In this document: positions 1 through 50,258 of the stretch, piece after piece
Layout: every line of letters begins with the position of its first letter
Numbering within the stretch: position 1 is the stretch's first letter
Assembly (NCBI GenBank): GCA_022843805.1
Contig: JALHMY010000075.1
Location: forward strand, 1 to 50,258
From: Fuerstiella sp.
GTDB taxonomy: Bacteria; Planctomycetota; Planctomycetia; Planctomycetales; Planctomycetaceae
DNA: 50,258 nucleotides
Direction of reading: 5' to 3'
The notes under the pieces: model-generated
What the model was told of the DNA's origin: nothing
The model's database searches: none
Seen by the model: only the letters and a program-made list of their open reading frames with translations
Made by a program: the position numbers and the translations under genes

Positions 1-53
1 GTGGCCGAGAGGCCAGGCCACAGCGAGTCTGAACAACCTGGCCTCTCGGCCAC
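1..53. repeat. Perfect 17-bp inverted repeat
   Basis: The arms GTGGCCGAGAGGCCAGG (1-17) and CCTGGCCTCTCGGCCAC (37-53) are exact reverse complements around a 19-base loop. Each arm also contains the short self-complementary core GGCCGAGAGGCC. There is no T-run after it, so a simple intrinsic terminator is unlikely. It may be the edge of a mobile or REP-like element. The window begins inside or at this structure, so its left context is unknown. Confidence 0.6.
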
Positions 54-554
54 GGGTTAAACGATTCAAAATCCTTCACGGCGTTGCCCTGTCGGGGTTG
101 GAAAAACGGACATCGTCCGGAAAAACAGAGAGGCCGCCATGTTTCTTGCCAGAAATGCTTCTTCAAAACGAACAGATGCACCCTGCTGCGTTCCGTCGTG
201 CATTGCAGCGAAATGCATAGAATCCTGGAACAGGGCGAGTGCTTCATCAAGACAAAACGTTCGGGTGAGAAGTAGTGGATCTTGCTAAAGATCCACTGGC
301 TGCAGCACCTTTAGCAAGGTGCACTTACGACTTCCATTTTGGCGACGATGAAATTCCGTTTTGAGATCCGTCGACCAATCACCCAAAGTATTCGACGAAA
401 GTGTTTTGTTCGACGATCATCGCGTAGCATTCCCCTGATCGAGGGCTACAATCATAGCCCCCTGGGCAATTGACCGTTCGCCGAAAAGCTTGAGCCGATC
501 ATCACACCCAGGCGTCGTTATGTCAGTACTGTCCGGTTTTGAGTTCAAAGACAC
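54..554. other. Non-coding stretch upstream of the hsdM remnant
   Basis: No convincing gene is present. Short open frames lack a ribosome-binding site and any recognisable motif. The stretch holds the decayed copy of the dispersed palindromic repeat (239-331). The rest shows nothing I can assign. Confidence 0.5.
239..331. repeat. Dispersed palindromic repeat, copy 1 (decayed)
   Basis: It starts GTGCTTCATCAAGAC, close to the inverted end seen in the other copies. It then carries the inner hairpin pair: TAGTGGATCTTGCTAAAGAT, followed by CTTTAGCAAGGTGCACTTAC. The right end does not match the terminal GCAC-TA of the full copies, so this copy is diverged or truncated. It lies in the decayed restriction island. 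Confidence 0.65.
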
Positions 555-888
555 ATGGCCAAAAAAGCGGCGAAGAAGAAAGAAACCACAGCAGCCAACA
601 TTGGCTTTGTAGCCAAGCTGTGGCTGGCGGCGGATAAGTTGTGGTTCAATATGGACGCGGCGGAATACAAGCACGTCGTCCTGGGATTAATCTTCCTCAA
701 ATACATCAGAGATTCCTTCGACGAGCACCACAAGAAGCTCGTCGAAGGCAAAGGTCAGTACGAAGGAGCCAACCCGGAAGATCCGGACGAATACAAAGCC
801 GAAAACGTTTTCTGGGTACCACAGGAAGCACGCTGGTCGCATCTTCAGGCCAACGCGAAACAACCAACCATCGGGAAGCTGGTCGATG
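555..888 (+). pseudogene. hsdM: hsdM 5' remnant (type I methyltransferase, N-terminal domain)
   Basis: About 110 residues match the N-terminal helical HsdM domain that precedes the adenine methylase fold. Visible stretches are [34 protein letters not shown], and the [19 protein letters not shown] end. HsdM is normally about 500 residues and carries an NPPF catalytic motif, which is missing here. After the VDG codons the homology stops and a DUF1016 fragment takes over in another frame. The reading frame itself runs to 1004 with unrelated residues. The start ATG at 555 opens a lysine-rich MAKKAAKKK leader. The matching C-terminal piece of hsdM lies at 2277-2399, so the middle of the gene has been replaced. 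Non-functional as a methylase. Confidence 0.8.
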
Positions 889-1026
889 GCAGTCAATGCC
901 GAGCTGATCCAGCTCTACCACTCGATTGGCAGCGACATTCTGGAACGCCAGACTCGCCAGGGCTGGGGCAGCAAAGTCATCGTCAGCATGAAATCACAAA
1001 CTGAAATCTCAAGTCGGGCGAGCTGA
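886..1026 (+). pseudogene. DUF1016 N-terminal fragment (YhcG-type nuclease)
   Basis: Read from the ATG at 886, 46 codons give [20 protein letters not shown] followed by [11 protein letters not shown]. This resembles the opening helix of the DUF1016 N-terminal domain of YhcG-family proteins (pattern NxELIxLYxxIGxxIxxxQxxxGWGxxVI). It then reads into unrelated residues and stops at 1024-1026. It lies in a different frame from the preceding hsdM remnant and just before the larger DUF1016 gene. It is best seen as a leftover from recombination between DUF1016 genes. Too short to act alone. Confidence 0.65.
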
Positions 1027-1045
1027 GTCTCAATTCGAATCAGCA

Positions 1046-2284
1046 ATGGCAAAAAAACGAAGCCAAAATCAATCAAAGCCAGCGAGTCTGAATTCATCAG
1101 AACTCGTCAAACGCCGTACGCCCACGAAGAGCAAGTCCGGCACTTCGACAACTCCGGGGGACTTCGAGTCGCTGGTGGTGTCGATTGTTCAGATCCATCA
1201 GCAGACTCAGGACTTCGCCGCCAGAGCCGTGAATCTCGGCCTGACGTTCCGAAACTGGTTCATTGGACACCGCATTGTCGAGTTCGAGCAGCAGGGACGC
1301 GACCGGGCTGCTTACGGCGAGAATCTGATGGACAAACTGTCCCAGCGTCTGGCTACTCACGGCTTGCCACGGGTCACCCCCCGCGAACTTCGACGCTACA
1401 GACAGTTCTACCAGGTTTATCCAGGAATTTGGGAGTCAGTGACTCCCAAATCTCTGGCGGAAGCAGGACTTGGCAAGTTTCTTCCCGAGAGAATTTTTCG
1501 ACCTGAACCAATTCGGGAGTCACTGACTCCCGAATCTGAAAATGTGGATTCAGCGTCTCCACAATTGATCCATCGACTTTCCTTCACGCACCTTTCCGAG
1601 CTCATCCAGCTTCCTGACGAAACCCAGCGTCGTTTCTACGAGATCGAATGTATTCGGGGAAACTGGTCAGTCCGGGAACTGCGACGTCAGATTGCCAGCC
1701 TGTATTATGAACGCAGCGGACTTTCGAAGGACAAAGCCAAATTGTCCACGATGGCCCATGCCGCAGCGGAAACGATGTTACCCGCTCAAATCATCCGAGA
1801 CCCTTACATCTTCGATTTTCTTGGTATCCGATCTCAGGACACGATGGGTGAATCGGACCTGGAAGACGCACTGCTGGACCGCCTGCAGGAGTTTCTGCTT
1901 GAGATGGGTCACGGGTTCTGCTTTGAAGCCAGGCAGAAGCGGATTCTGATCGGCGACGAGCACTTCTTTGTGGACCTGGTGTTTTATCACCGCGTGCTGA
2001 AATGTCATGTTCTGGTGGAGCTGAAAACAACCGCCTTCTCGCACGAGCATCTCGGTCAGTTGAACACTTATGTGGCGTACTACAGGAAGAACGAAATGTC
2101 CAAAGGCGACCAGCCGCCTGTTGGCATTCTGCTCTGCACGCAGAAGAACGAAGCACTCGTCGAATTCGCACTGGGCGACCTCTCGAACCAGCTCTTCGTG
2201 TCTCGGTACGCTGTGGAAATGCCAAAGAAGCAGGAGATGGAACGATTCCTTCAGGAGATCGGGAAGGAGGTCGGCTATGTTTAG
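1046..2284 (+). CDS. DUF1016/YhcG-family PD-(D/E)XK nuclease protein
   Basis: The 412-residue protein has a DUF1016-type helical N-domain (about residues 40-220) and a C-terminal PD-(D/E)XK-like nuclease fold (about 245-400). The nuclease core is visible as FFVDLVFYHRVLKCHVLVELK, where the Asp after FFV and the Glu-x-Lys form the expected metal-binding triad. Family members often sit inside type I restriction loci and defence islands, and their exact role is unsettled. This gene lies between the two halves of hsdM, and its end overlaps the hsdM 3' remnant by 8 bases. There is no strong ribosome-binding site before the ATG at 1046. Two REP-like palindromes lie within the coding sequence and encode IWESVTPKS and IRESLTPES, apparently tolerated insertions between domains. 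It is the only long intact frame in the restriction graveyard. Confidence 0.85.
   Translation: MAKKRSQNQSKPASLNSSELVKRRTPTKSKSGTSTTPGDFESLVVSIVQIHQQTQDFAARAVNLGLTFRNWFIGHRIVEFEQQGRDRAAYGENLMDKLSQRLATHGLPRVTPRELRRYRQFYQVYPGIWESVTPKSLAEAGLGKFLPERIFRPEPIRESLTPESENVDSASPQLIHRLSFTHLSELIQLPDETQRRFYEIECIRGNWSVRELRRQIASLYYERSGLSKDKAKLSTMAHAAAETMLPAQIIRDPYIFDFLGIRSQDTMGESDLEDALLDRLQEFLLEMGHGFCFEARQKRILIGDEHFFVDLVFYHRVLKCHVLVELKTTAFSHEHLGQLNTYVAYYRKNEMSKGDQPPVGILLCTQKNEALVEFALGDLSNQLFVSRYAVEMPKKQEMERFLQEIGKEVGYV
1427..1451. repeat. REP-like palindrome inside DUF1016 gene, copy A
   Basis: ATTTGGGAGTCA, one central base, then TGACTCCCAAAT: perfect 12-bp arms. It is translated in frame as part of IWESVTPKS. 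Confidence 0.85.
1511..1535. repeat. REP-like palindrome inside DUF1016 gene, copy B
   Basis: ATTCGGGAGTCA, one central base, then TGACTCCCGAAT: perfect 12-bp arms. Relative to copy A both arms carry the matching T-to-C and A-to-G change, so pairing is kept. It is translated in frame as part of IRESLTPES. Confidence 0.85.
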
Positions 2285-2399
2285 TTCACGAGAGAACAAG
2301 CAACGCCTCGTCGCCGAACTCAACAGCCACTTCGCCGAGTCTGCAAAATTGGAGCAGGCCATCAATGCCAACCTGAGGGGGCTGGGTTATGGCAGTTGA
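2277..2399 (+). pseudogene. hsdM: hsdM 3' remnant (C-terminal tail)
   Basis: Forty codons from the ATG at 2277 read KQRLVAELNSHFAESAKLEQ followed by AINANLRGLGYGS. This matches the C-terminal coiled tail of type I HsdM proteins, which typically ends in a ...LxxNLxxLGYG pattern. It overlaps the end of the DUF1016 gene by 8 bases and the start of the hsdS remnant by 11 bases. The latter is the usual hsdM-hsdS junction. Together with 555-888 it brackets the DUF1016 insertion. Not a functional gene. Confidence 0.7.
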
Positions 2400-2846
2400 G
2401 GAATCGACAATCCGTGAGCTACTTGACAAAACCGGTGGCACGATCAAGACCGGCCCGTTTGGCACAAAGGTGAAGGCGTCAGAATACACGCCATTCGGTG
2501 TTCCTGTTATATCCGTCGGCGAAGTTGGCTTCGGGCGGCTTGGCATTCACGAAACTACACCCCGAGTGGATCAATCTGTTTGGGACAGAATGCCCGAGTA
2601 CCTTCTGAAAGCTGGCGATATTGTTTTCGGCCGCAAAGGAGCGGTTGAACGAAGCGCCCAAGTTCAACCGGAAGAAGATGGCTACTTTTTTTTGGCTCAG
2701 ATGGAATCCGTATCGAACTGAACACCGCAGCGTGTGATCCACAGTTTGAGTGCGCCCTTTGGGAGTGCTTCGAAGTACTTCATGATCGCAAGAACGAAAT
2801 CTTTGAGGCTTGCATCACCGATGCAGCTCGGGAGTTATTTGACTGA
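2389..2846 (+). pseudogene. hsdS: hsdS 5' remnant with frameshift (type I specificity subunit)
   Basis: The first 105 or so residues resemble the start of an HsdS target-recognition domain: IKTGPFGTKVKASEYTPFGV, PVISVGEVGFGRLGIHETTP and YLLKAGDIVFGRKGAVERSA. At a run of eight T (2686-2693) the frame breaks and the direct frame stops at 2719-2721. Moving to the next frame restores sensible sequence (GSDGIRIELNTAACDPQF), which runs to the TGA at 2844-2846. A complete HsdS has about 400 residues and two recognition domains, so most is missing. The last 30 residues, ALWECFEVLHDRKNEIFEAC and following, do not look like HsdS and may belong to another gene fused here. The TGA overlaps the next ATG. 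Confidence 0.7.
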
Positions 2847-3127
2847 TGGCTGTTGCTGACTTACCACCACGCACTTCTTCGACCGTTCAGGATGTCTGCC
2901 CTTACTATGAATTTGAGGGCGACAGCAGCCGGAGTCTGCTGGAGGAGTTTGGTGCTGCAATACGACAATGGCAGAATCGACCGAGTGTGCTCGTTAATTC
3001 AATCGAAGACACTGAATCGACTTCGCATCTCCCGTTCGCGAAAGCAGGGACGATGAAACTCCGTTTCAAATTTGCCGGAACGATGATGCCTCGCGTTATC
3101 GATATGGAAGAGGCAATCGAAGAATGA
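2846..3127 (+). CDS. Hypothetical protein coupled to its neighbours
   Basis: I do not recognise this 93-residue acidic protein. Its ATG shares the A of the preceding TGA (2844-2846), and its own TGA (3125-3127) overlaps the next ATG at 3124. It is therefore flanked by overlapping stop/start junctions typical of translational coupling. The C-terminal part (MKLRFKFAGTMMPRVIDMEE) could be the edge of a small beta domain. It lies between an hsdS fragment and a DUF1643-like fragment, so it may be a remnant. There is no independent ribosome-binding site. Confidence 0.45.
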   Translation: MAVADLPPRTSSTVQDVCPYYEFEGDSSRSLLEEFGAAIRQWQNRPSVLVNSIEDTESTSHLPFAKAGTMKLRFKFAGTMMPRVIDMEEAIEE

Positions 3128-3455
3128 GCGATCGTAGGTGGCATTCCGTGAGTGGCAGAAGTTTGGCTCAGGGGGACTTGCTGCCGGATTGCTTGCTGCC
3201 CGTGTTTGTCGCTCCGGCCGCCAGCCAGTCATCAGACGACTCACAGGAAGTCTCTGTACTGACTGCGAGGTTGACGCCGACGAGCAGTGAATTCTGTGCC
3301 TGCGGCCAGGCTTGCATCGAAATGACGCGTGGGATGTTTCAGTTGCTGCGCGAACACAATGCCGTGCTCTTTGCCACCTCCGCTTATCCAAAGACGGCAC
3401 GCCGGTGCATCCTCTCTACCTGCCGAATACACTGATACAAAAACCGTTCGACTGA
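3124..3455 (+). pseudogene. Chimeric remnant: QGDLLPDC-type protein start joined to DUF1643-like tail, frameshifted
   Basis: The N-terminus, WHSVSGRSLAQGDLLPDCLL, resembles the opening of conserved hypothetical proteins found near restriction and defence genes. It then runs into MTRGMFQLLREHNAVL. A frame change near 3365-3375 continues as CHLRLSKDGTPVHPLYLP followed by NTLIQKPFD, with a stop at 3453-3455. That tail matches the DUF1643 C-terminal pattern (LxxxGxPxHPLYL). Without the frame change the reading frame ends at 3435. DUF1643 proteins are usually around 160-170 residues, so only the last third is present. Non-functional as it stands. Confidence 0.5.
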
Positions 3456-3540
3456 AAAGCGTGTTGAAAGTACTCCTGTCGAGTGGAATCCGAATGCTAT
3501 GATGCCACAAGACCGATACCGGGAACTCGAAAGGGAACAT

Positions 3541-3783
3541 ATGTCAAATCCTGATCCTCCGATGAATGAACAGCAGATCGAGCAGCTGGAATCGAATTTT
3601 CCCGCCGCGTCGGGAGTCGCGTTTTCCACGGCATTTCAGCAGGCGGTGGATGCCGGGCTCTGTGTGCTTGTGTCCGAAAACGATGCGATTTTCGAGATCT
3701 TTCCAGACGGTCAGCGCCAGTTTGTGAAATCGATCACCCCACCGATACCCGCTGAGCCAGGTCAGAAGATCGCGATTCCATGA
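3541..3783 (+). CDS. Probable antitoxin partner of the zeta-type toxin
   Basis: An 80-residue acidic protein beginning MSNPDPPMNEQQIEQLESNF. The ATG at 3541 is chosen over an upstream ATG (3499) because GAAAGGGAAC precedes it at good spacing. Its TGA (3781-3783) overlaps the ATG of the zeta-like gene by four bases, the classic toxin-antitoxin arrangement. I see no DNA-binding domain. The C-terminal half (IFEIFPDGQRQFVKSITPP) looks like a short beta hairpin followed by a proline-rich tail. The antitoxin role is inferred from position and size only. Confidence 0.65.
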   Translation: MSNPDPPMNEQQIEQLESNFPAASGVAFSTAFQQAVDAGLCVLVSENDAIFEIFPDGQRQFVKSITPPIPAEPGQKIAIP

Positions 3784-4547
3784 CAACAGTGACTCCTCGC
3801 CTGCGAATGTTCGCTGGTCCAAACGGCTCAGGCAAAAGTACGCTCAAAACTGTGCTTCCACCGGAACTGCTGGGGGTCTATCTGAACCCCGACGAAATCG
3901 AAGCCCGCGTTCGTCGCGATGGATTCCTGTGTGTCGAAGAGTTCGGCCTGAGAATCGGTCCGGAAACAGACAGCGATCTGCTGAACTTCCTGCGACAATC
4001 GGATTTCCTTTCAGAGGCCGGACTTGCTCCTGCGGTCAGGATGCTGAAATGCAGCAATGGGCGGCTGGATTTCTCCAGCGTCGCTGTGAATTCTTATTTT
4101 GCATCCGTAGTGGCTGATTATATCCGTCAGAAGCTGATGAAACAGAAAACCTCGTTCACGCTGGAGACGGTGATGTCTTCCCGGGACAAGGTCACACTGC
4201 TGGAGCAGGCTCAGCAGTGTGGATATCGCACTTATCTTTACTTCATCGCAACAGACGACCCGGCCATCAACATTTCACGAGTGCAAAATCGTGTCAAACA
4301 GGGTGGCCATTCAGTCCCCGAAGACAAGATCATCAGTCGATATTACCGTTCGATTGATCTGCTGATGGAAGCAATCCGTTACACAAACCGTGCTTACATC
4401 TTCGACAATTCCGGTCACAAAAAGTTGCGAAACTGGCTTGCTGAAATCACTGACGGCAAGACACTGGAGATCAAGGCAGATCAGATTCCCGCATGGTTTG
4501 TTAAAGCCGTACTTGAAAAGATTTCTTCCGCAGGGCAGAAAAAATGA
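3780..4547 (+). CDS. Zeta-toxin-type P-loop kinase
   Basis: A 255-residue P-loop protein with Walker A GPNGSGKST (residues 13-21) directly after a short beta strand (LRMFAGPNG). YLNPDEI follows, the usual nucleotide/substrate-site motif of zeta-like kinases. Further motifs are FTLETVMSS (about 123-131), a YFIATDDPAINISRVQNRV helix, and the GGHSVPEDKIISRYYRS lid with arginines. In this family a nucleoside-diphosphate sugar or another small molecule is phosphorylated; whether this one is toxic is unknown. It overlaps the small upstream gene by four bases. It is intact while its restriction neighbours are wrecked, which fits selection by an addiction module. Shorter and more diverged than classical zeta toxins. 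Confidence 0.85.
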   Translation: MTTVTPRLRMFAGPNGSGKSTLKTVLPPELLGVYLNPDEIEARVRRDGFLCVEEFGLRIGPETDSDLLNFLRQSDFLSEAGLAPAVRMLKCSNGRLDFSSVAVNSYFASVVADYIRQKLMKQKTSFTLETVMSSRDKVTLLEQAQQCGYRTYLYFIATDDPAINISRVQNRVKQGGHSVPEDKIISRYYRSIDLLMEAIRYTNRAYIFDNSGHKKLRNWLAEITDGKTLEIKADQIPAWFVKAVLEKISSAGQKK

Positions 4548-4572
4548 TCGTACCGGAGCAACCTCGTTCTGA

Positions 4573-5537
4573 ACGCAGAACCGCGTCATCGCTGTGTTTA
4601 CGGATAAGACCAACTCTGATTATCTGGGCTACCGCTATCTCGGTGATTGACACGAACGACCACAGACAGACGCCGGAGAAGTTTTTGTCCAATGGAAGGC
4701 CGCTCAGGAACGAAGAGACAGGAATGGCCAGCGGTGAGTTGCTGGATCGACCACTGGCGGAGATGTGCGATAAGTCGCGGCTGCTGGATTTGATCCGGAA
4801 CTTTATTATCTTTGACGGCGGTCAGAAGAAGGTTCCTCGCCCGCATCAGTACACGGGTGTGAAAATGGCACAGGAACGCATTGCCAAACGCGAAGGCGGC
4901 GTGATCTGGCATACTTAGGGCAGCGGGAAGAGCATTCTGATGGTGCTGATCGCCAAATGGGCGATGGAGTATGATCCAGAGGCTCGAGTTCTGATCATCA
5001 CGGACCGCGATGAACTGGACAAACAGATCGAAGGCGTGATGCGGAACGCGGGTGTAGTCGGCGAGAACTCACCTTCGCCTCGGATCACCTCGCGATCCGA
5101 TTTTGTTCAGAAGCTGGGTGCGACCACGCCCCGGTTGCTATGTGCATTGATTCACAAGTTTGACGCATCAGACTTGAACGGAACACCGCCCGCCGTTCAT
5201 GGGAGAGTCTACGTCTTTGTGGACGAATGGCACAGAACCCATGGCGGCAACATGAACAAGCAGATGAAACGCTGGCTGGAAAAAAAATGCCATTTTCATC
5301 GGGTTCACGGGCACTTCCCTGCTGCGCAAGGATAAGCAGACGACTCGTGAAGTCTTCGGCACGTACATCCACACGTATAAGTTTCAGCATGCTGTAGCCG
5401 ACAACGTGGTGCTCGATCTGAAGTATGAGGCTCGCACAGTGCCACAGCGGCTCATGTCACGAGAAGCCATCGATAACTGGTTCGAGCACAAGACGAAGAA
5501 CCTGAACAACTTCCAGAAGGCTATTCTGCGAAAACGC
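4573..5537 (+). pseudogene. hsdR: hsdR remnant (type I restriction subunit), multiply broken
   Basis: Three pieces are recognisable. An N-terminal scrap, VIAVFTDKTNSDYLGYRYLG, stops at a TGA (4654-4656) where a Trp codon would be likely. The motor domain start (LLDLIRNFIIFDGGQKKVPR, then GGVIWHT) has TAG at 4916-4918 where the conserved Gln of WHTQGSGKS should be. The helicase core follows: GSGKSILMVLIAKW, then VLIITDRDELDKQIE and FVDEWHRT. At a run of eight A (5280-5287) the frame slips; the next frame continues IFIGFTGTSLLRKDKQTTRE, VFGTYIHTYKFQHAVADNVV and LNNFQKAILRKR, then homology ends. A full HsdR exceeds 900 residues, so the nuclease domain and the C-terminal half are largely gone. 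Not functional. Confidence 0.85.
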
Positions 5538-5865
5538 GTTCTGGTAGCACTTTCCGACAGCTTGAAAGTTCTGGGACTCAAGGGGCTTGGGGCGACCAGC
5601 TTAAAGCTTGCCAGACAGTTTTACACGGTCTTTGGGCAGATCGGTCAGAAGGCTTCTGACCAATGTTGCGTTCAGGCTGGCGAATTCCCCCCAACGGCCG
5701 CTGCTCGACACGCTGCAAACGCTCAGTCGCTACTTCCCCATTGGCTGGTCGCACTACGTGGAACTGTTGACCATTAGCGATCCGGATGAGCGAAGCTTCT
5801 ACGAGATCGAAGCGACCGCCAATCAATGGGGCGCCCCTGAGCTGCAACGCCCGATCGGCATCGCC
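5538..5865 (+). pseudogene. Second DUF1016 fragment, frameshifted
   Basis: Immediately after the hsdR remnant the frame reads GLKGLGATSLKLARQFYTVF and GQIGQKASDQ. A shift of frame near 5670-5690 then gives RPLLDTLQTLSRYFPIGWSH followed by YVELLTISDPDERSFYEIEA. These match successive segments of the DUF1016 N-terminal domain. The intact gene at 1046 has the equivalent FYEIECIRGNWSVRELRRQI, but the sequences differ enough that this is a separate paralogue, not a copy of that gene. It fuses in frame to the recombinase stub at about 5866. Confidence 0.65.
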
Positions 5866-6057
5866 AGGTGTGGTCGCAAGATCCCCCGCTGGTCCCCTGG
5901 ACAGCTTCGGAAAACACGAGTGACAAATGCTCGTCAGCAGGGCGACTTGGAAACGGCACAGCAGGTTCTGGGGCACTCAAGCAAACAGACCACGGAAAGG
6001 CACTATGCCGAAGTGGGTCTGTCACGAGCCGAAGCGAACGCCCATCAGTTTGGTTGA
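5866..6057 (+). pseudogene. Tyrosine recombinase (phage integrase) C-terminal stub
   Basis: The sequence RKIPRWSPGQLRKTRVTNAR, then QVLGHSSKQTTERHYAEV carries the HxxR-like box region (here QLRKT, with Gln-Leu-Arg), the LGH box and the catalytic Tyr context (TERHYAEV) of tyrosine recombinases. The N-terminal arm-binding and core parts are absent. The stub is joined in frame to DUF1016 sequence, so it is a recombination product. It sits immediately before the replication module that starts at 6178 and could be the leftover integrase of that element. Confidence 0.75.
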
Positions 6058-6177
6058 GTCTCGAGCCGTGATACAGTGACAATTGCAGGGATAGGCTGAT
6101 CCCCGAAAAGCGGTCCCGAAAGCCGCCTGCCCTGCATATTTCGACTTTCGGGTGTGTGACTTTCGAGAGTCAATGTT

Positions 6178-7374
6178 GTGAGCAAAGAACGCCTTGAACA
6201 TTTAAAAACATGCTGGAATTGCAGTGTCAGCGCTCGTTGTAGTTTGTTCATCAGAACTGTGGGCGATCTTTATCGAGACCTCGCCCTACAGACGCAGAAA
6301 GCGACGATTGAAGTTTATAAGACCACTCTGCGCATTCAGGAAATGAGGGAGGGACAACCAGATTTAGACGCGATGAAGAATTCAATGGAATCATCGGACG
6401 ACGTCGCTTCAAAGGACACAATTTCATCTTCCCTCATCTGGGCTAAAGAAGTGCTCCAGTATGCGAATGAGATGACGCGGTGGTCAAAGAATTTCCGCCG
6501 TCAAAATCATAGTGATGATTTAGAAACTCTTAAAACGCAAAGCGAAGTGGCATGCTGTGGAATGGAATTGCCCGATAGCACGACAAGGCTAGATAGACTG
6601 GAAAGATGCACAGCGCAGCACGGGAAGGTGCAACAACAGATTGAAGCCGGACGCGAAAAGGCAGCGATACTAACGCGGTTATTCAATGAGGAACGAAACT
6701 CTGCTCTGATTCAAACGGACATTGTCTCAGCGCCTCTAAAAAGGCAACAATCGTTACAGGGAATCGGTATCCGGTTTGCGGAACAGTGCAATATATGGTT
6801 TCATTGCCCGGATCGATTAGAAATTGCCCCCGAGTACTTGACCCTTTTTATCGCGATCGTCAATGACTTGATTTACATTGTCGAATGTCGCAAACCTGCT
6901 GAGGTGCCAGTATCTCTCCTGGACGGTAACCGCTTAAGGCGATTGGTACGTGCTTCTGTCCCACTGCTTTGTCCTACGTTTTCTATGGAAGACGGAATCG
7001 AATGGGGACATCTGGTGGGCGAGTTTCTGACTGACTTCGAGCGATTCAGAATACATTTAGACGAACATAAGAACAGCACTCCAGACCTCGCAAAGGAATT
7101 TGGAATCAGCCTGGATATGACCAATCAACTGATTTCCCGGTCTGGGTCGAAGTACGAGCATATCGAACCGATACACTTGTCCGCGGCAATATGGGATTTG
7201 CTGCGAGAGCTATTATCTGCGGGAAAAAATGGAACAACGCGAAAGCAGCTTGCCGAAAAGCTGAAAACAAGTGAGCGGGCAATAAGCACACGGAAAACGG
7301 CCTTAAAAAATAGTCTTTTTGTCTTAGATCTTACTATCCCCGGCGACGAATTTCGCTTAGCTGCCATTTGCTGA
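6178..7374 (+). CDS. Hypothetical protein with C-terminal winged-helix-like domain
   Basis: A 398-residue protein starting at a GTG (6178); the ribosome-binding site is weak. I do not recognise the family. The N-terminus has cysteines in CWNCSVSARC, possibly a small metal site. A charged helical region follows (residues about 40-180). The C-terminal 70 residues (KQLAEKLKTSERAISTRKTA) look like a winged helix-turn-helix. Codon use is more A/T-rich than the genes on either side, suggesting a separate origin. It is the first gene of the mobile-element module and could regulate or initiate replication, but that is only inference from position. Confidence 0.6.
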   Translation: MSKERLEHLKTCWNCSVSARCSLFIRTVGDLYRDLALQTQKATIEVYKTTLRIQEMREGQPDLDAMKNSMESSDDVASKDTISSSLIWAKEVLQYANEMTRWSKNFRRQNHSDDLETLKTQSEVACCGMELPDSTTRLDRLERCTAQHGKVQQQIEAGREKAAILTRLFNEERNSALIQTDIVSAPLKRQQSLQGIGIRFAEQCNIWFHCPDRLEIAPEYLTLFIAIVNDLIYIVECRKPAEVPVSLLDGNRLRRLVRASVPLLCPTFSMEDGIEWGHLVGEFLTDFERFRIHLDEHKNSTPDLAKEFGISLDMTNQLISRSGSKYEHIEPIHLSAAIWDLLRELLSAGKNGTTRKQLAEKLKTSERAISTRKTALKNSLFVLDLTIPGDEFRLAAIC

Positions 7375-7478
7375 TTTCTGATCAGCAACGCTTTTTTGTG
7401 GATAGTGCATTCACTGACACCGACGTGCAGAATCCTTTCATGGTGGTGATTCACTCACAATCCCTGAGAGGATTTTTT

Positions 7479-7799
7479 ATGCACACAGCGAACGCAGTTC
7501 CCGACAATGCACTTCAACCGTTAACTGAAGCCGTTCGGCAGGTCATCCCCGGCAATGTGAACCCGTCAACACCTTGGCGCTGGGTTACTCGAGGAATCGC
7601 CGGACTCGACGGCGAACGCATCAGATTGCCGGTCACCTATGTGGGCCGCGCACCGCACACAACGAAAGCCGCCGTCCGGCAGTGGCTGGCAGACGTGACC
7701 GCCGCCCGCCTTGCCCGTATGGCTCGCACTCAGCAGCGAGCCGCGGACGTAACCGGTGCGGAACTCGAAGCGGTTGGTCTGACGGCTGGGCGGCGATGA
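7479..7799 (+). CDS. DUF1580-type excisionase-like protein
   Basis: A 106-residue protein with the motif STPWRWVTRGIAGLDGERIR near residues 30-50 and a short C-terminal helix. This resembles planctomycete DUF1580 proteins, small winged-helix excisionase-like DNA-binding proteins where STxxRWxxxG is the recognition helix region. The start at 7479 is preferred because CTGAGAGG lies seven bases upstream. The frame is open upstream to 7368 but has no ribosome-binding site there. In this family such genes sit in integrative elements and may direct excision or regulate the element. It precedes the DUF669/primase/helicase cluster. Confidence 0.7.
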   Translation: MHTANAVPDNALQPLTEAVRQVIPGNVNPSTPWRWVTRGIAGLDGERIRLPVTYVGRAPHTTKAAVRQWLADVTAARLARMARTQQRAADVTGAELEAVGLTAGRR

Positions 7800-7893
7800 A
7801 CAGCCCGCTACGGCTATGCCCGGGCATTCTACTGACGCACTTTTTCGTAGCCGCAATCGCCCGACGTCACAACGCCTCTAAATGAAGCAAGCC

Positions 7894-7916
7894 CCTGATT
7901 CCAAAGTGGAACCAGG
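7894..7916. other. Short hairpin upstream of the 7985 gene
   Basis: CCTGATTCCA, AAG, TGGAACCAGG form a stem of ten with one mismatch. It lies in the leader of the downstream gene. Role unknown. Confidence 0.35.
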
Positions 7917-7984
7917 AGCCCGTTCCGTGTCCGCTGGTCGCATACCCTGAGAAGTTTCGACCAGCATTTTCAGAAAGGCCAATC

Positions 7985-8293
7985 ATGGCCAAAGGCAGTT
8001 CGAAAGGAAAGGGAGAGTCTGAAAATGACGAACCCAAACGCCGGAAAGTCTCGAAGTCTGAGACGTTTGCGGCGGTGCAATCAGAGTTTCTGCAGATCCT
8101 GAAACTTCGGAAGACCGCAACTGTGGATCTCGTCCACAAACGTCTGGACATCCCCGTTGAGGGGTTACCGAGCATAGGGCGAGCAATCGCCGATCTCGCT
8201 GAGCAGGGGCGAATTGTCAAAGTAGAGTTCCGACCGACTCAGCGCGGAGTGGCGCACGGCAGGAACGTGTTCGTCTGGAAACTCATTCGCTAA
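7985..8293 (+). CDS. Small basic winged-helix-like hypothetical protein
   Basis: A 102-residue protein with a lysine-rich, probably disordered N-terminus (first 25 residues). It is followed by a helical region that ends in VHKRLDIPVEGLPSIGRAIA and DLAEQGRIVKVEF, a pattern typical of a winged helix with a beta hairpin. AAAGGCC lies just upstream of the ATG. It is part of the element's early gene cluster. A DNA-binding role is plausible but unproven. Confidence 0.6.
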   Translation: MAKGSSKGKGESENDEPKRRKVSKSETFAAVQSEFLQILKLRKTATVDLVHKRLDIPVEGLPSIGRAIADLAEQGRIVKVEFRPTQRGVAHGRNVFVWKLIR

Positions 8294-8327
8294 CGCATAG
8301 TCGATTCGACGGACCATAGACGAAAGA

Positions 8328-8357
8328 AGCGGGGCCGATTGGCAGTCGGTCCCCGCT
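8328..8357. terminator. Hairpin between the small wHTH gene and DUF669
   Basis: AGCGGGGCCGA (8328-8338) pairs with TCGGTCCCCGCT (8346-8357), with one bulged base. There is no clear T-run, so it could be an attenuator or processing site as easily as a terminator. Confidence 0.4.
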
Positions 8358-8432
8358 CATATCAATCTCGCTGGCATCATTGGCGATGCCGGCCGCAACA
8401 GGTTTCGACTTTCCATTCAAGGGGCTCATTCG

Positions 8433-8897
8433 ATGAACAGAAAATCTCTGTCAGACATTTTATCCGGTGGAAGTGGCAATAACATCAACAACCTTTGGGA
8501 TTCGACGGAGGCCGCGGACGAATTCGGTCCGCTTCCCCCGGCGAAGTATGTTTGCCATTGGGTCGAAGGGGAATTAACCAATTCCACGAAGAAAGGAACG
8601 CCCGGTTACAAACTGACTTTCAAAGTGATTGAGGGGGAGCATACCGGCCGCAAGTTGTGGCACGATATCTGGCTGACTCAAAACGCGATGGGCATGGCAA
8701 AGCGAGATCTCGCACGCCTGGGGATTACATCGCCGCAACAATTGGAGCAGCCTATCCCCCGGTGGCTTCGGTGTAATGTTGTGGCCGTCCTGCGCCGCGA
8801 TGATGACGGGACTGAACGCAACGCCGTCAAGACTTACGAAGTGATCGGGAAAGATGAACCGGCAGCGGATCCGTTTGCACCAACGACGGAGGTGTGA
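8433..8897 (+). CDS. DUF669 family phage/element protein
   Basis: A 154-residue protein with the DUF669 signature: GPLPPAKYVCHWVEGELTNS, GTPGYKLTFKVIEGEHTGRK, LWHDIWLT and MAKRDLARLGI. DUF669 proteins occur next to primase/helicase genes of temperate phages and integrative elements. They are thought to bind single-stranded DNA, though this is not firmly established. AAGGGGCTC precedes the ATG. The stop is three bases before the primase start, and the primase ribosome-binding site (GGAGGTG, 8888-8894) lies inside this gene's end. The two are therefore almost certainly co-transcribed. Confidence 0.8.
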   Translation: MNRKSLSDILSGGSGNNINNLWDSTEAADEFGPLPPAKYVCHWVEGELTNSTKKGTPGYKLTFKVIEGEHTGRKLWHDIWLTQNAMGMAKRDLARLGITSPQQLEQPIPRWLRCNVVAVLRRDDDGTERNAVKTYEVIGKDEPAADPFAPTTEV

Positions 8898-8900
8898 ACG

Positions 8901-9869
8901 ATGCTTGAACCCTCCGCATTCCCCTATGGTTTTCGAGTGGTCGACGGGAGAGATCAGGAACGCAGGTTGTGCGACTTCAACGCCGCATTCGTCGCGCATC
9001 TGGGCGACGATGAGCGAGCCGCAAACGGCAAGGAAGTCTATCTCAGCGCTTACCAGTTCTCTGACGACTTCCGGCGGTATCTGACGACGCACGGCACTGT
9101 GAAAGGATTCACGGGGCCGACGTGGTCCTCATGGCTGTGGTTCGATATCGACCGGGAGAACTTCAGTGAAGCACAGCAGGACGCCCGCCGCCTGGTGGGT
9201 TTCTTGTGTGACCAGTGGACGATTGGCGCTGACAGCCTGTTGCTGTTCTTTAGTGGTCGGAAAGGTTTTCACGTTGGTGTCCCGACGTCATTGTGGGACG
9301 CACAGCCGGCCGACACTTTCCACGCCTGCGCAAAGCACTTTGCGACGTGTCTGGCATCCTTAGCGGCTGTGGTCATTGATGACGGAGTGTATGACAGGGT
9401 GAGACTGTTTCGGGCACCAAACAGCCGGCACCAGAAAAGCGGTCTGCACAAATGACGTTTGACGTCTGAGGAATTCTTCGGGATGTCAGCGGATGCTATT
9501 CTGAGGCAGGCGAGCGAGCCGCAGGAAAGCGAACTGCCGAAGCCAGTCCCAGTCAATGAGCGAGCCGCCGCGGATTGGGCCGACGCGGTCAGCTTCATGG
9601 AGAAGCACGCCGAAGTGGTCAGCCTGAAAGGCAGCGACGATGCCAGGCTAAACGCCCTGACTCGTGTTTTTATTTGTGAGGGGGCGACGTCTGGAGACCG
9701 GCACCGCCTGTTATATTCGGCCGCTCGCAATCTGGCTGAATTCGGATGTCCTCCAGCACTTGCCCACGCCCTGCTGACGCCTCCGGGATTGGACAGCGGT
9801 TTGTCCCCGTCACATGTGCGCCGGCAGATTGATTGCGGACTGAATGACGGAGGGCCGCACAGTGGATAA
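8901..9869 (+). pseudogene. Archaeo-eukaryotic-type primase, split by one in-frame TGA
   Basis: The frame from the ATG at 8901 (strong GGAGGTG at good spacing) stops at TGA 9453-9455 after 184 residues. The same frame then continues open to the TAA at 9867-9869, giving 322 codons in all. The first part holds the AEP catalytic core: WFDIDRE with D82 and D84, FSGRKGFHVG with H124, and the third-acid region VIDDGVYDRVRLFRAPNSRH. The second part (EEFFGMSADAILRQASEPQE and a helical C-terminal domain) looks like the natural continuation. The TGA falls where GLHK-R-RLT would be expected, one C-to-T change from CGA. A truncated but catalytically complete protein is possible. Suppression or a sequencing error are alternatives. 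Confidence 0.75.
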
Positions 9870-10755
9870 TCCGTCCTTCATTTCCGCCGCCGATGCCTTC
9901 CCCGATTGGCGCGACGACGTGTTGATGGGAACGCCGCCGATTCTGTTTCCGGTGGCGGATTCCTCCAGCACGTTATCCAGACTCGAGATTGGGCCGGGAT
10001 TGGTCACACTGATCGGGGGAGCCCCGGGGGCAGGTAAGACGGCTTTCGTGAATCAGATCGTTGTCGATGCCTTGCGGCTGACGAATTCCCTTCGGGCCGT
10101 TATCTGCAATATCGAGATGACGCCGGCTGTCCTGCTGAATCGTCAGCTCGCCCGCCTGAGTGGAATTGACCTTCAGACGATTCGTTACCGGCAATTCGGG
10201 AATGAGCACAGCAGCAGGCTTGAGGCCGGATTGAACACGCTGGAGGGCATAGGGGAGAGGCTCGCCTTCTGTCAACCGCCTTATGATTTGGGCAACGTGG
10301 CCGCAACGGCTGACGCATTCGGGGGGAATCTGATTGTGTTGGATTACATCCAGCGAATCGCACCGCCTGGGGAGCACAACGACAAACGGGGCAGCGTTGA
10401 TGCCTGCATGAACTTCATTCGGCAGTTTTCCGACTTCGGGGTGGCGGTCATCGTCGTCGCCGCGGTCAGCCGGACAAAGGACAGCAAAGGTCGGTCATCC
10501 TATGACGCCGAAGGGCTGAGTCTGGCATCGTTCCGGGAGTCGTCTGAATTGGAATTCGGGGCTGACGACGCTTTCATTCTTGCCCGCACGTCAGAGCAGC
10601 AGGTTTTATTGAAGCACTTGAAAGCCCGGCACTCGGAACCCTGTAACCATTTGATGGACTTCGACGGCGCTTTGCAGCGGTTCACGCCGGTGGCATCGTC
10701 CGAGAATCAGAGCAACGGTCAGCAGGGAAGCCGCTTCAACGTGTCAGCGTTGTGA
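9862..10755 (+). CDS. DnaB-like RecA-fold replicative helicase
   Basis: A 297-residue protein with Walker A GGAPGAGKTAF, Walker B LIVLDYIQRI, and a sensor-like VIVVAAVSRTKDS. The ending SLASFRESSELEFGADDAFI matches the DnaB C-terminal domain (R-E-S-x-x-[IL]-E-xxAD). The N-terminal DnaB domain is missing, as in many element-encoded helicases paired with a separate primase. The GTG at 9862 is chosen because GGAGGG lies seven bases upstream and it overlaps the primase end by 8 bases; an ATG at 9844 lacks such a site. It should unwind DNA ahead of the element's replication fork and work with the upstream primase. Confidence 0.85.
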   Translation: MDNPSFISAADAFPDWRDDVLMGTPPILFPVADSSSTLSRLEIGPGLVTLIGGAPGAGKTAFVNQIVVDALRLTNSLRAVICNIEMTPAVLLNRQLARLSGIDLQTIRYRQFGNEHSSRLEAGLNTLEGIGERLAFCQPPYDLGNVAATADAFGGNLIVLDYIQRIAPPGEHNDKRGSVDACMNFIRQFSDFGVAVIVVAAVSRTKDSKGRSSYDAEGLSLASFRESSELEFGADDAFILARTSEQQVLLKHLKARHSEPCNHLMDFDGALQRFTPVASSENQSNGQQGSRFNVSAL

Positions 10756-10784
10756 GGCGAGTCTGAGGACAGCGAGGTGAGCCC

Positions 10785-11216
10785 GTGAGGAACGGCAACA
10801 GGCTTTCCGGGGTTTCAGTCATGCCGCCGATGAGACCGCCGCAGATAACGCCTCCAGCAACGTCAGAGCAGACCACATCGACCGGCACAACGGAACGGAG
10901 TCATTCCAGATTTCAGAGCAGGCCGAAGGGGTCAGCCGCTCGTTTCAAACTGCTGAAAAAATTCGTTGACCAGACGATGCAACAATTGACGCCGCGACAG
11001 GTCAGCGTCTGGTTGTGCCTGTTCCGGGATTCACGCAACGGGACGGCAACGGCCGCACAGTCTTACATCGCAACACGCTGTGGACTGCAACGCCCGACGG
11101 TCAGCACCACTATCGGAGAACTCGAAGCCCTCGGTCTGGTCGTCATCATTCACCGGGGTGGCATCAATCGGGGGCTTTCCCGGTACCGTGTTTGTGCGAT
11201 TGTCAGCACGGGCTGA
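10785..11216 (+). CDS. MarR-like winged-helix DNA-binding protein
   Basis: A 143-residue protein with a disordered, Pro/Thr-rich N-terminal third. A winged helix follows: LTPRQVSVWLCLFRDSRNGT, then SYIATRCGLQRPTVSTTIGE, LEALGLVVIIHRGG. The GTG at 10785 follows GAGGTGAG at good spacing. An ATG at 10821 is an alternative. It is the last gene of the replication cluster. It is probably a regulator or a replication accessory (fork-loading proteins of similar design are known in plasmids), but the sequence does not decide. Confidence 0.65.
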   Translation: MRNGNRLSGVSVMPPMRPPQITPPATSEQTTSTGTTERSHSRFQSRPKGSAARFKLLKKFVDQTMQQLTPRQVSVWLCLFRDSRNGTATAAQSYIATRCGLQRPTVSTTIGELEALGLVVIIHRGGINRGLSRYRVCAIVSTG

Positions 11217-11420
11217 ACGAGTCAGCGGTGAGTTTGCGTGACTCGGTCAATTCAGCGGTGTTGAACGCGGAATGGGACTTGATTCTCATTTTGATAATCA
11301 GAAAACCACGTAAAATAACAGTCGCCGCAAGTCGCCTCTCCCTAGCGGCAAAGTTACGATTGACCGTCGGTGCGTCTGAAGTCAGCGTGCCACGATCTCA
11401 TGATTGAAGAGGGGGGCATC

Positions 11421-12197
11421 ATGAAATTGCACGGTCTTTGGATTGCTGGATTGATGTTCTCATTCAGTGCGTTCGCTCTGCCCAACGCAGCACTTGGAGG
11501 CGCGATTTTTGATGGCGGTTTTGAAAGCGGGAATTTCAGCAACAATCACTGGGGTGGAAGTTTTGGATACGATTCTTATGGAAACGCCGAAATACGGATC
11601 GCTTCTTCCGTGGAACTCACTGAGTTGTTGCGCACGATCGGACCAACGGAAGGGTCTCGATTTGGCTATGGTCGGGCAACGCAGGTAACTCCCGAAACGC
11701 ATCCTTTATCGAACATCACCTACGCAGATGCAAGATTGCTGAATTACTTTAGTGCATCCAACGGACAAGTTCTGACAGGCGATTATTTCTCATTCCTGAA
11801 GTCGGATTTCTTAGTTGGGAGCAATTCATTTGCCGATTTTCGCCTTGGCATTTACGCAGCGAAAACAGGAACAGGACCTCCGGACATCGGAACTCTTGTT
11901 GCTGAACTTGTAGGCTACCGTGTAGAGAACGGAAGTCTGTTTTCGGACTGGACCTCTGTCTCGTATACATTCAACACGAGTGGACAATTTTGGGTGGTGG
12001 CCGAAGCGCTATCACGTGGAAGTGGTCCGAACACAAACTCAATTGCAGCTTTTGGATTAGACAACTTCCGGCTCGATGATGCATCTCTTCAATTCGGTGA
12101 CGTCCCCGAACCCGCTTCCCTCGCCATGTGGTCCCTTGGAGCACTCGGCATGATGTTCGCCCTTCGCAAGCGTCAGCAAAAGAAGCTGGCGGCGTAA
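11421..12197 (+). CDS. PEP-CTERM sorting-signal secreted protein
   Basis: A 258-residue exported protein. The start at 11421 has AGAGGGGGG a few bases upstream and opens a signal peptide (FSFSAFALPNAALGGAIFDG). The middle resembles a jelly-roll/beta-sandwich (IFDGGFESGNFSNNHWGGSF, SDWTSVSYTFNTSGQFWVVA). The end is a textbook PEP-CTERM tail: VPEPASLAMW, a hydrophobic helix, then basic RKRQQKK. PEP-CTERM proteins are sorted and processed by exosortase and are common in planctomycetes. It sits at the end of the mobile module, is A/T-richer than its neighbours, and is followed by a terminator, so it may be cargo. Ligand unknown. Confidence 0.85.
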   Translation: MKLHGLWIAGLMFSFSAFALPNAALGGAIFDGGFESGNFSNNHWGGSFGYDSYGNAEIRIASSVELTELLRTIGPTEGSRFGYGRATQVTPETHPLSNITYADARLLNYFSASNGQVLTGDYFSFLKSDFLVGSNSFADFRLGIYAAKTGTGPPDIGTLVAELVGYRVENGSLFSDWTSVSYTFNTSGQFWVVAEALSRGSGPNTNSIAAFGLDNFRLDDASLQFGDVPEPASLAMWSLGALGMMFALRKRQQKKLAA

Positions 12198-12226
12198 GCG
12201 TTTCAGCACCTCAACAATGAAACCCC

Positions 12227-12257
12227 AAACGGGCAGCCATCACGGTCGCCCGTTTTT
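12227..12257 (+). terminator. Intrinsic terminator after the PEP-CTERM gene
   Basis: AAACGGGC (12227-12234) pairs with GCCCGTTT (12248-12255) and is followed by more T. It lies 30 bases after the stop codon. Confidence 0.75.
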
Positions 12258-12284
12258 CATTGGTGCCGTGAATCGCAGTGAACG

Positions 12285-12350
12285 TGTCAGCGTATGCTGA
12301 CATTAACGTGTCAGCATTTGTCGAGTTTGCCGGTCAGCATTTGCTGACAC
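12285..12350. repeat. Cluster of TGTCAGC half-sites and palindromes
   Basis: Five copies of GTCAGC or its complement fall in 66 bases. TGTCAGC-GTAT-GCTGACA is a perfect palindrome at 12285-12302. A single TGTCAGC follows at 12309-12315. GTCAGC-ATTT-GCTGAC lies at 12333-12348. The outer pair GTGTCAGC / GCTGACAC also pair. The layout fits iterons or an operator of the adjacent replication module; a REP-type repeat is an alternative. Confidence 0.5.
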
Positions 12351-12357
12351 TATCCAG

Positions 12358-13326
12358 AAGGATATCCAGAGAGGGGAATATCACTTTGACCTTTGAGAGG
12401 ATTGGTTGATAATCTGCAAACCATAACCGGGGAAACTCAGCCGCAGCTTGCCGTAGCCGCAAGGAACGGATTCGAACGATGAGCCCCCGGGGTTTGGGTC
12501 CCTGATTGCTGGCTTTCATTTGTCCGCGATGACGACGCACGGGGCAGCGAGACAGAGTAAGCAAGCAGGCCGAAGGGGAAAGGCAACTCGTTTCAACGGG
12601 TCCCCCTCTCGGCACTTTGACCTGTACCACACACACCGACAGCAGGGGTAAGGTTTCTTTTGTTTGCTGTGCTGGAACTGTGGTTACGGGGGCTGGGGGA
12701 TTCCGTCTGCTGATTGCAAAATCCGACGGCGGGTCCCTCCCGGTGGTCATGGTTCAGGGCGATGACGAAAGCCCCAAGAACGAAACAGAAAGTTAGTGCG
12801 GACTGAGGAATCCGGGGTAAGGGGTATTGTGTCTGCTGATATCCCTGGGGCTTTTGGGTCCCTGTGGGTTGTTCAGTGGGCGGTGCGGTTTCGAAAGTCC
12901 CAAAGCCCGATACATACAGTCCGGCGCTGAATTCGTTCCGGGGTCAGGGGGCGGTCTCGGAATCGACGGGTCCTCCCGGATATCGGTAGAGATCGCAGGT
13001 CTAAGAGAGCAGTTTGTGGGCGATTTTCAGCTCTGCGCCGCGGCTATTGCTTTCTGCCTCTCCGGCAGAGACGCACCCGGGGGGGCCAGAAATGTTGGGG
13101 CCGATGACGCACGAGAACCGCTCTTTAGCCGCGCTCGCCTTTCCGAAAAATGGCGAAACAAACCGGCAGGCCGCAACAGTGACACAAGAGCCGTCAAACC
13201 CGTTTCCCCCCACTTCCCCCCACTTCCGGGGGGAAATGAGTCTAAAGCGATGCAATTGAATAGAGTGGATTGCAATGCCGAAAACAGCCGAATACACTGA
13301 TGAAAAGCGTTCAATTGAATGTTTTC
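12358..13326. other. Gene-poor stretch between element and tRNA-Gly
   Basis: About 970 bases with no gene I can support. Open frames on both strands (for example 12334-12750 minus and 12827-13300 plus) are rich in Arg, Pro and Gly, have no ribosome-binding site and show no motif. A C-run/G-run hairpin (TTCCCCC / GGGGGGAA) lies at about 13214-13236. This is probably the degraded right end of the integrated element next to the tRNA. Confidence 0.4.
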
Positions 13327-13397
13327 GCGGCTGTGGTGTAGTGGTAACACATCAGCTTCCCAAGCTTAGGATGCGGGTTCGATTCCCGCCAGCCGCT
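13327..13397 (+). tRNA. tRNA-Gly (anticodon CCC)
   Basis: A full cloverleaf can be drawn. The acceptor GCGGCTG (13327-13333) pairs with CAGCCGC (13390-13396). The D stem is GTG/CAC. The anticodon stem TCAGC/GCTTA has one mismatch and a loop TTCCCAA, placing CCC at positions 34-36. The T stem is GCGGG/CCCGC with loop TTCGATT. CCA is not encoded. The stem mismatch slightly lowers certainty; a TCC reading would need a worse stem. Confidence 0.85.
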
Positions 13398-13800
13398 TTT
13401 GATTGTCCGAATAGTAATCGTTCGTTGACGAGTCGCTGCGAAAAACTTTGTCCGGCGATGGCATTTCCATTGAGCGGCACGGGGCGAGGTCTGCGGTCGT
13501 CGGCCTGAGTCGGAACAGGGCTCTGCACAGTCCGGACAATGCCGTTGCGGGCTGCGATTCTCGGGATTGGATGCACCGGTCTCCGGCCGCTACGTGGATG
13601 CGGTTGAATCGGCACGGGCGGGGACGTAATCATTTGACAATCTCAAATGGTGTACGTAGTTTCTGTTCTCTGTGATCCGGCGATCAAATGGCTGACAGAC
13701 CGTGGTTGCGCAGAAAGATCCCATGGCTCAGTTCCTGGGGCTCTTCGCACACAGGCATCGCATCAGACAAGACTCAAACAATTCACTTTGGAGATCAGTA
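13398..13800. other. Non-coding stretch, tRNA-Gly to sugar isomerase gene
   Basis: No supported gene. Open frames here lack ribosome-binding sites. The frame of the next gene is open back to 13702, but the true start is at 13801. Confidence 0.45.
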
Positions 13801-14796
13801 ATGGGACGACCGGTTACACTTTTCACCGGCCAGTGGGCAGACCTGTCTTTGGAAGAACTCTGCAAAAAAGCTCGTGAATTTGGCTATGACGGTCTTGAGC
13901 TCGCCTGCTGGGGAGATCATTTTGAAGTCGATAAGGCGTTGTCTGATGATGCCTACTGTACTCGGAAACGTGAGCTCCTGGAAAAGCACGACCTGAAACT
14001 GTTTGCAATTTCCAACCACCTTGTCGGACAGGCAGTTCTTGACAACATTGATGCTCGCCATAAGACCATTCTTCCAGGTTATGTCTGGGGCGACGGCGAT
14101 CCTGCTGGCGTGAATGCTCGTGCCATTGAAGAAATGAAAAACACGGCTCGCGCTGCTCAGAAGCTGGGAGTCAGTATCGTTAACGGATTCACCGGGTCCA
14201 GCGTCTGGCATCTGATCTACGATTTCCCGCCCACTCCAAAGTCAATGTATGACAAGGGTTTTGAACTTCTCGCGGAGCGATGGAATCCCATTCTGGATGT
14301 GTTCCAGGAATGTGGAGTGAAGTTTGCCCTGGAAGTGCATCCCACAGAGATTGCGTTCGACATCTATTCGGCTGAACGAGCCTTGCAGGCTCTGAATCAT
14401 CGGGAAGAGTTCGGATTTAACTTTGATCCAAGCCATCTGATCTGGCAGGGCGTGGATCCGGTTGAGTTCATTCGCTACTTCCCTGACCGCATTTATCATG
14501 TTCACATGAAAGACGCGTCGGTGACTCTGAATGGTCGAAGCGGAATTCTGAGCAGTCATCTGTCATTCGGTGATGCTCGTCGAGGCTGGGACTTCCGCAG
14601 TGTGGGACGTGGCGGAGTGCGATTTGAAGAAATCATACGAGCATTGAACGCCTGCAAATACAGTGGTCCGCTGTCTGTCGAATGGGAAGACAGCGGTATG
14701 GACCGTGAACATGGTGCGGCAGAAGCAGCTCAGTTCTGTAAAAATGTTGACTTCCAGCCGTCAGGCCGGGCGTTTGATGCAGCGTTTGGCGATTAG
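13801..14796 (+). CDS. Sugar phosphate isomerase/epimerase (TIM-barrel, AP-endonuclease-2 fold)
   Basis: A 331-residue TIM-barrel protein. The start at 13801 follows TTGGAGATC at good spacing. Typical metal-site segments are visible: [30 protein letters not shown] (Glu), [14 protein letters not shown] (Asp, His), YHVHMKDA (His) and [12 protein letters not shown] (Glu). This order of Glu-Asp-His-His-Glu is the divalent-metal site of the xylose-isomerase-like superfamily. The substrate is probably a sugar or inositol derivative; planctomycetes carry many such paralogues. Its TAG stop is formed by the left end of dispersed repeat copy 2. Convergent with rsgA. Confidence 0.85.
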
Positions 14797-14912
14797 TGCA
14801 TTGTCAGGATAACAAAATCGGGTTGAAGGTAGTGGGTCCTGCTAAAGATCTCGTGGCTGCAGGACCTTTAGCAAGGTCCACTACCCGAAATTCAAAGCTT
14901 GACAAAGCACCA
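14794..14912. repeat. Dispersed palindromic repeat, copy 2
   Basis: A 119-base element. The left end TA-GTGCATTGTCAGG and the right end TTGACAAAGCAC-CA are imperfect inverted repeats. Two inner hairpins follow the family plan: GTCCTGCTAAAGATC, then GGACCTTTAGCAAGGTCC. The first TAG (14794-14796) is the stop codon of the sugar isomerase gene. It lies between convergent genes. Confidence 0.85.
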
Positions 14913-14964
14913 GGGTCGGGACTGTTCACAACACCGGCCAGTGAAGTCTGCAGCGGATTTATTC

Positions 14965-14997
14965 GATCCCGTCATTCCATGAATGACGGGATCTTTT
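14965..14997 (+). terminator. Strong intrinsic terminator
   Basis: GATCCCGTCATTC (14965-14977), loop CAT, GAATGACGGGATC (14981-14993), then TTTT. A perfect 13-bp stem ends transcription from the sugar isomerase side. Confidence 0.85.
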
Positions 14998-15142
14998 ATG
15001 CTGATGCCATTCCAGTTGGCAGGGCGAGCGGTGTGGCGTCAGCCCACCGAGTGCGATTGTTTGCATTCGCCCTGCGACTCTGAACAATCGACCGGCGAAG
15101 CGAATTAAGTCAGAGCACTCAGCAAGGAGGGCAGACTGACAG

Positions 15143-16345
15143 TTATTCGCGGGAGGTTCCGCGGGCCGGGTTCTTCCAGACAAAAATGTCTTCCTCACGC
15201 AAACGCAGATAACTGTTGTAGCGAAGTTCAGAGATTAATCCCTGAGCGACGGCTGCGCGGACTCCACATTCATTTTCATGAATATGGCTGCAGTTGGGGA
15301 AGCGGCAGTACGCGATGAACGGGCGGAACTCAATGAAGTAGCCATCGATTTCTTCGACTGCAATATCCCAGAGTTCAAACTGCCGAATGCCGGGAGTGTC
15401 AGCCACCCATCCCCCGAATGACAGTGGCACCAGCCGGGAACGACGAGTCGTGTGAGTTCCTTTCCGGCTCCAGTCACTCACATCGGCCGTCTGAAGTTTC
15501 AGGCCCGAATCAACCTGATTGAGCAAAGACGACTTGCCAACTCCGCTTTGTCCGCTGACCGCCGTCTGGCGACCAGCAAGGCAGCTTCTGAGCTGGCTGA
15601 TGCCACGTCCGTCGCGGTTACTCGTCAGCACGACATGATATCCGATCCGGCCGTAAGCTCGAACAGATTCCTGCAGGATCACCGGGTCCACCAGGTCAAT
15701 CTTATTAATACAGATCAGCGGACTGATTTCGTGCCGCTCGGCACTTACGAGGTATCGGTCCACAAGCTGAGGTTTGAATTCCGGGTCAGCGGCAGAGACC
15801 ACGATCAGCACCTGATCAATATTGGCGACCAGCACATGTTCTCTTCCCTGACTGCCCCGTGACAGCACTCCATGGCGAGGTTCAACACGTTCGATCACAC
15901 CCTGATGAGCATCACCTTCGCGTCGAACCATGACGCGGTCGCCTGTAACAACCGCATTTCGACTGTCACGAGCCAGAGAACGCAGGACTCCGCGAATGGT
16001 GCATTCCAGTTCGAGACCGCTGTCGGTGCGCACATTGCAGTTCAGACCAATAAAACTGACGACACGTCCCGGCAGGCACACATCTTCATCGACGCTGCGC
16101 AGAAGTTGTTCGCCATCATGACTTTCCACTCCCACGACCGTCCTTCGGCGTGAAAGATAATTTCGCGAAGTCACGCGTTCCGACTGTTCCGCGTCCTCTG
16201 CCGATTCCTGATCGTTCAGCAGTTCATGCGTCAGGTTCTGTGGTCTTGCCTTACCCTGACGGTTTTTCCGCAGATCGACACGTACTTTGCGAGCATTGGG
16301 ATCAGGCTTGCCCTGGCTTTTTCCTTTGTTTCCTTTTGCCGCCAT
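15143..16345 (-). CDS. rsgA: Ribosome small-subunit-dependent GTPase A
   Basis: A 400-residue circularly permuted GTPase that helps late 30S maturation. The OB domain is followed by G4 NKID (about 214-217), then G1 GQSGVGKSS (265-273), then G3 DTPG (316-319); this permuted order is diagnostic. The C-terminal zinc site YCRFPNCSHIHENECG supplies three Cys and a His. The ATG at 16345 opens a lysine-rich N-terminal extension. The frame is open upstream to 16441 but that part looks unlike the family. The N-terminal extension of about 90 residues is longer than in the E. coli protein. Convergent with the sugar isomerase gene. Confidence 0.92.
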   Translation of the reverse strand: MAAKGNKGKSQGKPDPNARKVRVDLRKNRQGKARPQNLTHELLNDQESAEDAEQSERVTSRNYLSRRRTVVGVESHDGEQLLRSVDEDVCLPGRVVSFIGLNCNVRTDSGLELECTIRGVLRSLARDSRNAVVTGDRVMVRREGDAHQGVIERVEPRHGVLSRGSQGREHVLVANIDQVLIVVSAADPEFKPQLVDRYLVSAERHEISPLICINKIDLVDPVILQESVRAYGRIGYHVVLTSNRDGRGISQLRSCLAGRQTAVSGQSGVGKSSLLNQVDSGLKLQTADVSDWSRKGTHTTRRSRLVPLSFGGWVADTPGIRQFELWDIAVEEIDGYFIEFRPFIAYCRFPNCSHIHENECGVRAAVAQGLISELRYNSYLRLREEDIFVWKNPARGTSRE

Positions 16346-16752
16346 GCGTGCTTCGACCGTTTCCTGTGGGACAATCAACTGTGCAACGTCGCTTACCGTC
16401 ACGAGATTAACATTTGAACGGCACGTTAGCCATATCGACACATCATTGTTTTAGCCGGTTCGCGAGATGGAGCAGCTGTGTTGATCGGGAGAAGATGAAG
16501 CCCACGTCCGGAAAAGCACGCAACAGGTGAACAGCAGCGACAACCATGTGTGAAATCGCTGAGGTTCACGACAAATCTGCAGCCACAGCAGCTTGAATCG
16601 CGGTAGTCGCTCCATATACTCCGGAACGTTTCAGGGTTCACCGGGTGGTTTTTCGCTGCGGACTATCGATTCGCTGCGGATAGTTTTCGCTGACTGGCGA
16701 TGAGCTCGGATGAATCGAATCTTCAGCAAATCAGCATCGAGGGTTTTAAAAC
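16346..16752. other. Divergent intergenic region, rsgA / peroxiredoxin
   Basis: No supported gene. It must hold promoters for rsgA (leftwards) and the peroxiredoxin (rightwards). A direct repeat, TTTTCGCTG, occurs near 16650 and 16684, with ATTCGCTGCGGA nearby. Nothing else stands out. Confidence 0.4.
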
Positions 16753-17301
16753 ATGAGTGTTCGAATTGGGCAAACCGCACCAGGACTTGACCTTGCTCTT
16801 CAGGCGTATGACCGCACAAAAGATGGATCTGATCATCAGTTCAAGGACCTGAAGCTGGCTGATTTTAAGGGCAAATGGGTTTGTCTGTTCTTTTATCCGC
16901 TCGACTTTACATTTGTCTGTCCGACAGAACTTGTTGCATTTAACAATGCACTTGGAGAGTTTGGGGATCGGGAGACCGTAGTTCTGACAGCAAGTACTGA
17001 CAGTGTCTTTTCTCACAAGGGCTGGTGCGATTCACATGCCGATCTGGCAAAGCTCAAGTACCTGATGATCGGGGACACCAATCAGAAGCTGTCGCAGGCT
17101 TACGATGTTCTTGACGACAGCAAGGGCATCGCGTACCGAGGTGTTTACCTGATTGATCCGGCCGGAGTTCTTCGGTGGCTGGCCGTTCATGACCTTGGTG
17201 TGGGCCGAAATGTGGATGAAGTCCTTCGAGTTCTCGATGCTCTTCAGACAGATAAGCTTTGCCCCTGCAATTGGAAAAAGGGCGAAGAGACTTTGAATTA
17301 G
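16753..17301 (+). CDS. Typical 2-Cys peroxiredoxin (AhpC/TSA family)
   Basis: A 182-residue thiol peroxidase. The peroxidatic motif YPLDFTFVCPTE places Cys56, with Thr and the Arg-containing helix expected in this family. The C-terminal CPCNWKKGEETL supplies the resolving cysteine region (Cys170/Cys172). It reduces hydrogen peroxide and organic peroxides in the cytoplasm, recycled by thioredoxin or AhpF-type partners that are not in this window. The TAG stop (17299-17301) is provided by the left end of dispersed repeat copy 3. Single gene, transcribed away from rsgA. Confidence 0.92.
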   Translation: MSVRIGQTAPGLDLALQAYDRTKDGSDHQFKDLKLADFKGKWVCLFFYPLDFTFVCPTELVAFNNALGEFGDRETVVLTASTDSVFSHKGWCDSHADLAKLKYLMIGDTNQKLSQAYDVLDDSKGIAYRGVYLIDPAGVLRWLAVHDLGVGRNVDEVLRVLDALQTDKLCPCNWKKGEETLN

Positions 17302-17417
17302 TGCGTTGTCAGGCGTTGAATTTCGGGTAGTGGACCTTGCTAAAGGTCCGGCAGCAAGGGGATCTTTAGCAAGATCCACTACCGCAAACCTGAACTCTTT
17401 ATCCTGACGGAGCACTG
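17299..17417. repeat. Dispersed palindromic repeat, copy 3
   Basis: A 119-base element. The left end is TA-GTGCGTTGTCAGG and the right end CCTGACGGAGCAC-TG. The inner hairpins are GGACCTT-GCTA-AAGGTCC (17332-17349) and GGATCTT-TAGC-AAGATCC (17360-17377), which can also pair with each other as outer arms GTAGTGG/CCACTAC. The first TAG is the peroxiredoxin stop codon. Confidence 0.88.
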
Positions 17418-17558
17418 GATTTGAGATGTCCGGACGGCTCAGGAGTCGTTGGGTAATGGCGAAACGGAGTTATCGTGTGCTGCCATCCGAGTTTCTCGAC
17501 AATGTCTGCAGTTGCGATTTCGGGCGACCGGGCAGACAGATGCGTTGAATGATTCACA

Positions 17559-17592
17559 AAGAACCCTGGCAGCGACTTGCCAGGGTTCTTTT
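17559..17592 (+). terminator. Intrinsic terminator
   Basis: AAGAACCCTGGCA (17559-17571), loop of six, TGCCAGGGTTCTT (17578-17590), then TT. A perfect 13-bp stem downstream of the peroxiredoxin and its repeat. Confidence 0.8.
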
Positions 17593-18044
17593 CTGACGCG
17601 CGCGAATGAGTGTGAACGCAAATATACACCATGATTGATCGTGAGCGTAATAAAAAACTCCCTCGGGTGTTGTCTTGTCCCATTTCCTTCTCACACCTAG
17701 AATTCGGTACGCAATTCGCTTCATACAGAAATCGCGGGTGTATGATGGCAGATCGCTGTCAGAGTGGCGGTCGAAGCGCAAGAATAGAGGATGTACCGGT
17801 TATAGGGAGGTCAATACCGTCATTCCGTTCGGGTCCTGGAAGATCGCCGGCAAAAACCGAAACGAAAGAATGGAGTTCAGAGTGGCAGAACACTGCCGCA
17901 GGGAATTTTCGGAAAAATCAGTTTTTCACCGCTACAGTTGCTCGTTGTGTTCTGCGCTGTGGCCGTGCTGAGGCCAATGGGTGGCTTCACTGGGTTCACT
18001 GAATATTACGTCCACATCTGGTGGAGAAACGAAGAGGAAGTCGA
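17593..18044. other. clpC upstream region
   Basis: About 450 bases without a supported gene. I find no CIRCE or CtsR-type operator. The length suggests a promoter plus a long leader for clpC. Confidence 0.4.
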
Positions 18045-20576
18045 ATGTACGAACGCTTCACTGATCGTGCTCGAAAGGTTATGCAGCTGGCAAACCAGGA
18101 AGCACAGCGATTCAATCACGAATATATTGGGACAGAACACATTCTGCTGGGTCTGGTCAAGGAAGGTTCAGGCGTTGCAGCCAATGTGCTGAAGAATCTG
18201 GATGTGGATCTGCGAAAGATCCGCATTGAGGTGGAGAAGATTGTCCAGACGGGCCCGGATATGGTGACGATGGGGAAACTTCCCCAGACGCCGCGAGCAA
18301 AAAAGGTGATCGAATATGCGATGGATGAAGCTCGCAATCTGAACCACAACTACGTTGGGACGGAGCATTTGCTGCTTGGGCTTTTGCGTGAGCAGGAAGG
18401 TGTGGCCGCTCAGGTTCTGATGAATCTTGGGATGAAGCTTGAGGACGTGCGTGACGAGGTTCTGAATCTGCTCGGGCATGGCATGGAAGCAGCCGAGTCC
18501 GGATCGGAAGAGCGTGCCGGAACTCCGGGGGCGCAGAAGGGAAATTCTCGCAGCAAGACTCCGGCGCTGGACAGTTTTGGTCGTGACCTGACGGAACTGG
18601 CTCGTCAGAAGAAGCTGGATCCGGTGATTGGCCGCGAAAGGGAGATTGAGCGAGTCATCCAGATTCTGTGTCGTCGTCAGAAGAATAATCCTGTACTTCT
18701 TGGGGAAGCCGGAGTCGGTAAAACGGCGATTGTCGAAGGCTTTGCCCAGATGGTGGTCGACGGGACCGTTCCCGACATTCTTGCTGATCGTCGGATCATT
18801 GTTCTTGACCTGGCCATGATGGTGGCAGGCACGAAGTATCGCGGTCAGTTTGAAGAGCGTATTAAAGCGGTGATGAACGAAGTTCGTCGAGCTCGAAATA
18901 CGATTCTATTCATTGACGAGTTGCATACGCTGGTTGGAGCCGGTGGTGCCGAGGGAGCGATTGACGCCTCCAACGTGCTGAAGCCTGCTCTGAGCCGAGG
19001 CGAACTGCAGTGTATCGGTGCCACAACGCTGGATGAGTACCGCAAGTACATCGAAAAAGACGGAGCTCTGGAACGTCGATTCCAGACGGTGCTCGTGGAA
19101 CCACCTTCTCCGCAGCAGGCCGTTGAGATTCTCAAGGGGCTTCGCGACCGATACGAAGAACATCACCGGGTGCAGATCACGGATGATGCGCTGGAAACCG
19201 CTGTTGAAATGTCATCTCGTTACATCACTGCCCGATGTCTGCCTGACAAGGCAATCGATGTGATTGACGAAGCTGGTGCACGTGTGCGACTGAAGTCGAT
19301 GGTACGTCCGCCGGATTTGAAGGAACTGGAAGAAGAGATTCAGCGGCTGAATCAGGCCAAAGAGGACGCGGTCGCCGAGCAGAAGTTTGAAAAGGCCGCT
19401 TCGTTTCGTGATCAGGCTGACAAGCTGCGTCGTAAAAAGGACCAGCTGACCGAAGAATGGCGTGAGAAATCGCGTCAGACAGATGGTGTTGTGGATGCTG
19501 AAATCGTGGCGGAAGTCGTCGCCAAGATGACAGGCATTCCGCTGACTCGTCTGTCGAGTGAAGATGCGGTTCGATTGCTGCAAATGGAGCAGGAGCTTCA
19601 CAAGCGAGTGATCAGCCAGGAAGAAGCGATTAAGCAGGTGTGTCGAGCTGTTCGTCGCAGCCGCAGCGGACTGAAGGACCCGAAGCGTCCGACGGGCGCA
19701 TTTTTGTTCTCAGGACCAACCGGGGTTGGTAAAACTCTGTTGGCAAAAACGCTGGCGGAGTTCATGTTCGGAGACGAAGATTCTCTGATTCAGATCGACA
19801 TGTCTGAATACATGGAGAAGCACAACGTCAGTCGTCTGATTGGTGCTCCTCCAGGTTACGTGGGATACGAAGAAGGCGGGCAGCTGACCGAGAAGATTCG
19901 TCGGCGTCCTTATGCCGTGGTGTTGCTGGACGAAATTGAAAAAGCACATCCGGACGTCTTCAACATGCTGCTGCAGATTATGGAAGAAGGACACCTGACG
20001 GACAGTTTCGGCCGTCGAGTCGACTTCAAGAACGTGATCCTGATCATGACGACCAATGCCGGAGCCAGCAAGATGGCACATGGCGGGAACATGGGTCTGC
20101 ATACGCTTCGTGAAAAGGACAATGAACGAACGTATGAGGAAATGAAAACGAATCTGATGCATGAATTGCAGCGTCAGTTCAAGCCCGAGTTTCTTGGGCG
20201 TCTGGATGAAGTCGTGGTCTTCCGTAAACTGGCTCGACCAGAACTGATGCAGATTGTGGATATCGAACTGAAGAAGGTGTACGACCGGTTGAAGGAACGC
20301 GGCAAACGACTGGAACTCAGTGATGAAGCTCGTGGCTTTATCATCGACAAGGGCGAAGCGGACGACGGCCTGGATTATGGTGCTCGTCCACTGCGTCGCA
20401 GCGTTGAGCGTTTCATTGAGGATCCTTTGTCAGAAGAAATCCTTCGTGGAACATTTGACGGCCAGAACGTGATCAAAGTCAGCGTTGCGGAAGTTGGTGA
20501 TCAGAAACAGCTGAACTTCCACGGTGCAATCGAAGACGCACCAGCTACGGAAGCGGCCGTCGCTGCAGCCGAATAG
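18045..20576 (+). CDS. clpC: ATP-dependent Clp protease ATPase subunit ClpC
   Basis: An 843-residue Hsp100 unfoldase that feeds substrates to ClpP. The ATG at 18045 follows GAGGAAG and gives the standard start [20 protein letters not shown]. Two Clp-N repeats (about 1-145) carry GTEHILLGL and [12 protein letters not shown]1 has Walker [10 protein letters not shown] (220-228) and Walker [15 protein letters not shown]-type coiled segment lies near 425-470 ([20 protein letters not shown]). AAA2 has Walker [10 protein letters not shown] (556-564) and Walker [11 protein letters not shown]. The C-terminal D2-small domain ends [20 protein letters not shown]. Monocistronic, followed by two strong hairpins. 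Confidence 0.96.
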
Positions 20577-20585
20577 TTGAACCAT

Positions 20586-20619
20586 TCAGAAGCAGTCAGT
20601 TTTCACTGACTGCTTCTGA
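20586..20619 (+). other. Perfect 15-bp hairpin after clpC
   Basis: TCAGAAGCAGTCAGT, loop of four, ACTGACTGCTTCTGA. No T-run follows. It is the first of two tandem hairpins and may stabilise the clpC 3' end. Confidence 0.7.
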
Positions 20620-20628
20620 AACTATCCT

Positions 20629-20670
20629 GAACGCCCTGCATACTTTCTGGTATGCAGGGCGTTCTTTTTT
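20629..20670 (+). terminator. Intrinsic terminator of clpC
   Basis: GAACGCCCTGCATAC (20629-20643), loop of six, GTATGCAGGGCGTTC (20650-20664), then six T. Confidence 0.92.
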
Positions 20671-20749
20671 ATAATCCGTTGCGTGGCGGGCTCAGACGGG
20701 AGCCTGCAGTTTACGGTTGAGTGGCTGATAACAAGAGGTAAATCGAAAG

Positions 20750-20959
20750 ATGACAGGCTATACCGTCCATACCGGCGCTTCCAAAAAGTTCGTGAGTGGC
20801 TGGGATCGAGTGTTCGGCGCGGAGCCCGAACCGAGTTCCTCAAAGACCGCAGCGGCAGGTAAAAAACAAAAAGGCAAAGCCGGAAACTCTGCCAAAGGTG
20901 AAAAGCAATCCAAAGCCGGAAAGCCATCCAAAAAGGAAAAGAAGGGAAAGAAGAAATAG
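20750..20959 (+). CDS. Small lysine-rich conserved planctomycete-type protein
   Basis: A 69-residue protein. The first 25 residues (YTVHTGASKKFVSGWDRVFG) look folded and conserved; the rest is a Lys/Gly/Ser tail that is surely disordered. AAGAGG precedes the ATG. Small proteins with this YTVHTGxxKKFxxxWDxxF start are, to my recollection, common in planctomycetes, but I know of no assigned function. The very basic tail suggests nucleic-acid or ribosome contact. It stands alone between clpC and the aminotransferase gene. Confidence 0.75.
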   Translation: MTGYTVHTGASKKFVSGWDRVFGAEPEPSSSKTAAAGKKQKGKAGNSAKGEKQSKAGKPSKKEKKGKKK

Positions 20960-21059
20960 ACAGGTGTTTGTCAGCTATGGTGCGGGAGCCGTCCGTTGAA
21001 TTCGGTGCATCCTTGAAACTGGAAGTGAAAATCGTAACACCATTCGGGAATGGCAAAGC

Positions 21060-22235
21060 ATGGACAGGCTGAAGCCGAACACGATTGAACCTCTTTCGGA
21101 TGTGACGCAGCTGCGTTCACTGATGCCCGTAAGTCAGCAGTACATTTATCTGGACCATGCGGCCGTCTCTCCACTTCCAGGCCCAACTGCAGATGCCATT
21201 CAGCACTGGGCATCCGACATGCGGGATCATGGTGTTCGTCACTGGCAGCAATGGAGGGATCGCATTGAACAGGTACGAAATCTGGCAGCAAAACTGCTGA
21301 ACTGTCAGCCGCAGGAAGCGGCGGTCATTCGGAATACGACTGAAGGAATTTCGCTGATTGCCGAAGGCTGGAGGTGGCGGCCCGGCGACAGTGTTGTTGT
21401 CGCTGGTTGCGAGTTCCCCAGCAATCTGTATCCATGGCTGAACCTTCGAGAGCAGGGTGTGGAAGTCCGGATCGCGGCTGCAAATTCCTCAATGGACAAT
21501 GATACCTATTGTTCGGCGCTGGCAGACGTATGCAGTTCGACGACACGAATCATCGCCACCAGTTTCGTGGACTATGCCACTGGGCGAAGACGAGATCTGT
21601 CGATGCTGGCAGATCTCGCTCGCAAACATGGAGCTCGACTGTTTGTCGATGCGATTCAGGGTCTGGGGGTGCTGCCACTGGATGCCAGCGCCTCGCAGAT
21701 TGACTTCCTTGCAGCTGATGGTCATAAGTGGCTGCTTGGACCTGAAGGAGCCGGCATTCTTTATATCCGGGAAGACTGTCTTCCTGAGCTTCGCATGGTC
21801 GGACCCGGCTGGAACAGTGTGGCACACGCGGGAGATTTTTCGAATCGTGAACTCATACTAAAGCCAGTGGCCAGCCGGTATGAGGCGGGCACTTACAACA
21901 TGGCTGCATGTGCGGGACTGCATGCGAGTCTCACGTTGCTCTCGAAACTGTCGCCGCCTGAGATTGAAAGGGCGATCTTAGTCGTTCGGAACGAGTTCCT
22001 TCAGGCGGGATGTGCTGCCGGACTGGAAACCGATCTGATACCCGAATCTGAAGCGTCCGGCATCATTTCATTTCAATCGAATCGAAGCCCCGCGAGAAAG
22101 CTCTTCAAGCTGCTTCGGGAACAGGGAATTCTAACGAACGTTCGTGATGGACGATTGCGAATCAGTCCCCATCTCTATAACACTGCGGATGAAGCTCGCC
22201 AGTTCGGCGATGCTGTCAGGTGTATGACAGGTTAG
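21060..22235 (+). CDS. Class V aminotransferase-fold PLP enzyme
   Basis: A 391-residue fold-type I PLP protein related to cysteine desulfurases and kynureninase/isopenicillin-N epimerase. The start segment is YLDHAAVSPLPGPT. NTTEGISLIAEGW binds the PLP phosphate, VDAIQGLGVLPLD carries the PLP-ring Asp197 and Gln200, and DGHKWLLGPEG supplies the Schiff-base Lys223. YEAGTYNMAACAGLHASL is the subunit-contact motif. The active-site cysteine loop of true desulfurases (RxGHHC) is not seen near the C-terminus, so a desulfurase role is doubtful. Substrate unknown. No operon partner. Confidence 0.88.
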   Translation: MDRLKPNTIEPLSDVTQLRSLMPVSQQYIYLDHAAVSPLPGPTADAIQHWASDMRDHGVRHWQQWRDRIEQVRNLAAKLLNCQPQEAAVIRNTTEGISLIAEGWRWRPGDSVVVAGCEFPSNLYPWLNLREQGVEVRIAAANSSMDNDTYCSALADVCSSTTRIIATSFVDYATGRRRDLSMLADLARKHGARLFVDAIQGLGVLPLDASASQIDFLAADGHKWLLGPEGAGILYIREDCLPELRMVGPGWNSVAHAGDFSNRELILKPVASRYEAGTYNMAACAGLHASLTLLSKLSPPEIERAILVVRNEFLQAGCAAGLETDLIPESEASGIISFQSNRSPARKLFKLLREQGILTNVRDGRLRISPHLYNTADEARQFGDAVRCMTG

Positions 22236-22269
22236 ATGTATTTGTCAACAATTTGCTGAGTCAGCCCGC

Positions 22270-23382
22270 ATGAACAACAGCTTATCCGTGACTGATCGAA
22301 TTGCCTCACGCCGGGTGCTGATCATTTTTTCTGTGGCGATAACGCACCTGATGATGGCCGCAACAGAAGTTTCCGCGCAGGAACGGCTTGTGCAAAACGA
22401 CCGCGAACTGAGAGAGGCACTTCGTTCACTGACATCAGGGATGACGCTGAAGATTGCCCCCGGTGAGTATTCAGGAGGAAACACGGTTCAGGGAATTTCG
22501 GGGCTGACCGTTGAAGCGCAGGATCCGAACAGGCCACCGCATTTCAGAGGTGGCAATGCGGCCTGGCAGTTCTCTCGGTGCGACGGATTGACTCTAAGAT
22601 ACCTTCGAATCAGTGGCCAGCAGCGAAACGGAATCAATATTGATGACGGAGGTGAACTGGATCGCCCGGTCGCTGATGTAACTTTGGAACACATTGAGAT
22701 TTCGGATATTGGCCCGCGAGGAAATCATGACGCGATCAAGGGATCCGGTCTGCGGCGGTTTAAGATGCGAAACTGCATATTGAATGGCTGGGCGGGACAG
22801 GGGATCGACCTTGTTGGCTGTCACATGGGGCTGATTTCTGAATGTGAGCTGACTGGGAAGGCGGGATTCTCTGCCAGCGCCGGTATTCAGTTAAAGGGAG
22901 GCAGCTCAGAGATTACGGTCGAAAAATGTCGTTTCAGAAATGCAGGTGAAAGACCAGTCAACGTGGGTGGGTCGACCGGTCTGGCGTACTTTCGGCCCCA
23001 GGGGGCCAAATATGAGGCTCAGGCGATTACTGTCACCAATAACATCATCGAAGGTTCTTTAAGTGCCGCAGCATTTGTGGGAGTCGATGGGGCTGAGTTC
23101 AGCGGGAATACGATTCTTTTTCCGGAGAAGTGGATATTTCGCGTTTTGCAGGAAACGCGAGAGCCTGGCTTTGTGACATGCCGAAATGTGGTGATTCGAG
23201 ACAACCGGATTATCTTCCGGCGGTCACAGGTTCAAACCGAAGTGAACATCGGAAGTAACACTTCGCCGGAGTCTTTTCGCTTCGAAAATAATCGCTGGTT
23301 TGCCGAAGACAGACCTCAGTCATCGCGACCCAGTCTGCCATCCGAAGAAACTGATGGCGTCTATGGATCTGATCCGCGTTAA
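22270..23382 (+). CDS. Secreted right-handed parallel beta-helix protein
   Basis: A 370-residue protein with an N-terminal signal segment (VLIIFSVAITHLMMAATEVS, then AQE). Repeated beta-helix coils follow: LTLRYLRISGQQRNGINIDD, VTLEHIEISDIG, FKMRNCILNGWAGQGIDLVG, ISECELTGKAG and ITVEKCRFRNAG. This is the pectate-lyase/polysaccharide-lyase-like fold. Catalytic residues cannot be assigned. The ending is disordered, rich in Ser and Pro. It lies just upstream of a sulfatase gene in the same direction with a 58-base gap. A joint role in degrading sulfated polysaccharide is plausible. Confidence 0.82.
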   Translation: MNNSLSVTDRIASRRVLIIFSVAITHLMMAATEVSAQERLVQNDRELREALRSLTSGMTLKIAPGEYSGGNTVQGISGLTVEAQDPNRPPHFRGGNAAWQFSRCDGLTLRYLRISGQQRNGINIDDGGELDRPVADVTLEHIEISDIGPRGNHDAIKGSGLRRFKMRNCILNGWAGQGIDLVGCHMGLISECELTGKAGFSASAGIQLKGGSSEITVEKCRFRNAGERPVNVGGSTGLAYFRPQGAKYEAQAITVTNNIIEGSLSAAAFVGVDGAEFSGNTILFPEKWIFRVLQETREPGFVTCRNVVIRDNRIIFRRSQVQTEVNIGSNTSPESFRFENNRWFAEDRPQSSRPSLPSEETDGVYGSDPR

Positions 23383-23440
23383 TCCGCTGTTTTTATAGAT
23401 GATTGCGGCAGCTTCAGAATTTCTGATAAGGGCTCGACCG

Positions 23441-24970
23441 ATGTTTGCTCGTTTTCTATTTTGTGTTTCGGCACTGGTATTGTCGCTGAGATTCAATGCC
23501 GACATTCAGGCGGAGGTCGGCACGACACGGCGTCCGAACATCCTGTTCATTATTGCGGATGACCAGTCACCGTTTGATCTCAGAATCTATAATCCAAAGT
23601 CCGAGCTGGAGACGCCGGTTCTGGATCAGCTTGCAGCCGGGGGAATGGTGCTCGATGGTGCCTATCATATGGGGTCATTTGCCGGAGCCGTTTGTACGCC
23701 TTCGCGGCATATGATTATGAGTGGTCGGACGGTCTGGCATTTGCCGATTTCTCCCGATGCCAAAGCAAAGAATCTCTGCCCGCCGAAACTGGAGCAGCAA
23801 ACGATTCCGGCTGTATTTAATCGGGCAGGATACGACACCATGCGGACCTGTAAGCAGGGAAACAGTTACGAAGCGGCGAACAGGCTTTTTACGGTGCGGC
23901 ATGACGAAACAAAACGGGGAGACACTGACGAGACCGGCAGCGCATGGCATGCAGAGCAAGTGCTGGAGTATTTGCGGCAGCGTGATGCGGCGAGCGACAG
24001 AGATCCTTTTCTGATCTATTTCGGATTCTCCCATCCGCATGACACTCGTGATGGCAAAGTCGAATTGTTGCGCAAGTACGGGGCCGTTAATCATACCGAT
24101 CCCGGTGTTTTCCCACCCGAAAATCCTGCGGCGCCCGCACTGCCAGTCAATTACCTGCCAGCCCATCCGTTTCATCATGGGCATCCGGGATTACGCGACG
24201 AAGTTGCCGTTAGCGGTGTTTGGGAGAACCGGGATGAACGAACCATCCGAAACGAAGTGGGTCGGCAGTTCGCGTGCAGTGAGAACATTGATATCCAGAT
24301 CGGTCGCGTTCTTAAACAGCTTGAAACAATGAACGAGCTGGATAACACGCTGATTATTTATACGGCAGATCACGGTATGGCAATTGGACGTCATGGTCTG
24401 CAGGGCAAACAGAATCTGTATCAGCATACGTGGCGAGTGCCCTTTATTGCCAAAGGGCCAGGAATTCCTTCGGGGACGCGTGCCGAGGGAAATGTTTATC
24501 TGCTGGACATTCTTGCGACGCTGTGTGACGTGGCCGGAGTCGAGGTCCCGGAAACGAATGAGGGAATCAGCTTCAGGCCCGTGCTGGAAGGTCGTCAGCA
24601 GACCATCCGGGATGTTGTGTATGGAGTTTACAGTGGCGGCACGAAGCCCGGGCTTCGGTGCGTGAAGAAAGGTGACTGGAAGCTCATCAAATATGATGTG
24701 ATGGACGGAGCTGTCCGTGAGACTCAGCTGTTTAATCTGCGGGATAATCCCAATGAATTCCTGTCCGAACATCATGCGGATTCGGTAGTACAGCTGACCG
24801 GAGTAACGCCGCGGCAACACCAGACGAATCTTGCCGATCAGGTGGAATTTGCAGATAAACTGAAGGAGATGGAAGATTTGTTGCTGGCGGAGATGCGAGC
24901 ATTGCAGGATCCGTGGCGGCTCTGGAATCAGCCGGACGACGGACTTTCGAGGGAGCAGAGTCTGAAATGA
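23441..24970 (+). CDS. Secreted type I (formylglycine) sulfatase
   Basis: A 509-residue exported sulfatase. The ATG at 23441 is preferred to one at 23399 because AAGGG lies eight bases upstream and it opens a signal peptide (MFARFLFCVSALVLSLRFNA). Metal-site IIADDQS is followed by CTPSR with Cys85, the residue converted to formylglycine by the maturation enzyme. YTADHGMAIGRHGLQGKQNL gives the second Asp/His metal and substrate region. The C-terminal subdomain (VKKGDWKLIKYD, LFNLRDNPNE) is complete. It cleaves sulfate esters, probably from algal or mucin-type polysaccharides, consistent with planctomycete lifestyle. Same direction as the beta-helix gene. Confidence 0.93.
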   Translation: MFARFLFCVSALVLSLRFNADIQAEVGTTRRPNILFIIADDQSPFDLRIYNPKSELETPVLDQLAAGGMVLDGAYHMGSFAGAVCTPSRHMIMSGRTVWHLPISPDAKAKNLCPPKLEQQTIPAVFNRAGYDTMRTCKQGNSYEAANRLFTVRHDETKRGDTDETGSAWHAEQVLEYLRQRDAASDRDPFLIYFGFSHPHDTRDGKVELLRKYGAVNHTDPGVFPPENPAAPALPVNYLPAHPFHHGHPGLRDEVAVSGVWENRDERTIRNEVGRQFACSENIDIQIGRVLKQLETMNELDNTLIIYTADHGMAIGRHGLQGKQNLYQHTWRVPFIAKGPGIPSGTRAEGNVYLLDILATLCDVAGVEVPETNEGISFRPVLEGRQQTIRDVVYGVYSGGTKPGLRCVKKGDWKLIKYDVMDGAVRETQLFNLRDNPNEFLSEHHADSVVQLTGVTPRQHQTNLADQVEFADKLKEMEDLLLAEMRALQDPWRLWNQPDDGLSREQSLK

Positions 24971-25065
24971 CTTTCGGTTTTTAGAAGCAGACGCTGTTTT
25001 GTATACTGCTACTGGCAGTGGCATGCTGGCGGTAGTAGCGGCGCGATAAAGCGGCAGCGGCGCAC

Positions 25066-25183
25066 TAATGCTCTGTCAAGCTTTGAATTTCGGGTAGTGG
25101 ACCTTGCTAAAGGTCCTGTAGCGATGGGATCTTTGGCAAGATCCACTACATCAACCCGAACTCTTTGTCTTGACGGAGCACTA
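25066..25183. repeat. Dispersed palindromic repeat, copy 4
   Basis: A 118-base element. The left end is TA-ATGCTCTGTCAAG and the right end CTTGACGGAGCAC-TA, with TA at both borders. The inner hairpins GGACCTTGCTAAAGGTCC and GATCTTTGGCAAGATC match the family. It lies between the sulfatase and ybaB genes, 95 bases after the sulfatase stop, so it is not stop-codon associated. Confidence 0.88.
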
Positions 25184-25285
25184 GCGGGTTTCCCTGTCAA
25201 TTTGAAATGATCGTTGACTGGTCGGATCAGAAATAAACAGGTGTATTAATGGCACCTGCAGAATTTTACTCACGGAGTGAATGAA

Positions 25286-25642
25286 ATGTTTAAAGGCCTG
25301 GGAAATCTCACGGGCATGTTGCAGCAGGCTCGCGAAATGCAGGAGCGTATGGCGGGCGTGAAGGATCGAATCAGTGAGCTGAAAGTCGAAGGCAGTGCCG
25401 GGGGCGACATGGTGCGGGTAAAGGCGACGGGAGATCTGCGAATTACTGCGATCTCTATCGAGCCATCTCTGCTGCAGAATGCCGATCGGGAGGTTTTGGA
25501 GGATCTGGTGACCGCTGCCGTGAATCAGGCACTGCAGAAAGCGAAAGATGCGGCACAGAAAGAGATGGCGGAAATCACCGGAGGAATGAACATACCCGGA
25601 TTGCAGGAAGCCATGTCAAAGTTTGGCCTTGGGGGATCGTAA
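25286..25642 (+). CDS. ybaB: YbaB/EbfC-family nucleoid-associated protein
   Basis: A 118-residue small helical protein: FKGLGNLTGMLQQAREMQER, then LKVEGSAGGDMVRVKATGDL and LLQNADREVLEDLVTAAVNQ. This matches the YbaB/EbfC family, dimeric tweezer-like DNA-binding proteins. The ATG at 25286 has GGAG at good spacing; an in-frame GTG at 25277 overlaps that site and is less likely. The Gly/Met-rich C-terminus is normal. In many bacteria ybaB sits between dnaX and recR, but neither is here, so the gene has moved or the neighbourhood is rearranged. Confidence 0.9.
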   Translation: MFKGLGNLTGMLQQAREMQERMAGVKDRISELKVEGSAGGDMVRVKATGDLRITAISIEPSLLQNADREVLEDLVTAAVNQALQKAKDAAQKEMAEITGGMNIPGLQEAMSKFGLGGS

Positions 25643-25689
25643 AGCCGTCAGGAAATCAAATTTGAACGGAGTGGGTGTCGAGGCGTTTA

Positions 25690-26304
25690 TCATAATTTTG
25701 CCGCACCGACACCAAAATATTGTTCAAACAGGCTTTGTATGGACGTCTCTGCAGGTTCGGTCTCCGTCAGCAAAACGGCTTCTTTGTCAGCGGGATCCAG
25801 ATCGCGGATATGAATGCGAAAATGTGTTACATCGCCGGGATGCGGTTCCAGAAGTTGCTGAACCTGCATTCCCTGAAGAAACCATCCTCCCGGACGTCGC
25901 GACTGATGGCAGATATGTGATTCGAAGAACCGCCAGATGCCGTCGCGATCAGGCATGGCGACTGTGACGGTCGTCAGCTGGATTTCCTGTTGTGTGAGAA
26001 CACCAATGCCGTTTCTGCGTAAATCGTAGGTCACTGCGGGAATCGCCGCGTCGAAGTCGAGTACGCCGCGGGGACCCTCACTGCAATATGGGATAAGCCA
26101 TGCGCCCAGTGCAATTTGACGGGCTTCTCCCTGGCGTCTTGTGGAAACCACGTCTCCTCGAAAAGAGAGGCTTTCCATGTCGTACTGAGTCAGAACGCGA
26201 GCCAGAGCGAGGCTGGCTTTTTTGCGAGGATCCTGAAGACACAGGACTTGCGAGAGGTTTTTGAGCATATCTGCATATCCGGGGCATTGGGCAGCATCTG
26301 GCAC
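25690..26304 (-). CDS. Hypothetical protein with PilZ-like region
   Basis: A 204-residue protein. The GTG at 26304 is chosen because AAGGTG lies six bases upstream; another GTG at 26313 has no such site. The middle shows YDLRRNGIGVLTQQEIQLTT followed later by CHQSRRPGGWFLQGMQV. This resembles the (D/N)xSxxG and beta-barrel pattern of PilZ domains, but the N-terminal RxxxR c-di-GMP motif is not convincing, so c-di-GMP binding is uncertain. It is divergent from the FHA/cyclase gene, 476 bases apart. Function otherwise unknown. Confidence 0.55.
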   Translation of the reverse strand: MPDAAQCPGYADMLKNLSQVLCLQDPRKKASLALARVLTQYDMESLSFRGDVVSTRRQGEARQIALGAWLIPYCSEGPRGVLDFDAAIPAVTYDLRRNGIGVLTQQEIQLTTVTVAMPDRDGIWRFFESHICHQSRRPGGWFLQGMQVQQLLEPHPGDVTHFRIHIRDLDPADKEAVLLTETEPAETSIQSLFEQYFGVGAAKL

Positions 26305-26502
26305 AGAATTCACCTTGAATTACAATATGGGCCGCCCCCGTAAGCCTGCAGAATTTTCTCAATGGGAACCTTCCCGGGGCGGCCGCATTGCAAAAAATTT
26401 CCGGACTGAATCGGTCGTAGGGATCGGTCGCAGGGGCGCTGAAAAGTGCCTTTTATACCACACGCGGTCAGGTTTGCAGCCCGGGGGCGCGATACGGCGC
26501 AA

Positions 26503-26548
26503 GCCGTCCGGTGAGTACCGGCTGTTTTACAGGCACTCACCGGACGGC
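26503..26548. other. 14-bp perfect inverted repeat
   Basis: GCCGTCCGGTGAGT (26503-26516) pairs with ACTCACCGGACGGC (26535-26548) around an 18-base loop. It sits in the intergenic region ahead of the cyclase gene, next to the 57-base repeat at 26565. Possible leader structure or transposon-like remnant. Confidence 0.6.
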
Positions 26549-26564
26549 ACCTGGTGTTCCACCG

Positions 26565-26621
26565 ATTGTCCGGAAACATACTCCTGTTTCTGATACCTCA
26601 TGTCACCCCGCGTGCAGAATA
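26565..26621. repeat. 57-base repeat, copy A (upstream of cyclase pair)
   Basis: Aligns without large gaps to 29773-29829. Shared blocks are CCGGAAACAT, CTGTTTC, CCTCAT, TCAC and AGAATA in the same order and spacing. The hairpin GGAAACA/TGTTTC is weaker than in copy B. Confidence 0.6.
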
Positions 26622-26780
26622 CTTAAATTTTCCGGAGGAGCGTTCCTGCATGCCACAGACGCACAGGGCATCCGCCGCTATAATACGAACGCAGTCAGAC
26701 GGCTGGGAGAAACGTCGGAAAAACAGTGTGCGTTTGCCGGATTTCCGAACTCAGTCGGAAATTCAACGGATGATGGAAGC

Positions 26781-28541
26781 ATGTTTCGACTTCTGGCGTT
26801 TCATCAGGGGTGCCGTCTGGACCGCGAATTTCTGCTGGCAGCTGGCGTTCCGAGTACGCTTGGCCGGGGCAGTGAATCGCAGATTTGCGCAGACTGGGAT
26901 TCCCGGGTTTCACGCCGACATGTGGAACTCAGTGTGGAAGGTGCCGTGGTTGTGCTGCGGCGAGCGCCGGAAGCCGCAAATCCGCTGTATGTTGATGGCG
27001 AAGAAGTCAGTTCTGCCAGACTGCATTCCGGACAGTCATTTGTCATCGGCGAGTCTCGGTTTGAGCTGCAGCTGATCACACAAAGTGATTCACCCGGAAG
27101 TCAGCCGGTGCAGCAGCTGGCAATCGATCGCCAGCTGCTCCAGCGAATCCGATATGACGACGCGAACAAAAGAATCGATGTGCTCACCAGCCTTCCGGCG
27201 GTAATTCGTGAATCGGGTGTGGAACGAGATCTGCATGTTCGACTTGTCAGTTTGCTGCTTGCGGGTATTCAGAATGCGGACGGTGTTGCTATTGTGGGGC
27301 TGACACCGGATGACCGCCCACGAGTTTTTCATCAGGAATTGCGATTTGAAACAGGTCCGGTGCTGCGACCAAGTGTGCGATTAATCTCCAGTGCGATGAG
27401 TCAGCAGAGTAATGTGCTGCACATCTGGGATGATCATACGGCCGGCCAGCAGCAGTTCACTCAGGTGGCTGGCTTTAACTGGGCCTTTTGTACGCCATTT
27501 TCAGACATCAATGGCGAGCGGGCGTTTTATGTGACTGGCCGAAGTGTCAATGACAGTTCGCAGTCCAATGAGCAAAGGCTGCATGCGGACATTAAGTTTA
27601 CAGAATTCATCGCCGAAATTGTCGGATCGCTGCAGCGTGAACGTCAGCTGGAGAGGCAGCAGTCAGGGCTCCGTCAGTTCTTCTCGCCACCGGTGCTGGA
27701 AGCTCTGGGGCGTGACCTCGATACGTCATTGCTGGAACCTCGTGAATGTGATGTGACCGTATTATTTTGTGATTTGAGGGGATTTAGTCATCGAGCAGAA
27801 GAAGAATCAGAGAACCTGACCGGGTTACTGGAACGAGTCAGCCTGGCGCTGGAGGTCATGACCAGTCAGATACTTCGATTTGGAGGAGTGACGGGCGATT
27901 TTCAGGGCGATGCCGCTCTTGGATTCTGGGGCTGGCCGCTTGAATCGGAAGAATCACCATTAAATGCGTGTCGCGCGGCGCTGGCGATTCGATCAGAGTT
28001 TGCAAAAGCTCAGGCAGATCCGAATCATCCGCTGAAAGATTTCGAAACCAGTATCGGAATTGCTCACGGCCGCGCCGTTGCTGGAAAAATTGGAACGCGG
28101 GAACAGGTCAAAGTTACGGTGTTTGGACCTGTCGTGAACCTTGCAAGCCGGCTGGAAAGCATGACTCGGGAACTGCATGTCTCCGTGCTGATCGATGAGT
28201 ATTTACACCAGCAGATTCGCGACCGAATGTCACCGGACGAAGGCAGGGTACGCCGTTTGCTTCGAGTTCTGCCCTACGGAATGGATCGATCACTTGTTGT
28301 GAGTGAACTTGTTCCGCCCGAGCTGCCATCATCCAGTCTGACAAATCATCATCTGGCTGATTTTGAGCGGGGTGTGGAATGCTTTCTTGAAGGCAGATGG
28401 GCGGATGCATGGAAATACCTGCATCGGATGCCGGCGGAAGACCGTGCACAGGACTATCTGGCCATGCTGATTACCCAGCACGACCGAAAGGCGCCTCCGG
28501 ACTGGGATGGGATCGTTCGCATGAAGAAGAAGTCCAGCTAA
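26781..28541 (+). CDS. FHA-GAF-like class III adenylate/guanylate cyclase
   Basis: A 586-residue multidomain signalling protein. The ATG at 26781 follows GGAAGC. The frame is open far upstream (to 26511), but that part is junk-like and has no start signal. The FHA domain (about 1-105) has TLGRGSESQICADWDSRVSR followed by RHVEL, the phosphothreonine-binding loops. A GAF-like region (about 145-300) follows, then a short coiled coil (LQRERQLERQQSGLRQFFSP). The class III cyclase domain (about 318-480) has CDVTVLFCDLRGFSH (metal Asp) and GGVTGDFQGDAALGFWG (second Asp). The ending resembles a short tetratricopeptide-like tail. Nucleotide specificity cannot be read. Its TAA overlaps the ATG of the next gene by one base. 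Confidence 0.9.
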   Translation: MFRLLAFHQGCRLDREFLLAAGVPSTLGRGSESQICADWDSRVSRRHVELSVEGAVVVLRRAPEAANPLYVDGEEVSSARLHSGQSFVIGESRFELQLITQSDSPGSQPVQQLAIDRQLLQRIRYDDANKRIDVLTSLPAVIRESGVERDLHVRLVSLLLAGIQNADGVAIVGLTPDDRPRVFHQELRFETGPVLRPSVRLISSAMSQQSNVLHIWDDHTAGQQQFTQVAGFNWAFCTPFSDINGERAFYVTGRSVNDSSQSNEQRLHADIKFTEFIAEIVGSLQRERQLERQQSGLRQFFSPPVLEALGRDLDTSLLEPRECDVTVLFCDLRGFSHRAEEESENLTGLLERVSLALEVMTSQILRFGGVTGDFQGDAALGFWGWPLESEESPLNACRAALAIRSEFAKAQADPNHPLKDFETSIGIAHGRAVAGKIGTREQVKVTVFGPVVNLASRLESMTRELHVSVLIDEYLHQQIRDRMSPDEGRVRRLLRVLPYGMDRSLVVSELVPPELPSSSLTNHHLADFERGVECFLEGRWADAWKYLHRMPAEDRAQDYLAMLITQHDRKAPPDWDGIVRMKKKSS

Positions 28542-29761
28542 TGACCTCGTTTTCGCCAACAGCCGACTCCGAATCGGAGGAGTGCCGTATTCTTCGGTTC
28601 CTTAAGTCTGCGCCCGAGATATTTGCGGAGATTCAGGAATGTTCGGCTGCAGAGTTATCTGGCCAGAAGCGGCTTCGTCAGAAATTCAGTGATGAAATCG
28701 TTCGAGCAGCACTGGCCGTTCATGATGCCAGAGTTCGTGCGGCCGGTTTATTGCCTGCCGCCGAACGGCTCTGGCTCACCAGAACAGGGCTCGAACAGTC
28801 AACGGCATGGCTGGTTGCACATCACAAAGCTCGGCGATTCAGTAATGCGTTTTTGAATTCAGAGCCAACAGTGTTTGATTTATGTTCAGGAATTGGTGTG
28901 GACGCGGCCGCACTGGCCAATGTTCTGCCGGTCATTGCGGTTGATGCTGATCCTGCCATGTGTCTGCGATCCGAATGGAATTCAGAAGAGTGGAAAACAA
29001 CGCATCCGCTTGTGACACAGGTTTCTGACGTGACAACCCGAAACTGGACCGGACAGCTGGTCCATGCGGATCCGGATCGGCGTGCTGGCCGTGACCGCCC
29101 TGTAAAGCGGCTTGAACAATATTCCCCGGACCTGCAATGGATGCAAAATCTGATTGATGTGGCCATTGGAGGTGCTCTCAAACTGAGCCCGGCAAGTAAC
29201 TTTATGCAGAAGTTTCCCGGATGTGAAATTGAACTGATCAGCCTGAACGGTGAATGTCGGGAAGCTACGGTATGGTTTGGATGTCTGTCCGGAACTCAGT
29301 CTTTTCGTGCAACGGTTCTGCCGTCGGGCGAGTCCATTGCGGGCGATCCGCTTTCGGTAAGCATTTCGCAGGTTGCTCAGTGTGGTGAATGGATTTATGA
29401 TCCCGATCCTGCCGTGGTGCGGTCCGGCATGCTGGAACCGGTGGCGGATCAGCTGGGGTTGTCTCGTCTTGATTCAGAGGAAGAGTATCTGACCGGCGAG
29501 ACGCTGGTGAATTCTCCTTTTGTCAGCGGATTTCGGGTTGAGGCAGTGCTTTCCGGAAATCCGAAAGAACTTCGGCAGTGGCTGCGAAGGGATGCCTCCC
29601 GCCATTATGAAATTAAATGCCGTCGAATCCCGGTTGACGCACGGGTGATCCAGCGGCAGCTTCCGTGCGGACAGGCAGATCCGCGAGTCATACTGTTTGC
29701 TCGGATCGACGGTCGATCCAGAATCGTGGTCGCCCGACGAATGGCGACTGAGCACGGCTAA
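28541..29761 (+). CDS. SAM-dependent methyltransferase with THUMP-like C-terminal domain
   Basis: A 406-residue protein. The ATG (28541) shares its A with the TAA of the cyclase gene, so translation is coupled; the frame open upstream to 28397 is overlap only. A helical N-domain is followed by a Rossmann methyltransferase fold. Motif I is VFDLCSGIGVDAAALA (about 111-126), then VIAVDADPAMC, then LVHADPDRRAGR where an NPPY-like DPDR motif would sit. The C-terminal THUMP-like part is YEIKCRRIPVDARVIQRQLP followed by RIVVARR. The known DPDRR-type proteins are thought to act on RNA, but the substrate here is unknown. Coupling to a cyclase is unusual. Confidence 0.82.
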   Translation: MTSFSPTADSESEECRILRFLKSAPEIFAEIQECSAAELSGQKRLRQKFSDEIVRAALAVHDARVRAAGLLPAAERLWLTRTGLEQSTAWLVAHHKARRFSNAFLNSEPTVFDLCSGIGVDAAALANVLPVIAVDADPAMCLRSEWNSEEWKTTHPLVTQVSDVTTRNWTGQLVHADPDRRAGRDRPVKRLEQYSPDLQWMQNLIDVAIGGALKLSPASNFMQKFPGCEIELISLNGECREATVWFGCLSGTQSFRATVLPSGESIAGDPLSVSISQVAQCGEWIYDPDPAVVRSGMLEPVADQLGLSRLDSEEEYLTGETLVNSPFVSGFRVEAVLSGNPKELRQWLRRDASRHYEIKCRRIPVDARVIQRQLPCGQADPRVILFARIDGRSRIVVARRMATEHG

Positions 29762-29772
29762 GACAGATGGTC

Positions 29773-29829
29773 ATTGACCGGAAACATGCTGCTGTTTCCG
29801 GTTCCTCATTTCACGCCCTGTGAAGAATA
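29773..29829. repeat. 57-base repeat, copy B, with terminator-like hairpin
   Basis: ACCGGAAACA (29777-29786), loop of six, TGTTTCCGGT (29793-29802) form a perfect stem followed by TCCTCATTTC. Similar in order and spacing to copy A at 26565. It ends the cyclase/methyltransferase unit and could terminate it. Confidence 0.65.
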
Positions 29830-29855
29830 ATCCGGATGTGCGCAGATGCATCGAT

Positions 29856-32800
29856 CTATTGCGATGACGGGTCAAACACGCCGTCGAGGCCAATGATCTG
29901 ATTTACAATGAGTTTGTTGCGGGGGGGTGGATAGTATTCAAACTTCTGGCCTACGAATCGCTGAAGGTCCCGTCCGACTCCCGGACGATGTGAAACCGCC
30001 GACATTCGATCCTGCTCACTGCGAAGAATGTATTGTTCTTTCGAATGGTCATAAGTGATACGATCTGCTTCTCCGGAGAACTCTTTGAGTTCCATGCGTG
30101 CTTTTGTTTCAGCCAGCAGGGAAAAAGATCGCTCGCCTTCGTGGGCTCCAGGGATGGCCGAAACGGTCAGTTGTTCGCACCTCAGAATGCCGGCCTGAGG
30201 TGGAAGTTCCGCAGTATTCACACCATTGACATCGATTGTTTCTCCGAGGCGGCGTACCGGTCCAAAAACACCAACAACATGATGATTCAGTCGCACGACC
30301 TGCTGGTTAATATTTCCGGAAACAGTTCCGATAAAATCGGCACTGACGAAGACAAAGGGAGTTTCGCTCGCCCGAACCGCTGTATTTGAACGAACGGTGA
30401 CCCCAGGGGAAACTTTGAGTGCATTCCCGCGATCCGGCTGTGTTGACTCGATGCGGCCGGGCCCGATTGCATGAAAGTCACCGGTCTGAAGATTGACTGT
30501 GAGATCCGTAAATTTACAGTTGCGTCTGGCCTCCGGAATGCCATCAATCATTTGATGGGCATGAAACGTAACCAGGCCCTGGCATTCAATCTTTTCAATT
30601 TCCGCGGCCTGTCGATTCGTTTCGGGTGGCTTTCGTGATGAGGCCTGACGCACATTCGTCCTCGTGTCACTGGATTTCTGACGAAGGTCCACATCATTCA
30701 TCAGGTGAACTTTCATGACAGCACACTTCATCTGGATGTCATGGGATTTTGGATCCTTCATCACAGCACGGATGTTTCCGACGAAACTGGCAGTCCTGCC
30801 TGAGAAGTGCATTTTGTCCGTCCAGTAGATGTCCAGCGGTGACGGCTTTACCAGAGGCTGCCCGAACAATGCATCCACAACGAAGCGAATGCGTCCGCTT
30901 CCTTCAATTCGAAACTCCTTTGCCAGTTCACTGAGTTCAATTCGCTGACCTTCAATTCTGCGAGTTGTACTGACGACGGCTGCCGGGTCGCCAAACAGGC
31001 TGATATCTCGTCCCGCGTCAATTCCGCCGCGAGCGAACAAAACGTTTCCGGTTGCATTAAACGACTGCTCAGGATCTGCGGCCGTGTAATCAACTTCAAC
31101 GGTGCCTTTAAGCCAAACGTCGGAAAAGTCGGCTGTTGTGCGATCGTTTCGGGTCATCAGCTGCAGAGTGGCCTCCATGGTATCGGCAACAAAATTTGTA
31201 AAGCCGCTTCCTGACGATCCGGGTGTGATACCTTTCGTCCGTTCATTCTGACTGTCCGATGCAGAACTATCCGAAGACGTCGGACCATTATTCTGATCGC
31301 TGAAAACAACGTTCAGTTCGTTTCTTGCAAGTCCGGAAATTTGGGGTGCAGTGAGCTTTACACTGTCGGTGGCGATCAGACGGCGTGGCTTTAGTCTGGC
31401 GAAGTTTAAAGATCCCACCGATTCGGGGGCTCCAGATGCAGCAGAGACCTGCTCCATCGACGATCCTGTCTTCAGCTCCATTTCATTCGCCGAATCAAGC
31501 TGCATCTCAATACGGCCGCCCGCCATACGAAACTGCTGAGACGGTCGGGCCACCTGAGCGTTGCCTTCCATTACGATGCGCTGCTCTGGCGACTGCCGAT
31601 AAACAAGCGATTTTGACCAGGTGGCCTCCACAGCATCCGGATTCGTTTTTGCTTTGTGGCGAATGATTCCCGGTCCAAGGCATTCCATCGAATGAATCTG
31701 ATTCTGCTGACCGTGAAGGACGAGAATTCGTGGCACAAAGATTTCACTTCCATCCTGTCGAATTTCCACGGGATAGGGACGCCCGGCTTCATCAATCTTA
31801 TTATGCCACATTTCGAGAAGATTCTCGTCGATCGTATATCGGAGGCTGGTCATCGTTGCCTGCACTTTATGCTCTTCAAGCCAGACAACAACCCGGCTGC
31901 CTTCTGCAAGTATGGAATGCAGTTCGACGCGATGAGCTGCCTGTTCCTTTTGCGGATCCGCATTGACCCTCGGACGCATATGCAGAGTCAGCTGAGTGCA
32001 AAGAAGCTTGTCGACAGTTCCTGAGTCGTTCGGCCGTTCCACAAGAATCTGATTCTCCGGGATCGCCTCTCGATCCTCATAGCCTGAAAATACTGCCATT
32101 CGAGTCGCAACGGAGTATTCGAAAGAGCGGGCCGCATTGATTCGGATTCGGTTGACTTCCTTTCCAGGGTCCTTATCCCGCAGCACGAGATTGCAGGTCA
32201 CACGCCCCATCAGTCGGAGAGAATGAATATCCGACACGGTCATCAGGCCACCCTCTGTGCTTCCCGATGACAGCAATTGAATTTCAATGCCTCCTTCTGC
32301 ACGTCCGGTATGGTTTTCCCATGCAAAATCAACAGGCTGGCTGCTCCAGACCATCATCGACTGTTCGGAAACATAAAAGTTTCGACCGACGATTCGCAGG
32401 CCATTCGGACCGCGGATATAGACGTCTCCGGCCAGATGAGCGGCCGTAATTCGGCCAAATTCCTGTTCTGCAATATTGAATGCAGACGAACGGTCCAGCT
32501 GAGCCGAAGCGGCGGAAATAGTTACGGGGGATTCGGCTTCGTCTTCCGATTCCCATGCCATCGCGACCGGCTCAACTCTCATGGAGCGATTTTCATTAAA
32601 CAGACTGAACGTCTGAAAAAAAAGATAACGCCGTCCGTCGCGAAATTTTTTACCGGCATTCGAAACCCAGTGGTCTTCCGGAAACCAGTCGTCGCTGCGT
32701 TTACCGAATTCCGCCGTTTTCGTATTTCCACTCGCAGCGCTGGGAAGCACTGGTCTGACCTGTTCAACATCCAGCCAGGGCGCGGTCAGGCTGACAAAGG

Positions 32801-32873
32801 CGTAGTAGATAACGCCCAGCACCATTCCCGCCAGCAGCGTGCGGGGACCTCGGGATAAATTGAAGAAGGACAT
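29856..32873 (-). CDS. Giant OstA/LptA-like envelope protein
   Basis: A 1005-residue protein with one N-terminal membrane anchor (ARG-free LLAGMVLGVIYYAFVSLTA, about 13-31) and a long periplasmic beta-rich part. Repeating short beta motifs such as VYIRGPNGLRIVGRNFYVSE, GRAEGGIEIQLLS, VVMEGNAQVARPSQQFRMAG and FEVDYTA-like strands resemble the LptC/LptA/OstA fold (antiparallel beta-jellyroll). Those proteins carry lipopolysaccharide across the periplasm. It starts 36 bases after the kdsD stop on the same strand, and KdsD makes the first Kdo precursor. A role in lipid A/LPS transport in this planctomycete envelope is therefore a reasonable inference. The size, about five times LptA, is remarkable. 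Confidence 0.72.
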   Translation of the reverse strand: MSFFNLSRGPRTLLAGMVLGVIYYAFVSLTAPWLDVEQVRPVLPSAASGNTKTAEFGKRSDDWFPEDHWVSNAGKKFRDGRRYLFFQTFSLFNENRSMRVEPVAMAWESEDEAESPVTISAASAQLDRSSAFNIAEQEFGRITAAHLAGDVYIRGPNGLRIVGRNFYVSEQSMMVWSSQPVDFAWENHTGRAEGGIEIQLLSSGSTEGGLMTVSDIHSLRLMGRVTCNLVLRDKDPGKEVNRIRINAARSFEYSVATRMAVFSGYEDREAIPENQILVERPNDSGTVDKLLCTQLTLHMRPRVNADPQKEQAAHRVELHSILAEGSRVVVWLEEHKVQATMTSLRYTIDENLLEMWHNKIDEAGRPYPVEIRQDGSEIFVPRILVLHGQQNQIHSMECLGPGIIRHKAKTNPDAVEATWSKSLVYRQSPEQRIVMEGNAQVARPSQQFRMAGGRIEMQLDSANEMELKTGSSMEQVSAASGAPESVGSLNFARLKPRRLIATDSVKLTAPQISGLARNELNVVFSDQNNGPTSSDSSASDSQNERTKGITPGSSGSGFTNFVADTMEATLQLMTRNDRTTADFSDVWLKGTVEVDYTAADPEQSFNATGNVLFARGGIDAGRDISLFGDPAAVVSTTRRIEGQRIELSELAKEFRIEGSGRIRFVVDALFGQPLVKPSPLDIYWTDKMHFSGRTASFVGNIRAVMKDPKSHDIQMKCAVMKVHLMNDVDLRQKSSDTRTNVRQASSRKPPETNRQAAEIEKIECQGLVTFHAHQMIDGIPEARRNCKFTDLTVNLQTGDFHAIGPGRIESTQPDRGNALKVSPGVTVRSNTAVRASETPFVFVSADFIGTVSGNINQQVVRLNHHVVGVFGPVRRLGETIDVNGVNTAELPPQAGILRCEQLTVSAIPGAHEGERSFSLLAETKARMELKEFSGEADRITYDHSKEQYILRSEQDRMSAVSHRPGVGRDLQRFVGQKFEYYPPPRNKLIVNQIIGLDGVFDPSSQ

Positions 32874-32909
32874 GAATGCGTCTCAGCCCTGTCGCGTTCA
32901 GAGTGGTTT

Positions 32910-33983
32910 TCAGGCGACGTTCTGCTCTCCGGCGGTTAGTAGTTTCAATCGTTCGTGACTTCCCGCTTCGCCGCTGTCCAGCCTTTGCAGCACATCGGTA
33001 ATATCCAGCATTCCCACAGGGACACGATCGGCATTGACCACGGGCAACTCGCTTAGCTTTCGCGATGACATCAGATGAATGGCTTCCGGCAACAGAACAT
33101 CCGGATTCACAGTTACGGGATTCACAGTCATCACGTGAACAATCGACTCGTCCAGAAACTCGTCACGACGATTTTCAAACAGCCGAGCGAGGTCACTGTC
33201 AGTAAACAGACCGGTCAGGGTTCCGGCCGCCGACACCAGAATGACAGCGCCCGTTCTTCGGCCTGGACGGCTGTGACTGATCATCACCTGACGTACTGTC
33301 TCGGTTTCAACGGCAATTCGTAATTGCTCTCCCGTACGCATCACTTCTCGAACGGGCGTCAGCTGACGTCCCAGACTGCCGGCCGGATGAAACACAGCAA
33401 AATCGCGGGCTGTAAAGCCGCGAACCTGACTTAGTACCAGAGCAAGAGCATCTCCGGTGGCCAGCATGGCAGTTGTTGTGCAGGTAGGAGCGAGGGCAAG
33501 TTCTCCGGCTTCCCGATGACGACCAATGCAAATGACGATGTCGGAACTTCGGGCAAGCGAATTGGTATGGTCTCTGGTGACCGAGATTACAGGAATCTCA
33601 AGTCGCCGCAGAGCCGGAATCAGTCGGAGCAATTCATCGGACTCACCACTGTTCGACAACGCGAGAACGGCATCTCCGGAACAAATGCATCCCAGATCTC
33701 CATGCAATGCTTCAGTGGGATGGATGAATCGAGTTGAGGTGCCTGTGCTTGCCAGGGTGGCAGTGATTTTCTGTCCAATCAATCCAGCCTTGCCGACTCC
33801 GGTGACAATAACCTGACCCCGCAACTTGCTCAAAAGCCGGATCGCTTCGCAGAAACCGGAATCAAGATTCTCGGCGAGCAGACTTAATACTTCTGCTTCC
33901 TGCCGAATGATTCGTCGAGCCTCCCGCAGTTGCTCAACTTCGGTCCAGGAAATCACTTTCCGAACGCCGGAATTGTCCGTCAT
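32910..33983 (-). CDS. kdsD: KpsF/GutQ-type arabinose-5-phosphate isomerase
   Basis: A 357-residue protein with an N-terminal SIS domain (about 30-200: VIVTGVGKAGLIGQKITATL, ASTGTSTRFIHPTEALHGDL, LALSNSGESDELLRLIPALR) and two CBS domains (about 220-340: VMRTGEQ, then VMTVNPVTVNPDVLLPEAIH). This is the KdsD/KpsF/GutQ architecture. It converts ribulose-5-phosphate to arabinose-5-phosphate, the first step towards Kdo. The metal/catalytic His residues in HPTEALHGDLG are present. It is first in an apparent operon with the OstA-like gene, supporting an envelope-lipid role over polyol use. Confidence 0.9.
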   Translation of the reverse strand: MTDNSGVRKVISWTEVEQLREARRIIRQEAEVLSLLAENLDSGFCEAIRLLSKLRGQVIVTGVGKAGLIGQKITATLASTGTSTRFIHPTEALHGDLGCICSGDAVLALSNSGESDELLRLIPALRRLEIPVISVTRDHTNSLARSSDIVICIGRHREAGELALAPTCTTTAMLATGDALALVLSQVRGFTARDFAVFHPAGSLGRQLTPVREVMRTGEQLRIAVETETVRQVMISHSRPGRRTGAVILVSAAGTLTGLFTDSDLARLFENRRDEFLDESIVHVMTVNPVTVNPDVLLPEAIHLMSSRKLSELPVVNADRVPVGMLDITDVLQRLDSGEAGSHERLKLLTAGEQNVA

Positions 33984-34329
33984 TGAGTCGTCCCTGACTG
34001 CAAAATCAACGTCACCGAAAAAGCGAGGATATATTTCTTTTTAAGGACACCGCCCGGATTTCAAAATCGAGGTAAAACAACATCCTGTTGCTTTACCTGG
34101 ACGGAACTTTTAAACGCCGTGCCGTTTTCCCTGAGGATTCGAGGTTGAATGCTAGTTCTGATTTCCGTTGAAGTCAATCGCAGATACGGCAAACCACCTG
34201 CAGGCCATCGATCGCAAGTGCATTGCTATAAACAATTTATGGCACAATTTGCATTTGAACGAACCTCCGGTTGTTACTGAAGTTGTTCCCGATTGTTCGG
34301 AATTTACAGAGATTTCACTTTCCGGCACA
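33984..34329. other. Intergenic region between kdsD and hemW
   Basis: About 346 bases with no supported gene; short open frames lack start signals. A hairpin lies at 34070-34098: AGGTAAA and CAAC pair with GTTG and TTTACCT around ATCCT, with one mismatch and no T-run. Both flanking genes are leftward, so the region must carry the kdsD promoter and the hemW 3' end. Confidence 0.45.
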
Positions 34330-35577
34330 TCAAAGAAAATCCACCACGACGGAATCTGCCAGCAGGAGGCCTTCGGCAGTAAGTCGAAGGTTCTTCCCAT
34401 GATATTCCAGCAACCCGCCTGCAATATGCCTTTGTATCGCTTCGCCCGCGAGGGTTCTAACTGAGACCCCGAATCGACGTTCAAACGCTTCGATGTTTAG
34501 CCCATCGATCATCCTTAGGGCGAGCATCATGAATTCCCGAGCTTTCTCCTCGGCATTCAGATCCTCTGATTCCTGAATGCAGGGCGAGTTATCTGACCAT
34601 GATCGGATCCACCGGGCCACGCTTCGACAGTTCGTGGAACGCCTTCCATTTAAGTATCGGGCGGCCCCTGGACCGGCTGCAAAATACGAACGCCCCTGCC
34701 AGTATGTTTGATTGTGGCGACAACGGAATCCATTCTTCGCAAAGTTCGAAACTTCATAATGTTCGAATCCGGCTCCCTTCAGGAGTCCGATTCCCGTCAG
34801 ATATTGCTGTCTTTCAGTTTCATCCGTTTGACGCCTCAGTTCGCCGGAGTTCGCTCGACGATAAAAAGGAGTCCCCTGCTCATACGTAAGTCCATATGTC
34901 GATATGTGGGAGAGTGGCAGACTAATAGCCGACTTAAGAGTGGTTGTCCAGGATCGAAGCGACTGTCCGGGAACAGCATAGATCAGGTCAGCCGAAAGGT
35001 TATCAAATTCATCGCTGCATCTCTGTATGGTCTCTATCGCTTCGGCTGCACTGTGCCTGCGTTCCAGCAGCCGAAGACAGTCATCGTCAAACGACTGAAC
35101 GCCAAGGCTGAGCCGATTGACTCCAAAGTCTTTCAGGACCCGGATCCGGTCATCGTCCAGCCCATCCGGGTTGGCTTCGACCGAGAACTCACCACCGTCC
35201 GTCAGGTGAAAATATCTCTGAAGCAAACTGAATAATTCCGTCAGATGGCTGGGTGACAAATGAGTGGGTGTTCCACCGCCGATGAAAATGGTATCCATGC
35301 TCTGCGGGCCGTGGAATGCATGATCAGCAGCCGTCGACTCCAGCTCATTCTTCAGAGCGGCAAGATAGTCCGGAATCAAATCATCCTGGTTTGCGACCAG
35401 CGTGAAATCACAGTATCCGCATCGATGCAGGCAAAATGGAACATGAATATAAACCGCGGTTACGCCAGATTCATCGACCTGCGAAGTCTGTGTTTGTGTA
35501 AAAACGGAAGGCTCGGCGGCACCTGGTGAAGACTCCGCAGCGGAGGTGTCAGCAGATTTGTCGTTGTGTTTCGTCAT
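34330..35577 (-). CDS. hemW: HemW-type radical SAM protein (coproporphyrinogen oxidase-like)
   Basis: A 415-residue radical SAM protein. The cluster motif is CLHRCGYCDF, with Cys49, Cys53 and Cys56, followed by GGGTPTHLSP and EANPDGLDDD. The segment FGVNRLSLGVQSFDDDCLRL and the C-terminal HemW domain are present. The N-terminal 40 residues are a disordered extension. HemW-like proteins are thought to insert heme into respiratory enzymes rather than oxidise coproporphyrinogen. The sequence fits HemW rather than HemN because of the C-terminal domain and motif spacing, but the two are close. Single gene, leftward, divergent from the DUF1080-like gene. Confidence 0.88.
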   Translation of the reverse strand: MTKHNDKSADTSAAESSPGAAEPSVFTQTQTSQVDESGVTAVYIHVPFCLHRCGYCDFTLVANQDDLIPDYLAALKNELESTAADHAFHGPQSMDTIFIGGGTPTHLSPSHLTELFSLLQRYFHLTDGGEFSVEANPDGLDDDRIRVLKDFGVNRLSLGVQSFDDDCLRLLERRHSAAEAIETIQRCSDEFDNLSADLIYAVPGQSLRSWTTTLKSAISLPLSHISTYGLTYEQGTPFYRRANSGELRRQTDETERQQYLTGIGLLKGAGFEHYEVSNFAKNGFRCRHNQTYWQGRSYFAAGPGAARYLNGRRSTNCRSVARWIRSWSDNSPCIQESEDLNAEEKAREFMMLALRMIDGLNIEAFERRFGVSVRTLAGEAIQRHIAGGLLEYHGKNLRLTAEGLLLADSVVVDFL

Positions 35578-35745
35578 CCTTCAGGTTGTTTCTTCCGGCG
35601 GTCATTCCCGGGAGCCGTTAGGGTGTCGCAGAGTCCCGGCAGTGGCACCGGATCGGCGACAGAGTTTATGTGGGCCGCTGGAGAAAACTCCGGATCCGGG
35701 GCCTGTAGCGGAATTCGAGGTTCAGTAGTCCCCGGCATGGCTGAA

Positions 35746-35776
35746 TGATACAAACAAATGGTGTGGGATTGTATCA
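35746..35776. promoter_or_regulatory. Inverted repeat upstream of the 35831 gene
   Basis: TGATACAA (35746-35753) and TTGTATCA (35769-35776) are perfect complements 15 bases apart, a spacing that fits an operator. It lies 55-85 bases before the start codon. Function unproven. Confidence 0.4.
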
Positions 35777-35830
35777 TGTTTGAATACCTTCGTGCGATCC
35801 AGGCATTCACTTCATGCTTAAAGGAATACT

Positions 35831-36547
35831 ATGAAAGTCCGGCAAATGCTTTTCCCGTGTGTTTTTCTGTGCTGGATTTGCTGCCAGCTGCCGGATGCAC
35901 GGCTCGTCGCTGCAGACAATGAAGGGCCTTCAAAAGATGATCCGGCGTTAAATGGAATGAAGCTGGTGTACAAGCATGATTTCGAAGACGGTCGGATTGA
36001 TCAGTATCAGCCGACAGACATTACCGCATGGAAGCTGCTGGATCAGGAGGGCAACAAGGTATTTGCTCTGACAAAAAGGAACAGTGACTACAAGCCTCCT
36101 GTGCGTTCTCCTCTGAACAGAAATCTGTTGCGGGATTTGAAACTCGGTTCATTTGTCATGGACATTCGCCTGCAATCAACGATTCCTGATTACGATCATC
36201 GCTCACTGTGCCTGTTTTTCGGATATCAGGACGATGCACATCTTTACTATGTGCATTTCGGCAAGAAGACTGATGATCACGCCAATCAGATCTTTATTGT
36301 GAACGGAGAGCCACGCGTTAAAATTTCAACGCGTACAACTCCAGGAACTCCCTGGGACGACGCATGGCACCGTGCGAGGATTATTCGGAATGTCGACAAG
36401 GGCGAGATACAGGTTTTCTTTGATGACTTTAAATCACCGGTCATGACGGCAACGGACAAGACGTTCGCTGAGGGGCTGGTTGGGTTTGGGTCATTTGATG
36501 ATATTGGGAATTTTGATGATATTCGGATTTATGTCCCGGAAGAGTGA
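35831..36547 (+). CDS. Secreted DUF1080-like (laminin-G/concanavalin fold) protein
   Basis: A 238-residue exported protein. AAAGGAATACT precedes the ATG, which opens a signal peptide (MLFPCVFLCWICCQLPDARL). The mature part has VYKHDFEDGRIDQYQPTDIT, GSFVMDIRLQSTIPDYDHRS, LYYVHFGKKTDDHANQIFIV and DDAWHRARIIRN. These are typical of DUF1080-type beta-sandwich domains in planctomycetes, related to 3-keto-disaccharide hydrolases. The end (FGSFDDIGNFDDIRIYVPEE) contains a small DNA direct repeat. A carbohydrate-binding or hydrolytic role is likely. It may be co-transcribed with the dehydrogenase gene that follows. Confidence 0.8.
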   Translation: MKVRQMLFPCVFLCWICCQLPDARLVAADNEGPSKDDPALNGMKLVYKHDFEDGRIDQYQPTDITAWKLLDQEGNKVFALTKRNSDYKPPVRSPLNRNLLRDLKLGSFVMDIRLQSTIPDYDHRSLCLFFGYQDDAHLYYVHFGKKTDDHANQIFIVNGEPRVKISTRTTPGTPWDDAWHRARIIRNVDKGEIQVFFDDFKSPVMTATDKTFAEGLVGFGSFDDIGNFDDIRIYVPEE

Positions 36548-36682
36548 TGACGCCGCAGATTGACCTCTGTCGACATAACTCTGCCGGACGCGGCTCAAGC
36601 TGCGTTTGTGCGGTGTTCTAAATTTCAAGCGGATCATTCCGAGCCTGTATTCGTCGACATCAGTATCAGGGAGCACAGGAGT

Positions 36683-37648
36683 TTGAGGGCGATCGTATTT
36701 GATGGCTTGCTGGCATTTCATTCGGATGCTCCGGAACCAATACTGCCACCGCAAACCGGGCACGAGCAATTCGTGATCGTCGATGTGCTGATGGCCGGAA
36801 TTTGCGAGACAGACTTGCAGTTATGCAAAGGTTATATGGGCTTTCGGGGCACGCTGGGGCATGAATTCGTGGGAATTGCTCGCACCGGCAGGCTGGCGGG
36901 CCAGCGAGTCGTTGGCGAAATCAATTGTGCGTGCCATCAGTGTGAAATGTGTCGTCAGGGAAACACCAGTCACTGCCCCCACCGAACCGTGATCGGCATT
37001 CTTAACCACGATGGCGCTTTCGCAGATCGCCTTGTGGTGCCTGACCGTAATCTGCATGCCTTACCGGAGCATGTAACAAATGTCCAGGCGGTCTTCGTCG
37101 AACCTCTGGCTGCTGCCTGCAGAATTCCGGAACAGCTGTCTGTTCAGGGTGATGAACGTGTGACTGTGCTTGGCGACGGTCGACTCGGTAACCTGTGTGC
37201 CCAGGTAATGCGGCATCATGGCTGTCATGTGACTGTCTTCGGGAAGCATGAGTTCAAACTGAAGATCCTGCAGGAAATGGGAATCAGCGCCTGCCTGCGT
37301 TCGAATTCTCCAGCGAATCGCACGGCTGATATCGTGATCGACTGTACCGGATCTCCGACTGGCCTTGAGGACGCCATTCGCATGGTTCGCCCGTGTGGGA
37401 CTATTGTGCTGAAGACAACGGTTGCGGCCGCACAGACAATGCATATGGCACCTCTCGTCATTGACGAAATCAGAGTTGTGGGATCCCGATGCGGGCCGTT
37501 TTCTGAAGCCATTCGGTTACTGTCGGCGGGGTCCGTTACGGTTGATACCCTTGTGTCAGCAAGCTACCCGCTTGAGGATGCTGAAACTGCGTTTCAGCAT
37601 GCCATTCGCAAAGACGCCCTGAAAGTGCTCTTTGAAGTCAGACGCTGA
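36683..37648 (+). CDS. Zinc-type MDR dehydrogenase
   Basis: A 321-residue medium-chain dehydrogenase/reductase. The start is taken at TTG 36683, because AGGGAG lies nine bases upstream and the first residues then read (M)RAIVFDG, the usual family start. The longer frame back to 36560 has only another TTG and no homology. The catalytic zinc region is AGICETDLQLCKGYMGFRGT, then LGHEFVG. The structural zinc site is NCACHQCEMCRQGNTSHC, with four Cys. The cofactor-binding loop is VLGDGRLGNLCAQVM. It oxidises an alcohol or polyol with NAD(P); substrate unknown. Confidence 0.88.
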   Translation: MRAIVFDGLLAFHSDAPEPILPPQTGHEQFVIVDVLMAGICETDLQLCKGYMGFRGTLGHEFVGIARTGRLAGQRVVGEINCACHQCEMCRQGNTSHCPHRTVIGILNHDGAFADRLVVPDRNLHALPEHVTNVQAVFVEPLAAACRIPEQLSVQGDERVTVLGDGRLGNLCAQVMRHHGCHVTVFGKHEFKLKILQEMGISACLRSNSPANRTADIVIDCTGSPTGLEDAIRMVRPCGTIVLKTTVAAAQTMHMAPLVIDEIRVVGSRCGPFSEAIRLLSAGSVTVDTLVSASYPLEDAETAFQHAIRKDALKVLFEVRR

Positions 37649-37952
37649 GGTTTTCGTTTTTAGCGAAGGTTGGACTCAGACTGACTGTGCATTGAAGTAC
37701 ACATGAGGGACAATTGCGGGATATTTGTGTGGCATTGTCGGCAGCAGTACAGAATTCGGAAATCAACTGTGGTCGTTTTGCCCCATTTCCCGCTGCGGAG
37801 ATATACGTTGCCGGGAATTATTGAACAAACACAAATTGTTTGGCCAGTATTCGAAATTCAGGGCTCGTAGTTGTCGTAGGATTTGCCAGAGAATCCGTTT
37901 AAGACTCAGAATCTGTTTCGGCAGACAATGAGAATTTGTACAGAGGGTAAAT
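37649..37952. other. Leader region of the FtsK-like gene
   Basis: About 300 bases with no supported gene. The small open frame at 37725-37931 has no ribosome-binding site and reads basic junk. It presumably holds the promoter of the long ATPase gene. Confidence 0.4.
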
Positions 37953-40900
37953 ATGAACGCGGACCGACCCCGATTGAAGGCACAGTTACCTCTGTTGTCT
38001 CGATTGCAGACAAACTGTCTTCACTACCGGCAGGTGTTCGGGCAAATTCATGATCAGCTGAAACGGCTGTCAGAATCAGGCATTGAAGCTCGCCAAAAGC
38101 TGTTGCGAGAGCACGAAACAGCCCGGAAAATGCTGGAAGAACGCGTTTCCGGGGAGTATCAGTCCCGTTGCAGCCAGATTCGGGACTTTGCGGTCTCACA
38201 GACACAGGCAATCCAGCAGGGGCTGGACCATAGTCTTTCAGAGCTCTCCGGGAGGTTTGAAGACCTGCAGCGGCAACAGCAGGCAGCCCTGGAAAATGAG
38301 CTTTGGGTTCTGCAATCTGTTTGTGATGAAAACGGTGTTGATACTCCCGTCAGCAACTACGAAAGAGCTGAGGCTTCCTTCGAAAATCAGCAGAAGGGAG
38401 CGATCGACGTAATCAATACCCTCAACAGGCGAGTGGAAGAGACTGAGGCCTGGCTGGCGAAGTGCCACACGTCGGCGGATTCGCTTCTCCCAACTCCCTC
38501 GATTCAGCTGGGAACTCCTGAGGTCAATCGCCAGTATATTGCCGATGAAACTGCTGCTGCGCTGGAATTGTCCGACTCGATCTTCCGTCAGCACCTGCCT
38601 CAGTGGGTGCTGGGCTGGAGACCTGTCTGGATATCGTTGTTGCTGATTCCCGTAATCGCCATACCGATCACCGCGGTACGTGCGGACCTTCAGAGCTTTC
38701 TGAATCCTGAACTCAGAGCCCCCGACTGGAACTGGCTGATGGTCAGTTCCCTGATCAGTGCGGGAGCGGTTGTGCTGTTGTTCACTGTCATCCTGCTGAT
38801 CGCACAGCAAAAGCTCCGCCGGCGTTTTGACCAAATGCTCCAGGCAGCGGCGAATGCTCAGTTCGCATTTTCGACCTGGAATGCTCAGTCTGTCAGAGAT
38901 TTGAACAAGCTCAAAGTGGTCGCGAAGAAATGGCAAAAGCAAATGGCCCGGCTTCGTGAACAAAAGACCGAACTGCTGGAGGGAGGTGCGTCGGCACAAA
39001 TGGGGACTCTGCAACAGCAGCATGAAGTCAGCCTTGTCGCAGTGAAACAGCACCATGAAACGCTGCTGACGGAAGCGAGTTCGCGTGAACAGTTCGATCT
39101 GCAGGCCATGGCGAACTGGCGGAAGACAGAGAGTGCCAGACTGAGGGACCTGATGGGGGCAGAGCTGCAGCAGAACCTGAACCGACTTGAGGCAAATATT
39201 CGTGAACAGACAGGACTCCTGAACGCTCATCGCGAACAGTTACTGAAGCACTGGAACAGCGAGCTGAGTTACGCTCGGACACTCTGCTCTGAGAGTCGGG
39301 AATCGGTTGCGGAGACGTCCCTCTGGCCCGTTCTGACCGATGGAAAATGGACGCCGCCGGAAACGCTGCCAGCCGCTCTCCCGGCAGGAGAGCTTAAAAT
39401 TTCCTTACCAGTTCTTCCTGGCAGTGGGGATGGTGAAAATCGCGACAGCATTCAGCTGACGGCCTCGGCAGTGCTTCGATTTCCGGCTGACACATCCGTT
39501 GTCATCGAACATGATGTGGCTGGACGCGAACCGGCACTGGAGTATGTACGCGCAATTCTTCTGAAGCTGCTCACATCAATTCCCCCCGGGCGTCTTCAGT
39601 TTACGCTGATTGATCCTGTGGGACTTGGGCAGAGCTTCTCTGCTCTGATGCATCTGGCCGACTTTGATGAGCTTTTGATTGGCAGCCGAATCTGGACCGA
39701 ATCCATACAGATCAGGGATCGACTGCAGAAGGTTACGGAACACATGGAGAATGTGTTTCAGACCTACCTGCGCAGTGAGTTTGAAACGATCGAACAGTAC
39801 AATGCGTCTGCCGGTGAGGTGGCGGAACCGTGGCATTTCGTGATTGTTGCAGGATTCCCGACTGCGTTTTCGGAAGAGGCTGCCCGGCATCTGGCGGCCA
39901 TTATGACAAGCGGGCCGCGGTGCGGCGTCCATGCCATCGTCACCTGTAATCCTCAGAGCCCGATGCCAAGGTCATTTGATCCTAAAATTCTTCAGACGGA
40001 GTGTCTGCGGTTTCATGTTGCAGACGGGCGTGTGTTGCCTCTGACTGAAGAACCTCTGACCGTTGATTTCACTTCGCTGCCATCACCTGCCCCTGCCGAG
40101 TATGTCTCGCTGGTTCGAGCTGTGGGAGAAAAGTCGAAAGATGCTCGCCGGGTTGAGGTATCGTTTACAAGGATTTCACCAAAGCCAGCTGAACTGTGGA
40201 CACATTCGACGGCAGATGGAATTGATCTGCCAATCGGCCGTGCCGGTGCGTCTCGCCTGCAATACCTCAGACTCGGCCGTGGTACCAGTCAGCATGTGCT
40301 GATTGCCGGTAAGACCGGTTCAGGAAAGTCCACATTACTGCATATTCTGATTACGAATCTGGCTCTGCATTATGGCCCCAGGGAGATTCAGTTCTTCCTG
40401 ATCGACTTCAAAAAGGGGGTTGAGTTTCGGACATATGCGGCCAACCAGCTGCCACACGCGAAAGTTGTGGCGATTGAGAGTGATCGTGAGTTCGGTTTGA
40501 GCGTTCTCGAACGGCTGGATGAAGTTCTTCAGGAACGGGGAGAAACCTTCAGGACCCGGGGTGTTCAGGATCTTCCGGCATTCCGACAGGCTTATCCCGG
40601 AGAACTGATGCCGCGAGTTCTGCTGTTGATCGATGAGTTTCAGGAATTTTTTGTTGCCGAAGATCGTGTGTCGTCCCGTGCTTCACTTCTTCTCGACAGA
40701 CTCATTCGTCAGGGACGAGCGTTTGGAATCCATGTAGTGCTGGGTTCCCAGACGCTTGGAGGCGCCTATTCTCTGGCTCGCAGCACTCTTGGTCAGATTG
40801 CAGTTCGTGTGGCTCTGCAGTGCAGTGAAAGCGACGCTCATCTGATTCTCAGTGAAGAAAACTCCGCCGCTCGCCTGCTCACTCGCCCCGGTGAAGCCAT

Positions 40901-42020
40901 TTACAATGATGCCAACGGAATGGTCGAAGGCAATCATCCTTTTCAGATTGCGTGGCTGAATGAGCGCAGACGTGAGCAGGCGATTCATGAGATGCTGGCA
41001 TATCAGCGGAACAGCGGTTCGCAGCAGAGCGACAATACTGACCAGAGAATGATCGTGTTTGAGGGAACTGTTGCACCTTCTGCCGATCTTTGCGGTCCAT
41101 TGAATGCGTGGCTGAAGAGTGAAAACGATGCGACACGTCGGATCGCCGAATATCTGCCGGTCTGGGTGGGAGAACCGGTGGCAATCGCTCCTCCTGCATG
41201 CATTGAGCTGCGTCGAGCTGCCGGGCAGAATATTCTGATCGTCGGACAGGAAACCGATATGGCAGACAGCATTCTGCTGATGGCCGCTCTGAGCTGTTTT
41301 CATCCGGCTGTCATGTCTGACGGGCACCTGTCAGAGGCCAGCGAACAGGGGCAGACACCTCTCTCGCCTCAGTTTATTCTATTGAACGATTTTCGTGACC
41401 GAGAGGCATCACTGCGATTCAGCAGCGCGTTTGCGAACGCGATTCCGGGCAGATTCCGCAGCCGGGGTGTTGCAGATACGGATGCAGTGATTGCAGACCT
41501 CCACGGACAATTGCTGAAACGCGAAGGATCTCCGTCGGAAGGTGAACAGCCGGAAACGCTGCTGGCGATTCGAAACATTGGTCAGTTCCGCTCCCTGAAG
41601 CGAGACGATGACGAATTCAGCTTTGGCGGATTCGGCGAAACAAAGGCCGCGGCAACAACTGCTTCCATGCTGACCGATTTGATTAAGAGGGGCCCGCTGG
41701 TGGGCCTGCACGTCATTATCTGGTCCGACACATTCAATAATGCGACTCGATGGCTGTCAGCGTCACTGCTGAGAGAATTTGAGAACCGTATTGCTTTCCG
41801 TATGAACCAGACAGATTCGGCCAGCCTGGTCGATACTCCGGTTGCAGCTTCTCTAGTCTCCGGGCGAGCTGTTCTTTACAGAGATCAGACAGGGGTCGCT
41901 GAAAAGTTTCGTCCCTTTGCGTGGCCATCATCGAAATGGCTCGCGTCGGCGCTGCCTCGACCGGTGATGGAACTGGAAGAATTTGATGCAATGGACATTG
42001 ACTCGCTGATGATCGAGTGA
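37953..42020 (+). CDS. Large membrane-anchored FtsK/SpoIIIE-like ATPase
   Basis: A 1355-residue protein. AGAGGG precedes the ATG. The N-terminal coiled coil (about 20-190) is followed by two membrane helices (about 222-243, WISLLLIPVIAIPITAV; about 260-284, LMVSSLISAGAVVLLFTVIL) and a second coiled coil (285-430). Three P-loop-like modules follow. The first (about 500-690) lacks a Walker A lysine. The second is canonical: HVLIAGKTGSGKSTLLHIL (about 780-800), then VLLLIDEFQEF (about 888) and a sensor region VVLGSQTLGGAYSLARSTLG. The third (NILIVGQETDMADSILL, about 1092) is degenerate. This resembles EccC/YukB-type translocases more than cell-division FtsK, which has a gamma domain not seen here. 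No WXG100-type small gene is nearby. Confidence 0.85.
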   Translation: MNADRPRLKAQLPLLSRLQTNCLHYRQVFGQIHDQLKRLSESGIEARQKLLREHETARKMLEERVSGEYQSRCSQIRDFAVSQTQAIQQGLDHSLSELSGRFEDLQRQQQAALENELWVLQSVCDENGVDTPVSNYERAEASFENQQKGAIDVINTLNRRVEETEAWLAKCHTSADSLLPTPSIQLGTPEVNRQYIADETAAALELSDSIFRQHLPQWVLGWRPVWISLLLIPVIAIPITAVRADLQSFLNPELRAPDWNWLMVSSLISAGAVVLLFTVILLIAQQKLRRRFDQMLQAAANAQFAFSTWNAQSVRDLNKLKVVAKKWQKQMARLREQKTELLEGGASAQMGTLQQQHEVSLVAVKQHHETLLTEASSREQFDLQAMANWRKTESARLRDLMGAELQQNLNRLEANIREQTGLLNAHREQLLKHWNSELSYARTLCSESRESVAETSLWPVLTDGKWTPPETLPAALPAGELKISLPVLPGSGDGENRDSIQLTASAVLRFPADTSVVIEHDVAGREPALEYVRAILLKLLTSIPPGRLQFTLIDPVGLGQSFSALMHLADFDELLIGSRIWTESIQIRDRLQKVTEHMENVFQTYLRSEFETIEQYNASAGEVAEPWHFVIVAGFPTAFSEEAARHLAAIMTSGPRCGVHAIVTCNPQSPMPRSFDPKILQTECLRFHVADGRVLPLTEEPLTVDFTSLPSPAPAEYVSLVRAVGEKSKDARRVEVSFTRISPKPAELWTHSTADGIDLPIGRAGASRLQYLRLGRGTSQHVLIAGKTGSGKSTLLHILITNLALHYGPREIQFFLIDFKKGVEFRTYAANQLPHAKVVAIESDREFGLSVLERLDEVLQERGETFRTRGVQDLPAFRQAYPGELMPRVLLLIDEFQEFFVAEDRVSSRASLLLDRLIRQGRAFGIHVVLGSQTLGGAYSLARSTLGQIAVRVALQCSESDAHLILSEENSAARLLTRPGEAIYNDANGMVEGNHPFQIAWLNERRREQAIHEMLAYQRNSGSQQSDNTDQRMIVFEGTVAPSADLCGPLNAWLKSENDATRRIAEYLPVWVGEPVAIAPPACIELRRAAGQNILIVGQETDMADSILLMAALSCFHPAVMSDGHLSEASEQGQTPLSPQFILLNDFRDREASLRFSSAFANAIPGRFRSRGVADTDAVIADLHGQLLKREGSPSEGEQPETLLAIRNIGQFRSLKRDDDEFSFGGFGETKAAATTASMLTDLIKRGPLVGLHVIIWSDTFNNATRWLSASLLREFENRIAFRMNQTDSASLVDTPVAASLVSGRAVLYRDQTGVAEKFRPFAWPSSKWLASALPRPVMELEEFDAMDIDSLMIE

Positions 42021-42211
42021 TCACATCTGGTTCGGGTGACGGGTTGACAGCATCCCGCTGCATTGCAGAATCAACTGGCCGACCGGTTGTTTCCCTCTCA
42101 CGTTCGAACACACTGCGTTCGGTTGCGTTGCAGGATTCTGCTCGGTTAAATGCCCTGACTGTCGGGATCTGTCCGCCGGTTAGAGTCATTCTGCAGAAGA
42201 GGGAGAATCCT

Positions 42212-43363
42212 GTGCCCTGTGAAAATGAAATTATACTTCTGAAAAATTCAGGAAGACGCCAGCTGCTGACACGGTTACTGCTTCTGGCAGCATTGCAGGG
42301 ACTTTGTGCCAGCATCGTTCATGCACAAACGAAAGATGTTACGTGGCTTTCTGAAGTGGCTCAGGACCGCGGAACGATTTCGGTTGATGGTCTGGGAAGA
42401 CTGGATCCACTGCTGGTGGACACTCAGAACCAGAAACTGACGACAGTGAACTCATGGGAAACGAAGAGAGATCACCTGCGGCAGGAGTGGCTGAGATTTC
42501 TTGGTCCGATGCCGAATCCCAGACCTCCCGTCAAACTGGAAATTCTGCGGGAGGAAACGCTCGATCAAATGACTCGCCAGCTTGTTCGTTATGAAGGCGA
42601 ACCTGGGATTTACGTTGAAGGTTATCTTCTGCGTCCGAAAAATTCGGCCGATCGTTCCGGCCCGTTTCCGGCAATTGTGGCGCTCCATCAGACGACAAAT
42701 TCCTCAATCGATGAGATCGCCGGAGTGAGTGGTCCGGACAGTATGCAGCTCGGCTCAAAACTCGCTGCCCGCGGATTTTTTGTCTTCTGTCCTCGATGCT
42801 TTCTCTGGCAGGATGCGGAAAACCTGAACGATGCAGTTGCTCAGCACCGTAAACGTCATTCGGACAGTCTGGGCATGGCGAAGATGCTTTATGATGCCAT
42901 GCGGGGTGTGGATGTGCTCGTATCTCTGCCGGAGGTGGACAGTCGGCGAATCGGAGCGATCGGTCATTCGCTGGGGGCCAAGGAAGTGCTGTATCTCGCC
43001 GCATTTGATGATCGTGTTCGGGCAAGTGTATTTAGTGAAGGCGGGATGGGATTTCGTTCAACAAACTGGGATGCGCCCTGGTATCTTGGGGAAGCGATCC
43101 GTGATGAGAACTTCCCGCTCAACCATCACCAGTTGCTGGCAATGATTGCCCCTCGCCCGATTCTGGTTATCGGTGGCGAACGTGGTCCCGGCGCGGCCGA
43201 CGGTGACAGAAGCTGGCCGCTAATCAAAGCCGCCATTCCGGTTTGGGAACTTTATGGAAAGCCCGTCCGGATGGGACTGCTGAATCATGGTCAGGGTCAT
43301 ACCGTGTCTATGGAAACATTTGATAGAATGGCGGAATGGCTGGAACACTATCTGGATCCATAA
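42212..43363 (+). CDS. Secreted alpha/beta-hydrolase (dienelactone hydrolase/acetyl xylan esterase-like)
   Basis: A 383-residue protein. The GTG at 42212 is preferred because GGGAGA lies just upstream and a signal peptide follows (LLTRLLLLAALQGLCASIVH, then AQ). An ATG at 42017 has the same frame but no such signal. The mature part has the alpha/beta-hydrolase core. The nucleophile elbow is GHSLGAKE (Ser about 253), FSEGGMGFRSTNWDAPWYLG follows, and MIAPRPILVIGGERGPGAAD with HGQGHTVS supplies the acid and the catalytic His. Similar planctomycete proteins are thought to be esterases of plant or algal polysaccharide. Same direction as the FtsK-like gene, gap about 190 bases. Confidence 0.85.
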   Translation: MPCENEIILLKNSGRRQLLTRLLLLAALQGLCASIVHAQTKDVTWLSEVAQDRGTISVDGLGRLDPLLVDTQNQKLTTVNSWETKRDHLRQEWLRFLGPMPNPRPPVKLEILREETLDQMTRQLVRYEGEPGIYVEGYLLRPKNSADRSGPFPAIVALHQTTNSSIDEIAGVSGPDSMQLGSKLAARGFFVFCPRCFLWQDAENLNDAVAQHRKRHSDSLGMAKMLYDAMRGVDVLVSLPEVDSRRIGAIGHSLGAKEVLYLAAFDDRVRASVFSEGGMGFRSTNWDAPWYLGEAIRDENFPLNHHQLLAMIAPRPILVIGGERGPGAADGDRSWPLIKAAIPVWELYGKPVRMGLLNHGQGHTVSMETFDRMAEWLEHYLDP

Positions 43364-43499
43364 TTCGCAGCATGTGCAGTCGATAGACTCCGTAAACATG
43401 CGGAATCCATAAGCGGCCCGTTTCCATGCGACGTCAGGCGAATCACTTAAGATGAACGCTGGCTGAGTTCTTTGAACGAAGATCAGGAAGGTTGATCAA

Positions 43500-45101
43500 A
43501 TGTCAATGGTTGTTGTTGTTTCACGGGCGACTGCTCTTTCCGGAATCCGAATTGCCGGCACCATCTCATACTCTGCTCAAGTTCTTTCGGGGCTTCAGTT
43601 TCGGTATCTGATGCCTGCTGTATTGATGATGCTTTTTCTGTTGAGTAACCAGCCACTGGCATCAGCGGCACAGCTGCAGGCGGGCGTGGCAAAAGTTGAT
43701 ATTACTGCGGACGAAGCAGGACCGGTCAACGATCGGCTATATGCGAAAGCGCTCGTGATTCGTGACGGCCAGACAACGGCCGTCATCGTTACCGTTGACG
43801 CCGTGGCCATTGGAGAAATTGGCTACATCGGCAATGAATATCTGGGTGACGTTCGTGCTCAGCTTCAGAAGGACTATGGAATTGATCCGGCGAGTGTCAT
43901 GATTAATGCAAGCCATTGTCATGGAGTTGTCTGTCGCGATGTGGGGCCACGCACCATTCAGGCGGTCGCCAGTGCATTGAAGGCGATGGTGCCCGTTCAG
44001 GCTGGCACTGGTGTTGGCCATGAAAACCGCATTATGGAAAATCGTCGGCTTCGGTTAAAGAACGGAAAAGAAGCTGACGTGCGGCATGCTTACTCACTGC
44101 CGGCTGATGAGCAGGTCGCCGGGATTGGTCCGACGGACCCGGAGATTGGGATTCTTCGTCTTGATCGAATGGATGGGCAGACGCTGGCGATCGTGTACAA
44201 CTTTGCCTGTCACCCGATTCAGGGAGTGCCAAGCAAAGGCAACACAGCGGACCTGACAGGATTTGCATCACGGGTGGTGGAAGAAGCGTTCGGGCCTGAG
44301 TCCATGGCGTTTTTCGTTCAGGGGTGTGCCGGCGATATTAATCCCACACAGTATAAGGATGTCTCCAGTCCGCGCGACGCCGAAACTCATGGTAACCTGC
44401 TTGGACTGTCGACGATGTCGGCTGCCAAAAAGATTCGATGTGGAACTGATTCCCGTTTTAAACAGGTTCGGGAAATTCTGGAACTGCCGCGTGCCGACCT
44501 TGAGGATCGGATTGCCTCACTGCAGAACGAACAACTGATTTTGCTGCAGTCGCTCAGAGGGACGAGTCTGAATTTAAAGACGTTCATGCCTCTGGCTGTG
44601 CAGTACAATCTTTCTGCGGAATTCCCGTCCTACTACTCTCATCGCTATATGCACGACAAAATGATCGGACGAGATGATCTGCTGAAACTTGATACTGAAA
44701 ATCGTCAGAACCTGGAGAGCTATAAACAGAACATTTACATCATGGAAGAACTGTCCCGCATGAACGTCAATCTCGCTCTTCTGAAGAAACATCAGGCTCA
44801 GAATATTGCGGCGGGAAAGCGAACTGTTGATGTTGAAGTCTGTGGACTCAGGATCGGGGAGTTTGTTCTAATCACATTTCCGGGCGAACTGACCGTACAG
44901 ATTGGTCTGAACATCAAGAAAGCATCCCCACACGAATCCACGTTTGTCGCCGGCTATACCAACGGTTACATCTATTATTCGCCGACTGCTGAACAGCTTC
45001 AGAATCTGGGCGGTGCGCAGGAAGACAGTGACTGCATTCTGGCTCCTGAATGGCAGGCGATTTTCGAAGCAAAGGTCACGGAGATGCTCAGGAGTCTGTA
45101 G
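43500..45101 (+). CDS. Secreted neutral/alkaline ceramidase-like protein
   Basis: A 533-residue exported protein. AGGAAGG lies upstream of the ATG. A hydrophobic segment (MPAVLMMLFLLSNQPLASAA) could be an internal start with its own signal peptide at residue 37. The N-terminal ceramidase domain motif is visible: VAKVDITADEAGPVNDRLYA, then MINASHCHGVVC, FACHPIQGVPSKGNTADLTG and VQGCAGDINPTQYKD. The His residues fit the zinc site. The C-terminal part (VAGYTNGYIYYSPTAEQL) matches the family. Planctomycetes carry many such genes whose natural substrate is uncertain; ceramide amide hydrolysis is the family activity. Its end overlaps the ABC gene end by 14 bases (tail to tail). Confidence 0.88.
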   Translation: MSMVVVVSRATALSGIRIAGTISYSAQVLSGLQFRYLMPAVLMMLFLLSNQPLASAAQLQAGVAKVDITADEAGPVNDRLYAKALVIRDGQTTAVIVTVDAVAIGEIGYIGNEYLGDVRAQLQKDYGIDPASVMINASHCHGVVCRDVGPRTIQAVASALKAMVPVQAGTGVGHENRIMENRRLRLKNGKEADVRHAYSLPADEQVAGIGPTDPEIGILRLDRMDGQTLAIVYNFACHPIQGVPSKGNTADLTGFASRVVEEAFGPESMAFFVQGCAGDINPTQYKDVSSPRDAETHGNLLGLSTMSAAKKIRCGTDSRFKQVREILELPRADLEDRIASLQNEQLILLQSLRGTSLNLKTFMPLAVQYNLSAEFPSYYSHRYMHDKMIGRDDLLKLDTENRQNLESYKQNIYIMEELSRMNVNLALLKKHQAQNIAAGKRTVDVEVCGLRIGEFVLITFPGELTVQIGLNIKKASPHESTFVAGYTNGYIYYSPTAEQLQNLGGAQEDSDCILAPEWQAIFEAKVTEMLRSL

Positions 45102-45990
45102 GCCCCGCAATGCGAATAAAGATGTTATGAAGTGACGGACGGAGCAGTTCAAAATGTTCGATCTGAGCTGAATCCACCAGAGAACGAAGCAGGGGCTGCA
45201 CGGCGTCGGTGTTCTGCAGTTTCAGAATGCTGAATGGCCCCTGTTGTTCGACGGATTGAACGCCAGGCAGATCGGGTGGCACGATGGCGCCTTCGGCCAT
45301 TCGCAGCCGAACCTCATCCGCCGGATACTGCCTTTGAATGGAATCGATCGTGCCATCCAGCACTTTTCGGCCATTGTGAATCATGAAAACCGTATCACAC
45401 AGCCGTTCAGCCACGTCCATTTCATGCGTCGAAAAAATGACGGTTGTGCCCTGAGAACGAACCTCCAGAATGGCGTTTCGAAGCAATTCGAGGTTGACCG
45501 GGTCCAAACCACTGAATGGTTCATCCAGTATGAGCAAACTTGGGCGGGCGACAACCGCTGAAATGAACTGAACTTTCTGTGCCATTCCCTTGGACAACGC
45601 TTCGATCCGTCGATTGTCCCAGCCTTCGGCACCAAGACGCATCAGCCATCTCGAGATATCTGCATCACAGTCCCGATGCCCCTTGAGCCGTGCATAATAT
45701 TTCAGCAGATCCCTGACTTTCATCCGCCGATACAGTCCACGCTCTTCCGGAAGGTAGCCAACACGATCGTCGGCACAGTTTCCATGGGCACTTCCGAGAA
45801 CGGAAACTTCTCCCTGGTCGGGGTGAAAAATCCGAAGGATCATTCGGATTGTGGTTGTTTTTCCGGAGCCATTCGGACCAATAAATCCATAAATGGCACC
45901 CTCAGGAATCTGCAGGTCCAGATCGCGCACAGCCGCATGAGTTCCAAAAAACTTGGTTACGGCACGCAGTTCGACGGCACAGGCTGTCAT
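45088..45990 (-). CDS. ABC transporter ATP-binding protein
   Basis: A 300-residue ATPase. Walker A is GPNGSGKTT (about 38-46), signature LSKGMAQKVQ (variant of LSGGQ), Walker B SLLILDEPFSGLDP, and the switch His is in VIFSTHEMDVAERL. A C-terminal extension with a small beta domain follows, as in NatA/Ybh-type exporters. The ATG at 45990 is chosen over the longer frame (to 46044), whose first 18 residues are not family-like. The permease partner is not next to it on the strand, so it either lies outside the window or is encoded elsewhere. The tail overlaps the ceramidase-like gene by 14 bases. Confidence 0.88.
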   Translation of the reverse strand: MTACAVELRAVTKFFGTHAAVRDLDLQIPEGAIYGFIGPNGSGKTTTIRMILRIFHPDQGEVSVLGSAHGNCADDRVGYLPEERGLYRRMKVRDLLKYYARLKGHRDCDADISRWLMRLGAEGWDNRRIEALSKGMAQKVQFISAVVARPSLLILDEPFSGLDPVNLELLRNAILEVRSQGTTVIFSTHEMDVAERLCDTVFMIHNGRKVLDGTIDSIQRQYPADEVRLRMAEGAIVPPDLPGVQSVEQQGPFSILKLQNTDAVQPLLRSLVDSAQIEHFELLRPSLHNIFIRIAGPTDS

Positions 45991-46357
45991 ACACGGATTT
46001 CCATCTTTAGGCCGACATCGTTTTGAAATCTGGCAAACAGGCAAACGAAAACTGAAAAATTCACAGGGTCAACAATCCTTTAATTCGAAACATTCGTTGT
46101 TTTCTTACCCGGAAGAACACGATCCGTCAGCACAAACCGGCAGAAACGTGACGCAGGTGCACACACATACGGCAATTCCTGCAGATTTTGAGTGACTCTG
46201 GTCGAAACTGTTCTACGTTCGAATGCCGAAGGACGCACGGCGTCAACGGAAATTGTAGTTTAGGGCTTGCCCGGGCTGTTCTGCTAATGGGGCAGATCAG
46301 ATGCATCTGGGGTCGGGCGGCAATCATTCACGATGAAAGATTGACCAGGGACTGGAC
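45991..46357. other. Divergent intergenic region ahead of csrA
   Basis: About 367 bases with no supported gene; open frames on either strand lack motifs and start signals. It must carry the csrA promoter (rightward) and that of the ABC gene (leftward). Confidence 0.4.
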
Positions 46358-46546
46358 ATGTTAGTACTCAGCCGAAAAAAAGACGAAAAAATTGTGATTG
46401 GCGACTCCATCACCCTCATGGTGATCGAAATCCGGGGCGACAAAGTACGCCTTGGAATTGAAGCACCGCGGGATGTCACAGTCCATCGCGAAGAAGTTTA
46501 CGAAGCGATCAAACGCGAAAATGCTGAAGAAAAGAAGAACGGCTAA
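46358..46546 (+). CDS. csrA: Carbon storage regulator CsrA
   Basis: A 62-residue RNA-binding regulator. [40 protein letters not shown] and EEVYEAIK match CsrA, which binds GGA motifs in leaders to change translation. The R/K surface residues (Arg44-type position, [10 protein letters not shown]) are kept. The ending EEKKNG is a short acidic/basic tail. Rightward, alone between an ABC gene and truA. No flagellar genes are nearby. Confidence 0.95.
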
Positions 46547-46730
46547 GCGAGTCGTCGGACATATCATCCTAACAGGATGTCGCGAAAATTGTCGCCTCCG
46601 AACTGCACCGGAGTTGTAAATTCTGACTGGCAACGCTTCTGGCGGCTGGCAGCAGGGTGAATCAACGTGCGGCTGGCAGGCTCAGCCTTTCTTCTCTATT
46701 CAATGTGTCTGATCATCGTTCCGGGAAAGT

Positions 46731-47654
46731 TTACTCACGACTTTCCTTGATTTCCGGCGTCAGTAAAGCTGCAGGATACTCCACCTGCACAAGATACAAG
46801 CCGGAAGGTGCCGCCGTCATCCCGGCAGTGGCACGATCCATCGATGAGATGACTTCTGCCATATCGCATGGGTCACGCTTGCCTTCTCCTATGCGCTGCA
46901 ATGTACCGGCAATCGCCCGGACCATATTGTACAAAAATCCGTCCGCCGTTACTTCAATCACGATGACCGGGGCCTCAGCCGGTTCAGCACTATATTGTTC
47001 AGAATCGGTTCCGACGACCGAATCTGTTGCAGTTGTCGCTGCATTTTCCCCGATGCGTTTCGTTGAGCAATACGCATTCCACGGAGCCCATATGGGTTGC
47101 CGTGTTACGCTGATTCTTTCAATGGTACGTACGCTGGTCTGCTTGTTTGGGTAGTGAGACTCAAAGCAGCGGAAGTCATGTGTTCCCAGCAAATGCTGTG
47201 CTGCTGACTGCATGGCGCCAACATCGAGCGTTCTGCGAGAACGCGACACCAGATGCCGCAGAAAAGGCGGACAGATTTCACCGTCGTGGAAAACGTATCG
47301 GTAAGTCTTTCTGACGGCCGACCACGTGGCATGAAATGCCATTGAGACGTCCTGCGCATTCAGCACAACAACGTCGAACGGCAGAAAACTCTGTAAGCCT
47401 CTTCGTATCTGCAGTACCGGAATACGACTCGCCGTCTTAAAGCTGGCGACCTGTCCCAGCGCATGTACTCCGGAGTCGGTGCGACCGGCACACAAGACCG
47501 AAGATCGAGTGCCGGTCAGCTTTTCGATTCCGCGTTCCACGCATTCCTGGACAGTGAGACCGTTGGGCTGGATTTGCCAGCCACAATAACATGTCCCTTC
47601 ATAGGCCAGTGTCAGCATGATGTTTCTGTGATATGTGCCGGACGGTTCAGACAT
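46731..47654 (-). CDS. truA: tRNA pseudouridine synthase TruA
   Basis: A 307-residue pseudouridine synthase that modifies U38-40 in tRNA. The start MLTLAYEGTCYCGWQIQPNG is typical. The catalytic motif AGRTDSGVHALGQVASF places Asp60. FHATWSAVRKTYRY and THDFRCFESHYPNKQTSVRT follow, and FLYNMVRAIAGTLQRIGEGK is the C-terminal catalytic support motif. Between them lies an insertion of about 40 residues (around 195-235) with low-complexity Ala/Thr/Ser sequence, which lengthens the protein compared with E. coli TruA (270 residues). The 12-residue leader before MLTLAYEG may also be extra. Leftward, downstream of the response regulator on the same strand. Confidence 0.92.
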   Translation of the reverse strand: MSEPSGTYHRNIMLTLAYEGTCYCGWQIQPNGLTVQECVERGIEKLTGTRSSVLCAGRTDSGVHALGQVASFKTASRIPVLQIRRGLQSFLPFDVVVLNAQDVSMAFHATWSAVRKTYRYVFHDGEICPPFLRHLVSRSRRTLDVGAMQSAAQHLLGTHDFRCFESHYPNKQTSVRTIERISVTRQPIWAPWNAYCSTKRIGENAATTATDSVVGTDSEQYSAEPAEAPVIVIEVTADGFLYNMVRAIAGTLQRIGEGKRDPCDMAEVISSMDRATAGMTAAPSGLYLVQVEYPAALLTPEIKESRE

Positions 47655-47702
47655 GAGAAGACTGTAGTCGCAGAAAGGACCAGCGACAAAGCAAACAAAA
47701 CC

Positions 47703-47821
47703 TGGTGCTCCGTCAGGATGAAAGAATTGGGTTGGAGGTAGTGGATCTTGCTAAAGATCCCCAGGCTGCAGGACTTTTAGCAAGGTCCACTACCCAAAAT
47801 TCAAAGCCTGACAAAGCACTA
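47703..47821. repeat. Dispersed palindromic repeat, copy 5
   Basis: A 119-base element. The left end is TG-GTGCTCCGTCAGG and the right end CCTGACAAAGCAC-TA. Inner hairpins GGATCTTGCTAAAGATCC and GGACTTTTAGCAAGGTCC fit the family. The right end supplies the stop of the leftward response regulator: the complement of CTA at 47819-47821 is TAG. It lies between that gene and truA. Confidence 0.88.
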
Positions 47822-48220
47822 GCGGACGACTGGTTCAGAAGTCAACAGCACGGACGCGAGTCGATCTCGGGTTTTCTGCTGGTTCAGTTCGGCCTTGCCG
47901 AACCCCGGTACGGCGCCCATTGCCACCGCCTTTTCCTGCCACTCCGGGTAATTTGAGACGAGCATTACAACGATCGATTCCCATTCCTTTCGGTTTCGGA
48001 TTTCCTTAAGAATTTCCATCCCGTCACTGTAGTCCAAATCCAGTTTGCGATTAATCAGGACCAGTTGGACTGGTGTACGAGACAACAGTTCCAGCGAATC
48101 GGCCATCGAGTCCGCTGTAAGGACCGTCACGTTAAAATGCGTCGTCAGGAAATGTGAAATCGCTGCCTGATCCGGCCGACACTGGCCAATACTGAGTACT
48201 GTCTTCTTCGCGTTTGTCAT
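47819..48220 (-). CDS. Single-domain response regulator-like protein
   Basis: A 133-residue receiver-like protein. The ATG at 48220 follows AAGGGA at good spacing. VLSIGQCRPDQAAISHFLTT, LVLINRKLDLDYSDGMEILK (phosphoacceptor position in the LVLINRKLD loop) and VVMLVSNYPEWQEKAVAMGA, then GFGKAEL (Lys region) follow the CheY order. Two points are odd. The usual acidic pair at the N-terminus is replaced by GQCRPDQ with one Asp, and the LVLINRKLDLDYSDG loop has Asn-Arg-Lys before the Asp, so phosphorylation is uncertain. The stop codon comes from repeat copy 5. The start lies 8 bases after a tiny membrane-protein gene. Confidence 0.72.
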   Translation of the reverse strand: MTNAKKTVLSIGQCRPDQAAISHFLTTHFNVTVLTADSMADSLELLSRTPVQLVLINRKLDLDYSDGMEILKEIRNRKEWESIVVMLVSNYPEWQEKAVAMGAVPGFGKAELNQQKTRDRLASVLLTSEPVVR

Positions 48221-48228
48221 TGTTTCCC

Positions 48229-48387
48229 TTAAACCGTTGATCCGGCGATCACAGAAACCAGGAGCCACAATCCCTGTGAGAATAGAGCCATGGCAGTTCC
48301 GCTCGGCGAATTCTTTAAAATTTTGAAGATCCGGTCAGTATTCCCGAACGTTCTGCGAACTGAATTTGCCTCAGCTTGCCCGTCCAT
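48229..48387 (-). CDS. Candidate 52-residue single-span membrane protein
   Basis: On the minus strand ATG 48387 follows CGGAGTAGA (GGAG, four bases to the start). The protein MDGQAEANSVRRTFGNTDRI, then FKILKNSPSG ends in a hydrophobic helix MALFSQGLWLLVSVIAGSTV. The TAA (48229-48231) lies 8 bases before the response-regulator start, so the two are likely one transcript. I know no family. It could tether or sense together with the receiver protein. Support is only ribosome-binding site, spacing and helix. Confidence 0.5.
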   Translation of the reverse strand: MDGQAEANSVRRTFGNTDRIFKILKNSPSGTAMALFSQGLWLLVSVIAGSTV

Positions 48388-48580
48388 TCTACTCCGTGTT
48401 TCGGTCACATCCAGAGCATGGAAACGGAAACTCGGCAAAGGACCCGGCCTGGGTCTCTGGCAAGCCACATTGTACAGCGTTACATTTCGCCGGGACGAAC
48501 GGAAAACGTCGTCCGAGGCTGTTTTGCAGGTTATCAAAGTTCACTGAGTCCATAAAGGACGTCATACAGGATTGGGACAA

Positions 48581-49330
48581 ATGAGCGAACAGTATGCATC
48601 AAATGGCAATACGCCACCGAGTGTCACAACACTCGACGCCCGCAAGGACCAGGAAGAACCGAATCAGATCTTTCTGGTTTCCTACCCCAAAATTATGTTC
48701 CTCTACCCAACCGTACTGACGGCCATGTTCTGTGCAATTTACATGTGGGCAAAGGGAGAGGTGCCGCCGGATGCCACTTATCCGTTTACGATCGCCCGGA
48801 TTTTTCTGGTAGTCCTGACATTGAATCTGGTTGTGCTGGCCTTCGACTTTCCTCGTACAACGTCGCTCACATGGTTCTTCGCCATTACGGCTCTGACGAT
48901 TGGCCTGTGGACGCTGTTTCATCTGAATCCTGGTGTCCTTCCCAAAGTTCTCGATGGAATTCTCAGTATTCAGCCAAGTGCCAATGGGTCATTCTATATG
49001 ATCTTTACCATGGCTATGCTGTTGCTTTACCTGGCTGTCTTTGTGAGCCGTCGGTTTGATTATTGGGAAGTCCGAGGCAACGAGCTGCTTCATCATCACG
49101 GAGTTCTGAGCGACCTGAAGAGGTTCTCCGCGCCGAATCTTCGCATCGACAAGGAAATTAACGACGTCTTCGAATATCTTCTGCTGCGGTCCGGTCGGCT
49201 GATTATCCATGCGAATGAGGAACGCAGAGCGATCGTGCTGGAGAATGTTTTCTTTATCAATGAGAAAGAGGATCGCATAACGAAGATGCTTGGCGCACTT
49301 CAGGTTCGCGTGCGTACGGATGCCGAGTAA
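48581..49330 (+). CDS. Multi-span membrane protein with bacterial PH-like tail
   Basis: A 249-residue protein; the ATG at 48581 is chosen over a TTG at 48572. Four hydrophobic segments lie at about 40-60 (IMFLYPTVLTAMFCAIYMWA), 70-90, 95-115 and 140-158 (YMIFTMAMLLLYLAVFVSRR). The cytoplasmic C-terminal 90 residues, RRFDYWEVRGNELLHHHGVL, SDLKRFSAPNLRIDKEINDV and GRLIIHANEERRAIVLENVF, have the look of a bacterial PH-like (bPH2) domain. Function unknown. It is followed by the peroxiredoxin-like gene with a 45-base gap. Confidence 0.7.
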   Translation: MSEQYASNGNTPPSVTTLDARKDQEEPNQIFLVSYPKIMFLYPTVLTAMFCAIYMWAKGEVPPDATYPFTIARIFLVVLTLNLVVLAFDFPRTTSLTWFFAITALTIGLWTLFHLNPGVLPKVLDGILSIQPSANGSFYMIFTMAMLLLYLAVFVSRRFDYWEVRGNELLHHHGVLSDLKRFSAPNLRIDKEINDVFEYLLLRSGRLIIHANEERRAIVLENVFFINEKEDRITKMLGALQVRVRTDAE

Positions 49331-49375
49331 TCTGAGGCTTTAGCCGCGTTTCTGCTCGGTGAGGGTGAGGAATCG

Positions 49376-49915
49376 ATGAGACTAAAACCCGGAGATGCCG
49401 CACCCTCATTTGAAGTGACTGATCTGGCTGGCGTTGTTCATCGGCTTGAAGATTATCGTGGCAAAAGACTGTTGTTGTCTTTTCATCGATATGCGGCCTG
49501 TCCGCTCTGCAACCTGCATATTCATGAACTGGCCACAGAACATGGAACTCTGCATGCAGGTGGTTTGAGTCTGCTTGCCATTTTTAAGTCCGGCCCCGAA
49601 CGCCTTGCAGATCAGTACGAATCCCGTTCCGTTCCATTTCCAATCGCCGCCGATCCGGAACAGAAGATGTACATCGCATATGGTGTGGAATCTTCGGTAG
49701 CCGGTATGCTGAAAGCCTTCGTTCACCCTCGGGCAATGAAGGCTTTTTTTAGTGGATTCATGCCCGGCAAAATCGATGCCAGCACCACCACACTTCCTGC
49801 TGACTTCCTGATCGACGAAGACCTGAGGATCGCTCGAGTGTATTATTCGGACAATATCACTCAGCACATGCCCATCGCATGGATGCGTGATTTTTCTGCC
49901 AGTGGATCAACATAG
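49376..49915 (+). CDS. Peroxiredoxin-like (AhpC/TSA) protein with CPLC motif
   Basis: A 179-residue thioredoxin-fold protein. GAGGAA precedes the ATG. LKPGDAAPSFEVTDLAGVVH, then LLLSFHRYAACPLCNLHIHE, give a CPLC pair (Cys42/Cys45) in the position of the peroxidatic Cys, as in the peroxiredoxin-like family (often annotated AhpC/TSA, PRX-like 2). The rest (PFPIAADPEQKMYIAYGVES, LPADFLIDEDLRIARVYYSD) completes the fold. The typical TxxC of classical Prx is absent, so it may be a disulfide reductase or a divergent peroxidase. It ends before the G/C-rich repeat array. Confidence 0.82.
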   Translation: MRLKPGDAAPSFEVTDLAGVVHRLEDYRGKRLLLSFHRYAACPLCNLHIHELATEHGTLHAGGLSLLAIFKSGPERLADQYESRSVPFPIAADPEQKMYIAYGVESSVAGMLKAFVHPRAMKAFFSGFMPGKIDASTTTLPADFLIDEDLRIARVYYSDNITQHMPIAWMRDFSASGST

Positions 49916-49953
49916 CGGGACGTCGCCGCCCGTTATCGTTTTAGCTAAAACAT

Positions 49954-50063
49954 CCTCTCCCAGCGAAGCTGGGGGAGGCCGAGCGAGCGGCAGCGAGATC
50001 GGAAGGGGGCCGTACTGCGGGATGCGGGTGTTATTGGGGCGGCGTTGAGTGCAACACGCGGCG
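49954..50063. repeat. G/C-rich intergenic repeat, unit A
   Basis: Starts with hairpin CCTCTCCCAGC-GAA-GCTGGGGGAGG and runs through GCGAGATCGGAAGGGGG and GGTGTTATTGGGGCGGCG to GTTGAGTGCAACACGCGGCG. It aligns along its whole length to unit B. Such repeats are common between planctomycete genes. Confidence 0.8.
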
Positions 50064-50133
50064 AGCCCTCCCCCGGCCTAACGGCCGACCCCTCCCACTT
50101 CGCTTCGCTGCGCGGGAGGGGAGGTTATGAAAA
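50064..50133. repeat. Partial inverted repeat unit between units A and B
   Basis: CCCTCCCCCGGCC, TAAC, GGCCGACCCCTCCC and then a hairpin with TTCGCTTCGCTGCG and GGGAGGGGAGG. It looks like a reversed or truncated relative of units A and B. Confidence 0.5.
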
Positions 50134-50250
50134 CCTCCTCCCCCGGCAAAGCCGGGGGAGGTCGATCGAGCGATAGCAAGATCGGGAGGGGGCCTGGTGA
50201 ACGGAGGGCTGCGGGTGTTATTGGGACGGCGTTGAGTGCAACCCGCGGCG
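50134..50250. repeat. G/C-rich intergenic repeat, unit B
   Basis: Starts with hairpin CCTCCTCCCCCGGC-AAA-GCCGGGGGAGG, then GATCGGGAGGGGGCC, GGTGTTATTGGGACGGCG and GTTGAGTGCAACCCGCGGCG. Compared with unit A the stem changes in both arms (AGC/GCT to GGC/GCC), so pairing is kept. The window ends eight bases later. Confidence 0.8.
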
Positions 50251-50258
50251 GGGGGGGC

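Follow-up and report, generated by a model that had tools for sequence, protein, structure and literature searches.

YhcG/DUF1016 nuclease genes keep a coding 25-nt palindrome at one site and in one codon phase

Introduction

Near the start of a 50,258-nt stretch of DNA from the planctomycete Fuerstiella sp. (positions 1 to 50,258 of contig JALHMY010000075.1, assembly GCA_022843805.1; here called the window), two 25-nt palindromes are translated as part of a predicted nuclease of the YhcG/DUF1016 family. A preliminary description of this DNA took them for mobile, REP-like units that had entered the gene, similar in idea to the coding repeats of Rickettsia. The locus therefore raises the question of whether the palindromes came to this gene from elsewhere or belong to it, and, if they belong to it, what keeps their two halves matched.

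Results

The host gene and its surroundings

The gene that hosts the palindromes is an open frame of 412 amino acids at positions 1046-2284 of the forward strand. Its product contains a DUF1016_N domain at residues 47-223 (Pfam E 1.7e-27; 96.6 bits against a cut-off of 32.8) and a YhcG_C domain of the PD-(D/E)XK nuclease type at residues 248-398, encoded at 1787-2239 of the same strand (E 3.4e-56; 189.9 bits against 32.5). With both domains above the curated cut-offs it belongs to the YhcG/DUF1016 family (PF17761 and PF06250), and it also matches the PADLOC candidate defence gene PDC-S02 (E 1.9e-127). A catalytic-type motif was found by pattern matching in 237 of 252 full-length DUF1016 members. 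The AlphaFold model of the protein is poor (mean pLDDT 60.9); a Foldseek search of the PDB with this model gave no match below E 0.1, and a sequence search of the PDB found no relative up to E 1. A weak match to the LmbU family of transcription regulators, far below its cut-off, covers residues 176-229 of the protein (frame 1046-2281) and is a hint of DNA binding by the second half of DUF1016_N.

The window opens within a decayed type I restriction-modification locus. An N-terminal fragment of HsdM is found at 555-1004 (HsdM_N, E 1.9e-19) and an HsdR-like fragment with a SWI2/SNF2 ATPase at 4940-5335 (TIGR00348, below its cut-off), both on the forward strand. Downstream of the latter sits a second, frame-broken DUF1016 remnant (5562-5860, forward; Pfam DUF1016_N match at 5635-5856), in which RQFYTVFGQIGQKASDQC and SHYVELL are read in different frames. 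The translation of 886-996, again on the forward strand, gives a weak Pfam match below cut-off to the N-terminal part of a further DUF1016 protein; this scrap overlaps the HsdM fragment region, so the locus once held several DUF1016 genes. The first 53 positions of the window form a 17-bp perfect inverted repeat, GTGGCCGAGAGGCCAGG, with arms 19 nt apart, which falls outside the class of palindrome considered here.

Two palindromes with arms that change in step

Both palindromes consist of perfect 12-bp arms around one central base, as first described. Palindrome 1 (ATTTGGGAGTCAGTGACTCCCAAAT) occupies 1427-1451 and encodes IWESVTPKS, while palindrome 2 (ATTCGGGAGTCACTGACTCCCGAAT) occupies 1511-1535 and encodes IRESLTPES. 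Translation confirmed that these peptides lie in the linker of the open DUF1016 frame, with a 59-nt spacer (1452-1510, forward strand) of variable linker between them. The arms do change in step, at arm position 9, with T/A in palindrome 1 and C/G in palindrome 2; the central base differs too, being G in the first and C in the second. Given the peptide and the codon usage of the gene, the probability of 12 matched pairs is 1.1e-3 for palindrome 1 and 2.9e-4 for palindrome 2. Searching the window for the 17-nt core with up to three mismatches gave two matches against a mean of 0.32 in shuffled sequence, where 2 of 100 shuffles reached two. Folded as RNA, each forms an 11-bp stem with a 3-nt loop (-14.8 and -16.6 kcal/mol). 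Inversion of the 59-nt spacer was also considered, as its reverse strand is open; the direct orientation in the relatives inspected by eye makes it less likely.

Copies of the core in the genome and the phylum

The preliminary description had named a lack of further copies in the genome as an outcome that would speak against mobile units, and for the core this was the outcome, 9.2 Mb containing only the two exact copies. The idea of a mobile repeat family in the Fuerstiella genome was rejected on a pattern search allowing two mismatches, which returned these two copies and four places with two mismatches each; the two of the four that were inspected (L003 and L004) are in unrelated ORFs. Spread of the same core across the phylum was likewise rejected, as it matched in 3 of 392 genomes: the genome of the window, with its two copies, G089 and G140. 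The match in G089 lies inside a DUF1016 gene. That in G140 lies in an unrelated ORF, which we take to be sulfotransferase-like, and as its arms do not extend the match was taken as chance.

Three more DUF1016 copies or remnants of the same genome reach the linker, and each has its own, different palindrome; a fourth, the scrap at 886-996, ends before the linker. In the remnant downstream of the HsdR-like fragment, palindrome 3 (5640-5664, centre 5652; 11/12 pairs) reads IGQKASDQC and stands behind the RQFY motif in the same codon phase as palindromes 1 and 2. A broken copy on contig 3 contains ATTGGTCAGACACCGTCTGAGCAAT (10/12) and ATTCTTCAGACACTGTCTGAAAAAT (11/12), and a locus on contig 11 has a 10/12 palindrome at the compact site, where it reads KVAALLRQL. 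The rule would thus seem to be a palindrome for each DUF1016 linker rather than one palindrome in many genes.

A family-wide palindrome in one codon phase

The family was sampled from 389 loci, 374 of them with a tblastn match, giving 360 distinct ORFs, which reduce to 294 representatives at 80% identity. The gene of the window is among the 360 ORFs and is represented by a relative among the 294, while two loci of its own genome (L118 and L121) are outside the set. The loci were not drawn at random: 80 of them are the best 80 of 122 relatives of the query, and of 120 stretches taken by coordinates part were chosen for a long or split match to the N-terminal domain, which favours members with a linker; the compact members described below serve as a check on this bias. 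The linker was located with a profile landmark that places 288 of the 294 genes and replaced a regular expression that placed 85.

Among the 294 representatives, 231 palindromes with at least 11 of 12 pairs were observed in phase 0, where the central base is the first position of codon 5 in the unit; the mean over 50 synonymous shuffles is 1.06. In the two remaining phases combined there are 8 such palindromes, with about 1.7 expected. At 10/12 or better, 335 of 341 phase-0 palindromes fall within the linker window. Per kb, the linker has 3.39 palindromes of at least 11/12, the remainder of the gene 0.045 and the flanks 0.060, the last figure including some second DUF1016 genes. The unit is nine residues long and is present in one to four copies per gene.

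Before the landmark, 239 of the 288 genes, from several phyla, have one or more palindromes of 10/12 or better, and 80 have two to four. With group labels that follow the records of the seed loci, such palindromes are present in 44 of 53 genes from searches round the genome of the window, 30 of 32 query relatives of mixed phyla, 30 of 38 gammaproteobacterial genes, 47 of 58 from Bacteroidia, 54 of 67 from the phylum of an Akkermansiaceae genome, 12 of 15 from the phylum of an Actinomycetota-labelled genome and 21 of 24 from mixed genomes. The single Escherichia coli representative has one as well, so that every group sampled shows the palindrome. The remaining 49 of the 288 genes score below 10/12; 39 of these are full-length with the catalytic-type motif, and the 42 full-length ones score 7-9. 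Taken with the different palindromes of the other DUF1016 copies in the Fuerstiella genome, the phase-locked site across the family indicates that the palindrome is for the most part passed on with the gene and reshaped where it stands.

The palindrome is constrained at the level of DNA

Codon choice within the unit follows the palindrome. Codon 1, for isoleucine, is ATT in 258 of 268 cases, where the usage of each gene would give 102, and in genes above 60% GC it is still ATT in 42 of 45 cases (10.7 expected). The last base of codon 8 is A in 291 of 292 cases (167.5 expected), and a purine takes the third position of codon 4 in 292 of the 296 cases in which that position is free.

The same is seen where there is no long linker. 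The 149 nine-mers that precede a motif of the S-W-x-H type have bimodal scores, with 64 scoring at least 9 (1.5 expected). Compact members were chosen by protein residues only, with Ile first and Glu, Lys, Gln or Asp eighth, a choice that favours the outer three pairs and is allowed for in the null; all 45 score 9-12 (1.2 expected) and 36 score 11-12 (0.02 expected). Their peptides are diverse, ranging from ILVSLIREL to IWTAVRSKL. In the 40 distinct compact sequences 95.7% of cells are paired, and the covariation is 0.692, compared with 0.151 (sd 0.020) on shuffling and at most 0.165 in slid controls.

With each pair scored in units chosen for their other pairs, matching is found in 78-94% of cases at pairs 2 to 9 (29-60% expected), and pairs 10-12 hardly depart from ATT/AAT. 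Pair 1 is nearly free (66% against 52% expected), and there is little coupling beyond pair 12. From one end, the unit therefore runs through ATT, seven pairs that match but are otherwise free, C, purine-N-pyrimidine and G, and closes with the mirror image. Read from sequence, this coupling profile is that of an 11-bp stem with a 3-nt loop, or of a symmetric duplex site. A functional RNA hairpin should have a stem that covaries and tolerates G-U; covariation is found here and tolerance of G-U is not, mismatches of the G-T and A-C kinds numbering 47 and 49 at pairs 3-8 and 76 and 108 at pairs 2-9, a comparison that arm copying by template switching could blur. As a sense RNA stem would favour G-U, the lack of a G-T excess places the constraint at the DNA level. 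These data show that YhcG/DUF1016 genes keep a coding 25-nt palindrome, at one site and in one codon phase, by constraint on the DNA.

The stems themselves are not fixed, even within a gene. In 48 comparisons between copies in the same gene, pairs 7-9 differ in 31-50% and pairs 2-6 in 10-23% (between genes 38-69%), and the left arms are identical in 11.

Palindromes at the edges of yhcG in E. coli

The yhcG alleles of E. coli that were examined have between one and three palindromes. In K-12 there are three with a 39-nt period, reading IHQTMSGEL, IPQTPSAEF and IWQTLSAKS; an O157:H7 strain has one perfect palindrome and strain SB0258h1 has two with other arms. Identity between K-12 and SB0258h1 is 62.1% in the linker, compared with 90.3% before and 96.2% after it. 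The gene has no restriction gene adjoining. Palindromes of the same class also stand outside it: a perfect one starts 16 nt beyond the yhcG stop and, in K-12, one of 11/12 starts 16 nt beyond the gltD stop. With a 38-nt query, E. coli genomes have a median of 3 and at most 6 places.

Two strains without yhcG (L390 and L391) have a gltD-nanQ gap of 67 nt with one perfect palindrome, the left flank of which is that of the gltD copy in K-12 and the right flank of which resembles that of the yhcG copy. The 121-nt junction is matched over at least 80% in 944 of 5426 genomes, the junction itself having been inspected in these two strains. In strain B C2566 (L127:5407-5850) yhcG stops at the end of its third palindrome and gives way to 444 bp of unrelated DNA with an ORF of 101 residues, annotated as a transposase and without a Pfam match. 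At least 80% of this DNA is present in 713 of 5426 E. coli genomes, and some part of it in 722. The events behind these arrangements may be only a few historical ones, and the edge copies could terminate transcription in both directions between the converging genes, so the evidence from E. coli is taken as suggestive.

Copies elsewhere

Edge copies were also found in L194, L293, L410 and a few others, most of the loci examined having none. In L194 the palindrome just past the gene shares its arms with one of two internal copies and is one base off the other. One of three upstream copies in L293 has the left arm of the internal palindrome, and the edge copies of L035/L151 and L368 are unlike the internal ones. 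At L410:1501-1555 two palindromes of the type in the window separate hsdM from a different type of DUF1016 gene, perhaps as the scar of a DUF1016 gene that was replaced. In L055 an ORF (284-979), the start of which presumably resembles HsdS, runs into DUF1016, and a perfect palindrome lies near the junction (centre 464). A survey of extragenic palindromes gave 14 rows of this class, of which 7 are one E. coli site and 2 one Bacteroidota site, and 38 further palindromes of other kinds.

The preliminary description was right that such palindromes occur outside coding DNA, as they do beside yhcG in E. coli, in one intergenic site of a gammaproteobacterium and in viral contigs. A core of the CAGAC type was found at 4 places in 185 genomes, 3 of them in DUF1016 genes and 1 the intergenic site (G776). 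The GAGTC/GAGAC type was found at 4 places in 194 genomes, a set centred on G660, in which a close relative of the gene of the window had been found beforehand; all 4 are DUF1016 loci, with 2 in the linker and 2 just upstream of the gene.

Viral contigs with the CAGAC core comprise 13 records (two of the contigs, L401 and L404, being the same region), of which 4 have it in DUF1016 genes and 9 have no DUF1016 by tblastn, so the palindrome can live there without the gene. In 7 of these 9 orphan copies the outer arms are fully matched, beyond what the pattern demanded. The orphans adjoin a serine recombinase, a RhuM-family gene (twice, in the same region), a SocA/PemK-like pair, an AAA_21 gene and others. 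L397 and L399 have one palindrome in common, in flanks that by eye appear unrelated. In L398 a pair of palindromes is present twice, at 4717-4764 behind an AAA-ATPase_like/PDDEXK_9 gene and at 6039-6086 behind a SocA/PemK-like pair. Two protein scans of the viral contigs found no relative, and three pattern scans with other cores gave no match. Together with the whole-genome copies outside DUF1016, the viral ones indicate that there is limited spread outside the gene.

Discussion

A palindrome that is fixed in place, with letters that change freely and halves that stay matched, suggests a structured DNA site that the nuclease uses or that acts on the nuclease. A cruciform is a Holliday junction, and a palindrome that extrudes one is the kind of DNA recognised by Holliday-junction resolvases. 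The nuclease domain of YhcG was predicted in 2005 to be closest to the YraN-like Holliday-junction resolvases (in the passages seen of PMC1189080), and on these two grounds we infer that YhcG may act on the palindrome. Our best explanation, which as a whole we hold tentatively and on sequence evidence, is that the DNA-constrained coding palindrome would be a structured DNA site on which the encoded nuclease acts in cis. The palindrome could form the 11-bp hairpin with its 3-nt loop, or a cruciform, and it might serve YhcG as an operator of the gene or as a site at which the nuclease cuts its own gene. Binding or nicking there could hold down expression of the gene and could make the locus prone to recombination, which might lead to the changes in copy number, the wholesale changes of arms and, at palindromes, the gain, loss and truncation of the gene. 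Copies within a single gene vary in stem sequence, which is at odds with strict recognition of the full stem; recognition would have to be structural or lax, through the shape, the ends, the loop and perhaps the inner stem.

The explanation with which the locus was introduced, that REP-like or Rickettsia-like palindromic units spread through genomes and settled in DUF1016 linkers, now appears unlikely. The palindromes are real, their arms do change in step, their place is the linker and copies exist in non-coding DNA; what found no support is the idea of mobile REPs that happened on this gene. The copies of the same class outside the gene, at the E. coli yhcG flanks, the intergenic site in G776 and the nine viral contigs, would be expected of a mobile element, as would a palindrome common to L397 and L399 in seemingly unrelated flanks and the one to three copies among the E. 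coli alleles. However, the family-wide palindrome keeps to one fixed site and one codon phase across phyla, in the compact members as well, and there are just two exact copies in the genome of the window, with 4 places in 185 genomes and 4 in 194. An alternative to which we give a smaller chance is that the palindrome is a site for some other host factor, such as a nucleoid protein, a recombinase, an SbcCD-like hairpin nuclease or a neighbouring system, the gene being only the carrier. The viral orphans near a serine recombinase, a RhuM-family gene, a SocA/PemK-type pair and an AAA_21 gene would fit this, but not the tie to DUF1016 in several phyla, which in E. coli holds with no restriction gene adjoining; of all the alternatives it seems the least probable.

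Two further alternatives concern the matched arms themselves. An mRNA hairpin that acts in the transcript, for instance through translation pausing, decay or attenuation, would account for stems that covary, for a central pair that is nearly uncoupled and for a shape that folds well as RNA. We nevertheless regard it as quite improbable, given that the mismatches tolerated in RNA are no commoner than A-C and that copies at the E. coli edges and in viral contigs stand outside the gene. Mutational upkeep without function, in which a template switch in replication rewrites one arm from the other and the protein tolerates the result, has in its favour that correction of quasi-palindromes is established in E. 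coli, that arms change together even between E. coli alleles and that the loop position is not copied. It leaves unexplained why one site in one family should start and stay palindromic across phyla, and does not account for the fading of the match beyond pair 12, the nearly fixed ATT and the purine at position -1, or the contrast in density between the linker and the rest of the gene; its chances seem to us slightly poorer again than those of the mRNA hairpin and better than those of a foreign host factor. A structured site for the encoded nuclease remains our preferred reading. With more hesitation, it could be extended to the locus as a whole: a nuclease family might carry the structured DNA site of its own nuclease in the reading frame, the need for a matched hairpin would dictate the linker residues more than protein function does, with residues 2 and 8 of the unit changing together as their codons have to pair, and the edge copies would make the gene a cassette that is lost, gained and rebuilt at palindromes, conceivably a PD-(D/E)XK counterpart of the REPtron.

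If correct, this would be a clear case of DNA symmetry overruling the choice of codons and amino acids in a conserved gene across bacterial phyla, and a likely substrate of YhcG would be written in its own gene. It would also provide a first handle on YhcG, the product of an E. coli K-12 gene without an assigned function and a candidate phage-defence nuclease.

Comparison with known systems

The YhcG/PDC-S02 candidate defence nucleases are the same gene family and are named without palindromes in the parts seen of PMC1189080 and PMC11719660. No description of palindromes in DUF1016 genes was found among the matches listed, in open-licence titles and the openings of abstracts, or in passages of PMC7967276, PMC4316617, PMC1189080 and PMC11719660.

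Other coding palindromes are known. Rickettsia palindromic elements, described in a passage of PMC4316617 as about 100-150 nt long and found in genes, RNA genes and intergenic DNA, are similar in that palindromes are translated in frame. In contrast, the YhcG palindrome has 25 nt and belongs to one site of one gene family in many phyla, and the searches of its own genome and of the 185 and 194 genomes did not find it in many different genes of one genome. PARCEL are coding tandem repeats with DNA dyad symmetry (PMC2996958, seen in part), in which the repeat is amphipathic and 25 residues long and the ORFs have no assigned function, many of them with membrane-targeting sequences; the YhcG unit is nine residues at the domain linker of a nuclease, and is not such a repeat. 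In the mitochondria of nematomorphs, coding palindromes keep DNA symmetry inside functional genes (from part of PMC6649704), but these are up to 284 bp long and confined to one animal group, with no link to a nuclease family.

Most alike in its presumed working is the REP/RAYT system, or REPtron, of enterobacteria and pseudomonads, where the gene for a DNA-processing enzyme is bordered by short hairpin-forming palindromes, and where palindrome and protein vary together between groups (PMC8266576, in the part seen). There the enzyme is a HuH tyrosine transposase, whereas YhcG is of the PD-(D/E)XK type, and REPs are extragenic and in high copy, whereas the YhcG palindrome is mainly inside the reading frame with few or no others found; in the genome of the window both exact copies are coding. 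The differences in enzyme fold, copy number and coding position place the YhcG system outside the REPtrons. Since each of the known kinds considered lacks a defining feature, we rate the anatomy of the YhcG palindrome as a new category, with a mechanism that we infer to be nearest to that of the REPtron.
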